This document shows, piece by piece, positions 1 to 50,951 of a stretch of 50,951 nt of DNA. The stretch is taken from assembly GCA_947165135.1 (NCBI GenBank), contig CAMUZE010000009.1, positions 1-50,951 on the forward strand, written 5' to 3'. The notes beneath the pieces were generated by a model, which saw nothing but the letters and a program-made list of their open reading frames with translations, was not told the DNA's origin and did no database searches. This stretch comes from an uncultured Clostridia bacterium. Lineage in GTDB: Bacteria > Bacillota_I > Bacilli_A > RF39 > UBA660. Within the stretch, counting starts at the first letter, position 1; the number at the start of each line of letters is the position of its first letter. A program made the position numbers and the translations under genes.

Positions 1-189
1 GTAATAGTACAAGTGGAGGAACATCTCTTGGAACAGCAACAATAAGTAATAACAAGTGTACATATACAATAGCTGAAGGAATGGTAGATAAGTATATCTA
101 TGTAGTAATAGGAGCAAGTAAGACACATTATACAAGTAAGACTCTAACAGACATAACAGATGCGACAGCAAATACAACAGCAAAAGTAG
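1..189 (+). repeat. Direct repeat copy A inside the surface protein gene
   Basis: Bases 1-70 and 92-165 are nearly identical to bases 1150-1219 and 1241-1314. The offset is 1,149 bases, exactly 383 codons, so the repeat is in frame. A 21-base block (71-91) has diverged completely while both flanks are conserved. The first bases of the window are inside the repeat, so it may extend further upstream. Confidence 0.9.
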
Positions 190-3100
190 ATAGAAAAGCA
201 TGTCTAATGACAGTAAGTAACGCAAGTATGACAACAGGAAGTACACTTGACTTAACAACAAAAACAAGTGGAGCAGTTGGAACAGTAAGTTATACAATAA
301 AAACAAATGGAACAACAAGTGCATCAAGTTTAAGTGGAACAAATAATAAAACATTAACAGCAGGAGCAATGAGTGCAAGCAATGATACAGCACAAAGTGT
401 AGTAGTAACGGCGACTGAAGCACAAAGTTCAAGTTATAAAACATGTAGTAAAGATATAACAGTAACAGTAAATAAGATAGCGAATACAATCGCAGCGAAT
501 AATCAAACAGTGTATGTAAATAGTACAACGGCATTATCAAGTCTAACAAAGACAAATAATGGTGGAGCTTTGAGTGCGACAAAGGGAACAGATAATGAAG
601 GTGGAACAACAAAAGCAAGCATAAGTGGAACAAACTTTGTAGCAGGAACATTAGCAGCGAATGATGACGCTAATAAGACAGTATCAATAACAGTAACGAG
701 TGCAAGGACAACAACAGTAGCTCAAGGAACAGCAAGTGTAACAGTAACAGTACAAAAATATACAAGAGCGTTAACTCTAACAGTGAATCCAACAACAGTG
801 CCATATGGAACAACAGCAGCTCTTTCAACAAGTAATGGAGGAAGTGGAGGAACACCAAGTACAACAATAACATATACAAGTAGTAATACAAATGTATTTA
901 CAGTAAGTGGAAGCACATTAACGCCAGTAACGCACACAGGAACAAGTAGTATTACAGCAACAAGAACAGGAAGTGAGACAGTAAAAGCAGCAACAAGTAG
1001 TGCAGTAACAGCTACAGCAGGAAATGGAACGTTAAGTGGAGGAAGCGTAGCGATCAGTGGAACAAATACATGGGGACAAACACTAACAGCGACGATAACA
1101 AATACAAGTCCAACAGCAGATTACACATGTACATGGTATTCAAATACAAGTAATAGTACAAGTGGAGGAACATCTCTTGGAACAGCAACAATAAGTAATA
1201 ACAAATGTACATATACAATACCAAAAGAACAAGTAGGAAAATATATCTATGTAGTAATAGGAGCAAGTAAGACACATTACACAAGTAAGACTCTAACAGA
1301 CATAACAGATGCAAGTGCGAATACGACAGCGACAGTAGCGAAACAAAACTTAAGTGTAACAAAAACAAATTATAGTGCAACATATGATGGAGAAGCACAT
1401 GGAGTAACAGTAAAAGTAACAAGTGCAAACTGGGATGGACAAACAATAGTAAGTGGAACAAGCACAAGTTATGGAAATACAGTAACAAGCAATGGAGCAG
1501 TAAACACAAATTACACATTAACTCCAACATATACAAATGTACAAAGTGCAAAGACAGTATATTATAAAGTAACTGGAGGAACATATTATAAAGATGCAAC
1601 AGGAAGCGGAACTGTAACAATAAATAAATATATGCCAACAATAAGTTTAAATCCTACAAGCGGAAATGTTAATTATAATGCTACAAATACATTTACAGCT
1701 ACACCAACCACAAATGATGACTATTGTGTAGGATCATTAACAGCGACAAGCGCAGATACAGATAATGTTTCAATAACTGATGGAGCATCTTATAGTAATG
1801 TTGCAAGTGGAACTGCAAAGACAATAACATATAAAGGTTTATGTGATTCGACCACAAATATTAATGTAACTTACACACCAACTGATACAATTAATTGCGC
1901 TGTTAAAACTGTAGCATTCCCAGCAACTATTAATAGAATTAATCAGACTGTGGCGCTAAGTGCAAAAACTGCAATATATACAGGAAGTGCGATAGCAGCA
2001 AATACAGCAACTGCAAGTTGTGGCGGTAGTATTACATATAAGTATTATACAAATAGCACGTGTACTACTGGCGAGACAACAACAGCACCAACAAATGTCG
2101 GAATATATTATGTAAAAGCGTTTGTGGATGGATCTGGAACATGTGGTTGCAATGACGCTGAAAGTAGCTGTGTGGCACACACAATTAACAATGCAAAAGT
2201 CACACCTAATAAGGGAAATTGTAGTTCACTTAGTTCAACATCTGCATTGTATACTAGAAAAGGTGCGACAACATTATTTACTGGAATAAGAAATTCAACG
2301 ACAGCATCACTACCAACTGTAACTGTTGCTGAAGGGTATCTATTTAACGGGTGGTATACAGGAAATGGAAGTGGAAGTAAAGTATTAAATGCTGATGGAA
2401 GTTTTACGGGCACTGCTGTAAGCGGTTATACTTCGGCTACTGCGTTTAATATGACTGCTAACAAGAATTTATATGCATATTGTTCCCCAAAAACATATAC
2501 GATAAACTTTTATCAAGGAAATGCTACAAATACAGCAGGTAATACATTGTTAGGCTCAAAAACATGTACATATGGTACGGCTTGCGCATTAACATCTTAT
2601 ACATCATTAGGTGGAACGTTCCCAAGTGCAGAAACCGGATGGTCATTTGCTGGATGGAGCACTAGTCAAACTAGTACAACAATAACATATACAAATGGTG
2701 GATCGATAAATCCATCATCATATAGTGCAACGATAAATTTATATGCGGTTGGTGAAAGAACTATAGAATTTGCTAGTGGTTTTAGTCAAATATCCGTTTT
2801 TCATACCGATACGCAACGATGGGTACCTTACTCACTATCTACTGATTATGTTACAAGCATATTAGTGCCTGATAGCCCTAATACTAACTGGAATTTTGAT
2901 GGGTATACAATGGTTTTATATGTAGAAATTAGTGCTGATAAAGTTGGAACAAATTATAAATTATCTCCACTTGATGACAGATATTTGGGTTCTTCATTTT
3001 CAAGAGAATTAGTTATAAACTTTGATAAAAATGGTGGAACTGGAAATCAAATGGCAATCAACGGAGATAGAATGCAAAATTATGTGGCTAGTCATCCGGA

Positions 3101-5729
3101 AGTTGGACCAGCGGTGACTTCTGGAGTTAATTACACACTACCTGGTAATGTATATACTAAAGAAGGCTATACTCTTTATAAATGGGCAGATGGCAGTCTT
3201 AGTGGGACACAATTAGATTTGAATTCATCATATTATTGGAACCCTGATATTAATGCATCTGATACCAAAACCATGTATGCTATATGGAGCGATAATCCAC
3301 CTGTAGCGTCTATAAGCGGAGGAACAACGCTAAATTTAACGAGCCAGCCATTTAACTTAAGCTGTACAGATGGAGTAGGAGTAATAGGATACTATTGGGG
3401 AAAAACTGAACCTACAAGTAGTACAACATTTAATAGCGTTTCAAGCACAACAAGCTGGAGTGGGACAGGAAATGCAAATAGCGCTGGTACATGGTGGCTT
3501 GGATGCAAAGATGGATCGGGAAATATTGGGAAAACTAATGTAGCAGTAAGAAGTTATACTGTTAGAAATGTACTTTTAAACGTTACTGGTACTTCAGGAA
3601 CATATACAAGTACACACTATTCGGTAGTATCTGGTAGTACATCAAGCACGTATTATATTAAAACTGGTACAACTCTAACGTTATCTAGTATTAAGCCTAC
3701 TGCATCAACTGGATCTTCGGCTAGTACATATAAAGGGTATACAACTGCTGGGCCGGGTTCAACCGCTGCTACTATGTTGACAGCAAACCCAACTATATCA
3801 GCAAATGCAAATTATTATTTCTGGTATGATAGAATCACATATACAGTTACGGCAACGGCAACAGAAAACATACCAAATATTACTGTTTCAACTCAAAATA
3901 ATACGTCTGGTGTAACTTCAATCTATGATCCTTCAAGTTCAAATAATAAGTTAATAAATATTAGATATAATGAACAGTTTACGGCCTCTGCAACACCAGC
4001 GTCAGGATATACTGTTGACTACTGGACATACAATGGAAATAATATTGGAAGTTCTAATCCTATTACATATACTCCAAATGCAACTGGAACTCTTACAGCT
4101 GTGGCAAAAACGAAGCCACTACGTGTTCGTTATCATCCAAATGGTGGTACAATTGGCAATAGTTCATATACAGTATCTGATGGATGGATTGCCACTTCAA
4201 GTAATCAAATTTATTATGATTATGCTGATTATGGAGAAACTTTAAACTTAAGTAATTATAATACTGATTTTAATCTTACAAAAGAAGGATATAGGACAAA
4301 TTATACAAGTAATCGTCAATGGTGTACGACTACTAGTGGCAGCGGATATTGCTTCTCACAAGCTGAAGATATACCATATTCAACACTTATAGTAGCTGCT
4401 AATGAAACTTCAAGTACTTTTGATTTAGATTTATATGTAGATTGGGTTCCAAGAACATATGTATTTACTGGATTGGGCGGAAATCTAATGACTGGAAAAA
4501 GTTTGACAAAAGCCGGATACAGCGAAACATGGAATTCACCAACATTAACATCAAACACTCAATTTGGAGGGGTATATCTTCCAACGGTATTTAAAAGTGG
4601 AAATAAGTATTTGGTAACTTATAGTATTCAAAAAACTTCTGGTAATTTATATAATATTGGTGGACATATGGTTAGTGCAACACAGACTTCATTTAAAATT
4701 GATGGTTCAGATGCCAGCAGTGATTATAACATTCAATCATCAGGCGTTACTAATATCACTGATAATACCAGTGTTCATAAGATTAAACTTGAATTTACAG
4801 TTTCAAGTGATAGTGCAAAAGTATATATTCAACCAAATAGATATAGAACCGATAGCATTACAATTAATATAACTGATGTAGCGATATATCAAATACTTAA
4901 TGAAGCGGGAACTATTACTTATGATCAAGTTTATACTACTTCCGAATTGCCTGATGTTAGCAATAGTTTACCATTGGTTAATAATATGAGCGGTTATGTG
5001 CATCTTGGATGGTTCAAAGAACCAGAATTTACAACGTCAATAGAAGAGGGTAATAATTTTACATCAGGAACAGCGACATTTGAAAAAATAGGCAACACAA
5101 ATAGTTATGCTTATGTATATGCTAAAATTGTATCTCAGTCAGATGCGCCAGCATATTGTGTGCTAAATGTCTCATCTGGAAATGTAGTATGGTCTACTAA
5201 ACAAGGAGATTCTTGGAATCTTAGTAAGACTTCAACAGAACCTAGCACTTATAATGGCTACAATTCATTATCTGTATCGCTAGGAACATTCTATGGTCAT
5301 ATAAAAGCAACAGTAAATAATAATACGTATAAATACAGATGTTCAATAAATATCTCTAATGCTGTAGTACGTAGCTATCAATGTACAGCAAACCCTGCTT
5401 CTGCTGGAGGAGCGTGCGTATGTAATAATACTGATATGAATCCTGAAGGTCTTTATGATGCTGGTTGTATCGCAAATCGAGCATTGTGTAATAGCGCATG
5501 TTCTCGTTTAGGTGGCTCAATATATTCATATGCCGCTACTTCTTGTGCTGTGTGCCCTGGAGGGGATAACTATAATCCATCTACAGGAAAATGTGAGGTA
5601 GTAGTAAGTGCAACAAGCTGCGGAAGCAACTCATGTTGCCCAAGTGGATATAGTAATGCAAGTCCAATATACTCGTGTACATCTGGAACAAGATTCTCGT
5701 ACAATGGAAATTATTATTGTAAAAAGTAA
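3..5729 (+). CDS. Giant secreted repeat protein, 5' end outside window
   Basis: The frame is open from base 3, so the first ATG inside (base 81) is not the start and the gene continues upstream. About 1,900 residues are visible. The first third is almost pure Thr/Ser/Ala/Gly/Asn/Val and looks like tandem Ig-like beta-sandwich modules (two are visibly related, roughly bases 310-480 and 610-760). A YDG/MBG-like stretch near base 1370 follows. Between about 2320 and 5140 come several InlB/Listeria-Bacteroides-like modules, recognisable by GYLFNGWYTG, GWSFAGWST, GYTLYKWADG and GYVHLGWFKE. The last ~125 residues hold 15 cysteines and no LPXTG motif or membrane helix, so anchoring is unexplained. 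Inferred role: extracellular adhesin or surface-layer protein. Codon use changes near base 1640, the upstream part using mainly AGT, ACA, GCA, GTA and GGA. Sure of the family type, unsure of function. Confidence 0.8.
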   Translation, partial: NSTSGGTSLGTATISNNKCTYTIAEGMVDKYIYVVIGASKTHYTSKTLTDITDATANTTAKVDRKACLMTVSNASMTTGSTLDLTTKTSGAVGTVSYTIKTNGTTSASSLSGTNNKTLTAGAMSASNDTAQSVVVTATEAQSSSYKTCSKDITVTVNKIANTIAANNQTVYVNSTTALSSLTKTNNGGALSATKGTDNEGGTTKASISGTNFVAGTLAANDDANKTVSITVTSARTTTVAQGTASVTVTVQKYTRALTLTVNPTTVPYGTTAALSTSNGGSGGTPSTTITYTSSNTNVFTVSGSTLTPVTHTGTSSITATRTGSETVKAATSSAVTATAGNGTLSGGSVAISGTNTWGQTLTATITNTSPTADYTCTWYSNTSNSTSGGTSLGTATISNNKCTYTIPKEQVGKYIYVVIGASKTHYTSKTLTDITDASANTTATVAKQNLSVTKTNYSATYDGEAHGVTVKVTSANWDGQTIVSGTSTSYGNTVTSNGAVNTNYTLTPTYTNVQSAKTVYYKVTGGTYYKDATGSGTVTINKYMPTISLNPTSGNVNYNATNTFTATPTTNDDYCVGSLTATSADTDNVSITDGASYSNVASGTAKTITYKGLCDSTTNINVTYTPTDTINCAVKTVAFPATINRINQTVALSAKTAIYTGSAIAANTATASCGGSITYKYYTNSTCTTGETTTAPTNVGIYYVKAFVDGSGTCGCNDAESSCVAHTINNAKVTPNKGNCSSLSSTSALYTRKGATTLFTGIRNSTTASLPTVTVAEGYLFNGWYTGNGSGSKVLNADGSFTGTAVSGYTSATAFNMTANKNLYAYCSPKTYTINFYQGNATNTAGNTLLGSKTCTYGTACALTSYTSLGGTFPSAETGWSFAGWSTSQTSTTITYTNGGSINPSSYSATINLYAVGERTIEFASGFSQISVFHTDTQRWVPYSLSTDYVTSILVPDSPNTNWNFDGYTMVLYVEISADKVGTNYKLSPLDDRYLGSSFSRELVINFDKNGGTGNQMAINGDRMQNYVASHPEVGPAVTSGVNYTLPGNVYTKEGYTLYKWADGSLSGTQLDLNSSYYWNPDINASDTKTMYAIWSDNPPVASISGGTTLNLTSQPFNLSCTDGVGVIGYYWGKTEPTSSTTFNSVSSTTSWSGTGNANSAGTWWLGCKDGSGNIGKTNVAVRSYTVRNVLLNVTGTSGTYTSTHYSVVSGSTSSTYYIKTGTTLTLSSIKPTASTGSSASTYKGYTTAGPGSTAATMLTANPTISANANYYFWYDRITYTVTATATENIPNITVSTQNNTSGVTSIYDPSSSNNKLINIRYNEQFTASATPASGYTVDYWTYNGNNIGSSNPITYTPNATGTLTAVAKTKPLRVRYHPNGGTIGNSSYTVSDGWIATSSNQIYYDYADYGETLNLSNYNTDFNLTKEGYRTNYTSNRQWCTTTSGSGYCFSQAEDIPYSTLIVAANETSSTFDLDLYVDWVPRTYVFTGLGGNLMTGKSLTKAGYSETWNSPTLTSNTQFGGVYLPTVFKSGNKYLVTYSIQKTSGNLYNIGGHMVSATQTSFKIDGSDASSDYNIQSSGVTNITDNTSVHKIKLEFTVSSDSAKVYIQPNRYRTDSITINITDVAIYQILNEAGTITYDQVYTTSELPDVSNSLPLVNNMSGYVHLGWFKEPEFTTSIEEGNNFTSGTATFEKIGNTNSYAYVYAKIVSQSDAPAYCVLNVSSGNVVWSTKQGDSWNLSKTSTEPSTYNGYNSLSVSLGTFYGHIKATVNNNTYKYRCSINISNAVVRSYQCTANPASAGGACVCNNTDMNPEGLYDAGCIANRALCNSACSRLGGSIYSYAATSCAVCPGGDNYNPSTGKCEVVVSATSCGSNSCCPSGYSNASPIYSCTSGTRFSYNGNYYCKK
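1150..1338 (+). repeat. Direct repeat copy B inside the surface protein gene
   Basis: In-frame partner of the repeat at 1-189. It encodes the GGTSLGTATISNN...YIYVVIGASKTHY module a second time. The central block encodes PKEQVGK where copy A has AEGMVDK. Confidence 0.9.
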
Positions 5730-5746
5730 TATTTGTATTGCGTATA

Positions 5747-5783
5747 AAAAAGAAACGTTAATTCACCACTAACGTTTCTTTTT
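5747..5783 (+). terminator. Intrinsic terminator of the surface protein gene
   Basis: Perfect 14-bp stem (5747-5760 with 5770-5783), 9-base loop, and the 3' arm ends in a T run. It lies 17 bases after the stop codon. Confidence 0.93.
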
Positions 5784-5786
5784 GTA

Positions 5787-5795
5787 TGATATAAT
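5787..5795 (+). promoter_or_regulatory. Extended -10 promoter, distal (P1) for the XRE gene
   Basis: TG-A-TATAAT at 5787-5795 is a perfect extended -10 directly behind the terminator. A transcript would start near 5802, at the first CAACT repeat. No good -35 is visible. Confidence 0.5.
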
Positions 5796-5799
5796 ATGG

Positions 5800-5858
5800 T
5801 ATGCAACTTAAAATTAACAAAAAACAACTTAAAATTGGTTTATGCAACTGGTTTAATT
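5800..5858 (+). repeat. Three phased CAACT-centred repeats, candidate operator
   Basis: CAACT occurs at 5804, 5825 and 5845, spaced 21 and 20 bases, so all three face the same side of the helix. Copies 1 and 2 share CAACTTAAAATT. Copies 1 and 3 share TATGCAACT. The array lies between two -10 elements and just upstream of a gene for a DNA-binding protein, so autoregulation is a natural inference. Confidence 0.6.
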
Positions 5859-5862
5859 AATA

Positions 5863-5884
5863 TATAATCTTAGTATGAAAGGAG
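5863..5884 (+). promoter_or_regulatory. Proximal -10 (P2) and SD that set the XRE start
   Basis: TATAAT at 5863-5868 predicts a transcript start near 5875. The SD AAAGGAG at 5878-5884 sits 8 bases before GTG 5893. The ATG at 5875 would be the first base of this transcript and lies upstream of the SD, so GTG 5893 is the better start. Confidence 0.6.
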
Positions 5885-5892
5885 ATGAATTT

Positions 5893-7218
5893 GTGAATTT
5901 ATCTGATAATTTAAAGAAAATAAGAAGGGATAATAATTTATCACAAGAAGATTTGGCTGAGAAATTAGGAGTGTCTCGTCAATCAGTTTCTAAGTGGGAA
6001 AGTGGTCTTGCTTATCCTGAGATGGATAAGATGATTCAGTTATGCAAAATGTTTGATTTAAATATTGATGAATTATTAAATCAAGATATAAGCGATAATA
6101 AAGATAGGGAAGTAAGAAAAAACAAATTTAATAAACAAGTTGATTCTTTTTTGGATTTTATTACTAAAACTATTAATATGTTTAGTTCCATGAAATTTAA
6201 AGACATATTAAAATGTTTATTTGAACAGATAATATTAATTATGATTGCATTTCTTGTATTCTATGTCTATGCTTTAATAATTTCATACATATTGAATTGT
6301 ATAGATATTATTCCATATAGTATTAGGAATTTTATGGAAATGTTATTGCATGTATGTTATTTGATTTTAACTGGTATAGTTTTACTTCATATATTTAAAA
6401 TTAGGTATTTAGATTATTATAAGATTATTGATAAAAAAGATATTAATAGTGAAATAGAGGAAGAAATAATTGAAAATAAAAAAAATAATGTAATAGTAAA
6501 AAAGCAATATGAAAAAATAATTATTCGCGATCCTGAAAAATCGAGCGCTGGATTCTTTAATTTACTTGCAAGACTAATATTTATAATATTTAAATCGTTT
6601 ATCGTTCTTTTGACAATTCCTTTTATTGGATCGTTTATTTCTGTTGTTATATTAATGGTAGTATCATTTTTATTTATGAAAACAGGATTTATATTTATTG
6701 GATGTATAATTGGTGGATTTGGAGCGCTATTATTAAATGCATTAATAATAGTAATATCATACAATTATGTGTTTGATGGTAAGTTTAAATGGAATAGGTA
6801 TTTATATGAGTTTTTAACTTCGTTAATTCTCAGCGGCATAGGTATTGGGTGTATAATAGTTGGATTAAAAGATTTTAACCTTTTAGATTATAATAATGAA
6901 GAATACTATATAAAAGAAGTAAAAAACGTTGAAGTTAAAGATAGTTTAAATATTTATTATTATAATGCTCAATATATTGAAACTGATTCCGATGAAATTA
7001 AAATAGAATTTATTAAACCTAAGTATTCGCATAGTGAATTATATTATGATATTAAAAATAATAATGTTTACGTAAGTAATGATGAGCATGATTTTATGAA
7101 TAGCATTAGATTTGCAATAGATGTGTTAAATGACAAATATGTGTTTAATAATACAGATACTAGAGTATTTATTTATACTAATGCCGAAAATATAAAGAAA
7201 ATACAAATAATAAGATAA
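5893..7218 (+). CDS. XRE-family regulator fused to a multi-pass membrane domain
   Basis: With the GTG start the protein has 441 residues. Residues about 1-65 form a typical Cro/CI helix-turn-helix (QEDLAEKLGVSRQSVSKWE, then the YPEMDKMIQLCKMFDL continuation). About five or six hydrophobic helices follow (bases ~6190-6320, 6330-6400, 6560-6780 and 6800-6880), then an extracytoplasmic C-terminal part rich in Asn, Tyr and Glu, reminiscent of DUF4097-type tails. Such proteins are DNA-binding regulators held at the membrane, possibly sensing envelope state. The gene is monocistronic, and the phased repeats in front of it suggest autoregulation. The signal sensed is unknown. Confidence 0.8.
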   Translation: MNLSDNLKKIRRDNNLSQEDLAEKLGVSRQSVSKWESGLAYPEMDKMIQLCKMFDLNIDELLNQDISDNKDREVRKNKFNKQVDSFLDFITKTINMFSSMKFKDILKCLFEQIILIMIAFLVFYVYALIISYILNCIDIIPYSIRNFMEMLLHVCYLILTGIVLLHIFKIRYLDYYKIIDKKDINSEIEEEIIENKKNNVIVKKQYEKIIIRDPEKSSAGFFNLLARLIFIIFKSFIVLLTIPFIGSFISVVILMVVSFLFMKTGFIFIGCIIGGFGALLLNALIIVISYNYVFDGKFKWNRYLYEFLTSLILSGIGIGCIIVGLKDFNLLDYNNEEYYIKEVKNVEVKDSLNIYYYNAQYIETDSDEIKIEFIKPKYSHSELYYDIKNNNVYVSNDEHDFMNSIRFAIDVLNDKYVFNNTDTRVFIYTNAENIKKIQIIR

Positions 7219-7241
7219 TTATTTCATATAATTATCTTTTT
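7212..7241 (+). terminator. Terminator overlapping the XRE stop codon
   Basis: 11-bp stem (7212-7222 with 7228-7238), loop TTCAT, then T's. The stop codon (7216-7218) is inside the 5' arm. Confidence 0.9.
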
Positions 7242-7242
7242 A

Positions 7243-7258
7243 TGTTAAAATAATTGTA
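7243..7258 (+). promoter_or_regulatory. Extended -10 of prfB, predicted leaderless start
   Basis: TG-T-TAAAAT at 7243-7251 is followed after six bases by the prfB ATG, with no Shine-Dalgarno sequence between. A start 7 bases after the -10 would be at the A of ATG. Confidence 0.5.
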
Positions 7259-8340
7259 TGGAAACAAAAGAAATAGAAAGAAAAATTGATGAGTATTTAT
7301 CATTTCTTAATGATATTAAAAAGAAGTTAGAAATTGATAATAAAGAAGTTAGAATTAAAGAATTAGAAGTAATAATGAATGATTCTTCTTTTTGGAATGA
7401 TCAAAATAAAGCCAAAGATGTTTTAAGTGAACTTAAAGTGTTAAAAGATGTATATGGTAAATATAATGATGTTGATTCTTTAGTAAATACTATTTCTGAA
7501 ATGTTTGAAATAAGTAATAATGATGAAGATATTTCTTTAATTGAAAATGAACTTAAGTCAGTTGATGAAAAAATAGAGTCATTAAAATTATTTGCATTAT
7601 TAAGCGGTGAATTTGATTCTAATAATGCATATATTGAAATACATTCCGGAGCAGGAGGAACTGAAAGTAATGATTGGGCTAATATGATTCTTAGAATGTA
7701 TGAAAGATTCTTTGAAAAAAATGGTTATGATTATGAAGTTATTAGTAGTCAGGAAGGTGAAGAAGTAGGTATAAAGGGCTGTACTTTACTTGTTAAAGGC
7801 AATTATCCATTTGGATATTTAAAAGGTGAAACTGGCGTACATAGACTTGTTAGGATTAGTCCTTTTGATAGTAATTCTAGACGTCATACTTCTTTTGCTT
7901 CTGTATTAGTGACACCTGAAATTAAAAAAAATATTGATGTTGATATTAAAGAAAGCGATTTAAGAATAGATGTTTATAGGTCATCTGGATGTGGTGGACA
8001 GGGAGTAAATACTACTGATTCCGCTGTTAGAATTACTCATATTCCAAGTGGAATAGTGACTTCTAGTCAAGTTGAAAGAAGTCAAATTAGAAATAAAGAA
8101 ATTGCTATGGATATGCTAAGAAATAAATTATATATGCTTAAAATGAGTGAATTTAATGAAAAATTAAAAGATTTAAAAGGCGAAGTAATGGATGTTAACT
8201 TTGGAAGTGCTATTAGAAGCTATGTTATGTGTCCATATACACTAGTTAAAGATACTAGAACAAACTATGAAACATCTAATGTTGATGATGTATTAGATGG
8301 TGATATAAAAGATTTTTTAGAAGCTTACTTAAAATTATAG
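7258..8340 (+). CDS. prfB: Peptide chain release factor 2 (RF2)
   Basis: 360 residues, close to the usual RF2 length. It reads UAA and UGA stop codons in the ribosomal A site and triggers peptide release. SPF, the RF2-specific stop-recognition tripeptide, is at residues 201-203, and GGQ, the catalytic loop, at 246-248, within SSGCGGQGVNTTDSAVRITH; a Cys precedes GGQ where Ala is usual. The frame is continuous through codons 20-30 (KKKLEIDNKE). Many bacteria have an in-frame TGA and a programmed +1 frameshift here; this gene has neither. No SD precedes the ATG, and the -10 spacing suggests a leaderless mRNA. The gene stands alone between two terminators. Confidence 0.96.
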   Translation: METKEIERKIDEYLSFLNDIKKKLEIDNKEVRIKELEVIMNDSSFWNDQNKAKDVLSELKVLKDVYGKYNDVDSLVNTISEMFEISNNDEDISLIENELKSVDEKIESLKLFALLSGEFDSNNAYIEIHSGAGGTESNDWANMILRMYERFFEKNGYDYEVISSQEGEEVGIKGCTLLVKGNYPFGYLKGETGVHRLVRISPFDSNSRRHTSFASVLVTPEIKKNIDVDIKESDLRIDVYRSSGCGGQGVNTTDSAVRITHIPSGIVTSSQVERSQIRNKEIAMDMLRNKLYMLKMSEFNEKLKDLKGEVMDVNFGSAIRSYVMCPYTLVKDTRTNYETSNVDDVLDGDIKDFLEAYLKL

Positions 8341-8350
8341 TAAGCTTTTT
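8321..8350 (+). terminator. Terminator spanning the prfB stop codon
   Basis: 9-bp stem AAGCTTACT/AGTAAGCTT (8321-8329 with 8339-8347), followed by TTTT and a further T run. The stop codon lies at the loop/3'-arm junction. Confidence 0.9.
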
Positions 8351-8405
8351 ATTTTTTATAAATGTGAGAAATATGTAATACTATGTAGAAAAATAAATAT
8401 TTATT

Positions 8406-8414
8406 TGCTATAAT
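8406..8414 (+). promoter_or_regulatory. Extended -10 promoter of the ftsEX operon
   Basis: TG-C-TATAAT at 8406-8414 is a consensus extended -10. The predicted start near 8421 leaves a leader of about 84 bases before ftsE, unusually long for this window. I see no convincing riboswitch or hairpin in that leader. Confidence 0.6.
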
Positions 8415-8504
8415 TACAATGAGATAGTGTAGCAGATAATTATTACCAAATATTGTATTTGAATAATAGTTAATTAGTATATATACTTGATTTATGGAGG
8501 TATT

Positions 8505-9203
8505 ATGCAGTTAATAGAATTAAAAAATGTTATTAAAAGATATCCAAATGGGGTTACCGCTCTTGCAGGTGTTGATTTAGAAATATCTAAAGGAGAATTT
8601 GTTTTTATAATGGGTGCATCTGGAAGTGGTAAATCAACTTTAATAAAATTATTATATAGACAAGAAAAGCCAACTGAAGGAGAAGTATATGTTGGTGGTA
8701 TTAATGTTGCTAAACTTAGAAATAGAAAAATATATAAATTAAGACGTAAACTTGGAATAGTGTTTCAAGATTATAAGTTACTTCCAAAATTAACAGCATA
8801 CGAAAATGTTGCTTTTGCTCTTGAAATGTATGGATATAAAAATAGTGATATTAGAAAAGCTACAATTAAAGCTTTAGAAAATGTAGGTTTAAAAGATAAA
8901 TTAAGAAGCTATCCTGATCAATTATCTGGTGGTGAACAACAAAGAGTGTCAATTGCTCGTGCCATTGTTAATAATCCTAAAGTTCTTATTTGTGATGAAC
9001 CAACTGGTAACTTAGATGCAGATACTTCCATGGAAGTAATGAAAGTTATTGAAGAGATAAATGAAAAATTAGGTACAACCATTATTATGGCAACTCACGA
9101 TAAAGAAATAGTTAATAGGATGAGGAAAAGAGTAATTGTTATTGATAAAGGACTTGTTAAAAAAGATAGTCAGAAAGGAAGATTTAAGAGTGAAGGCATT
9201 TAG
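8505..9203 (+). CDS. ftsE: Cell division ABC transporter ATP-binding protein FtsE
   Basis: 232 residues. ATP chosen at 8505 (MQLIELKNV) because a strong TGGAGG SD lies just upstream. Walker A GASGSGKST, signature LSGGEQQR and Walker B VLICDEPTGNLD are all present, followed by the H-loop ATHD. FtsE pairs with FtsX at the septum and drives conformational changes that switch on a peptidoglycan hydrolase rather than transporting a substrate. The end of ftsE overlaps the start of ftsX by 14 bases, and the third gene encodes the expected hydrolase. Confidence 0.96.
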   Translation: MQLIELKNVIKRYPNGVTALAGVDLEISKGEFVFIMGASGSGKSTLIKLLYRQEKPTEGEVYVGGINVAKLRNRKIYKLRRKLGIVFQDYKLLPKLTAYENVAFALEMYGYKNSDIRKATIKALENVGLKDKLRSYPDQLSGGEQQRVSIARAIVNNPKVLICDEPTGNLDADTSMEVMKVIEEINEKLGTTIIMATHDKEIVNRMRKRVIVIDKGLVKKDSQKGRFKSEGI

Positions 9204-10089
9204 AATTTTAAATAAAAATATAAGTGAATCATTTAAAGGCGTATTTAGAAACTTTTCACTATCTTTAGCAAGTATTTCATGTATAACTATTACATTGATT
9301 ATGGTTGGATTTAGTATATTACTTTCTTATAATGTTAATAACTTTACATCTGAAATCGAAAAAGATTTAACAATAGTAGTTTTTTTAGATAAAAAGATAG
9401 AGGCAACCGATATAGAAGTGTTGGAAACAAGAATTAAAACATTAGATAATGTTAAGAGTGTTAAGTTTAATTCTAAAGAAGATGTGAAAAAAGAAATGCA
9501 AGAAGAATCTGAAATATTTAAAAGTATAATGGAACAATACACTGAAGAAACAAACCCATTACAAGATTCATTCTTAATAAAAGTAAATGATATTAAACTA
9601 ATTGGTAAAACTGCAGATAATATTGAAAAACTAGATAAAGTAGAATTAGTTAAATATGGAGAAGGATCTGTAGAAGAATTAGTTAAAATATTTGATATTG
9701 TTAAAAAGATTTCATATATTGCAGTAGGTGCATTAGTTTTAGTAACAGTATTCCTAATTAGTAATACTATTAAGATTACTATTCAATCAAGAAGAAGAGA
9801 AATTGAGATAAGAAGATTAGTTGGAGCAAGTAATTCATTTATTAGAAGACCATTCTTCTTTGAAGGAATTATTCTTGGCTTTTTAGGTTCTATTATTCCT
9901 ATAGCAATATGCTGTTATGGGTATAGTTATTTATATGATAAACTGGGTGGTCAAGTATTTACTGCAATAATTAAGTTAATTAAGCCATCTGAAATTATGT
10001 TAGTTTTAGTTGGAGCTTTGTTTGGAATAGGTATTGTAGTTGGAGCTTTCGGTAGTTATAGAGCTGTAAGGAAATATTTAAAAGTATGA
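9190..10089 (+). CDS. ftsX: Cell division protein FtsX
   Basis: GTG at 9190 is chosen because AAAGGAAGA lies about eight bases upstream inside ftsE; this gives 299 residues, the usual FtsX size. There is one N-terminal membrane helix (about residues 20-45), an extracytoplasmic loop of about 130 residues with the typical TIVVFLDKK start, then three C-terminal helices. The cytoplasmic motif RRREIEIRRLVGAS is characteristic of the family. Partner of FtsE; the outer loop contacts the hydrolase. Ends in TGA, overlapping the next start as ATGA. Confidence 0.95.
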   Translation: MKAFRILNKNISESFKGVFRNFSLSLASISCITITLIMVGFSILLSYNVNNFTSEIEKDLTIVVFLDKKIEATDIEVLETRIKTLDNVKSVKFNSKEDVKKEMQEESEIFKSIMEQYTEETNPLQDSFLIKVNDIKLIGKTADNIEKLDKVELVKYGEGSVEELVKIFDIVKKISYIAVGALVLVTVFLISNTIKITIQSRRREIEIRRLVGASNSFIRRPFFFEGIILGFLGSIIPIAICCYGYSYLYDKLGGQVFTAIIKLIKPSEIMLVLVGALFGIGIVVGAFGSYRAVRKYLKV

Positions 10090-11261
10090 TGAAAAATATA
10101 AATAAAATATTATTATTTATATTCTGTTTATTTTTTTTAACATGTAATATAAAGGCAGAAACTTTAAAAAGTTTAAAAGAACAATTAAAGAAAGATGAGG
10201 CCAATCAAGCAGCTTTAGTAAGAAAACAAAAAGATGTTCAAAATAAAATTAAATCTGCAGAAAAAGAAATAAATACTCTTGAAAAAAATATAGAAGATTA
10301 TGAAGATGAAATTGAAGATTTATTAAAACAGATTGATAAATTAAATGAAGATATTAAAGCTAAACAAAAAGAAATTGATTCATTACTTTCATTTTTACAG
10401 ATTTCTAATGGAGATAATATTTATTTAGAATATGTATTTGAAGCAAAATCTTTTACTGATTTTATTTATAGAAGTGCAGTAGTTGAAGAATTAACGAAAT
10501 ATAATGATGATTTAATAGATGAAATGTACAATATGATTGAGGAAGATAAAAAATTACAAGAAGAATTAAAGAATAAAATAACTCAATCAGAAAATAGTAT
10601 TAAGGAATTAGATAAAAAACTAAAAAATTATGATGTTAGTTTATCTGATTTAGAAAATGCTCACTCAGATATAACTGCTGAAATTAAATCAAGAAAGAAA
10701 ACTATAGAATATTATGAATCAATTTATAAAGCTAATAATTGTAAGGAAGACGTTGAACTTGTTTCATGTTTAAGTAGTAAGAATGCAAATAATTTTGTAA
10801 GGCCTCTTACTAAAGGAACAATAACAAGTGAATGGGGATATAGAGTATGTCCAGTTCATGGCAGAGAAATACATAGTGGTATTGATATTGGAGTTTCAAT
10901 GAATACACCAGTATACGCATCAGCACCAGGTACAGTAAGTGGAATTACTACTAAGAGTTCATGTGGTGGAAATATTGTTACAATAAATCATATTATAAAA
11001 GGTAAACAATATAGAAGTGTATATATGCATCTTGCATCAATTAATGTTAAAATTGGTCAAGTGGTTGATATTACTACAGTAATTGGTAAATCAGGTGGTG
11101 GAGGGTACACACTTAAGAAAAATGGTGGATGGGATACATGTTCAACTGGAGCACATCTTCATTTCACGATAAGAGAAGGATGGAGTGGAAGCAACTCAGT
11201 AAATCCTAGAAATTTTGTTAATTTTCCATCTAAAGGTAAATCATTTAGTAGTAGATTTTAA
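10086..11261 (+). CDS. EnvC/PcsB-like M23 peptidoglycan hydrolase
   Basis: 391 residues with a signal peptide (about 1-24), a long coiled coil (about 25-225, rich in K/E/L heptads) and a C-terminal M23 domain. The metal-site motifs are intact: H263 and D267 in HSGIDIG, H357 and H359 in GAHLHF, so this looks like an active endopeptidase rather than a degenerate EnvC-type activator. By analogy with FtsEX-PcsB/CwlO systems, the coiled coil docks on FtsX and is released by ATP hydrolysis in FtsE. The start overlaps the ftsX stop; ATG 10089 is an alternative giving one residue less. Confidence 0.92.
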   Translation: MMKNINKILLFIFCLFFLTCNIKAETLKSLKEQLKKDEANQAALVRKQKDVQNKIKSAEKEINTLEKNIEDYEDEIEDLLKQIDKLNEDIKAKQKEIDSLLSFLQISNGDNIYLEYVFEAKSFTDFIYRSAVVEELTKYNDDLIDEMYNMIEEDKKLQEELKNKITQSENSIKELDKKLKNYDVSLSDLENAHSDITAEIKSRKKTIEYYESIYKANNCKEDVELVSCLSSKNANNFVRPLTKGTITSEWGYRVCPVHGREIHSGIDIGVSMNTPVYASAPGTVSGITTKSSCGGNIVTINHIIKGKQYRSVYMHLASINVKIGQVVDITTVIGKSGGGGYTLKKNGGWDTCSTGAHLHFTIREGWSGSNSVNPRNFVNFPSKGKSFSSRF

Positions 11262-11286
11262 AGAAGATAAAAAATCTTCTTTTTTA
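11260..11286 (+). terminator. Terminator of the ftsEX operon at the stop codon
   Basis: 9-bp stem AAAGAAGAT/ATCTTCTTT (11260-11268 with 11274-11282), A5 loop, T tract. It overlaps the stop codon by two bases. Confidence 0.92.
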
Positions 11287-11358
11287 TTATAAATGATAAA
11301 TTTGATATGGTGTTTTAAAATAAATGTTAACTAAAAAATTGAAATAATTATATTTTTA

Positions 11359-11373
11359 CTTGTTTATAACAAG
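11359..11373 (+). promoter_or_regulatory. Perfect palindrome, candidate operator
   Basis: CTTGTT-TAT-AACAAG is a perfect 6+3+6 inverted repeat covering the -35 region of the acyltransferase promoter (-10 TATAAA at 11386-11391). CTTGT recurs at 11376. It has the size of a dimeric repressor site; the regulator is unknown. Confidence 0.5.
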
Positions 11374-11385
11374 GTCTTGTGATAG

Positions 11386-11403
11386 TATAAATGCGTCGAC
11401 AAA
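11386..11403 (+). promoter_or_regulatory. -10 and Spo0A-box-like site before the acyltransferase gene
   Basis: TATAAA at 11386-11391 is a plausible -10. Just after it, the complementary strand reads TTTTGTCGAC (11395-11404), six of seven matches to the 0A box TGTCGAA. It lies at the predicted transcription start, where binding would repress. Confidence 0.35.
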
Positions 11404-11431
11404 AAAAATATTAAATATGGGGTAATTATAT

Positions 11432-12463
11432 ATGTGGAAAAATATTGGACTCATTAAAAGTAAAAATTTGAATTGTGATGAATTTACTACTGAAAGAGGA
11501 ATAAAGATTAGAAGAATAGTACATCCATTGATGAAAAGAATTATTAAATCTAAAACTGGTAAAGAAACTATTTTATTATCATATCCTACTCTTGAAGATG
11601 GTAAGAATTATATATTTGCTGCTGGTCATTCTTTTCCAGGAGATATTGCTAATGATTTGGCTGTAATTGATAGAAGTACTTATACTTTAATTGGAACAAC
11701 AGATCAAGTGGATCATAATCCTGAAATGTATTTTCTATGGTTAAATGGTATGATATATGTTAATAAATTATCTAAAGAAAGTAGAAAAGAAGCATATAAG
11801 AAAATGGTAAAAGTGCTCCAAAATAATTCTAGTGTTTTACTTTTTCCAGAAGGGGTACTAAATAATACAGAGAATCAAAATTGTGTACCTTTATATCCTG
11901 GAGTATATCATTTATCACAAGAAACTAATGTACCAGTAGTACCTATAGTGGCAAATTATGACCATAATAACAACGCTGTTTTGATTGCTGCTTCTGATCC
12001 AATAGATTTTAATGGTTATGAAAAGAAAGAAGCTCTTATAAAGTTAAGAGATGAACTAGCAAGCTTAAGATTTAATTTATCTAGAGTAAGTTTGAGTGAT
12101 GCAAGGAGTTTAAATGGTATTGTTTTAGATTCTGAAGAATTTTTATTTCTAAGTGATAATTTAAATATTCAATGTAAAAGAGAGGATTTAGTTGGAGATT
12201 TGCATCAAAAACACATGGAAGAAAGAAAAAAAATATATAGTGAAGTGACATGGCATAGTTCAGAATGTTGGGATGAAGAAATAATGTCATATCATGAAAA
12301 AGGTATTGATAATAGTTCTGAAGTTTATTCTTTCTTAGATAAAATTGATTATAGTGAAAAAAATGGTGATGTAATTAGGATTTTAGCACCATTATTAGTC
12401 GATAGAGAAGAACAAAAAAAATATGATATAAAATTATATATGAAACAGAATTGGAATAAATAG
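11432..12463 (+). CDS. PlsC-like lysophospholipid acyltransferase
   Basis: 343 residues. The acyltransferase signature HX4D is at H66-D71 (GHSFPGD) and FPEG at 138-141, in the order expected for the PlsC/AGPAT fold. Family members transfer a fatty acyl chain to lysophosphatidic acid or related acceptors at the inner face of the membrane. No transmembrane helix is obvious, so it would be peripheral. The C-terminal ~110 residues are charged and unfamiliar. The SD is a weak GGGG 12 bases before the ATG. It stands alone under a promoter with a palindrome and a Spo0A-box-like site, so regulation seems likely. The exact acceptor cannot be told. Confidence 0.75.
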   Translation: MWKNIGLIKSKNLNCDEFTTERGIKIRRIVHPLMKRIIKSKTGKETILLSYPTLEDGKNYIFAAGHSFPGDIANDLAVIDRSTYTLIGTTDQVDHNPEMYFLWLNGMIYVNKLSKESRKEAYKKMVKVLQNNSSVLLFPEGVLNNTENQNCVPLYPGVYHLSQETNVPVVPIVANYDHNNNAVLIAASDPIDFNGYEKKEALIKLRDELASLRFNLSRVSLSDARSLNGIVLDSEEFLFLSDNLNIQCKREDLVGDLHQKHMEERKKIYSEVTWHSSECWDEEIMSYHEKGIDNSSEVYSFLDKIDYSEKNGDVIRILAPLLVDREEQKKYDIKLYMKQNWNK

Positions 12464-12497
12464 TAATTGTTGATTAATTGTATTTTTAAGTGCTATA

Positions 12498-12525
12498 TGA
12501 TATACTACTTTTAGTAAGATAGGGG
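12498..12525 (+). promoter_or_regulatory. Extended -10 and SD of the histidine kinase gene
   Basis: TG-A-TATACT at 12498-12506 predicts a start near 12513. The SD AGGGG is at 12521-12525, eight to ten bases before the GTG start. No terminator separates this gene from the acyltransferase, so read-through is possible. Confidence 0.5.
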
Positions 12526-12532
12526 TGGTAGT

Positions 12533-14842
12533 GTGTCATTAGAATTTGAAATACCTTTTGTATCAACAATTTTTATTTTGCTACTATTTTTTGTCTACTT
12601 TAGTAAAAAGAAGATAAATTTACTAGAAAATAAATACTATAATATAATTTTAATTTTCTCGCTTGTAGAGTCGCTTTTAAGTACTGCTGCGCATTGTCTT
12701 TGTGCTTATTATGATAATATAGTAATATTAACAGAATATTATAGTATTATATTTTTAATTAACAGAATAGTAACTACATTATTTTCTGCTATATTTATTT
12801 CATTATTTATATATACATTAATTATTAGTTATGAAAGTGCTGCCAAGAGAGAGAAGTATTATAAATATTTTTTGATTGGATTTATTATTTTGTTTTTCTT
12901 TGAAACCAGATTTTTAGATATTAATATTGAGAAAATAGGCTTAGTAACAAATATTTCTGGTAGCATGATAAATATTGGATATATAATAGTAATAATATTT
13001 TTAGCACTATCTTTTGTTTTAGCCTTAGCCAATATTAAAAAGATGAATAAGAAATATTTGATTATATATTTGATTCTTCCTATCATGGGAATTCTATATT
13101 TATTAACAATATTATTTAGAGGAATAATAATATATGATTTTGCTTTAGCAATATTATGTTATATAATGTATTTTACGATTGAGAATCCTGATATACAAAT
13201 GATAGAGGACTTAAATGTTGCAAAAGAACAAGCAGAAAAAGCCAATAATGCTAAAAGTGATTTCTTGAGTAGTATGTCTCATGAAATAAGAACTCCGTTA
13301 AATGCAATAGTTGGACTTTCTGAAGATATATGTACTTATCAAGACCGAGTTCCAAAAGAAGTAATTGAAGATTCAAAAGATATTCAAAGTGCTAGTCAAG
13401 CCTTATTAGATATAGTTGGTAACATATTAGATATTAATAAAATTGAAAGTGATAGGTTAGATATTATTGAGACACCATATAATGTTAGAAGTGAACTTGA
13501 AGGACTTATTAATATTGCATCTACTAGAATTGGAGATAAAGATATAAAATTAAATATTGATATATGTGAAGATTTACCATATGAATTAATTGGCGATAAA
13601 AAGCATATAAAATCAATTATAAATAATTTACTAACAAATGCTATTAAGTATACTGATAAAGGAAAAGTAAATCTAAGAGTAAAGTGTATTAATAAAAATG
13701 ATTTATGTACTTTAATTATTACTGTTGAGGATACTGGACGTGGAATAAAGAAAGAAGATATTGATAAATTGTTTACTAAATTTGAAAGACTTGATGAAAA
13801 GAATTCTACTATAGAAGGTACTGGACTTGGACTTGCTATTACAAAAAGATTAATTGAAATGATGAATGGTACTATAAATGTCCAAAGTATATATGGACAA
13901 GGTAGTATATTTATGGTTAATTTACCTCAAAAAATTAATAAAATGGTAAATGATAATGATGTAGATATTGAAATAATTGATGATTCTGATTATGGTCATA
14001 AAAACATATTAATTGTTGATGACAATAAATTAAATTTAAAAGTTGCTAAAAAAGCGCTTGAGGATTTTAATTTTGATTTAGATGAAGCATATGATGGAAT
14101 TGAAGCAATAGAAAAAGTTAAAAATAAAAAATATGATTTAATATTAATGGATATAATGATGCCTAAAATGGATGGAGAAACTGCATTTAGAAAACTAAAA
14201 GAAGATTCTTCATTTAATATTCCTGTAGTGGCATTAACTGCTGATGCCGTGAGCGGAGCGGAAGAAAAGTATCTTAAAGAAGGGTTTAAATATTATCTTG
14301 CCAAGCCATTTAAAAAAGATCAAATTAAAAAGATATTAGATAATGTATTTGAAAGAAAAAGTGTTAGAAAAAGCGTGGATTGGGAAAAAGAAGATGTTTA
14401 TGTTATAACAGATAAAACGGTTGACTTAAATGATATTGTTAGTGCTATTAAGGAAGAAAATATTAATAATAATGAAATTGAAAATAAAAAATTAAATAAA
14501 GATTATTTAATATCTTGTGGTGTTGATATGGATAGCGCGTTAGAACTTCTAGGTGATATGGAAATGTATAATATGACTATTGAAACATATAAAACTGATT
14601 CTTTAGAAAGAATGAAAAAATTGGAAATCTTCCTAAGAGAAAAAGATATGGAAAATTATGCGATAGAAGTTCATGCATTAAAGAGTGATAGTAAATATCT
14701 CGGCTTTATGAGTCTTGCTGATATAGCATTTGAACATGAAAAAAAGAGTAAAGAAAATGATTATGATTTTATTAAAGAACATTTTGATGAATTAAAAAAA
14801 GAATATGATAAATATAAAGTAATAATGGATAATTATTTGTAA
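12533..14842 (+). CDS. Hybrid sensor histidine kinase with REC and HPt domains
   Basis: 769 residues from a GTG start. The N-terminus (about 1-225) has six or seven membrane helices and no large outer loop, so sensing is probably within the membrane. Then come HisKA with the phosphorylated His at H250 ([10 protein letters not shown]), HATPase_c with [17 protein letters not shown] and GTGLGLAI, a receiver domain with the acceptor at D540 ([13 protein letters not shown]) and YLAKPF, and a C-terminal HPt domain with H714 (EVHALKS). All four phosphorelay steps up to HPt are on one chain, but no output domain is present, so a separate response regulator must be the end point. The only one in the window is Spo0A at 34830. 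Confidence 0.93.
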
Positions 14843-14879
14843 AGTAATTTTAAAAAAGTTGATTTAATATAGTATTTAT

Positions 14880-14900
14880 TGGTAAAATTATAGTAGGTGA
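14880..14900 (+). promoter_or_regulatory. Extended -10 fused to SD of the small protein gene
   Basis: TG-G-TAAAAT at 14880-14888, then AGGTGA at 14895-14900. The predicted transcript start coincides with the SD. Confidence 0.5.
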
Positions 14901-14904
14901 TAAT

Positions 14905-15207
14905 ATGGTATATTTTAGTACATATGAGGAATTTGAAAACTTTCTTGAAGAATTAGAGTATTTAAAAAATAATACTCAACTTTCTCCACTTGTTAGTGCA
15001 AAAATTGCACACTTGAGAGGAAAAACTAGAAATCAAAGAGAAGTTGATAAAATTGAATATAAATATAGATTTAAAGTATGGCAAAAGCAATTTGAAAAAG
15101 AATGGTCAGCAATGGACTTACAAGATAGAGAGAAACAAAGTCTATATGATTTTGCTCATGATTTATTGGTTACTCAAGTTAATGAATCAAAAGGTAAAAG
15201 TAGATAA
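14905..15207 (+). CDS. Small soluble protein of unknown function
   Basis: 100 residues, not recognised. It is predicted to be helical and highly charged, with the N-terminal half acidic (FENFLEELEYL), the middle basic (HLRGKTRNQREVDKIEYKYRFKVW) and many aromatic residues. No signal peptide, membrane helix, cysteine pair or nucleotide-binding motif is visible. It has a good SD, its own promoter and a terminator built into its stop codon, so it is a real gene and probably well expressed. It lies between the hybrid kinase and whiA but is transcribed separately from whiA. Confidence 0.8.
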   Translation: MVYFSTYEEFENFLEELEYLKNNTQLSPLVSAKIAHLRGKTRNQREVDKIEYKYRFKVWQKQFEKEWSAMDLQDREKQSLYDFAHDLLVTQVNESKGKSR

Positions 15208-15229
15208 TTGATTATCTACTCTTTTTTTT
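15199..15229 (+). terminator. Terminator overlapping the small gene's stop codon
   Basis: 9-bp stem AGTAGATAA/TTATCTACT (15199-15207 with 15212-15220), TTGA loop, C then eight T's. The TAA stop is the end of the 5' arm. Confidence 0.93.
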
Positions 15230-15230
15230 G

Positions 15231-15250
15231 TATACTAAATGCGTTAGGTG
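15231..15250 (+). promoter_or_regulatory. -10 and SD of whiA
   Basis: TATACT at 15231-15236 follows the preceding terminator's T tract directly. The SD TAGGTGG begins nine bases later, near the predicted transcript start. Confidence 0.45.
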
Positions 15251-15258
15251 GTGAAGTT

Positions 15259-16173
15259 ATGTCATTTACAAGTAATATTAAAAATGAAATTAGTAGTATT
15301 GAATATAGTGATTCTGAAAAAATGGCAGAACTTTCTGCCATAATGAATATTGGGGTTAAAATATATAAAGATAGATTTGAAATATATACTGAAAATATTA
15401 GTGTTGCTAGAAGAATATATAAATTAATTAAAGAAACATATCATATTGATATAGATATGGATACTAGTGGAATAAATTCACTTAGGAAGAATAAATTAGT
15501 GCTTTTAATAGTTAGAGAAAAATATGATTTTATATTAAATGATTTAGGAATATTAAATAATAATGTAAGAGAGTTTGTACCACCATCATATTTAATTGAT
15601 GAAGAAAAAGATAAACAAGCATATTTAAGAGGGGTATTTATGATGTGTGGAAGTATAAATGATCCTAAAACAAGTAGATATCATCTTGAATTTGTTATTT
15701 CAAATGAAAAAACTGCGGATATAGTTAATACTTTATTAAATGAAATGTATTTCAATAGTAAAGTAATTAAAAGAGATAAGAACTATATGGTTTATATTAA
15801 AGAAGCAGAAAGAATTAGTGATTTTATTAAAATGATAAATGCTACTCAATCACTATTTTATTATGAAGATATAAGAATATATAGAGACCATAAAAATATG
15901 ACTAACAGACTTAATAATTGTGAACAAGCCAATGTTGATAAATCTCTTGCTTCATCAAGTGAACAATTAGAATTAATTAGTAAACTAAAAGAAATGTATG
16001 ATTTTGATTTATTAGATGATAAAATTAAAACAATATGTATATACAAAGAAAAATATCCTGAAAGTTCTATGGCAGAGCTTGCAGAAATAATTAGTAGCGA
16101 AACTGAAAAACCAATTACTAAGAGTTGTATTAATCATAGATTTAGAAAGATTAAAGAGATGCTTAAATATTAA
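15259..16173 (+). CDS. whiA: DNA-binding protein WhiA
   Basis: 304 residues, usual length about 316. ATG 15259 (MSFTSNIKNE) is chosen because the SD TAGGTGG precedes it and this N-terminus is typical of the family. The N-terminal two thirds correspond to the LAGLIDADG-homing-endonuclease-like fold (YLRGVFMMCGSINDP). The C-terminus is a helix-turn-helix (SMAELAEIISSE...SCINHRFRKI). In Gram-positive bacteria WhiA influences cell division and chromosome segregation, and sporulation in Streptomyces. Its frequent partners rapZ and yvcK are not next to it here. Confidence 0.94.
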   Translation: MSFTSNIKNEISSIEYSDSEKMAELSAIMNIGVKIYKDRFEIYTENISVARRIYKLIKETYHIDIDMDTSGINSLRKNKLVLLIVREKYDFILNDLGILNNNVREFVPPSYLIDEEKDKQAYLRGVFMMCGSINDPKTSRYHLEFVISNEKTADIVNTLLNEMYFNSKVIKRDKNYMVYIKEAERISDFIKMINATQSLFYYEDIRIYRDHKNMTNRLNNCEQANVDKSLASSSEQLELISKLKEMYDFDLLDDKIKTICIYKEKYPESSMAELAEIISSETEKPITKSCINHRFRKIKEMLKY

Positions 16174-16195
16174 AAATATTTAGGCATTTTTTTAG
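16159..16195 (+). terminator. Terminator spanning the whiA stop codon
   Basis: 13-bp stem with one G-U pair (16159-16171 with 16175-16187), A3 loop, T run. The stop codon is at the loop. Confidence 0.88.
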
Positions 16196-16234
16196 TAAAG
16201 TGTTTTTTATTTTATTCACAAAATAATAATAATT

Positions 16235-16243
16235 TGGTATTAT
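16235..16243 (+). promoter_or_regulatory. Extended -10 promoter for the nucleoside kinase-gap operon
   Basis: TG-G-TATTAT at 16235-16243. The SD AAAGAGG lies about 18-24 bases further and the ATG at 16275. Confidence 0.5.
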
Positions 16244-16274
16244 ATTAATAGAATAAGAAATAAAGAGGTTAAGT

Positions 16275-17915
16275 ATGAATAAAATTAGACTTACATTTGA
16301 AAATGGTGAAGTGCTTGATGTTGATAAGGGTACTTCAGTAAGAGAAGTAATTAATTTATTAAATAGAGATGATCTAGTAGCATTAAAAATAAATGGAAAT
16401 GCTGTTGATGCTGACTATGAAATAGATGATGATGTTTACATTAATTTTATTACTATAAATGATAGAACTGGTAGAAAAATATATACAAAAGGGCTAGAAT
16501 ATGTATATATTATGGCAGTTAGAGATTTATATGGCGATGATGCTGTAGTTGAAATAAAGCATTCATTAGACAAATTTATTTATACTGAAATAATAATGAA
16601 AAAAAGAGTAGACGAAGATGTTATAAATAAAGTTAAAGCTAGAATGAAGGAAATAATTGCATCTGATTTACCTTTTAAGAATGTTAGTGTATCTCGTAAG
16701 GATGCATATGATTATCATGAAAGTTTATCTGAATATGAAAAGTGTTTAAATTATACATATTTAACTAATGAATCAGTTACTATGTATGAGTTGTCTGATT
16801 TATATAATTACTTTTATTACATTATGCCACCATCTACTAAAATATTAAAGACTTTTAATTTAATATATATAGCACCTATTGGAGCAGTAATATGTGCCCC
16901 AATAAACGGAGTTATTCCTAAGTTTGTACATAGGGAACAAGTACTAGAAGCATTTAGAACTTATGAAAATAGATTAGAAAATTTAGGAGTTAGATATGCT
17001 GGAGATTTAAATAAATTAGTTTGCGAAGACAAAATATCTAATTTTATTCGTACTAATGAGATTTTGTATGATGATAATATGAATAGGGTTGCAGATTATG
17101 TTCTTAAACATAAGAATATAAAAGCCATATTTATATCTGGGCCTTCTTCTAGTGGAAAAACAACATCATCAAAGAAACTTGCATTATTTTTAAGAAGTAA
17201 AGGAATAGATAGTTTAGTTATTTCAACTGATGATTATTTTGTCAATAGAATAGATACTCCAAAGAAACCAGATGGAAGTTATGAATATGAATGTGTTGAA
17301 GCGATAGATGTAAAATTATTTAGTAACCAATTAAAAAGTTTACTAAGTAAAAAGGAAGTTGTAATGCCAACGTATAATTTTATTACGGGTGAGAAAGAAT
17401 ATAAAAGAAAACCAATTGCTCTTAAAGATAATCAAATATTAATTGTTGAAGGGCTTCATGCAATAAATGAAAAAATAAATGGTGTTATTGATAAGAAAAA
17501 TAAATTAAAGATATATATTAGTCCATTTACACCAATAGGATTAGATAGGCATAATCACATATCTACTACTGATTTAAGATTATTAAGACGTATGGTAAGA
17601 GATCACAGAACTCGTGGATATTCACCTGAAGTAACACTTAATAATTGGATGGGTATGAGAGCAAGCGAAGAAAACTTTGTATATCCATATCAAAGTGAAG
17701 CAGATATTATTATTAATACATCTTTAGCATATGAAATTGGTGTATTAAGAACATATGCAGAACCATTGCTTTATACAATAAGTAAAGATTCTGAAAATTA
17801 TGAAGAAGCAATAAGAATATTAAATTTCTTAAAATGTTTTATAAATATACCAAGTGAATATGTACCAACTACAAGTGTATTAAGAGAATTTATAGGAAAG
17901 AGTTATTTTGAATAG
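16275..17915 (+). CDS. TGS domain-containing uridine/nucleoside kinase-like protein
   Basis: 546 residues in three parts: an N-terminal TGS domain (about 1-60), a threonyl-tRNA-synthetase-like second additional domain (about 65-190), and a C-terminal uridine kinase/phosphoribulokinase-type P-loop domain with Walker A GPSSSGKT at 289-296 and STDDYF at about 315. This architecture is a known Firmicutes family annotated as nucleoside kinase. It would phosphorylate a nucleoside with ATP or GTP; the role of the tRNA-synthetase-derived half is not settled. In the SAD-like part the synthetase HxxxH editing motif is not evident, so tRNA editing is unlikely. It is 12 bases upstream of gap, with which it forms an operon. 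Confidence 0.85.
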   Translation: MNKIRLTFENGEVLDVDKGTSVREVINLLNRDDLVALKINGNAVDADYEIDDDVYINFITINDRTGRKIYTKGLEYVYIMAVRDLYGDDAVVEIKHSLDKFIYTEIIMKKRVDEDVINKVKARMKEIIASDLPFKNVSVSRKDAYDYHESLSEYEKCLNYTYLTNESVTMYELSDLYNYFYYIMPPSTKILKTFNLIYIAPIGAVICAPINGVIPKFVHREQVLEAFRTYENRLENLGVRYAGDLNKLVCEDKISNFIRTNEILYDDNMNRVADYVLKHKNIKAIFISGPSSSGKTTSSKKLALFLRSKGIDSLVISTDDYFVNRIDTPKKPDGSYEYECVEAIDVKLFSNQLKSLLSKKEVVMPTYNFITGEKEYKRKPIALKDNQILIVEGLHAINEKINGVIDKKNKLKIYISPFTPIGLDRHNHISTTDLRLLRRMVRDHRTRGYSPEVTLNNWMGMRASEENFVYPYQSEADIIINTSLAYEIGVLRTYAEPLLYTISKDSENYEEAIRILNFLKCFINIPSEYVPTTSVLREFIGKSYFE

Positions 17916-17927
17916 GAGGAAATAAAA

Positions 17928-18923
17928 ATGTTAAAAATAGCTATTAATGGTTTTGGTAGAATAGGAAGAACTGCTCTTAGACTTCTTGAAAATGATAAGG
18001 ATATAGAAGTTGTTGCAATAAATGATTTAACTGATCCATTGCAACTGGCATATCTATATAAATACGATTCTGTTCATAGAACTAATAAAAGTAAGATTAG
18101 TTTTGATGAAGACGAATTATTTGTTAAAAATAGAAAAATAAAAGTATTTGCTGAACCTGATCCTACAAAATTACCTTGGAAAAAATTAGGAGTTGATATT
18201 GTACTTGAATGCACAGGTGTGTTTACATCTGTAGAAAAGTGTCAAGCTCATATAGAAGCAGGGGCAAAACATGTAATTATTAGTGCACCTGCTAAAGATG
18301 ATGCTAAAACAATCGTTTATGGTGTTAATGATAATATTCTTAAAAAAGATGATATTGTTATTAGTGCTGCTAGTTGTACCACTAACTGTTTAGCACCGGT
18401 ATTAAAACTAATTGATGATAAGTATGGAATTGTAAAAGGATTTATGACTACTGTTCATGCAATGACTAATGATCAAGAAACTTTAGACATTCCTCATAAA
18501 AAAGGAATTATGTCTCGCCGTGGTAGAGCAGCATCATTAAATATTATTCCAACTTCTACTGGAGCAGCTTCTCAAATTGGAAAAGTTATTCCACATTTAA
18601 ATGGAAAATTAGATGGAATTGCATTTCGTGTCCCAACTGGGGATGGTTCTGTTATTGATGTAACATTAGAACTTGCTAAAAAAACTACTAAAGAAGATGT
18701 TAATAATATGTTTAAGTCTAATCAAAGTAAAACATTAAAATATACAGATGATCCAATAGTAAGTAGTGATATTATTGGTGAAGAATGTGGAGCAATAGTT
18801 GATGGGCTTTTAACAAATGTTGTTGAAAGTGATGGAAAAGTTCTGTTAAAAGTGGTTGCTTGGTATGATAATGAAGTGGGTTATACTGCTCAAATGATTA
18901 GGACAATGAAAAAATTCTTATAA
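17928..18923 (+). CDS. gap: Glyceraldehyde-3-phosphate dehydrogenase, type I
   Basis: 331 residues, normal length. It oxidises glyceraldehyde-3-phosphate to 1,3-bisphosphoglycerate with NAD+ in glycolysis. The N-terminal Rossmann motif is INGFGRIGR. The active-site Cys is C150 in SAASCTTNC. WYDNEVGY near the C-terminus is also typical. The SD AGGAGG is ideal. It is the last gene of the two-gene operon, so expression should exceed that of the kinase if translation is stronger. pgk (28635) and gpmI (35657), the next steps of the pathway, are elsewhere in the window in separate units. Confidence 0.97.
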   Translation: MLKIAINGFGRIGRTALRLLENDKDIEVVAINDLTDPLQLAYLYKYDSVHRTNKSKISFDEDELFVKNRKIKVFAEPDPTKLPWKKLGVDIVLECTGVFTSVEKCQAHIEAGAKHVIISAPAKDDAKTIVYGVNDNILKKDDIVISAASCTTNCLAPVLKLIDDKYGIVKGFMTTVHAMTNDQETLDIPHKKGIMSRRGRAASLNIIPTSTGAASQIGKVIPHLNGKLDGIAFRVPTGDGSVIDVTLELAKKTTKEDVNNMFKSNQSKTLKYTDDPIVSSDIIGEECGAIVDGLLTNVVESDGKVLLKVVAWYDNEVGYTAQMIRTMKKFL

Positions 18924-18947
18924 GACTTTTTATTAAGTCTTTTTTTT
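18922..18947 (+). terminator. Terminator of the gap operon at the stop codon
   Basis: 7-bp stem AAGACTT/AAGTCTT (18922-18928 with 18935-18941), followed by eight T's. It overlaps the TAA stop. Confidence 0.88.
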
Positions 18948-18996
18948 GTTTACGTAAAACTATAATTAAAATGTATTTTTGAATATCAATTTATTA

Positions 18997-19016
18997 TATA
19001 ATTATTGTATAAGGAG
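18997..19016 (+). promoter_or_regulatory. -10 and SD of glmS
   Basis: TATAAT at 18997-19002; predicted start near 19009; SD AAGGAG at 19011-19016. There is no room for a glmS ribozyme between the predicted start and the gene. Confidence 0.5.
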
Positions 19017-19022
19017 AAGTGT

Positions 19023-20822
19023 ATGTGTGGAATAATTGGTTATAAGGGAAAAAGGAATGTAAAAGACGTACTTATTTCATGCTTGCAAATGCTTGAGTAC
19101 AGAGGATATGACTCTTCTGGTCTTGCTGTCATTAAAAATAATAAAATTAGAGTTACTAAGTGTGTCGGTAGAATAGAAAATTTAAAAGAAAAAGTATCAA
19201 GATATGATTTTGATGATTCTGTCTGTGGTATAGCTCATACAAGATGGGCAACACATGGAAAGGTTAGTGAAGAAAATTCTCATCCACATAAGGTTGGTAA
19301 TGTTGTTTTAGTACACAATGGTGTAATTGAAAATTATAAAGAAATTGAAAATCTATTAAGTAAGAAATATAAATTTAAAAGTGAAACAGATACTGAAAGA
19401 ATATGTGCACTTATTGATTCTTTTTATAATGGAAATAATGAACTTGAGGCAATAGAGAAAGCAACTTCTATGTTAAAAGGAAGTTATTCTTTAGGTATAA
19501 TGTTTGAAGGTAAAAATAAAATATATGGTATTAAGAAGGACACACCTTTAGTACTTGGAATTGGTAATAAAGAATTCTTTTTAGCAAGTGATATTTGCGC
19601 ATTACTTCCATATACTAAAGAATTTATAATATTAGATGATAATGAAATAGTTGAAATTGGGGATAGTTTTAATATTTATTATGATGGAGTAATAATATAT
19701 AAAAAAATAGAAACTGCTGATTATGATGTTGAAGAAGCTATGAAGAATGGTTATGAGCATTTTATGCTAAAAGAAATTAATGAGCAGATTGATATATCTA
19801 GAAAATTATATGGTAAATATATTACTAATGATAATATTAATGATTTAATAATTGATTTAGATAAATACAAAAGAATAGACTTTGTAGGATGTGGAAGTGC
19901 ATATAATGCGAGTTTAGTTGCTAAATATTTTATTGATAAATATTGTACTAATGGAGAATTTTATGCAAATTGTTATGCATCTTCTGAATATAGATATATG
20001 AATCATTATTTTGATAAGAATGTACTTGTAGTATTTTTATCACAAAGTGGTGAAACTGCTGATACACTTGCATGTCTTAGAATGTGTAACGAAGAAGGAT
20101 TAGATACAGTTGCAATTGTAAATGTAATATCTTCAACTATGGCAAGAGAAGCAAAATATGTTTTACCAATGTTAGCTGGTCCTGAAATATGCGTTGCGAC
20201 AACTAAAGGATATTTTTCTCAAAGTTATATATGTAGTTTGTTAGTATTAAAATTAATGTATAAAAGAAAGTTAATTAATAAAGATGAATTAACTAGAATT
20301 TTAGAAGATTTTAACAAATTACCTAAAAATATTGCACAAGTGATAAATAAAGATTACAAAGAAATAGCAGTATCTATATGTAAAAATGAAGACATTTATT
20401 TTATTGGAAGAGGTATGGATATATATACTTGTTATGAAGGAAGTTTAAAACTAAAAGAAATATCTTATATACATAGTGAGTGTTTTGCATCAGGTGAACT
20501 TAAACATGGCCCTATAGCATTAATATCTAAGCGTACTCCTGTAATAGCATTACTAAGTGAATTTTCTGTCTGTGAAAAAACAATAAATAATATATGTGAA
20601 GCTAAAGCAAGAGGAGCTAAGATAATTACTATTAGAAAGGAATCTATTAATATAGATAAAAATTTATCTGATTATGATATAGTTGTTCCTCTTGTAAGTG
20701 AATTTGTACAAAATGTTTTAATAATCATTGCTTGTCAAATGCTTTCATATGAAGTTGCTAAATTAAGAAAATGCGATATCGATAAGCCAAGAAATCTATC
20801 TAAAAGTGTTACTGTAGAATAA
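19023..20822 (+). CDS. glmS: Glutamine-fructose-6-phosphate aminotransferase
   Basis: 599 residues. ATG 19023 is chosen so that Cys is residue 2 (MCGIIGYKG), the N-terminal nucleophile after Met removal, and because AAGGAG precedes it. The N-terminal class II glutaminase domain (to about 230) has HTRWATHG and HNGVIEN. Two SIS sugar-isomerase domains follow (about 270-420 and 440-590). The C-terminus PRNLSKSVTVE is canonical. It makes glucosamine-6-phosphate from fructose-6-phosphate and glutamine, the first step towards UDP-GlcNAc and peptidoglycan. No ribozyme is present upstream, so the common Gram-positive feedback control is absent here. Confidence 0.96.
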   Translation: MCGIIGYKGKRNVKDVLISCLQMLEYRGYDSSGLAVIKNNKIRVTKCVGRIENLKEKVSRYDFDDSVCGIAHTRWATHGKVSEENSHPHKVGNVVLVHNGVIENYKEIENLLSKKYKFKSETDTERICALIDSFYNGNNELEAIEKATSMLKGSYSLGIMFEGKNKIYGIKKDTPLVLGIGNKEFFLASDICALLPYTKEFIILDDNEIVEIGDSFNIYYDGVIIYKKIETADYDVEEAMKNGYEHFMLKEINEQIDISRKLYGKYITNDNINDLIIDLDKYKRIDFVGCGSAYNASLVAKYFIDKYCTNGEFYANCYASSEYRYMNHYFDKNVLVVFLSQSGETADTLACLRMCNEEGLDTVAIVNVISSTMAREAKYVLPMLAGPEICVATTKGYFSQSYICSLLVLKLMYKRKLINKDELTRILEDFNKLPKNIAQVINKDYKEIAVSICKNEDIYFIGRGMDIYTCYEGSLKLKEISYIHSECFASGELKHGPIALISKRTPVIALLSEFSVCEKTINNICEAKARGAKIITIRKESINIDKNLSDYDIVVPLVSEFVQNVLIIIACQMLSYEVAKLRKCDIDKPRNLSKSVTVE

Positions 20823-20829
20823 GTATAAT

Positions 20830-20858
20830 TTGACTTTTATATCATTTTGATGTATACT
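20830..20858 (+). promoter_or_regulatory. Strong sigma-A-type promoter of the small membrane protein gene
   Basis: -35 TTGACT at 20830-20835 and -10 TATACT at 20853-20858 with 17-base spacing, the best -35/-10 pair in the window. Predicted start near 20865. Confidence 0.75.
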
Positions 20859-20879
20859 ACTCCTCCTGTAAGGGGGAGT
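20859..20879 (+). promoter_or_regulatory. Hairpin pairing a C-rich anti-SD with the SD
   Basis: ACTCCTCC (20859-20866) can pair with GGGGGAGT (20872-20879) around the loop TGTAA; the stem has one G-U pair. The 3' arm is the ribosome binding site of the gene at 20884. The predicted transcript start falls inside the 5' arm, so only transcripts from further upstream would contain the complete hairpin. Confidence 0.6.
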
Positions 20880-20883
20880 GTAT

Positions 20884-21279
20884 ATGAAAAATATTAAAAA
20901 AATAATTTTTGGAATTGCTTTAATGTTTTTTAGTACATATAACGTTTTGGCTGATACTTTCTATTATTCAGATTTAGAATTTGGAAAAGATGGATTTGGT
21001 CCAATAGGACAGACTTGTTCACAAGTGTTAGGCACAACAGTAGTTAAAATAGTACATAGTTCTGTTGGAATATTAAGAATAGTTGCGGTATTTATTGCAA
21101 TTATTAGTGCTATGTTTACTTTGACTACAGCAATTACTTCTAAAGATGCTGATGGGCTTAAAAAAGCAGGAAAGAAATGTGTTGTTATGGGAGTAGTATT
21201 ATTATGTATTGGAGTTTTCCCTTCAGTAGCAACTCTTATTGCTTCAATCTTTGGATTTGACACAACATGTATTTTTTAA
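20884..21279 (+). CDS. Small two-TM secreted-type protein, VirB2/TrbC-like topology
   Basis: 131 residues. ATG 20884 is chosen because GGGGGAG lies six bases upstream; GTG 20878 overlaps the SD itself. There is a signal peptide (about 1-23, cleavage after NVLA), a short outer segment, a hydrophobic helix (about 57-85), a basic loop KDADGLKKAGKK, and a second helix (about 99-123). This size and topology match VirB2/TrbC-type pilin subunits and related small membrane proteins of type IV secretion systems, but sequence identity cannot be judged by eye and no other secretion gene is nearby. Four cysteines remain in the mature part. It has the strongest promoter of the window and an unusual SD hairpin, so regulated high expression is plausible. 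Confidence 0.7.
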   Translation: MKNIKKIIFGIALMFFSTYNVLADTFYYSDLEFGKDGFGPIGQTCSQVLGTTVVKIVHSSVGILRIVAVFIAIISAMFTLTTAITSKDADGLKKAGKKCVVMGVVLLCIGVFPSVATLIASIFGFDTTCIF

Positions 21280-21305
21280 GTAAAAAGTTAAAATAATTAT
21301 GGTAT

Positions 21306-21347
21306 AAAAACTTCTATTAGTGTATAATGATAATAGGAGTTTTTTAT
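21306..21347 (+). terminator. Terminator-like hairpin enclosing the next promoter and SD
   Basis: 14-bp stem with one G-U pair (21306-21319 with 21331-21344), 11-base loop, and a T run ending two bases before the CotH-gene ATG. The loop contains TATAAT (21323-21328), the -10 of the downstream operon, and the 3' arm contains its SD TAGGAG (21334-21339). It can end transcripts of the upstream gene and hide the SD in any read-through, whereas transcripts started from the internal promoter lack the 5' arm. Confidence 0.75.
21323..21339 (+). promoter_or_regulatory. -10 and SD of the CotH-VTC operon
   Basis: TATAAT at 21323-21328, predicted start near 21335, SD TAGGAG at 21334-21339, ATG at 21348. 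The SD is at the extreme 5' end of the predicted transcript. Confidence 0.55.
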
Positions 21348-24260
21348 ATGGAGTTTAATATTAAAAAATTTAAGAATAATATTCCTTTTTTTACTATTTG
21401 TATTTCATTAATAGTAGTGTTTTTATTATTAGGACTATTAACTAATAAAGACTCAAAAACTCTTGATAAAAAAGATTTCGAATCTGGAGATGTAAATATA
21501 TCTAAATTAGTTATTAATGAAATAATGACCGCTAACAAAGGAACATTTACTGATCCAAATGGAAAACTATATGACTATATTGAAATATATAATGGCAATG
21601 ATCATGACATAGATTTAAAAGATTATGGCTTAAGCGATGAAAGTAAAGAAGTTAAATGGGTATTTCCTAGTATAACAATTGAAGCTAAGTCATATTTAAT
21701 AGTTTATTTAAGTGGAACTAATGGTGAAGGGTTATATACACCATTTAAATTAAAATCAAGCGGTGGAGAAGTTGTTACTTTATTTAAGCCAAACGGAAAA
21801 GTAGTGGATGCTGTTGAAACAGTAGCATTAGAATCTAATACTGTTATGGCAAGAGATATTAATGGTAAATGGATAGTTCAGTCATCCGGAACACCTGGTT
21901 TTGCAAATACAAAAGAAGGTTATACTGAATTTGTAGCATCTCTTGTATCTGGTGATAAGAAAACAATTGTAATAAATGAAATACTTGCTAATAACAAAGG
22001 AAACTTTAAAAACGAAAATGATGTATATAGTGGTTATATAGAAATTAAAAATGTAAGTGATGAAACAATAGATATAGCAAATTATAGTTTATCTAATAAT
22101 GAAAGTGTTCCATTTAAATGGCAATTCCCGTCTACGAGATTATCTTCTGGTGAAGTGGCTGTTGTTTATACAAGTGGTATTAATGATAAAGAAGAGGTAT
22201 TAAGTACATCATTTAAATTAAATAATAATGGAATAGTTGTTCTTACTAACAGTAAAGGACAAGTAATAGATAAAGTTGAATATAAAAATCTTGCTAATGG
22301 AATAGCATTATTAAAACAAGGCGGTAATTATCTTGAAAGTAATTCTATTTCACCAGGATATGATAATACAGTTGATGGAATAAAATCTTTCCAAAAGAAA
22401 TATTTATCAATGCCTAAAGATTTAGTAATAAATGAAGCTATGAATAATAATTATAGTTATCTAGCTCAAAACGCTGGTAATTATTATGATTGGATAGAAC
22501 TTTATAATAATAGTAATAAAACAATTACATTAAGTGATTATTGTTTAACCACAAATAATAATACTATGTGTATGTATAAACTTCCTAAAGTTGAATTAAA
22601 ATCAGGTGAATATTATATAGTTATGGCATCTGGAGATACCAAGTTATCAAATAGTAAATATAAACATACTAATTTTAAATTATCGGAGACTCAAAGTTTA
22701 TATTTAACAAAATCTAGTGATATAGTTGATTCAATATTTCTAGCTAATATTCCAGATGGGTATTCAATGGGAAGAGGCTCATCTTATGGAATATACTATT
22801 TCAATAAACCAACTCCTGGATCTAAAAACGGAAGTGGTACTGAAGCAGTATCATATGTGCCTAAAGCGTCTATTGAAGCAGGTGTATATAATAATAAAAA
22901 TTCAATTGAGGTTGCTCTCAAAGGATATGGACAAATATATTACACAACAGATGGTTCAAAACCTACAACTTCATCAAAAATATACAGTAGTCCTCTTACA
23001 ATTAAGAAGACTACTGTTTTAAGAATAATGGGTAAAGAAAGTGGTAAATTAAATAGTGAAATTAAAACATATTCATACATAGTAAATGAAAATCATACTT
23101 TACCTGTAATGTCCCTTGCAATTAACCCAAGTGATTTAAGTTCTCTTCATTCACATGCTTGGACAGAAGGTTATATTAAACCAGTTTATGCTCAATATTT
23201 TGAACTAAATGGAGATGGATTTGAAATAGGAGCTGGTCTTAAACTATTTGGTGGATCTACAAGAGGTCATGCTAAAAAAAGTTATGAATTAAAATTTAAA
23301 AAAAGATATGGAGCAGGTAAGTTACATTACCAGGTATTTGACGATGTTGATAGTGCAATATTTGATTCTATAGTTTTGAGAACAGGTTCTCAAGATGAGA
23401 TGGGAGATTATTCTAAAAAAGCATTAATTCGTGATATAGTTGGAACTGCTTTAGTACATGAATATACTAATGTAGATGTCCAAGCATATAAACCAATAGT
23501 TCTATATTTAAATGGAAAGTATTGGGGAATATATTTCTTACGTGAAAAAATTGATGAAACATTAGTGGCTAATCACTATAATGTAGAAGCATCTAAAACT
23601 AAAACAGATTTGCTTAGAATAGATGGACAATTAAAAAGTGGAAGTAGAAGTAAATATTATAAATTAACTTCATATATATCTAGTCATCCACTTAGTAATA
23701 GTGATTATTATGATGAAGTCGCTAAACAAATAGATATAGAAAATATATGTGATTTTTGGATAGCTGAGACTTGGACTGCTAATAATGATATAGTAAACGT
23801 TAGATTTTTCTCTAATCCTGAAGTTGATGGTGGTAAATGGAAATTTATATTCTATGATTTAGATAGTGCATTTTATAATGTAGATAAAAATTATTATCAA
23901 TTTTCTACTAGTGCTTCTGGTATGACTAGTCGTGGATATTCTACTTTCTTACTTAGAAACTTGATGAAAAGTTCTAAATTCAAAAAAACATATTTAGAAA
24001 GACTATCATATAATTTAAAAAATACATGGAGTACTGAAAATGTATTAAAGAAAATAGATGATGTAATTAAAGAAATTGGAAAAGATGAAATAAAAAGAAA
24101 TTATAGTCGTTGGAATAAGAGTTATTCTGAATGGGAAAATAATGTTGATTTTGTAAGAAATTATGCTAAAAAAAGAAATAAATATATGGTAAGTCAAGCT
24201 AAGTCATTCTTTAATTTATCAAGTAGTGATGCTAAGAAATATTTTGGTGATGTAAAATGA
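21348..24260 (+). CDS. Membrane-anchored CotH-family kinase with three lamin-tail domains
   Basis: 970 residues; ATG 21348 is chosen because TAGGAG lies eight bases upstream. A signal anchor (about 9-31) is followed by three lamin-tail domains, each starting with VINE (about 54-190, 205-335, 362-500), a chitobiase/FN3-like module with YYTTDGSKPT (about 505-575), and a CotH kinase domain (about 580-940). The CotH core is intact: GGSTRGH, YLNGKYWGIYFLREKID (R732, E733, K734) and YDLDSAF with D837 as likely metal ligand. Bacillus CotH phosphorylates serines of spore coat proteins, but here the anchor and lamin-tail modules indicate action on the outer face of the membrane. First gene of a seven-gene operon; its TGA overlaps the next ATG. 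Substrate unknown. Confidence 0.9.
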   Translation: MEFNIKKFKNNIPFFTICISLIVVFLLLGLLTNKDSKTLDKKDFESGDVNISKLVINEIMTANKGTFTDPNGKLYDYIEIYNGNDHDIDLKDYGLSDESKEVKWVFPSITIEAKSYLIVYLSGTNGEGLYTPFKLKSSGGEVVTLFKPNGKVVDAVETVALESNTVMARDINGKWIVQSSGTPGFANTKEGYTEFVASLVSGDKKTIVINEILANNKGNFKNENDVYSGYIEIKNVSDETIDIANYSLSNNESVPFKWQFPSTRLSSGEVAVVYTSGINDKEEVLSTSFKLNNNGIVVLTNSKGQVIDKVEYKNLANGIALLKQGGNYLESNSISPGYDNTVDGIKSFQKKYLSMPKDLVINEAMNNNYSYLAQNAGNYYDWIELYNNSNKTITLSDYCLTTNNNTMCMYKLPKVELKSGEYYIVMASGDTKLSNSKYKHTNFKLSETQSLYLTKSSDIVDSIFLANIPDGYSMGRGSSYGIYYFNKPTPGSKNGSGTEAVSYVPKASIEAGVYNNKNSIEVALKGYGQIYYTTDGSKPTTSSKIYSSPLTIKKTTVLRIMGKESGKLNSEIKTYSYIVNENHTLPVMSLAINPSDLSSLHSHAWTEGYIKPVYAQYFELNGDGFEIGAGLKLFGGSTRGHAKKSYELKFKKRYGAGKLHYQVFDDVDSAIFDSIVLRTGSQDEMGDYSKKALIRDIVGTALVHEYTNVDVQAYKPIVLYLNGKYWGIYFLREKIDETLVANHYNVEASKTKTDLLRIDGQLKSGSRSKYYKLTSYISSHPLSNSDYYDEVAKQIDIENICDFWIAETWTANNDIVNVRFFSNPEVDGGKWKFIFYDLDSAFYNVDKNYYQFSTSASGMTSRGYSTFLLRNLMKSSKFKKTYLERLSYNLKNTWSTENVLKKIDDVIKEIGKDEIKRNYSRWNKSYSEWENNVDFVRNYAKKRNKYMVSQAKSFFNLSSSDAKKYFGDVK

Positions 24261-24946
24261 AAAAAGAATATAAGTATAGACATGAATTAAAATTTAAAAT
24301 ATCTAATGCTGCAGCAGAAGTTTTAAAGCAAAAGTTGTCATTAATATTAGATAAAGATAAGTTTGCATATTATAAAGATGGATCATATTTGATAAAGAGT
24401 TTGTACTTTGATGATAGGGATTCAAGTTCATATTATGAAAAAATGGATGGAGTTCTTTATAGAAAGAAATATAGGATAAGAATGTATAATGATGACGATA
24501 CATTTATAAGACTTGAAAAAAAGATGAAACATAATAACTTTACAGCCAAGGAACAAATATTGATTTCTAAAGATATCTATAGTAAAATATTAAATGGCAA
24601 AATTGATGAAATAAGTAAACCTAAAGGTTTATTGCTTGAATTTATTAATGATTATAAGACTAAAGGATTAATTCCATCAATAATTGTTGAATATCATAGA
24701 CTTGCATTTACATATCCAATTAGTGAAGTTAGAATAACATTTGATTCTAACGTACAAAGTGGACTTTATAATTATGATTTATTTGATAGTAAGTATCCTA
24801 GATTTGATGTTTTAGAACCTGGTATGCAAGTATTAGAAGTTAAATTTAATGAAGTATTACCTTTGCATATTGCGAATATATTAAATGATATACCTAGTGT
24901 AAGAGAAGCAGTATCCAAATTTGCAATATGTAGAAGTATAAAATAA
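24257..24946 (+). CDS. VTC-domain polyphosphate polymerase-like protein
   Basis: 229 residues, essentially one VTC tunnel domain. It keeps the basic residues expected to line the phosphate channel: YRHELKF at the N-terminus, YRIRMY (R73 and R75), IRLEKKMK, IVEYHR and VLEVKF (E194, K196). Eukaryotic Vtc4 makes polyphosphate from ATP. No membrane helix or signal is present, so it should work on the cytoplasmic face. It overlaps the CotH gene by four bases (ATGA) and is followed after 12 bases by DUF4956, an arrangement known from other bacteria. Whether the product is polyphosphate or another phosphate polymer is not shown. Confidence 0.88.
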   Translation: MKKEYKYRHELKFKISNAAAEVLKQKLSLILDKDKFAYYKDGSYLIKSLYFDDRDSSSYYEKMDGVLYRKKYRIRMYNDDDTFIRLEKKMKHNNFTAKEQILISKDIYSKILNGKIDEISKPKGLLLEFINDYKTKGLIPSIIVEYHRLAFTYPISEVRITFDSNVQSGLYNYDLFDSKYPRFDVLEPGMQVLEVKFNEVLPLHIANILNDIPSVREAVSKFAICRSIK

Positions 24947-24958
24947 GGAGTGAAAAAA

Positions 24959-25648
24959 ATGAGTGTAGTAGACACAATTAAAAAATCAGTTTTAAATAAT
25001 TTTACTGGAACAATATCTGCTTGGGATATGATATTTTCATTAATAATTGCATTTATTATTGGAATATTCATAATATATGTATATAGGAAAACTTACACTG
25101 GAGTTGTTTATTCTAAAGCGTTTTCTCTATGTATATTAATGCTTTCTATGGTAACAGCAATGATAATAAGAACAATTAGTTCTAATATCTCTCTTTCTTT
25201 AGGTATGGTTGGTGCTTTATCTATAGTTAGATTTAGAACTGCTGTTAAGGAACCTGTAGATACTGGATTTATGTTCTGGGGAATATCAGCAGGTATTATG
25301 GCAGGAGCGGGACTTTATATTCCTGCTTTAGTAGCATCACTTGGAATTGGAGTATTATATTTCGTTAGTTATTTAATGGGATTTAAAGTATCTAATAGAT
25401 ATTTATTAGTTCTAAAATATGAAAGAAATGCTCATGACGATGTAATGAGAAAATTAAAAGCATTAAGAAAATTTAAAATTAGAAGTAAATCACTATTCGG
25501 TGATACAGTAGAGTTATCACTTGAAGTCGATTTAAAAGAAAATAGTAAGAATGGTTCTGTAAGTACAGAAATAGTTGATCAATTTAATAATATTGATGGA
25601 ATAATTAATGCAAGTTTAATTGCATATCAAAATGATTTTGGAGAATAG
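24959..25648 (+). CDS. DUF4956 family membrane protein
   Basis: 229 residues; ATG 24959 is chosen because AAGGAG lies nine bases upstream, whereas GTG 24950 would touch the SD. It has about four membrane helices (roughly residues 20-45, 55-80, 90-120, 120-145) with the conserved cytosolic-side motif GALSIVRFRTAVKEP, then a soluble C-terminal domain of about 80 residues. The family has no known activity; the RFRTAVKEP segment and its constant company with VTC proteins suggest it is the membrane partner of the polymerase, perhaps a channel or product exporter (inference). Confidence 0.85.
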   Translation: MSVVDTIKKSVLNNFTGTISAWDMIFSLIIAFIIGIFIIYVYRKTYTGVVYSKAFSLCILMLSMVTAMIIRTISSNISLSLGMVGALSIVRFRTAVKEPVDTGFMFWGISAGIMAGAGLYIPALVASLGIGVLYFVSYLMGFKVSNRYLLVLKYERNAHDDVMRKLKALRKFKIRSKSLFGDTVELSLEVDLKENSKNGSVSTEIVDQFNNIDGIINASLIAYQNDFGE

Positions 25649-25660
25649 GGGAAATAACTA

Positions 25661-27031
25661 GTGGTTAAAAGAAGACTTAAAATTAGACCAGTATTAGTAA
25701 CACTAAATATTTTAGTGTTACTTATTATTGTGGGATTTTATTCTTTTAGACTAGTTAAATATTATTTAAAAGAAAATGGTAATAAAGATAATAAAGAAGG
25801 TACATTATTAGTAGACGCTTTAATCAAAAAGCAAAGTTATGTTGATTTAACAAAAGGTCTTGTTTTTGATGAAAAAGAAGAGGTTTATAGATACATTGGT
25901 AATATAGATGATAATTATTTATTATATTCAGGCAATATATATAGAATTGTAAGTATAGACTCTGAATATAATATTAAAGCTGTATCTGAAAAGTCACTAA
26001 CTAATATGTATTCTGGACTTGAAAAAGGATATAATTCTTCATATATTAATAAATGGCTAAATTCTACTGATGAAAAGAATAGTGGAATTTTTGAAAATAA
26101 TTTACATAATCCCGAATTATTGTTTAATACAACTATTTGTGATGATGTTATAAGTGATATAACAAATATAACTTGTGAAGAAGAAAACATGGATAATAAG
26201 TTTGGAATATTATCTTTGTATGATTATGCTAAAAGTGGTGGAAAAAGTGGATATTTAAATAATGGTGAAGATTTCTTTGTAAACACACTAAATGAAGAAA
26301 ATAATATCTACTATATTACTTCTACTGGGGAAGTTAGTAGTACTGAACTTACTACTAAAATGTTTGGTGTAAGACCAGTTATTACTATTAGTGGAGATGT
26401 TAATTTAATTAAAGGAATAGGTACATTAAATAGTCCTTATGTAATAGAGGAAAATGAAATAAATATATTAAATGATTTATATGTTGGAGATATTATTGAG
26501 TTTTCTAATAACAAATTTATAGTAATAGATAATAGTTCTGATAATGTTAAAGTTGCTTCAGTTGAATCATTAAAAGATGAAGAAGGAAATGAATTATTAC
26601 AAAAATTTGGTGGCTCTAGTAGTACATATTCAAATAATAAAAATACTATTGGTTACTATTTAAATAATGAATATTATAAATCACTTAAAAATAATGATCT
26701 AATTGTTAAATCAAAATGGAATACTGGAAAATTATCCTTAGATAATTTAGATTATACAAGTATCTATTCAAATAATGTATCATTAAATATTGGAATGCTT
26801 ACATTAGGAGATATGTATATAAGTGATGTTAAAAATGTATTTACGATATTAAGAGGAATTGAAGAAGATAAAATAATTTATGTTATAAATAGTGATGGTG
26901 TTATTTATGGAGACTTTATATCTGAAAGTTATGGTATAAGACCTGCCTTCTATTTAAAAGGAGATACCTCTATAGAAAGTGGAGAAGGCACTCTTGATAG
27001 CCCATATAAACTAGGAGTTAATAATGAATAA
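25661..27031 (+). CDS. Membrane-anchored protein with two tandem extracellular modules
   Basis: 456 residues from a GTG start behind a weak GGGG SD. One N-terminal membrane helix (about 11-34) leaves about 415 residues outside. These form two related modules: both carry an opening strand set (VYRYIGNIDDNYLLYSGNIYRIV; VGDIIEFSNNKFIVI) and close with GVRPVITISGD...GTLNSPYVI and GIRPAFYLKGD...GTLDSPYKL. This resembles DUF6273-type domains of gut Firmicutes. No catalytic motif is evident; binding or scaffolding is more likely. It overlaps the glycosidase gene by eight bases, so the two are probably translated together. Confidence 0.7.
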   Translation: MVKRRLKIRPVLVTLNILVLLIIVGFYSFRLVKYYLKENGNKDNKEGTLLVDALIKKQSYVDLTKGLVFDEKEEVYRYIGNIDDNYLLYSGNIYRIVSIDSEYNIKAVSEKSLTNMYSGLEKGYNSSYINKWLNSTDEKNSGIFENNLHNPELLFNTTICDDVISDITNITCEEENMDNKFGILSLYDYAKSGGKSGYLNNGEDFFVNTLNEENNIYYITSTGEVSSTELTTKMFGVRPVITISGDVNLIKGIGTLNSPYVIEENEINILNDLYVGDIIEFSNNKFIVIDNSSDNVKVASVESLKDEEGNELLQKFGGSSSTYSNNKNTIGYYLNNEYYKSLKNNDLIVKSKWNTGKLSLDNLDYTSIYSNNVSLNIGMLTLGDMYISDVKNVFTILRGIEEDKIIYVINSDGVIYGDFISESYGIRPAFYLKGDTSIESGEGTLDSPYKLGVNNE

Positions 27032-28058
27032 AGAGAAGAAGGAAAAGAAAAGCAAATTTAGTATATTCTTAATTATAGTTGATATTCTTGCTATAGTTTG
27101 TTTTTTTGTTGCTTATGGTCCTTTTTCATTTTTTAGAGATTGGTTTGTAACTACTTCAATGACAACAATGACTCATAGATATTTTGCATATGTATTATAT
27201 AGTCAAGATATGATTGATGAAGTCCTTGATAATAATAAAATAATTGAATCTGAAGATCCAACAGATACTTCTAAAATTAGTTTCAATGCTAATGTAGATA
27301 CCGGAACTTATGAATCAATTTATGAAGAACAAGTCTTGAAAAGAGATGAAGGAAATGATATATATAAAGTAGTAGATATTAAAGGGAAATCTTGGAATGG
27401 TAAGATGGTAGTTGTATATGATCCGTCTAAATTAAAACTAATATTTTCTAAAAAGTATGGGGGTTCTGGAGAATATCTATCAACTATGGCTAAAAATAAT
27501 AATGCACTTGTTGCGATGAATGCATCTGGTGTATATCATCCAAATGGCCAAAATAGAGTTACTGGTACTGCTATATTAAATGGGAAAGTATATGCAACTG
27601 GTAAAAAAATAAACAAAGGTGGAGGACTTATTGGCTTTACAAAAGACAATATCTTAATGCTTACTAAGAAAAGTGCAAAAGAAGCTATTGCAGATGGAAT
27701 GGATAGAGCTGTAGAATTTGGTCCATTCTTAATAGTTAATGGTAAAATGGCATCATTTAAAGGAAATGGTGGATGGGGTATTGCTAATAGAAGTGCAATA
27801 GGTCAAAGACAAGATGGAATAGTACTTTTAATGGCTATTAATGGAAGAAGTTCTAAGTCAATTGGTATTTCAATGAAAGAATTAGCTGAAGTATTTCAAA
27901 AATATAAAGCATATAATGCTGCCAATTTAGATGGTGGAGGAAGTAGTGCATTATATGCAGTAGTTAATGGAAAAGGATCACTTATTAATAATCCAGTAGG
28001 ATATGGATATAGTGGTGAAAGATATTTACCAAATGCTTGGATGGTTTTACCAGAATAG
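27024..28058 (+). CDS. Membrane-anchored phosphodiester glycosidase (NAGPA family)
   Basis: 344 residues: one N-terminal membrane helix (about 14-36), a linker, then a NAGPA/DUF2233 domain (about 120-344). Typical motifs are ALVAMNASGVYHPNG, RSAIGQRQDGIVLL and NLDGGGSSAL (about 301-310). The family's founding member, the human uncovering enzyme, removes GlcNAc from a phosphodiester; bacterial members are often annotated as exopolysaccharide proteins. Outside the cell it could cleave or rearrange sugar-phosphate diesters of a wall polymer. Its place directly after the CotH, VTC and DUF4956 genes links phosphate polymer chemistry and glycan chemistry in one operon. Confidence 0.88.
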   Translation: MNKEKKEKKSKFSIFLIIVDILAIVCFFVAYGPFSFFRDWFVTTSMTTMTHRYFAYVLYSQDMIDEVLDNNKIIESEDPTDTSKISFNANVDTGTYESIYEEQVLKRDEGNDIYKVVDIKGKSWNGKMVVVYDPSKLKLIFSKKYGGSGEYLSTMAKNNNALVAMNASGVYHPNGQNRVTGTAILNGKVYATGKKINKGGGLIGFTKDNILMLTKKSAKEAIADGMDRAVEFGPFLIVNGKMASFKGNGGWGIANRSAIGQRQDGIVLLMAINGRSSKSIGISMKELAEVFQKYKAYNAANLDGGGSSALYAVVNGKGSLINNPVGYGYSGERYLPNAWMVLPE

Positions 28059-28066
28059 GAGGAATA

Positions 28067-28624
28067 ATGAACGTAGAATTTAGAAATCCAACAATTTATT
28101 TAATCGCAGGAAAAGCAAGACATGGAAAAGATACATTTTCTAATTACTTAAAAGAAGCATATGAAGAGAAAGGTAAGAAAGTCATTATTACTCAACTTTC
28201 TAAGTATATTAAATATTATGCTCGTGAAATGACTGGATGGGATTTGAGTGAAGAAAATAAACCAAGAGAATTATTACAGCTTTTAGGAACAAATGTTATT
28301 CGTGAACAATTAAAAAAAGAAGATTTATTTATAAGTAGATTAAAAGATGATATTGAAATATTTAGTTATTTCTATGATGCGATAATTGTAAGTGATGTTA
28401 GATTAAAAAAAGAAATAGAAGATTTAAGAAAATATTTTCCAAATTTAACAGCTATTAGAGTATTTAGACCAAACTTTGATAATGGTCTTACACCTGAACA
28501 AAAAATGCATAAAACTGAAATTGATTTAGATGATTATGATAAATTTGATATAGAAATAACAAATATAACATTAGAGGATTTAAAAGAAAAAGCAAGAAAT
28601 GTATACATGAATAAAGAAGGGTAG
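28067..28624 (+). CDS. P-loop kinase, deoxynucleoside monophosphate kinase-like
   Basis: 185 residues; ATG 28067 is chosen because TAGGAGG precedes it. Walker A is GKARHGKDT (15-23), a form typical of dNMP kinases and related nucleotide kinases. It continues with QLSKYIK, RELLQLLGTNVIRE and VSDVRLKKEI, and HKTEIDLDDYDKFDIEI near the end. It would phosphorylate a nucleoside monophosphate in the cytosol. It is eight bases after the glycosidase gene and ten before pgk, so co-transcribed with both. The exact substrate cannot be told; a general AAA-type ATPase is less likely. Confidence 0.78.
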   Translation: MNVEFRNPTIYLIAGKARHGKDTFSNYLKEAYEEKGKKVIITQLSKYIKYYAREMTGWDLSEENKPRELLQLLGTNVIREQLKKEDLFISRLKDDIEIFSYFYDAIIVSDVRLKKEIEDLRKYFPNLTAIRVFRPNFDNGLTPEQKMHKTEIDLDDYDKFDIEITNITLEDLKEKARNVYMNKEG

Positions 28625-28634
28625 GTATAAAAAA

Positions 28635-29783
28635 ATGGAAAGCATTAAAAATGTAAATGTAAATGGTAAGAAAGTGTTAGTTAGAGTTGATTTTAATGTA
28701 CCAATAAAAAATAATGTGATTCAAGATGATACTAGAATAGTTGGTGCATTAAAAACAATTAAGTATTTAGTTGATAACAAAGCTAAAGTAATATTATTAT
28801 CACATTTAGGTAGAGTTGAATCTCAAGAAGATAAAGATAAGAATACTTTAGAACCTGTTGCTAAACATTTATCAACATTAATTGATACCCCAGTATATTT
28901 TGTTCCAATCACAAGAGGAGACATGTTGGAAGGAACAATAAATAATATGTCAGATGGCGAAGTATTAATAGTAGAAAATACAAGATATGAAGACTATCCT
29001 AAAAAGATGGAAAGTTCTTGTGATGAAGCATTATCTAAATATTGGGCAGGTCTTGCCGATATATTTGTATTAGATGCTTTCGGTAGTGCACATAGATGTC
29101 ATGCATCAACATATGGTATATCTAAATTTTTACCATCTTATTCTGGTTTCTTAGTTGATGAAGAAATGGAAATGTTAAATAAGGCAATGCATGAAAAGAA
29201 AACATTAATATTAGGTGGAAGTAAAGTAGATGATAAATTAGGAGTAATTGATAATTTAGTTAATACTTCTGATGCAATACTTCTTGGTGGAGCGATGTGC
29301 TTTACGTTCTTAAAATCACAGAATTTAAATGTTGGTAAAAGTATTGTAAGTGAAGAGAAATTAGAATACTGTAAAAACCTTTTAGATTCACATGGTGATA
29401 AGATTCATCTACCTATAGATATAGTTACACAAAATGGAGTAAAAAATATTAATGAAATAGAAGCAAATGATATTGGTTATGATATCGGACCTGAAACAAT
29501 TAAAGAATATGAAAAAATATTAGATAAAAGTAAATTTGTTCTTTGGAATGGACCTTTAGGAATGTATGAAGATGAAAAATATGAAAATGGTACTAAAGAA
29601 CTAATGTCATATTTAAATAAGAATAATATTACGACAATGTTAGCAGGTGGAGATATAACAAGTGCTGCCAAAAAATTTGGAATTACTTTTAAATATATAT
29701 CTACTGGTGGAGGTTCTACCCTTGAATACCTAGAGGGCAAGAAATTTAAGACTTTAGAGAGATTAAATGGGGATAAACAATAA
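28635..29783 (+). CDS. pgk: Phosphoglycerate kinase
   Basis: 382 residues, slightly shorter than the usual ~395. It transfers phosphate from 1,3-bisphosphoglycerate to ADP. Motifs: VRVDFNVP, LSHLGR, VLDAFGSAHR, GGSKVDDKLGVI (usually GGAKVSDKI), LWNGPLGMYE, AGGDITSAA and STGGGSTLEYLEG. These small substitutions mark a divergent but functional-looking enzyme. Last gene of the CotH-VTC operon, followed by a strong terminator, and not next to gap, its usual neighbour. The ATP it forms is the substrate of the VTC polymerase encoded in the same transcript. Confidence 0.95.
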   Translation: MESIKNVNVNGKKVLVRVDFNVPIKNNVIQDDTRIVGALKTIKYLVDNKAKVILLSHLGRVESQEDKDKNTLEPVAKHLSTLIDTPVYFVPITRGDMLEGTINNMSDGEVLIVENTRYEDYPKKMESSCDEALSKYWAGLADIFVLDAFGSAHRCHASTYGISKFLPSYSGFLVDEEMEMLNKAMHEKKTLILGGSKVDDKLGVIDNLVNTSDAILLGGAMCFTFLKSQNLNVGKSIVSEEKLEYCKNLLDSHGDKIHLPIDIVTQNGVKNINEIEANDIGYDIGPETIKEYEKILDKSKFVLWNGPLGMYEDEKYENGTKELMSYLNKNNITTMLAGGDITSAAKKFGITFKYISTGGGSTLEYLEGKKFKTLERLNGDKQ

Positions 29784-29807
29784 AAGAAAGAAAAAATCTT
29801 TCTTTTT
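29782..29807 (+). terminator. Terminator of the CotH-VTC-pgk operon
   Basis: 10-bp stem AAAAGAAAGA/TCTTTCTTTT (29782-29791 with 29797-29806), A5 loop, T run. It overlaps the pgk stop codon. Confidence 0.9.
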
Positions 29808-29832
29808 ATTTGATAAAAATAATAATTTATGA

Positions 29833-29853
29833 TATGATTTTAACGATAGGAAG
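29833..29853 (+). promoter_or_regulatory. -10 and SD of the cadherin-like protein gene
   Basis: TATGAT at 29833-29838, predicted start near 29845, SD TAGGAAG at 29847-29853, ATG at 29862. Confidence 0.45.
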
Positions 29854-29861
29854 TTGATATT

Positions 29862-31154
29862 ATGCTTAATAAAAAAATTAATTATTTATTAGTTATTATT
29901 TTTTCAATTTTTTTATTTCCAATGTATGTATTTGCTAGTGGAAGTATAAGTGTGAATAAAAGTTCTATTAATATAGAAGAAGGTAAAACTACTACTTTTA
30001 AAATAACAGCAACTAATGCATCTGGAAAAGTTACAATTTCTACTGATGATTCTGAAATAGCTAGTGTTGATAAAACTAGCGAAAATATAGACAATGAAAC
30101 ACTAAAAGTAACTGTAACAGGTAATAGGATTGGAACAACTAAAATTACTGTTGAGTTTGTAGATTTTGTATCAACTGATGGAGATGAATTAAGTGGTTCT
30201 AAAACTATAGATGTTAAAGTTACTGGTCCCAAATCATCTGTAAACAATTTAACTGCCTTAAAAATAAATGGAGTAAGTGTTACAGGATTTTCATCATCTA
30301 AGACATCATATGAATATTCAACTGAAAATAGTTCAATTGAAATAAGCGCTGAAAAAGAAGATCCTAATAGTACTGTTAGTGGGACTGGAACTAAAAAAGT
30401 GGGTTTTGGAAGTAATAAATATAGTATCAAAGTTACAGCAGAAAATGGTAATGTTAAAACATATACATTAACAGTTAATAGAAAAGATACTAGAGATACT
30501 AATAATAATTTAAAAGATATTAAGATAGATGGTGTTGTATTAAGTGGATTTGTATCTACCAAAACAGATTATACAATTACAAGTGAAGCAAGTTCTGTTA
30601 ATATTACTGCAACAACTGATAGTACACTTGCAAAGGTGAGTGGAACTGGAACAAAAACTATTAAAGAAGGAAGTAATAAATTTAGTATTAAGGTTACTGC
30701 AGAAAATGAAGAAACAAAAACATATACTTTAACCATTAACAAAGGAAAAGTAGAAGAAACAAAAAAAGACGATACAAAAGTTACATATACATTAGAATAT
30801 GATGAAGATAGTTTACAATATTGCCCAAAAGGAACTATTGCAACAATTACTACTGATGAAAATCAGCCTTGGGGAAAATTATGTGAAGCTAAAAGAGAAG
30901 GTTATGTATTTAATGGTTGGTATACAAAAGAAATAGGCGGTACTTTAATTAATGAAACTGTATTAGCAGTAGAAGACATTAAAGCATATGCTCATTGGAG
31001 CGAAGAAATAGTTAAAAAAGTAACTGAATGCAATTGTAGTGCATCAAGTAAGATTAAATCAAGTATATTGATTCTAACTGGAATTCTATCATTTGCATTA
31101 GGTGTTGTATTGACCTTTATGTTTGGTAAAAAATTCATAAAAAATGAAGACTAA
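29862..31154 (+). CDS. Secreted, C-terminally anchored Ig/cadherin-like/InlB-like protein
   Basis: 430 residues. Signal peptide (about 1-26), a Big2-type Ig-like domain (about 27-120), then two cadherin-like beta-sandwich modules (about 125-205 and 215-295) sharing VSGTGTKK or VSGTGTKT and FSIKVTAEN. One InlB/Listeria-Bacteroides-like repeat follows (about 305-380, GYVFNGWYTKEIGGTL), then CNC and a C-terminal membrane helix (about 402-424) with a short positively charged tail. So it spans from the membrane outwards by its C-terminus. Likely an adhesin or cell-envelope structural protein. The InlB-like module relates it to the giant protein at the window start. Confidence 0.82.
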   Translation: MLNKKINYLLVIIFSIFLFPMYVFASGSISVNKSSINIEEGKTTTFKITATNASGKVTISTDDSEIASVDKTSENIDNETLKVTVTGNRIGTTKITVEFVDFVSTDGDELSGSKTIDVKVTGPKSSVNNLTALKINGVSVTGFSSSKTSYEYSTENSSIEISAEKEDPNSTVSGTGTKKVGFGSNKYSIKVTAENGNVKTYTLTVNRKDTRDTNNNLKDIKIDGVVLSGFVSTKTDYTITSEASSVNITATTDSTLAKVSGTGTKTIKEGSNKFSIKVTAENEETKTYTLTINKGKVEETKKDDTKVTYTLEYDEDSLQYCPKGTIATITTDENQPWGKLCEAKREGYVFNGWYTKEIGGTLINETVLAVEDIKAYAHWSEEIVKKVTECNCSASSKIKSSILILTGILSFALGVVLTFMFGKKFIKNED

Positions 31155-31181
31155 AAAATGAATAGAGATATTCATTTTTTT
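31153..31181 (+). terminator. Terminator of the cadherin-like protein gene
   Basis: 12-bp stem (31153-31164 with 31169-31180), GAGA loop, T run. It overlaps the stop codon. Confidence 0.92.
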
Positions 31182-31205
31182 GTTGTATAAATTTTTATAA
31201 AATAC

Positions 31206-31222
31206 TATAATTATTGTAGGAG
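31206..31222 (+). promoter_or_regulatory. -10 and SD of the FN3 protein gene
   Basis: TATAAT at 31206-31211 and SD TAGGAG at 31217-31222. The predicted start (about 31218) falls within the SD. Confidence 0.5.
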
Positions 31223-31230
31223 TGTGATTT

Positions 31231-34200
31231 ATGAAAAAAACGTTTAAAAAAGCATTTATTTTGTTCATGTGTTTATTTGCATTTATGATAAGCACGAAAG
31301 CTGAAACATTTGATGAGGTGGTTGACAAAATTATACAAGATGGAGTCAAAGTTGACATGACGCATTATGATAGAAGTAGCTTGAGTAGTGCTGTTTATAC
31401 TGAAATAAATAACATATTTATGCCACTTACAAATCCAATGTCTTCTGCAAGTGTGGGTAAGTGTACAGAAGAGTATTGTTCAGTATATTTTGACTATTAT
31501 GATGAAGGAACTGGCAATCATTCTGGTAGAGAAGCAACTGTACCAATTAAATTCTATGGTTTATATTTAGAACAAGAATTTTTCTTCCTTAATGTTGGAG
31601 AAGAGGTAACACTTAAATACAAATATCTAGATAAAAATTTACATGCAGAAAGTATAACATTAGATCAAGTATATGAAGGATATAGTAGTGAAGAAAACAC
31701 TAATGTACAAATTAATGGTTTAAAAGTAAAACCATTGAAAAAAGGAATTTTTATTGTTAATCTTCAATTTAATGATAGTGAAGATAACTGGTATCATCTT
31801 GAAGCAAAAATAGTATGTGGAGCACAAGATGTAATCGACAGTAAACTTTCAAATTTAACTAAGTTTACTTCTGATGTATCTGGGAATAATTATATGGGAC
31901 ATATTGGAGCTACAGAAGCAAATTTAATTGAATATGTATTCCCAGATTTCTATTCTTATGAGACAGATACTCAAACTGCGTGTGTTAGCGATGATAATTG
32001 TGAAAATAATTTAGTATATAATATTGACTTTAAAATGATAATAGATGGTCATGAATACACATTTAAAAAGAATAACGTAGCAGTTACTGAGGTTGGATTT
32101 GTGTTCAATGAATATAATTCAGAATTTGATTTGGGTGAAAATGAAACACATCAAATTGATTATACACCTTATTCTAAAAGTGTAGTTTGGAGTACACTAG
32201 ATCCATCAGTTGCAACAGTATCTCAAAGTGGTTTATTAACTGCAGTAGGAGATGGAGCAACACTAATAAAGATAAATTATGGTGGAACTCAAAATAGATA
32301 TGTTATTGTTAGAGTAAGAACAAGCGCTGATACAGTTAAAAAACATTTACAATCAATCAAGAATAGTATCATAGCTAAGAACTCAAAATTATCTATCAAA
32401 ACAGTAAAAACAATTGATAAAGAATATCTATATGATTTTGCAGCCAATGTAATCTATGATTTGTTTGAAGAATTTGAGGATGTAGATAATATTACATATG
32501 CAACGGATTTTTCTGATGATTATTCAACAATAACTGTAAAAATGGGATATGGATTCTTTTGGGAGTTGGATGATACTTTTGAATATACAAGTTATTGCAG
32601 ATATTCTGATGAAGTTGATGGATTAGATTGTGGAGTTGAATTTACTCTCCCAATTGAATTTGAAGATGATAGGCCAGGCTTTGATAGTACTTTAGAAAAT
32701 AAAGCAAAGTCACTCTTAAATAAACTAGATTTTTCTAAAGAATACCCATCATATTTAAATAAAACAATTGATGATTATTTAGATTATAAAACTGATGAAG
32801 AAAGATTCGAAGCATTCTTTGATGCATTTATGGAAGGAGCTAACTTAAATGGCTTAATTCCTAATAATGATGGTTTTGAATTAAGACTTGATCAAAGAGC
32901 AGGTGGCATGGATTATGGTGCTGCAGTAGCAGCAGGATATGCATGTATATATAAGAATGATGTATTATATGCAGTTTCACAAGATCCATTATATATAAAA
33001 CAAGTAATGCAAGTACCAAGACCTGCTAGTAATACTGAAAGTGCAATACTTAGTTCAATTGAAAGCGCTACTAAGAAAGCACTAAATATGAGTAATGCTA
33101 CTATAAAAGCATCAAAAACTAATGAAGCAAATGTTTATAAAATCAAAATCACTGTTAGTGGTGGAACTGCTGAAGGTATGAGCAGTGGAGCATTAAATGT
33201 AACACCTACATTATTATCAGTAACACCATTAAGTAGTGGTGATAAATCAATTGAATTAAAAACATATATTGAATATGTTGAACCAGATGATGTTGAAGTT
33301 AATTCAATCGTAGTAACTGGAATAGTTGAACCAAGAGATGGAGCAACTCCAGCGACAGCAAATGTAAAAATCTCAACTACTGGAATAACAACAAAAGAAG
33401 TAAGATGGATAGAAGAAGGAACTGGAAAAGTATTAACTAGTTCAGATAAATTTGTAGCTAAAAAGAAATATATATTAATAGTAGTATTCGAACCAAATAC
33501 AGGCTATGTAATGGCAGAAAATATCGGAGAAGATAAGATTACATCTAACGTAAGATATCTAATGGGAGAATATGTAAAAGAAGGACCAGATGTAAGATTA
33601 TATTATGAAGCAAAAGAAAAGGAAATACCTGCTGTAGCAATTGCGCCAACTTTGAGTGTTTCTAACGGAAATGATAATACAATTAATCTAAGTTGGAACA
33701 AAGTAGAGAATGCAGAAGGATTTAAGGTATTAAGAAGTGATAAGAAGACAGGAAAATACAAAGAAATTGCTGATGTAATAGGAAATGAATATATTAATAC
33801 CGAATTAACTTATGGAAAAACATATTACTATAAAGTAACTGCATATAATAATAAGGGAAGTAAAACATCAAGTATAGTAAGTGGAAAAGCATATCCAAAT
33901 AAAGTAGAGAACTTAAAAGTCGTAAGTGCTGGAACAAACAATGTAAAACTATCATGGGATAAGGTAAGTGTAACAGGATATGAAGTATATATGGGAAGTA
34001 AAAAAGTAAGCACAATAACAAAGAATGGAACACTTACATATAATAAAACGAAGTTAAAAGCAAATACAACTTATAAGTTTAAAGTAAGAGCATATAAGAA
34101 AGTAGGAAGCAAAAAGATATATGGACCATATAGTGAAGTAATAAGCGTAAAAACAGCACCAAATAAACCAAGTATAAGCTTAAGTACAAAAGATTATAAA

Positions 34201-34707
34201 ACACTAAATGTAAAATTAAAAAGTGTAAAAGGTGCAACAAAGTATGTAATAGAAATGAGCACAGACAAGAAGACATATGCTGTAGTGGAAGAACTTGGTG
34301 CAAGCGGAACATATGCAAAGACAGATTTAACCCCAGGTAAGACATATTACTTTAGAGCAAAAGTATGTAATAGTAATAATTATTGTAGTGGATACTCAAA
34401 AGTAGTAAGTAAGAAAGTAGTACCAGCAACACCAACAATGAGTGTAAGTAGTAGTATTACAAAAGAAGTACTAATAAAAGTAAATGCTCAAGAAGGAGCA
34501 GTAGGATACGAAATCTATAGAAGCACAAAGAAGAATAAAGGATATAAGAAAGTAACAACATTAACAAGTGAAGATGAAGTACTAGAATATATAGATGCAA
34601 CAGCTAAAAGAAAAACATACTACTATAAAGTAAGAACATATGTATTAAATGGAACAACATCTGTATATAGTTCATATAGTTCAGTTAAAAAGATTAAAAG
34701 TAAATAA
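31231..34707 (+). CDS. Large secreted Big2/fibronectin type III protein
   Basis: 1,158 residues. Signal peptide (about 1-25, STKAETF). A long, mostly unrecognised N-terminal region (about 26-780) includes one Big2-like domain (about 310-350, VVWSTLDPSVATVSQSG). Four FN3-like modules follow (about 803-890, 895-985, 988-1068, 1072-1158), each with a Trp- or Ile-centred first strand and KTYYYKV-type endings. No LPXTG motif or C-terminal helix is present, so it is either released or held non-covalently. The FN3 part has a simplified codon set (AGT, ACA, GTA, AAA) like bases 1-1640, unlike its own N-terminal part. Probably a surface or matrix protein; no enzyme motif seen. Confidence 0.8.
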   Translation: MKKTFKKAFILFMCLFAFMISTKAETFDEVVDKIIQDGVKVDMTHYDRSSLSSAVYTEINNIFMPLTNPMSSASVGKCTEEYCSVYFDYYDEGTGNHSGREATVPIKFYGLYLEQEFFFLNVGEEVTLKYKYLDKNLHAESITLDQVYEGYSSEENTNVQINGLKVKPLKKGIFIVNLQFNDSEDNWYHLEAKIVCGAQDVIDSKLSNLTKFTSDVSGNNYMGHIGATEANLIEYVFPDFYSYETDTQTACVSDDNCENNLVYNIDFKMIIDGHEYTFKKNNVAVTEVGFVFNEYNSEFDLGENETHQIDYTPYSKSVVWSTLDPSVATVSQSGLLTAVGDGATLIKINYGGTQNRYVIVRVRTSADTVKKHLQSIKNSIIAKNSKLSIKTVKTIDKEYLYDFAANVIYDLFEEFEDVDNITYATDFSDDYSTITVKMGYGFFWELDDTFEYTSYCRYSDEVDGLDCGVEFTLPIEFEDDRPGFDSTLENKAKSLLNKLDFSKEYPSYLNKTIDDYLDYKTDEERFEAFFDAFMEGANLNGLIPNNDGFELRLDQRAGGMDYGAAVAAGYACIYKNDVLYAVSQDPLYIKQVMQVPRPASNTESAILSSIESATKKALNMSNATIKASKTNEANVYKIKITVSGGTAEGMSSGALNVTPTLLSVTPLSSGDKSIELKTYIEYVEPDDVEVNSIVVTGIVEPRDGATPATANVKISTTGITTKEVRWIEEGTGKVLTSSDKFVAKKKYILIVVFEPNTGYVMAENIGEDKITSNVRYLMGEYVKEGPDVRLYYEAKEKEIPAVAIAPTLSVSNGNDNTINLSWNKVENAEGFKVLRSDKKTGKYKEIADVIGNEYINTELTYGKTYYYKVTAYNNKGSKTSSIVSGKAYPNKVENLKVVSAGTNNVKLSWDKVSVTGYEVYMGSKKVSTITKNGTLTYNKTKLKANTTYKFKVRAYKKVGSKKIYGPYSEVISVKTAPNKPSISLSTKDYKTLNVKLKSVKGATKYVIEMSTDKKTYAVVEELGASGTYAKTDLTPGKTYYFRAKVCNSNNYCSGYSKVVSKKVVPATPTMSVSSSITKEVLIKVNAQEGAVGYEIYRSTKKNKGYKKVTTLTSEDEVLEYIDATAKRKTYYYKVRTYVLNGTTSVYSSYSSVKKIKSK

Positions 34708-34730
34708 GGATTGATATTTCAATCCTTTTT
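34706..34730 (+). terminator. Terminator of the FN3 protein gene
   Basis: 9-bp stem AAGGATTGA/TCAATCCTT (34706-34714 with 34719-34727), TATT loop, T run. It overlaps the stop codon. Confidence 0.92.
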
Positions 34731-34746
34731 ATTTTGCGACAAAATA
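34730..34746 (+). promoter_or_regulatory. Perfect palindrome resembling a Spo0A box
   Basis: TATTTTG-CGA-CAAAATA is a perfect 7+3+7 inverted repeat. Its lower strand reads TTTTGTCGCAAAA, six of seven matches to the 0A box TGTCGAA. It lies about 60 bases upstream of the likely spo0A -10, suggesting autoregulation. Confidence 0.5.
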
Positions 34747-34790
34747 TTACATTTTCATACAATTAATTACAATAATTTGTGTAGAAATAT

Positions 34791-34824
34791 ATATAATTAT
34801 CAAGTTATAATTATATTAAAGGAG
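34791..34824 (+). promoter_or_regulatory. Palindromic double -10 and SD of spo0A
   Basis: ATATAATTAT (34791-34800) and ATAATTATAT (34807-34816) form a perfect 10-bp inverted repeat around CAAGTT. Each half carries a TATAAT (34792-34797 and 34806-34811). The second places the start at about 34818, on the SD AAAGGAG (34818-34824). Confidence 0.5.
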
Positions 34825-34829
34825 AAAAT

Positions 34830-35594
34830 ATGAAAATTAAAGTATTCGTAGTAGATGATAATGAAGGACTTGTTGGATTAGTTAAGGAGTATTTTAGTAG
34901 TAGTGATAAAATTGAAATTGTTGGAAATGCAATTAATGGAGAAGAGGCAATCAAAACATTAAAAACTAATAAAGTAGATTTTGATATTATGCTATTGGAT
35001 TTAGTAATGCCTGTTAAAGATGGAATATGTGTTCTTAAATATATGAAAGATAATAATATAAAGAAAAAAGTAATTGTTATGACATCTTATAATGAAGAAG
35101 AAACTATAAGAGATGTGAGTGAATATGGTGTTAGATATTATTGTTTGAAACCTTTTGATTTAGAGGATTTAAAAAATAAAATAATACAAACAATTACATT
35201 TAAAAAGAATAATGAAAAGATAATTGAAATTGAGAGTAGAGATATACAAATACAAGTAACTAAATTATTACATGCATTAGGTATACCATCTCATATAAAA
35301 GGATATCAATTTATTAGAAGTGCTATATTAATGGTGTATGATAATCCTGGATTAATTGGTGGTATTACTAAAGAATTATACCCAGACTTATCAATTAAAT
35401 TTAATACCTCTGTTCAAAGAGTTGAAAGAGCTATAAGACATGCTATAGAAGTATCTTGGCTTAGAGGTGACATTGATTTAATGGAGGAAATATTTGGACA
35501 TAGCGTTGATATAGATAGGGCTAAACCAACAAATTCTGAATTTATTGTTACTATAGCAGATAAATTAAGACTTGATATGATTAATGTAAATTAG
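34830..35594 (+). CDS. spo0A: Stage 0 sporulation response regulator Spo0A
   Basis: 254 residues (usual about 265). The N-terminal receiver domain has the acidic pair D9/D10, phosphoacceptor D57 (LLDLVMPVKDG) and a conserved Lys in LKPFD. The C-terminal Spo0A DNA-binding domain is very well conserved: TSVQRVERAIRHAIEVSW, RGDIDLMEEIFG, KPTNSEFIVTIADKLRL. Phosphorylated Spo0A binds 0A boxes and controls entry into sporulation and, in many Firmicutes, biofilm and stationary-phase genes. The usual neighbours (spoIVB, recN) are absent; it is monocistronic between a surface protein gene and gpmI. A possible phosphodonor is the HPt-bearing kinase at 12533. Confidence 0.95.
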   Translation: MKIKVFVVDDNEGLVGLVKEYFSSSDKIEIVGNAINGEEAIKTLKTNKVDFDIMLLDLVMPVKDGICVLKYMKDNNIKKKVIVMTSYNEEETIRDVSEYGVRYYCLKPFDLEDLKNKIIQTITFKKNNEKIIEIESRDIQIQVTKLLHALGIPSHIKGYQFIRSAILMVYDNPGLIGGITKELYPDLSIKFNTSVQRVERAIRHAIEVSWLRGDIDLMEEIFGHSVDIDRAKPTNSEFIVTIADKLRLDMINVN

Positions 35595-35609
35595 TCGTAT
35601 CAAGTTTTT
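35570..35609 (+). terminator. Terminator built into the end of spo0A
   Basis: 11-bp stem with one G-U pair (35570-35580 with 35595-35605), 14-base loop that includes the stop codon, T run. Confidence 0.82.
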
Positions 35610-35614
35610 CTTTA

Positions 35615-35650
35615 ACATTTAATAAATGTGTGTTAAAATGTTTACAGGAG
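35615..35650 (+). promoter_or_regulatory. Palindrome, extended -10 and SD of gpmI
   Basis: ACATTTA-A-TAAATGT (35615-35629) is a perfect palindrome directly upstream of the extended -10 TG-T-TAAAAT (35631-35639). The SD CAGGAG (35645-35650) begins at the predicted transcript start. Confidence 0.5.
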
Positions 35651-35656
35651 AAAAGT

Positions 35657-37165
35657 ATGAAAAAAATTATTTTATTAATTTTAGATGGATTTGGACTTAG
35701 AGACACTGAAAGTGGTAATGCTATTAGTATGTCTAATATTCCTAATATAAAGAAAATAATGGCTGAATACCCTGTGACTAGTCTTGAAGCTAGCGGAGAA
35801 GCAGTAGGATTACCAAAGGGAGAATGTGGTAACTCTGAAGTTGGGCATATGACTATTGGAGCAGGTAGATGTACTCCTCAACCATTAACAATAATTAATA
35901 ATAAGATTAAAGATAAATCTTTTTTTGAAAATGATTCATTATTAGATTTAATGGATTATGTGAATGATAATAATAGTACTCTTCACATGATAGGTTTAAT
36001 CTCAAGCGGAAATACCAATTCAAGTATGGAACATTTTTATGCCACTTTAGCACTTGCTAAAATAAGAAAAGTTAAAAATGTAGTGTTTCATTTTATAACA
36101 GATGGGCGTGATTCTTTGCCTATGGAAGCTGAAAATTTGATTGATTCATTCATGGAAAAAATAAATAAGTTAGGTCTTGGTACAATTGGTACTATATGTG
36201 GAAGATATTATGCAATGGATCATGATAGTAATTATGAAAGAGTTAAGAAAGCATACGATGCTTTAGTATATAATATAGGAAATAATTTTACTGATTACAA
36301 TAGATGTTTAAATCTTCATTATAAGAATAATATTACTGATGAATTTATCAATCCAAGTATAATTACAAAGGGTAGCTATATAAAAGATGGAGATGGAGTG
36401 TTATTTTTAAATTATAGACCAGAAGCTATGAAAGAATTAATATCATCTTTTGTGCAACGTGATTTTAACATGTTTAATGTTAAAAAATTTAATTCATTAA
36501 AATGCTTGTCATTATATGGAGTATCAGAAGACATAGATGCTGCTTATACTAACGAAACATTATTAAATACATTTGGTAAGTATTTGGCTGATTTAGAATT
36601 TAAGCAAGCAAGAATATCAGAAACTGAAAAGTATCAGCATGTAACATATTATTTTGATGGTGCAGAAGATATTTTTGATAAAAACTTGTATAAAATGCAA
36701 GTACCTTCTGCAAAAGTTCCAAGATTTGATATGAAACCAGAAATGAGTGCAACAGAAATAACTGAAGCTGTACTAAAAGCGATGGAAGATGATTTTGACT
36801 TTATATTAGTTAATTATGCAAATCCAGATGCTTTAGGACACACTGGTAATATACCTGCTTGTATAAGAGGTCTTGAGAGTTTAGATGTATGTATTGGGCA
36901 TATATTAGAAAAAGCTCAAGATAACTTTTATGAATTAGTAATTACTTCTGATCATGGAAACATAGAATACATGAAAGATACAGATGGAAATATTATTACT
37001 ACACATACTGATAACAAAGTACCATTTATAATTTGTAATACTAATTATAAATTAAAAGAAAATGGAACATTACAGGATGTAGTACCTACTATTATAGATA
37101 TGTATGAAATAAGTAAACCAAAAGAAATGACTGGTGAAAGTTTGCTAATAAAAGAAAATGCTTAA
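35657..37165 (+). CDS. gpmI: 2,3-bisphosphoglycerate-independent phosphoglycerate mutase
   Basis: 502 residues; ATG 35657 (MKKIILLILDGFG) is chosen because CAGGAG precedes it and the family starts this way. It interconverts 3- and 2-phosphoglycerate using two Mn2+ ions. The catalytic Ser is S60 in GNSEVGHM; metal ligands are in ILDGFG, ITSDHGNIEYM and THTDNKVP. This is the alkaline-phosphatase-like enzyme common in Gram-positives and often in spore formers, where pH and Mn control it. Monocistronic. Confidence 0.96.
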   Translation: MKKIILLILDGFGLRDTESGNAISMSNIPNIKKIMAEYPVTSLEASGEAVGLPKGECGNSEVGHMTIGAGRCTPQPLTIINNKIKDKSFFENDSLLDLMDYVNDNNSTLHMIGLISSGNTNSSMEHFYATLALAKIRKVKNVVFHFITDGRDSLPMEAENLIDSFMEKINKLGLGTIGTICGRYYAMDHDSNYERVKKAYDALVYNIGNNFTDYNRCLNLHYKNNITDEFINPSIITKGSYIKDGDGVLFLNYRPEAMKELISSFVQRDFNMFNVKKFNSLKCLSLYGVSEDIDAAYTNETLLNTFGKYLADLEFKQARISETEKYQHVTYYFDGAEDIFDKNLYKMQVPSAKVPRFDMKPEMSATEITEAVLKAMEDDFDFILVNYANPDALGHTGNIPACIRGLESLDVCIGHILEKAQDNFYELVITSDHGNIEYMKDTDGNIITTHTDNKVPFIICNTNYKLKENGTLQDVVPTIIDMYEISKPKEMTGESLLIKENA

Positions 37166-37177
37166 TAGGCATTTTTT
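37155..37177 (+). terminator. Terminator spanning the gpmI stop codon
   Basis: 7-bp stem AAAATGC/GCATTTT (37155-37161 with 37169-37175) followed by T's. The stop codon is in the loop. Confidence 0.88.
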
Positions 37178-37198
37178 ATTTACTTTTTGCATATAATT

Positions 37199-37224
37199 TG
37201 ATACAATTTTGTTGTAATAGGAAG
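37199..37224 (+). promoter_or_regulatory. Extended -10 and SD of the bitopic protein gene
   Basis: TG-A-TACAAT at 37199-37207, predicted start near 37214, SD TAGGAAG at 37218-37224. The GTG start at 37236 follows. Confidence 0.5.
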
Positions 37225-37235
37225 TAGGTTTTAGT

Positions 37236-38960
37236 GTGAATAATGATGAAAATAATGAATTAGAAAAAACTCAAGTTATTGAAATATCTGATGAGGATGT
37301 AACTATACAACCAACTAAAGAAGTTGATAGTGTTGAGAATGATGAGATTAGTTCAATTGCAGATATGAATAATTTTGAAAATGAAACTTTAAATGAGGAA
37401 AATGCAGATGATGATTCTTTATCATCGCTTCCAGAAATTGGTGATTTAGAAAATGAAAATGTACCAGTTTCTGATATGAATAATATTGAAAGTGAACCAG
37501 CACCTGCTGCACCAGAGGAAACTTTAGAAGAAACAGTTATGGTAGCTGAAGAAACGCCAGCGGTTACTGAAGAAGCTACTGCTGAATCAAATCCAACTGT
37601 TCCACAAGAAACGGTTGTTGAAAAAAGTATCCCAACTCAAAATAATGACTTTGTTGAAAAAGAAAGAAAGATTTGGCCAATAATAGTTATATTAGTAATA
37701 GTAGTACTTGGAGGCTTATTTGCATATTATTATTTTGTATTAACAAAACCAATTAATGTTATTAATAGATTAGTTAATGATACATATTCAAATGTTAAAA
37801 AGTTAGCAAATAATAATAGTTCTGATAAGGACAAAATTGATATTAATAGTTTAATATTTGATAGTAACTTTTCAGTATCAAGTGATTCAAAAGAATATGC
37901 TGATTATTCTGGATTAAATGCAAAAGTGTATTATGCATTAGATTTAAAAGATAATAAGAGTAAGACAGATTTAACATTATCAATAAAAGATCAAAAATTA
38001 ACTGATATTGCAATGTCTACAATCGGTAATAGAACTTATTATGATTTTAAGGATGCTTTTCCTAAAGTTGTTTATATGGAAACTGAAGGAGAAGAATCAC
38101 TTGATATAAGTAGTTTTATTGATCAAAAAGAGTTAAATGAAAAAACATCAGATTATTTATATTTGTTTGAATTGGTAAAGAATACTATATTAAAAAACAT
38201 ATCTGAGGAAAAATTATCTAAAAAAATGTTAATTAAAGATATAGACGGTAAAAAAGTACCGGTTGTAGAAGTGACATATAAAATAGATTATAAGGAATAT
38301 AAGAAATTACATACTGCAGTATTGAATGCAATTATAGATGATAGTAGAGCATTAACTATATTATCAAGTGATTATGAAAAACCAGAAGATGTAAAAGAAG
38401 AGCTTATCAGTGAAAGAGATGAATTAAGTGAACTTGATTTTGGAAGTGACATTGATGTAATAATTGATATAGATGCATTTACTAATAAACTTGTTAGTTT
38501 GGAAATAAAAGACTCAAGTTCTAAAATAGTAATGCGTAATAGTAGTACAGATATGAATATTAATATTACTGATAGCCATGTTGGTTCAGATGAAAACTTT
38601 GAATCCATAGATATAACAATCGATAAGAAAGAGAAAAAAGTATTTGCAGATGTTAAAATACAATCTGATGAGGAAACGATTAGAGTGGCTTTAACATTGA
38701 AAGCTAATGAATTAACTAACACTTTATTGGATGTTAATGCTAGTATCATATTATATGATGAAGCAGATATCAATAAAGAAGCCTTAACAGTAGCAGGAAG
38801 TTTCAAACTTGAATTAAATAAAATGATTACAACTATTGATATCGCTAATGCAGTAAATATCAATGATTTGTCTCAATCAGAAATGATGAAATTATCTAAA
38901 GCAATGGAATCATTTACTGAATCACTAGGTACAATAAGTGGGGCAGTTGAAATAAATTAG
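37236..38960 (+). CDS. Bitopic membrane protein with acidic cytoplasmic domain, unknown function
   Basis: 574 residues from GTG. The first ~140 residues are disordered and strongly acidic (Glu/Asp/Asn/Thr/Pro, with TEEA- and PEET-type runs). A single membrane helix follows (about 146-169, preceded by KERKIW), then about 400 extracellular residues rich in Lys/Asp/Ser with alternating strands. No known domain is recognised; the outer part has repeated strand patterns like lipoprotein-type beta-barrels or DUF6583-like proteins (guess). It stands alone between two terminators, just before the ribosomal operon. Confidence 0.75.
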   Translation: MNNDENNELEKTQVIEISDEDVTIQPTKEVDSVENDEISSIADMNNFENETLNEENADDDSLSSLPEIGDLENENVPVSDMNNIESEPAPAAPEETLEETVMVAEETPAVTEEATAESNPTVPQETVVEKSIPTQNNDFVEKERKIWPIIVILVIVVLGGLFAYYYFVLTKPINVINRLVNDTYSNVKKLANNNSSDKDKIDINSLIFDSNFSVSSDSKEYADYSGLNAKVYYALDLKDNKSKTDLTLSIKDQKLTDIAMSTIGNRTYYDFKDAFPKVVYMETEGEESLDISSFIDQKELNEKTSDYLYLFELVKNTILKNISEEKLSKKMLIKDIDGKKVPVVEVTYKIDYKEYKKLHTAVLNAIIDDSRALTILSSDYEKPEDVKEELISERDELSELDFGSDIDVIIDIDAFTNKLVSLEIKDSSSKIVMRNSSTDMNINITDSHVGSDENFESIDITIDKKEKKVFADVKIQSDEETIRVALTLKANELTNTLLDVNASIILYDEADINKEALTVAGSFKLELNKMITTIDIANAVNINDLSQSEMMKLSKAMESFTESLGTISGAVEIN

Positions 38961-38970
38961 TAAAAAATTA

Positions 38971-39002
38971 AAAAAATCAAGAAAAAATGCTTGATTTTTT
39001 TT
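38971..39002 (+). terminator. Terminator before the S10 operon
   Basis: 11-bp stem AAAAAATCAAG/CTTGATTTTTT (38971-38981 with 38990-39000), 8-base loop, T run. Confidence 0.92.
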
Positions 39003-39019
39003 GTGTTTTCGAATATAAT
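38991..39019 (+). promoter_or_regulatory. S10 operon promoter, -35 inside the terminator
   Basis: -35 TTGATT at 38991-38996, which is part of the preceding terminator's 3' arm, then 17 bases and -10 TATAAT at 39014-39019. Predicted start near 39026. Confidence 0.65.
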
Positions 39020-39025
39020 CATATA

Positions 39026-39154
39026 GAAACGACTGGCGGTGATATGCAAGGTTGCTGATACACCAGGTTAAGTTGAATTAAACTTAATTACATATCAGGT
39101 AATTTGCATCTAGCAAGTCTATATAAAAAAATTATAGGCGAAGGAGGAGTTAAT
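39026..39154 (+). promoter_or_regulatory. Structured leader of the S10 operon
   Basis: A leader of about 129 bases with three nested helices: ATGCAA/TTGCAT (39044-39049 with 39104-39109), CTGATA/TATCAG (39055-39060 with 39093-39098) and TTAAGTT/AACTTAA (39068-39074 with 39081-39087). Downstream AGCAA (39112-39116) could instead pair with TTGCT (39052-39056), giving an alternative or a pseudoknot. In several bacteria L4 represses its own S10 operon through such a leader, so this is a candidate L4-type autoregulatory element; I cannot match it to a named family by eye. Confidence 0.6.
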
Positions 39155-39463
39155 ATGTCTAAAGACAAAGTAAGAATCAGACTTAAATCATTTGATCACA
39201 GAAGTGTTGATCAAGCTGCTGCTAAAATTGTTGAGACAGTTAAAAGAACTGGTGGGATTGTTAGCGGACCTGTTCCACTACCAACTGAAATTGAAAAGAT
39301 TACTATTTTAAGAGCTGTTCACAAATATAAAGATTCTCGTGAACAATTCGAAATTAGAACTCACAAAAGATTAATTGATATTACAAGCCCAAGTAAAGAA
39401 ACAATTGAAGCTCTTGCTCATTTGGATTTACCAAGTGGTGTAGATATCGTAATTAAAAAATAA
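39155..39463 (+). CDS. rpsJ: 30S ribosomal protein S10
   Basis: 102 residues; ATG 39155 is chosen because AAGGAGGAG precedes it and the normal N-terminus ([16 protein letters not shown]) starts here. S10 is part of the 30S head and, as NusE, of antitermination complexes. First gene of the S10-spc operon, behind a structured leader. Confidence 0.97.
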
Positions 39464-39479
39464 GAAAGGAAAGTAAAAA

Positions 39480-40322
39480 ATGAAAGGAATCTTAGGACGT
39501 AAAGTTGGAATGACTGAAGTCTTCTCAACTGACGGAAAATTAATACCTGTTACTGTTATATCTGTTGAACCTAATGTTGTTACTCAAATTAAAACAGTTG
39601 AAAAAGACGGGTATGATGCAATTCAAGTAGGTGCTTTTGATAAAAAAGAAAAAGCATCAAGCAAACCAGAAATGGGACATGCTAAAAAAGCAAATACATC
39701 ACCTAAGCGCTTCTTAAGAGAAATAAGAGGAGTAAACACTCAAGAATATACTCTTGGTCAAGTAATAAGCGCAGATGTATTTAAGAGTGGAGATACTGTT
39801 GATGTAACTGGTACATCAAAAGGTAAAGGTTTCCAAGGAGTTATTAAAAGATGGAACCAATCTCGTGGACCAGAAACTCATGGATCTACTTATCATAGAA
39901 GAGTAGGATCACTTGGTACAATGAGACCAATGAGAGTTTTAAAAGGTAAAAAATTACCAGGACATATGGGTCATGAAACAATCACTATCCAAAATTTAAT
40001 GATTGTTGATGTTGACACTGAAAATAAATACATTTTAGTAAGTGGAAATGTTCCAGGTGCTAAAAATTCATTTGTATTTATTAAAGAAGCTGTTAAGGGT
40101 AGTAAAGAAACTCCAGCTGTTACATTAGTTACTTACGAAGAAGTAGTAAACGAAGGTGCTACTGAAGAAGTTAATGAAGTCGTTTTAAATGAAACTTCTG
40201 AAGAAACTCCAGTTGAAAATAATGAAGAAGTAACTGAAGCAGAAGAAGTTACAACTGAAGAAGTTGTTGAAGAAACTCCAGCAGCAGAAGAAACTACTGA
40301 AAAAGAGGAGGTTTCTGAATAA
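39480..40322 (+). CDS. rplC: 50S ribosomal protein L3 with acidic C-terminal tail
   Basis: 280 residues, against about 209 in most bacteria. The core (1-209) is normal: [49 protein letters not shown]. Residues ~210-280 are an added tail almost entirely of Glu, Thr, Val, Asn and Ala, strongly acidic and probably disordered. L3 binds 23S rRNA near the peptidyl transferase centre and is one of two initiators of 50S assembly. An acidic tail on an rRNA-binding protein is unusual; it could limit unspecific RNA binding or bind a factor (inference). It shares one base with the L4 gene. Confidence 0.95.
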
Positions 40323-40945
40323 TGGCAAAGACACAAGTATTAAATGTTAAAGGAGAAAAAGTAAAAGATTTAACATTAAAAGATAGTGTATGGAATGTTG
40401 AAGTAAATGAAGCAGTTATGCATGATGCTATAGTATTTGCTCAAGCATCATTAAGACAAGGAACTGCTAGTACAAAAACTAGAAGTGAAGTTTCTGGTGG
40501 AGGACGTAAACCATACAAACAAAAAGGTACAGGTAATGCAAGACAAGGATCTACACGTAGCCCACAATGGCCAGGTGGTGGAATTGTATTTGGACCTAAA
40601 CCAAGAAAATATGATAAGAAACAAAATAAAAAAGAAGCTAGATTAGCATTAAGAAGTGCTTTAACATCTAAAGTAAAAGATAAAGAATTAGTTGTAGTTG
40701 ATAGTTTAAAACTAGAAAATAATAAAACTAAAACATTTAATCAAATGTTAAAGAATCTTAAATTAGATGGAAAAGTATTAGTTGTATATAATGAAGAAAA
40801 TGATAACTTATTCTATTCTTCAAGAAATAATCAAAATGTTGCAGTACTTAGTACAGAAGAAATTAATGTTTTAGATTTAGTAGCAACTAAATACTTACTT
40901 ATTGAAGAAGCTTCAGTTAAAAAGTTAGAGGAGGTGCTTAACTAA
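40322..40945 (+). CDS. rplD: 50S ribosomal protein L4
   Basis: 207 residues. The long loop GGGRKPYKQKGTGNARQGS, which reaches the exit tunnel, is intact. In other bacteria L4 also represses the S10 operon by binding its leader. The start overlaps the L3 stop (TAATG). Confidence 0.96.
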   Translation: MAKTQVLNVKGEKVKDLTLKDSVWNVEVNEAVMHDAIVFAQASLRQGTASTKTRSEVSGGGRKPYKQKGTGNARQGSTRSPQWPGGGIVFGPKPRKYDKKQNKKEARLALRSALTSKVKDKELVVVDSLKLENNKTKTFNQMLKNLKLDGKVLVVYNEENDNLFYSSRNNQNVAVLSTEEINVLDLVATKYLLIEEASVKKLEEVLN

Positions 40946-41208
40946 TGGATATTATCTTAGCACCAGTTATCACTGAAAAAAGTGAAGCATTAAAATTAAA
41001 TGACGTATACGTATTTAAAGTATCAAAGAAAGCAAATAAAACACAAATCAAAAATGAAATCGAAAAAAGATTTAATGTTAAAGTTGTTAATGTAAATATT
41101 TTAAATGTAGTACAAAAGAAGAGAAGAGTAGGAAGATATACAGGTTTAACTACTGCTTATAAGAAAGCTTATGTAAAACTTGCAAAAGGCTCTTCAATAG
41201 AATACTAG
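40945..41208 (+). CDS. rplW: 50S ribosomal protein L23
   Basis: 87 residues, near the usual size. It lies at the tunnel exit and forms the docking site for trigger factor and SRP. It begins [14 protein letters not shown] and has the [15 protein letters not shown] loop. It overlaps the L4 stop by one base; SD GAGGAGGTG. Confidence 0.95.
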
Positions 41209-41218
41209 GAGGTTAAAT

Positions 41219-42049
41219 ATGCCAGTTAAGAATTTTAAGCCTATTACTCCTGGAACAAGAGGAATGAGTACACTTGTTAATGATGAAATCACTACAAGTA
41301 CTCCTGAAAAAAGTCTTCTTGTTAAAAATGGTAAAACAGGCGGAAGAAACAATCAAGGTAAAATAACTGTTCGTCATATCGGTGGTGGAGTTAGACGTAA
41401 ATATCGTGTTATTGATTTCAAAAGAAACAAGGACGGTATTAAAGGAACTGTTGCTTCTATCGAATATGATCCTAACAGAAGTGCTAACATCGCATTAATT
41501 AATTATGTCGATGGAGAAAAAAGATATATAATTGCTCCACTTGGATTAAAAGTTGGAGATAAAATTGAAAGTGGAGAAAATGCTGATATTAAAATCGGTA
41601 ATGCATTACCACTTGATAACATTCCAGTTGGTACTTTAGTTCACAATGTTGAATTAAACCCAGGTGCTGGAGCTAAAATGGCTCGTAGTGCTGGAAGTAG
41701 CGTACAAATCTTAGGTAAAGAAGGTAAATATATTATCTTAAGACTTAAGAGTGGTGAAACTAGAAAAGTTTTAGCTAATTGTAGGGCTACTGTTGGTGAA
41801 GTAGGAAACACTGATTATGAACTAGTACATTTAGGAAAAGCCGGAAGAAAAAGACATATGGGAATAAGACCTACAGTTCGTGGTTCTGTTATGAACCCTA
41901 ATGATCACCCACATGGTGGTGGTGAAGGTAGAGCTCCAGTAGGACGTGCACAACCAATGACTCCTTGGGGTAAACCAGCACTAGGACTTAAGACTAGAAA
42001 AACTAAAAAATCATCTGAGAAGTTAATCATGACTCGTCGTAAGAAATAA
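41219..42049 (+). CDS. rplB: 50S ribosomal protein L2
   Basis: 276 residues, full length. It contains the universal C-terminal motif [14 protein letters not shown], with the histidine needed for peptidyl transferase function, and ends in a basic tail ([12 protein letters not shown]). It is essential for subunit joining. Confidence 0.97.
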
Positions 42050-42074
42050 TTTAGAAAGGACCGTGAAATAACAA

Positions 42075-42344
42075 ATGTCAAGAAGTTTGAAAAAAGGACC
42101 TTATACATTTAATAGATTATTAAAAAGAGTAAGAGAATTAAATGAAAAAGGTAAAAAAGAAGTAATTAAAACTTGGTCAAGACGTTCTACAATTTATCCA
42201 GAATTTGTAGGACATACATTTGCAGTTCATAATGGACGTGAATTTATTCCTGTATATGTAACTGAAGATATGGTAGGACATAAACTTGGAGAATTTGCTT
42301 TGACTCGTAAGTTTAATGGCCATGCTGGAAGCGGTAAGAAGTAG
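42075..42344 (+). CDS. rpsS: 30S ribosomal protein S19
   Basis: 89 residues, with typical [12 protein letters not shown] start and [20 protein letters not shown] core. It forms a complex with S13 in the 30S head. The nearest SD-like AGAAAGGA ends about 14 bases before the ATG, longer than elsewhere in the operon; no closer start fits the family. Confidence 0.96.
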
Positions 42345-42352
42345 GAGGTATT

Positions 42353-42703
42353 ATGGAAACATTTAGTATACATAAAGGCGCAGCTATTGCACCATTAAAA
42401 GCAAGAATGACTCTTGATCTTATCAGAGGTAAAAAAGTATCTCAAGCTGAAGCAATATTACTTACTACAAATACAAAAGCAAGTAGATTAATCATTAAAG
42501 TTTTAAATTCTGCAGTAGCTAATGCAGTTAATAACTTTGGTGCTAATAAAGAAGATTTATTCATTAAAGAAACTTACATTAGTGAAGGAAGAACTTTAAA
42601 GAGAAGAAAAGCTGCTTCTCACTCAAGAGTAGCTAAAAATTATCATAGAACAAGTCATATTTATGTATGTGTTACAGATAATATGCAAAAGAAGGAGGAC
42701 TAA
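42353..42703 (+). CDS. rplV: 50S ribosomal protein L22
   Basis: 116 residues. It lines the exit tunnel with L4. The [12 protein letters not shown] start and the tip loop [17 protein letters not shown], where macrolide-resistance mutations map in other species, are present. SD AGGAGGT. Confidence 0.96.
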
Positions 42704-42705
42704 AC

Positions 42706-43383
42706 ATGGGACAAAAGGTAAGTCCAATTGGACTTAGAATTGGTGTTAACAGAGACTGGGAAAGTAAATGGTATGCACCAACTAAAGATTTTGCTAAACT
42801 TTTAAATAATGATTTAAAGATTAGAAAATATTTAGATAAAGAATTAAAAGGATGTTCAGTTGCTTCTGTAGTAATCGAAAGAAATAATAAAAGAACAAAT
42901 GTTACAATCAATACATCAAAACCTGGTATCGTAATTGGTAAAGGTGGAGCTGATATTGAAAAACATAAAAAAGCTTTACAAAAACTAACTGGTGAAGAAA
43001 TCTATTTATCAATAGTTGAAGTTAAGAATCCTGATTTAAATGCAGCATTAGTTGCTGAAGGAATTGCACTTCAAATTCAAAATAGAGCATCATTTAGAGC
43101 AGTACAAAAAAGAGCAATTAGAAATACAATGAAAGCAGGAGCTGTTGGTATAAAGGTTGCTGTTTCTGGACGTTTAGCTGGAGCTGAAATGGCTAGAACT
43201 GAAACTTATACTGAAGGAACTGTACCTCTACATACTTTAAGAGCAGATATAGATTATGCTCATAAAGAAGCTGATACTATTTATGGTAAAATTGGTGTTA
43301 AGGTATGGATTTACAAAGGTGAAATACTTCCTGCTAAAAAAGTGAACGGAGGTAATGAAAATGTTAATTCCAAAGAGAACTAA
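42706..43383 (+). CDS. rpsC: 30S ribosomal protein S3
   Basis: 225 residues. Type II KH domain with [12 protein letters not shown]; the C-terminal domain has [11 protein letters not shown]3 lies at the mRNA entry and has helicase activity with S4 and S5. Its last 23 bases overlap the L16 gene, so the two are translationally coupled. Confidence 0.96.
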
Positions 43384-43783
43384 ATATAGAAAACCTCATA
43401 GAGTTAGCTATGAAGGAAAAGCTAAGGGTAATATAGAACTTACTCAAGGTGAATATGGACTTATGGCTAAAGAAGGAGCATACATTACAGCTAGACAAAT
43501 CGAAGCAGCTCGTATTGCTATGACTCGTCATATGAAGAACTTCAAAAGAGGAAAAGTATTTATTAATATTTTCCCACACTTAGCTAGAACTAAGAAACCT
43601 GCTGAAGTTCGTATGGGTAGTGGAAAAGGTAATGTTGAAGAATGGGCAGCAGTAGTTAAAGAAGGTAAAATCATGTTTGAAATGACTGATGTTACTGAAG
43701 AAATAGCTCGTGAAGCTTTCCGTCTTGCAGGACATAAGCTACCAATCAAAACAAAATTTGTAGCAAAGGAAGTGGCTAAATAA
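43361..43783 (+). CDS. rplP: 50S ribosomal protein L16
   Basis: 140 residues. ATG 43361 ([14 protein letters not shown]) is chosen over ATG 43355 because the latter is only two bases from the SD GGAGG. It contacts the A site and elbow of t[15 protein letters not shown] and [14 protein letters not shown] are typical. It overlaps rpsC upstream and shares a base with rpmC. Confidence 0.96.
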
Positions 43784-43998
43784 TGATAAAGATGACTGAA
43801 ATTAGAAAATTAACCACTCAAGAGTTAAATAAGAAATTAGAAGAAAATAAAAAGGAATTATTTAATTTAAAATTTGCTCTATCAACTGGTAATTTAGAAA
43901 AACCTCATAGAATTAAAGAATTAAGACATGAAGTTGCTAAAATCAAAACAGTTATTAGAGAAAGAGAATTAAATGAAAGTAAGGAGGAAGCTAAATAA
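43783..43998 (+). CDS. rpmC: 50S ribosomal protein L29
   Basis: 71 residues, two-helix protein near the tunnel exit. [22 protein letters not shown] is diagnostic in pattern. ATG 43783 fits the SD AAAGGAAG in rplP; ATG 43792 is possible. It overlaps neighbours on both sides by one base. Confidence 0.94.
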
Positions 43999-44255
43999 TG
44001 GAAAAAGCAAAACAAGAATTAGTTGGAAAAGTTGTTAGTGCATCTAATAATAAGACTATTACAATTGCTGTTGTAACTTATAAAAAGCATCCACTTTACA
44101 ACAAAAATGTTAAAACTACTAAAAAGTACGCAGTACATGATGAAGAGAATAAAGCTAAAGTAGGAGATATAGTTAAAGTTGTATCTTCTCGTCCTCTATC
44201 TAAAACAAAACATTTTGTATTAGATAGTATTATTGAGGAAGCTGTTATTCTTTAA
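43998..44255 (+). CDS. rpsQ: 30S ribosomal protein S17
   Basis: 85 residues, OB-fold protein that binds 16S rRNA early. [16 protein letters not shown] and [12 protein letters not shown] are typical. SD AAGGAGGAAG inside rpmC. Confidence 0.95.
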
Positions 44256-44273
44256 TTAAGAAAGGAGAGAGTT

Positions 44274-44642
44274 ATGATACAACCAGAAAGCCGTTTAAAG
44301 GTTGCTGACAATTCAGGCGCTCGTGAAATCTTAGTAATCAGAGTACTTGGTGGAAGCAAAGTTAAATATGGTAATATTGGAGATGTTGTAGTTGGTACAG
44401 TTAAAAAAGCTATTCCAAGTTCAAATACTCCAAAAGGAAAAGTAGTTAAAGCTGTTATTGTAAGAACAGTTGAAGGCGTTAGAAGAAGTGATGGAAGTCA
44501 TATTAAATTTGATGATAACGCATGTGTATTAATTAAAGACGATAATAGTCCTGTAGGAACTCGTGTTCTAGGACCTGTAGCTCGTGAACTTCGTGATAAA
44601 AACTACATGAAAATTGTTTCACTAGCTCCAGAAGTATTATAG
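44274..44642 (+). CDS. rplN: 50S ribosomal protein L14
   Basis: 122 residues, the standard length. It starts [18 protein letters not shown] and ends [11 protein letters not shown]. It forms an intersubunit bridge and is the binding site of the silencing factor RsfS. First gene of the classical spc section, but no promoter is visible here, so it is read from the S10 promoter. Confidence 0.96.
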
Positions 44643-44652
44643 GAGGGTAAAC

Positions 44653-45003
44653 ATGAAGATAAAAGTTGGAGACAATGTTCGTGTTATTACAGGAACTAAT
44701 AAAGGAAAAGAAGGAAAAATACTTAAGATATTTAGAAAAGAGAATAAAGTAGTTATTGATGGAGTTAATATTGTTAAGAAACATGTTAAACCAAATCGTA
44801 CTAATGAAACTGGTGGAATTCTAGAAGTAGAAGCTCCAATCCATATTTCTAATGTTAAAGTATTAACTAAAGAAGTTAAAAAAGAAGAAAAAGTAAAAGC
44901 TAAAGAAGTTAAGAAAGAAGAAAAATCTAAAGCTAAAAAAGAAGTAAAGGAAGTTAAAGCAAAAAAAGCTTCTACAAAAAAAGAATCTAAAGAAAGTAAG
45001 TAG
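44653..45003 (+). CDS. rplX: 50S ribosomal protein L24 with Lys/Glu-rich tail
   Basis: 116 residues. The first ~75 are a normal KOW-type L24 core (KVGDNVRVITGTNKGKEGKI; HVKPN). The last ~44 are nearly only Lys, Glu, Val, Ala and Ser, partly formed by a 33-base tandem duplication. L24 and L3 are the two 50S assembly initiators, and both carry charged extensions in this genome. Confidence 0.95.
   Translation: MKIKVGDNVRVITGTNKGKEGKILKIFRKENKVVIDGVNIVKKHVKPNRTNETGGILEVEAPIHISNVKVLTKEVKKEEKVKAKEVKKEEKSKAKKEVKEVKAKKASTKKESKESK
44869..44934 (+). repeat. 33-base tandem duplication in the rplX tail
   Basis: Bases 44869-44901 and 44902-44934 are nearly identical and in frame, encoding KEVKKEEKVKA and KEVKKEEKSKA. 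This shows how the tail grew. Confidence 0.85.
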
Positions 45004-45010
45004 GTGAATT

Positions 45011-45550
45011 ATGGAAACATTAAAAAAATTATATGAAGAAGAAATAGTTCCAAATTTAACTAAAAAGTTTAACTACACTACTAAAATGCAAGTTCCACGT
45101 CTAGAAAAAATAGTTTTAAATATGGGCGTTGGAGATGCTACTACTGATCAAAAATTTTTAGATGCTGCTGTTCATGACTTAGAAGCATTATCTGGTCAAA
45201 AACCAATTGTAACAACTGCTAAAAAGTCAATTGCAGGATTTAAGTTAAGAGCTGGAAATAAAATTGGATGTAAAGTTACTTTAAGAGGAGATAATATGTA
45301 TAACTTCTTAAATAAATTAATTACAATTGCACTTCCAAGAGTTCGTGACTTTAGAGGAATATCTAAAAATAGTTTTGATGGAAGAGGAAATTATACTCTT
45401 GGTATAAGAGAACAATTAGTATTTCCTGAAGTAGAATACGATCAAGTTATTAAGGTTAGAGGTTTAGATGTTGTTATTGTTACAACTGCTAAAACTAATG
45501 AAGAAGCTCTAGCTTTACTAACTGAATTTGGGTTACCTTTTAGAAAGTAA
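45011..45550 (+). CDS. rplE: 50S ribosomal protein L5
   Basis: 179 residues. It binds 5S rRNA and the P-site t[29 protein letters not shown] and [17 protein letters not shown] are family hallmarks. SD TAGGTG six bases before the ATG. Confidence 0.96.
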
Positions 45551-45564
45551 GAAAGGAAATATTT

Positions 45565-45750
45565 ATGGCAAAGAAAAGTAAAGTAATATCTCAACAAAGA
45601 GGAAGCAAATTCTCTACAAGAAATTATACTAGATGTACAAGATGTGGACGTCCACATGGTGTACTTAGCAAATTTGGTCTATGCCGTATTTGCTTTAGAG
45701 AACTTGCATATAAAGGACAAATTCCTGGCGTTAAAAAATCAAGTTGGTAA
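45565..45750 (+). CDS. rpsN: 30S ribosomal protein S14, zinc type
   Basis: 61 residues. The zinc ribbon CTRC...CRIC marks the short S14 type Z found in Gram-positives. It sits in the 30S head. SD AGAAAGGA. Confidence 0.96.
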
Positions 45751-45779
45751 TTTGTGAAAAATAAAAATATAAACCAAAC

Positions 45780-45797
45780 ATTAACAGAGGTGTTAAT
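45780..45797 (+). promoter_or_regulatory. Hairpin in the only sizeable gap of the spc operon
   Basis: ATTAACA-GAGG-TGTTAAT is a perfect 7-bp stem-loop in the 65-base gap between rpsN and rpsH. No T tract follows, so it is not a terminator. S8 regulates the spc operon in E. coli through RNA near the L5 gene; this hairpin just before the S8 gene could be an RNA processing or regulatory site. Confidence 0.4.
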
Positions 45798-45815
45798 AAG
45801 AAGGGAGGACCTATA

Positions 45816-46211
45816 ATGGTTAATGACACTGTAGCAGATATGCTTACAAGAATTCGTAATGCTAATGCTATGAAGTATAAAACAGTTGAAATACCTGGAA
45901 CTAAATTAACAAAGGGTATTGCTGATATTTTAACTAAAGAAGGATTTATAGCTGGATATGATGTTAATAAATTAGCTGTTGGCGAAATGTTAGTTGTAAA
46001 TCTTAAATATTCAAAATCTAAAGAAAGAGTAATCAATGGTCTTAAGAGAATTAGTAAACCAGGATTACGTGTATATGCTAAGGCTGATGAAATGCCAAGA
46101 GTTCTTAATGGACTTGGAATTGCAATAGTTTCAACATCAGAAGGTCTAATGACTGATAAAGAAGCTAGAGCAAAGAAAATTGGCGGAGAAGTTTTGGCAT
46201 ACATATGGTAG
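45816..46211 (+). CDS. rpsH: 30S ribosomal protein S8
   Basis: 131 residues. [17 protein letters not shown] and [14 protein letters not shown] are typical. It binds central-domain 16S rRNA and in E. coli represses spc mRNA translation. SD GGGAGG. Confidence 0.96.
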
Positions 46212-46218
46212 GTGTGTT

Positions 46219-46764
46219 ATGAGTAGAATCGGAAATAGAACATTAACTATTCCTGCTGGAGTAGAAGTAAATGTTGAAGGAAACAAAGTAACAACAAAAG
46301 GACCAAAGGGAACATTAGAATTCAATTTTAAGAATGATAGTGTTGATGTAAAAGTTGAAGGTGCTTCTGTAGTTGTATCTAGAAAGAATGATTTAAAGAC
46401 TTCTAAGCAATTACATGGTACTACAAATTCAATTATTAATAATATGATAGTTGGAGTAAGTCAAGGATTTAAAAGAGAATTAGAAATCAATGGTGTTGGT
46501 TACAGATTCCAAGTTCAAGGAAATAAAGTAGTTATCACTGCTGGATATTCTCATAATGTAGAACTAGTAATTCCAAATGGAATTAAAGTTGAAATGCCTG
46601 ACAAATCTACTACTGAATTAATAATAAGTGGATATGATAAGCAAGCAGTTTCTGAATTTGCTGCTAATATCAGAAAAGTAAGAGGACCAGAACCATATAA
46701 GGGTAAAGGTATTAAGTATAAAGAAGAACATATCCGTCGTAAAGAAGGAAAGAAAGCTGCATAG
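46219..46764 (+). CDS. rplF: 50S ribosomal protein L6
   Basis: 181 residues; ATG 46219 (MSRIGNRTLTIPAGVEV) is chosen because TAGGTG precedes it and the longer upstream frame overlaps rpsH. Two repeated L6 domains; RGPEPYKGKGIKY near the end is diagnostic. It is near the factor-binding site. Confidence 0.96.
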   Translation: MSRIGNRTLTIPAGVEVNVEGNKVTTKGPKGTLEFNFKNDSVDVKVEGASVVVSRKNDLKTSKQLHGTTNSIINNMIVGVSQGFKRELEINGVGYRFQVQGNKVVITAGYSHNVELVIPNGIKVEMPDKSTTELIISGYDKQAVSEFAANIRKVRGPEPYKGKGIKYKEEHIRRKEGKKAA

Positions 46765-46777
46765 GAGGTAAAAGATT

Positions 46778-47131
46778 ATGATAAAAAAAGAATCAAAAAA
46801 TGTATCAAGAGTTAAAAGACATGAAAAAATCAGAAGAACATTGTCTGGAACTAACGAAACTCCTAGACTATGTGTTTTCAGAAGTAACAATGCTATTTAT
46901 GCACAATTAATAGATGATGTTAAAGGTGTTACATTAGCAAGTTCATCTTCTTTAGAACTAAAACTTAAAAACAATAATCTTGAAGCTGCTAGTGCAGTAG
47001 GAAAAGATATTGCAACAAAAGCAAAAAAAGCTAAAATCAAAACAGTAGTTTTTGATCGTGGTGGATATCTATATCATGGACGTGTAAAAGCTTTAGCAGA
47101 AGCCGCTCGTGAAAATGGACTAGAATTCTAG
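46778..47131 (+). CDS. rplR: 50S ribosomal protein L18
   Basis: 117 residues. It binds 5S r[13 protein letters not shown]-type strand and [22 protein letters not shown] are typical. SD TAGGAGGT. Confidence 0.96.
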
Positions 47132-47141
47132 GGAGGAAATT

Positions 47142-47657
47142 ATGAACGAAAATAAGAAAAATATTCGTGAACCTAAGAAACTTTATGAAGATAAAATAAT
47201 ATCTATCGGAAAAGTTACTAAAGTTACACAAGGTGGACGTAATTTTAGATTCTCAGCTACTGTTGCTGTAGGAGACAGAAAAGGTAAAGTTGGAATTGGT
47301 ACTGGTAAAAGTAAAGAAATTCCTGTAGCTGTTAGTAAAGCAATAAAAGAAGCTGAAAAGAATATTATACATGTAGATTTAGTAGATGGTAGAACAATTT
47401 CACATGAAGTAACTGGTGTTTGTGGAGCTGCTAAAGTTCTTATCAGACCAGCTAAAGAAGGACGTGGAATTATTGCTGGTGGATCTTCAAGAATCGTTTT
47501 AGAATTAGCAGGTGTTAAAGATGTTGTTTCTAAGTCACTTGGAAGTAATACAAAAGTTAATACAGCTAAGGCTACAATCGAAGCTTTAAGTTCTCAAAGA
47601 AGTATTGAACATGCTGCTGAATTACGTGGTAAAACTGTAGAGGAGGTTCTAAACTAA
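47142..47657 (+). CDS. rpsE: 30S ribosomal protein S5
   Basis: 171 residues. [18 protein letters not shown], the region where ram and spectinomycin mutations map in other species, is conserved, and so is the C-terminal [21 protein letters not shown]. The gene directly after it is rplO, not rpmD. Confidence 0.96.
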
Positions 47658-48100
47658 TGAAATTACATGAATTAAGTAAAGTTGAAGGATCAACTCACAG
47701 AAGAAAAGTTGTTGGACGTGGACCAGGTAGTGGTTTAGGAAAAACATCTGGACGTGGAGAAAAAGGACAAAAGGCTAGAAGTGGTGGAGGAGTAAGCCCT
47801 TGGTTTGAAGGTGGACAAACTCCATTATATAAAAGATTACCTAGACGTGGTTTCTCTAACGCAAGATTTACAAAGAGATATTCAATTATAAATGTTTCTG
47901 ATTTAAACAGATTTAAAGATGGAGAAACAGTTACTCCTGAATTATTAAAAGAAACAGGACTAGTTAAGAAAGAACTTTGTGGAATCAAAGTATTAGGTAA
48001 TGGTAAATTAGAAAAGAAATTAACTGTTAAAGCTAATGTATTTACTAATAGTGCTATTACTAAAATAGAGGAAATGGGTGGAATTACGGAGGTGATTTAA
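47657..48100 (+). CDS. rplO: 50S ribosomal protein L15
   Basis: 147 residues. [19 protein letters not shown] and [17 protein letters not shown] are family hallmarks. It overlaps the S5 stop by one base with its SD GAGGAGG inside rpsE, leaving no space for rpmD (L30), which most bacteria have here. Confidence 0.96.
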
Positions 48101-48101
48101 G

Positions 48102-49361
48102 ATGTTTGCTACTTTCAAGCAAATATTTAGATCTTCTAATAAAGATTTAAGATTTAGAGTATTATTTACTTTAGGTGCATTAATTATATTTGCACTTGGT
48201 AATTCTATAGTTCTACCAACAATAGTATCTCGTCTTGGTGATATTGATAAATTAGATTATTTAGATTTATTTAATGCATTAAGTGGTGGAGGACTTAAAC
48301 AATACTCAATATTTGCACTAGGGGTAATGCCTTATATTAGTGCATCAATCGTTATTCAAATATTACAAATGGATATAATTCCTTACTTTAAAGAACTAAA
48401 AGAAATGGGAGAAGAAGGAAGAAGAAAAGTTGCAAAAATAACTAGATACCTAGGTTTAAGTGTTGCATTTATTCAAGGTTTCTTCTATCCAATGATGCTT
48501 TTAGGAAATACAATAAATCTTATTACTTGTTTAAAGAGCGCTATAATCTTAGCAGGTGGAACAGCCTTCTTGTTATGGCTAGGTGATGAGATAACTAATA
48601 AAGGAATAGGAAATGGTGTATCTTTAATAATCATGGCTGGTATTGTTAACTCATTACCAAGTATGTTTAAAACGGCATACACTTCATTAATACCAAATGC
48701 TAATAATGCGTTAGTAGCTTGGATTACATTTGCAATATTTATATTACTATACTTAGTAATAATTGTAGGTATTATTTGGGTAGAAAATGCTGAAAGAAGA
48801 ATACCTATTCAATATTCTAATAGAAGTTCAGGAAGCTATGGTGGACAACAAACATTCTTACCACTTAAGTTGAATTCTGCCAGCGTTATGCCAGTAATCA
48901 TCGCAAGTGTTATTATGGGTATTCCATCTATAGTATCTAACTTTGTTAAAAATGGAAAAGTACTTGCTTTTATGAATAATTATTTATCAACATCTAAACC
49001 TGTTGGATTTATATTATTCATTGTATTAATTATTGCATTTACTTATATATATACATTCTTAACAATTAATCCTGATGAACTATCAAAGAATTTAAATAAG
49101 AATGGTGGATATATTCCTGGAGTAAGACCTGGAAAAGAAACCAAAGATTATATTTCAAAAGTTTTATCAAGAATAACATTTATGGGAGCATTATTTATAG
49201 CATTACTTGCAGCTCTTCCATATATATTTACTTTAATAACTGGACTTCCAGATTCAGTAAAATTAGGAGGAACTTCAATATTAATTGCTGTTGGTGTTAT
49301 TCTAGAAACTTATAAACAACTTGAAAGTTCTGTCGCATCAAGAAATTATAATAGGAGATAA
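48102..49361 (+). CDS. secY: Preprotein translocase subunit SecY
   Basis: 419 residues with ten membrane helices. It forms the protein-conducting channel with SecE and SecG. ALGVMPYISASIVIQIL (plug/TM2 region), NGVSLIIMAGI and the cytosolic loops NPDELSKNLNKNGGYIPGVRPG are typical. It exports the many signal-peptide proteins of this window. SD CGGAGGTGA. Confidence 0.97.
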   Translation: MFATFKQIFRSSNKDLRFRVLFTLGALIIFALGNSIVLPTIVSRLGDIDKLDYLDLFNALSGGGLKQYSIFALGVMPYISASIVIQILQMDIIPYFKELKEMGEEGRRKVAKITRYLGLSVAFIQGFFYPMMLLGNTINLITCLKSAIILAGGTAFLLWLGDEITNKGIGNGVSLIIMAGIVNSLPSMFKTAYTSLIPNANNALVAWITFAIFILLYLVIIVGIIWVENAERRIPIQYSNRSSGSYGGQQTFLPLKLNSASVMPVIIASVIMGIPSIVSNFVKNGKVLAFMNNYLSTSKPVGFILFIVLIIAFTYIYTFLTINPDELSKNLNKNGGYIPGVRPGKETKDYISKVLSRITFMGALFIALLAALPYIFTLITGLPDSVKLGGTSILIAVGVILETYKQLESSVASRNYNRR

Positions 49362-49362
49362 T

Positions 49363-50022
49363 ATGAATTTAATTTTAATTGCACCACCTGCTGCTGGAAA
49401 AGGAACACTTGCTTCTATGTTAAATGAAAAATATGGACTTGTGTGCATTTCTGCAGGTGAACTTTTAAGAGGTGTTGATCCAAGTACTGAACTTGGAAAA
49501 ATGATAAGAGAAATTCAAGCAAGACGTGAACTAGTTGATGATAAAATTACAAATGCATTAATGAAAGAAAGATTAATGAAAGATGATATTAAGAATGGTT
49601 TCATACTAGATGGATATCCAAGACGTATGGAACAAGTTATTGCAGTTAATGAAATAACTAAAGAATTGAATCTTAAAATTGATTATGCTGTTTTATTAAA
49701 TGTAGATTATGAAACTGGTTTAAAGAGAACTATTGGAAGACAAATTTGTCCAGTATGTAAAAAAACATATAATAAATTAACTGGAGTTAATGCCCCTAAA
49801 GTTGAAAACATGTGTGATGATTGTAATGTTGAACTTACAACTCGTAATGATGATACTGAAGAAGCCTATAAAGCTGGATATGAAAGATATCAAGTAAATT
49901 GTGCTCCAGTAATTGAATATTATAGAAACCAAGGAATGTTAATTGAAGTAGATGGTAGTGGATCTGCTGAGGATACTTTAAATCAACTAGAAAAAATTAT
50001 AAAGGAAGAAAAAAATGATTAG
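49363..50022 (+). CDS. adk: Adenylate kinase, divergent
   Basis: 219 residues; ATG 49363 is chosen because TAGGAGA precedes it and secY ends one base earlier. It converts ATP + AMP to 2 ADP. The lid zinc ribbon CPVC...CDDC and the AMP-site motif FILDGYPRR are present. The P-loop reads APPAAGKGT (7-15) where G-x-P-G-A-G-K-G-T is nearly universal, so two glycines are alanines. The AMP-binding ISTGD is ISAGE. In RNDDTEEAYKAGY the arginine expected at the end of the RxDD motif (E. coli R167) is glycine. Context leaves little doubt about identity, but activity may be altered. Confidence 0.9.
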   Translation: MNLILIAPPAAGKGTLASMLNEKYGLVCISAGELLRGVDPSTELGKMIREIQARRELVDDKITNALMKERLMKDDIKNGFILDGYPRRMEQVIAVNEITKELNLKIDYAVLLNVDYETGLKRTIGRQICPVCKKTYNKLTGVNAPKVENMCDDCNVELTTRNDDTEEAYKAGYERYQVNCAPVIEYYRNQGMLIEVDGSGSAEDTLNQLEKIIKEEKND

Positions 50023-50764
50023 TATTAAAACTGAACAAGAAATTGAATTGATAAGGGAGTCAGGCAAAATCACTTATGGAGTATTATCGAGTTTAAAAGA
50101 TTTTATTAAGCCTGGTGTTACTTCTCGTGAAATTGATAAGTTTGCATATGACTATATAACTAGTCATGGTGCTACCCCAGCGTTTCTTGATTATGAAGGG
50201 TTTCCTGCAACTGCATGTATTAGTATTAATGATGTTGTTGTTCATGGAATCCCTGATGATACTATCATTAAAGAGGGAGATATCGTTAAAGTAGATATGG
50301 GTTCTATCTATAAAGGATATTATTCAGATTCTGCATATACTTATATAGTTGGTAAAACTAGTAAGAAAGTAAAGAAGTTTGTATCAGATACACAAAAAGC
50401 TTTATATAATGGTATCTCAGTTATTAAAGAAGGTGTTAAACTAAATCAAGTTTGCTCTCAAATTGGTAGAGTAGCTCGAGAGAATCACTATGGAGTATTT
50501 ACATGTTTGACTGGACATGGTGTTGGACGTGAACTTCATGAAGATCCTTATATTCCAAACTATAGTAATCATGAGAGTGAAGGAATAATATTAAAAGCAG
50601 GTATGGTACTTGCAATCGAGCCTATGTTTAGTTTAGGCACTAAAGAAGTGTGGTTACTTCCAGATGAATGGGGAATAGTTACTCAAGATGGAAGTATTGC
50701 AGCACATTTCGAACATACAGTACTTGTAACCAAAGATGGTTATGAGATATTAACAGGAGAGTGA
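50015..50764 (+). CDS. map: Methionine aminopeptidase, type I
   Basis: 249 residues. It removes the initiator Met co-translationally. The metal ligands are in place: VKVDMGSIYKGYYSDSAYTY (two Asp), LTGHGVGRELHEDP (His), AIEPMF (Glu) and FEHTVLV (Glu). It overlaps adk by eight bases and ends in TGA. Confidence 0.96.
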   Translation: MISIKTEQEIELIRESGKITYGVLSSLKDFIKPGVTSREIDKFAYDYITSHGATPAFLDYEGFPATACISINDVVVHGIPDDTIIKEGDIVKVDMGSIYKGYYSDSAYTYIVGKTSKKVKKFVSDTQKALYNGISVIKEGVKLNQVCSQIGRVARENHYGVFTCLTGHGVGRELHEDPYIPNYSNHESEGIILKAGMVLAIEPMFSLGTKEVWLLPDEWGIVTQDGSIAAHFEHTVLVTKDGYEILTGE

Positions 50765-50767
50765 AAA

Positions 50768-50951
50768 ATGGCCAAGGAAAAAGACGGTTATATTGAACTT
50801 GAAGGAAAGGTACTTGAAGTTATACCTGGTGGAAAATTCAAGGTACAACTTGAAAATGGGCACATAGTAGAAGCTCACGTTTCTGGGAAAATGCGCTTAA
50901 ACATGATTCGTATTTATCCAGGTGATACTGTGCTTATGGAAATACCTATAT
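50768..50951 (+). CDS. infA: Translation initiation factor IF-1, 3' end outside window
   Basis: 61 residues visible of about 72. [18 protein letters not shown], then [18 protein letters not shown] and IRIYPGD follow the S1-like OB fold of IF-1. It occludes the A site of the 30S subunit during initiation. The start is three bases after map; the usual order map-infA is kept. Confidence 0.93.

Follow-up and report, generated by a model that had tools for sequence, protein, structure and literature searches.

A two-module cassette of CotH, VTC, DUF4956, tandem-module and phosphodiester glycosidase genes between gap and pgk: a possible surface phosphopolymer system

The question raised by positions 21348-29783 of the window (the whole stretch of DNA analyzed here, 50,951 nucleotides long, which is one entire contig, G000:C9, of a 1.24 Mb genome) is which of its closely packed genes belong together and what they might do. 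A first-pass annotation had described seven genes with overlaps or gaps of at most about 12 bases, and this was confirmed: the seven are co-directional, ORF and Pfam calls for them agree, and the junctions in gene order are -4, +3, +12, -8, +8 and +10 bases. All are on the + strand, and they encode the following: a CotH-family kinase with an N-terminal membrane anchor, three lamin-tail (LTD) domains, a chitobiase-C-like domain (CHB_HEX_C_1) and the CotH domain (21348..24260; PF08757, 1.8e-39, 136.6 bits); an anchor-free VTC (TTM) polyphosphate-polymerase domain protein of 229 aa (24257..24946; PF09359, 1.2e-32, 113.8 bits versus a cut-off of 23); a DUF4956 membrane protein (24950..25648; PF16316, 1.9e-10); a DUF6273-like anchored tandem-module protein (25661..27031; PF19789, 2.9e-4, under the Pfam cut-off); a membrane-anchored phosphodiester glycosidase with a NAGPA domain (27024..28058; PF09992, 1.6e-39, 136.2 bits versus a cut-off of 25); a P-loop kinase like deoxynucleoside-monophosphate kinase (DNMK; 28067..28624; PF21448, 2.5e-10); and phosphoglycerate kinase (pgk; 28635..29783; PGK, 5e-125). 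The sixth of these genes, the DNMK-like kinase between NAGPA and pgk, was missing from the title of the first-pass annotation.

The limits of the cassette were apparent from other genomes of the same genus. VTC was present in the window genome and in 14 of the 17 others, and the order CotH-VTC-DUF4956-DUF6273-like-NAGPA was intact, within the reach of each contig, at every one of the 14 further loci of the genus (L033-L044, L059 and L060, fetched around VTC, with L059 and L060 being contig ends that lack CotH). This five-gene order is conserved far beyond chance. The ATGA overlap between CotH and VTC recurs across the genus (4 bases in 11 of the 12 loci with CotH), as does the overlap between the DUF6273-like and NAGPA genes, and each of the five cassette genes is under purifying selection (dN/dS 0.03-0.40), the tandem-module gene being the least constrained. 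Because three loci (L038, L040 and L042) have additional genes between NAGPA and DNMK, the cassette proper ends after NAGPA; the DNMK-like kinase gene travels with pgk in the window genus. Other genera of the family have a uridine-kinase-like gene, gap and pgk in direct or almost direct succession (L190, L191, L192, L195 and L199), and in the window genus the cassette lies between DNMK-pgk and the glyceraldehyde-3-phosphate dehydrogenase gene at its other flank (gap; 17928..18923, +, ORF call). The adjacency of gap and pgk in related genera implies that the cassette was inserted there, with pgk as an old member of the gap-pgk operon. The cassette is thus linked to pgk by virtue of where it was inserted, and this linkage does not support the earlier proposal that co-transcription with pgk ties the system to ATP supply.

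The first-pass annotation had given these genes one promoter and one terminator. A promoter consensus scan scored no better than shuffles, but a GTATAAT element followed by the CotH ribosome-binding site was found in 13 of the 13 genomes read. In the window this promoter-like element (21300..21350, +) is within the loop of a hairpin (z -4.5) whose 3' arm contains the ribosome site, a hairpin that is less clear in some relatives. Given that arrangement, the ribosome site would be hidden in RNA that reads through from upstream but left free in transcripts started at the local promoter. Similarly, a terminator scan gave no match, but an A+U-rich terminator-like hairpin with a T run lies 3' of pgk (29782..29812, +) and folds better than shuffles (z -3.1).

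The cassette is composed of two modules, A (CotH-VTC-DUF4956) and B (the DUF6273-like protein and NAGPA). For module A, linkage was counted at the best 80 DUF4956 loci from the genome collection, and VTC was no more than two genes from DUF4956 in 78 of them. The third member of the trio was CotH at 61 of the 80 loci and the beta-helix protein Cthe_2159 at 8, with both together at none. In a DUF4956 tree of 109 proteins, for which partners were assigned with profiles built for this analysis and a set limit on gene distance, and in which several long branches are unsurely placed, the partner labels required 17 changes in all, and the CotH label required 16 (at least 10 on well-supported branches) versus 27.2 in shuffles. 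Repeated swapping of the partner in module A is well supported. Across 149 genomes of the phylum, CotH was present in 28, VTC in 27 and both in 21 (Fisher p 1.3e-14, with genome kinship ignored), and 15 of the 32 VTC genes were within 5 kb of CotH.

Module B has a distribution of its own. A profile of the tandem-module protein identified 24 full-length copies in 60 relatives and the window genome itself, 23 of which had a NAGPA domain within 3 kb; the remaining copy (G010) runs up to the end of its contig, and a NAGPA fragment is visible there. The tandem-module protein scored 21.2 bits against DUF6273, under the curated cut-off of 23.5, and its name is accordingly a nickname; no solved relative of it was found, and AlphaFold2 with four sequences gave a mean pLDDT of 39 and no usable model. 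NAGPA has solved relatives and carries the NLDGGGSS motif. Module B is family-wide and independent of module A: it is present in two genomes in which VTC was not found (G015 and G019) and in a third (G012) is on a different contig from DUF4956-DNMK-pgk, and module A in turn is widespread without it. A single obligate system of seven genes, as first proposed, is therefore not supported; the gene-order comparison suggested along with it bore out the five-gene order and the link between the tandem-module protein and NAGPA, but also revealed that pair without the trio. It could be argued from this independence, and from the contiguity of gap and pgk in other genera, that two unrelated modules with different jobs share an operon merely for expression, having been inserted at a site of steady transcription. 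We consider this unlikely given that the modules are also neighbors outside the glycolysis operon. Linkage of B to A is limited to one clade (the window genus and relatives L063-L069), in which three arrangements occur, in line, divergent (L066 and L069) and NAGPA alone after DUF4956 (L063 and L064), the sole addition being the NAGPA gene beside the second VTC-DUF4956 of the window genome, which likewise speaks against unrelated modules.

The proposed layout of the proteins, with VTC inside the cell, DUF4956 in the membrane and the others outside, was borne out by the distribution of N-terminal hydrophobic segments, which were identified in 72 of 78 CotH, 21 of 21 NAGPA and 19 of 20 DUF6273-like proteins and in none of 105 VTC proteins. 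The VTC protein is predicted to be cytoplasmic from its absence of an anchor. Its residues K12, R73, R75 and E194 are invariant in 13 diverse members and align with K200, R264, R266 and E426 of yeast Vtc4, in which loss of R264, R266 or E426 inactivates the enzyme (PMC9911596). Since Pfam identified the VTC domain only, with no SPX domain, in its 229 aa, the window protein does not belong to the eukaryotic type of Vtc4, although its mode of action may be similar. The AlphaFold2 model of DUF4956 (mean pLDDT 84.7) has approximately five membrane helices and a C-terminal ACT-like domain. The C-terminal part resembles the C-terminal domains of MgtC (VIA Z 9.6-9.7, rmsd 2.8-2.9 over 84 residues), although other ACT domains tie with these; a Pfam match to MgtC was absent, and the fold matches leave the membrane part uncovered. 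The model places an invariant GALSIVRFR..K motif at the tip of a membrane helix, on the side that is probably cytoplasmic by the positive-inside rule. DUF4956 residues R94, R96 and K100 are invariant. A role for DUF4956 as a Vtc1-like channel was dropped, as it had no sequence match among solved structures and no channel fold was identified, though fold matches that fall mainly on the ACT part leave room for one.

For CotH, the residues aligned with D228 and D251 of what we take to be the B. subtilis reference sequence, which was checked as Asp at both positions, were Asp in 77 of 77 proteins. Those positions are the sites of inactive B. subtilis mutants (PMC7821199). Most unlinked CotH proteins are surface lipoproteins, and extracellular CotH lipoproteins are also present in genomes without VTC (7 of the 28 CotH genomes). 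Surface CotH thus does not need VTC, which weakened the idea that extracellular CotH depends on VTC for its phosphate supply.

The first-pass annotation regarded the trio as lacking an assigned function, which holds only in part, as it has been described as an accessory of Pel loci (PMC7112168) and two of its genes influence both aggregation and the amount of Pel in Streptococcus intermedius: deletion of the DUF4956 gene raised Pel and deletion of CotH lowered it, with aggregation altered in both, whereas no change in aggregation or Pel was reported for the VTC deletion (PMC12345266). PelF-like glycosyltransferases adjoin the trio in some other bacteria, and at three Paenibacillus loci PelG and CotH are fused in a single protein, which connects CotH with an exporter of exopolymer. 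In Clostridium perfringens, too, VTC and CotH genes are neighbors at one locus (PMC2879425). The trio was reported as not found outside Pel loci (PMC12345266), but the window locus is such a case: none of the 18 genomes of the genus had PelG above cut-off, Pfam identified no Pel genes in the cassette, and Pel production in the genus was rejected on the absence of PelG, so that the trio exists without Pel. The S. intermedius deletions would fit a regulatory trio that exports no polymer: together with VTC, the MgtC/ACT-like DUF4956 would act as a membrane sensor of phosphate, ATP or an ion, and exopolymer output would be tuned through the phosphorylation of secreted proteins by CotH. Also consistent with regulation are the ACT-like domain, a fold common in that role, and the two-component genes close to 16 of the 80 loci, with either partner. 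A pure sensor, however, need not keep every VTC catalytic residue across 13 diverse members, and CotH is repeatedly swapped for Cthe_2159, a protein without known kinase activity; we judge regulation alone to be somewhat unlikely.

Intracellular polyphosphate storage is common in bacteria, and a cytoplasmic VTC protein would be compatible with an internal store for which DUF4956 is just an anchor, surface modification by CotH and NAGPA being independent of it. This is very improbable in our view, as neither PPK1 nor Ppx was found in any of the 18 genomes of the genus (0/18 for each), an absence that speaks against the usual internal storage cycle and leaves the genus without either enzyme to use a store, and VTC-DUF4956 nearly always adjoins a gene for a surface protein.

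We tentatively favor, at a little short of even confidence, a system for surface phosphopolymers that is built of two modules and in which VTC-DUF4956 makes and probably exports polyphosphate that serves surface enzymes. Judging from its intact catalytic residues, cytoplasmic VTC would polymerize phosphate from ATP, and DUF4956, its near-obligate membrane partner, would probably pass the chain across the membrane, as its linkage and topology suggest and by analogy with yeast VTC, in which synthesis is coupled to translocation (PMC9911596). Outside, the anchored CotH kinase would use or modify the product on a cell-surface glycan or protein, a place that the Cthe_2159 beta-helix would take in other bacteria. 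The anchored tandem-module protein and NAGPA would serve to bind and to cleave sugar-phosphodiesters. Polymers resembling teichoic acid are plausible carriers of these; their production in the genus is suggested by TagB/TagF-type transferases in 17 of 18 genomes. We infer that both modules act on one substrate. Supporting the surface phosphopolymer reading are the gene linkage, the partner swapping, the catalytic residues, the anchors, the absence of PPK1 and Ppx, the link to Pel elsewhere, the A/B geometries and TagB/TagF. The strongest evidence against it is the S. intermedius VTC deletion, which, unlike those of its neighbors, had no reported phenotype (PMC12345266); further against it are the occurrence of module B without A or apart from it, surface CotH without VTC, the lack of an identified channel fold in DUF4956 and the finding of no biochemical test of any bacterial VTC protein in the open papers searched. 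A bolder proposal, possible if doubtful, is that VTC-DUF4956 is a minimal bacterial polyphosphate synthase/exporter feeding the outer surface, with CotH or a polyanion-binding Cthe_2159 using or holding the chains, and that CotH might use polyphosphate rather than ATP as its donor outside the cell. If the favored reading is right, bacteria would have a second, exported polyphosphate route besides PPK, which would explain the widespread trio. The trio is more than a Pel accessory, its outer partner is exchangeable and coupling to a sugar-phosphodiester enzyme is possible; its function should therefore be sought in surface phosphate chemistry and not in Pel alone.

To our knowledge of the open literature, there is no earlier description of the exchange of CotH for Cthe_2159, of a PelG-CotH fusion or of the coupling to NAGPA and the tandem-module protein, and no description of NAGPA beside CotH was found in the open papers searched. 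Compared with known NAGPA, the window protein scores over the cut-off for the domain and has the region of the NLDGGGSS motif, but is bacterial and membrane-anchored. The cassette resembles the cotH-PPP-DUF4956-DUF4832 genes of Gram-positive Pel loci (PMC7112168, PMC12345266) in its adjacent and co-directional trio and secreted CotH, but no Pel genes and no DUF4832 were found in it, and the DUF6273-like protein and NAGPA are present instead. Both catalytic aspartates of the Bacillus subtilis spore-coat kinase CotH are kept, but here the protein is anchored outside, is joined to lamin-tail domains and has no spore-coat context. With the yeast VTC complex (Vtc4 with Vtc1/Vtc3) the cassette shares the residues of the TTM polymerase domain and the pairing of polymerase and membrane protein; it differs in having no SPX domain and no detected sequence relation of DUF4956 to Vtc1, and translocation has been shown for yeast alone. 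Cthe_2159 proteins bind cellulose and polygalacturonic acid (PMC6712302). The VTC-DUF4956-Cthe_2159 clusters found in the present analysis have the same core pair and similar neighbors, such as two-component genes, but their outer partner is a carbohydrate-binding beta-helix rather than a kinase.

The 51 nt before and into the start of CotH (window positions 21300-21350) carry a promoter-like GTATAAT, which is kept in 13 of 13 genus genomes read and here sits in a hairpin loop. The hairpin hides the ribosome-binding site of CotH and is possibly a guard against the translation of read-through RNA. Just upstream of CotH lies a gene for a pilin-like conjugal-transfer protein (20878-21279; weak match to ICE_MMCAP2_0565), which was not seen in this position at most genus loci. 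One genus member (G014) has a second pgk (contig C9, 4500-5636) that outscores the cassette pgk against the family; contamination of that genome is 6%.

A second VTC-DUF4956 pair was identified in the genome of the window (locus L032, contig G000:C35, 1-7061; 25.6% GC), accompanied by a GT2/GtrA gene, NAGPA, a 256-aa protein and two Cthe_2159-type genes. Judged by eye, the 256-aa protein resembles the CotH N-lobe without its catalytic half. Since contamination of this genome is 5.2%, the locus may be foreign to it.

Most CotH proteins without VTC linkage (loci L202-L230) have a lipoprotein-type signal, with a Cys past the hydrophobic stretch, whereas a plain membrane anchor was found in the majority of VTC-linked CotH in the sample examined. 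Some VTC-linked CotH elsewhere, such as that of L087, also appear lipoprotein-like.

At L086 and L130, CotH-VTC-DUF4956 has a PelF-like DUF3492 glycosyltransferase as a neighbour, together with other genes, and PelG was not found among the small number of neighbour genes scanned there. In three Paenibacillus genomes, PelG and CotH are fused in one protein (L082, 6140-9244; L089, 6143-9250; L123, 5992-9255).
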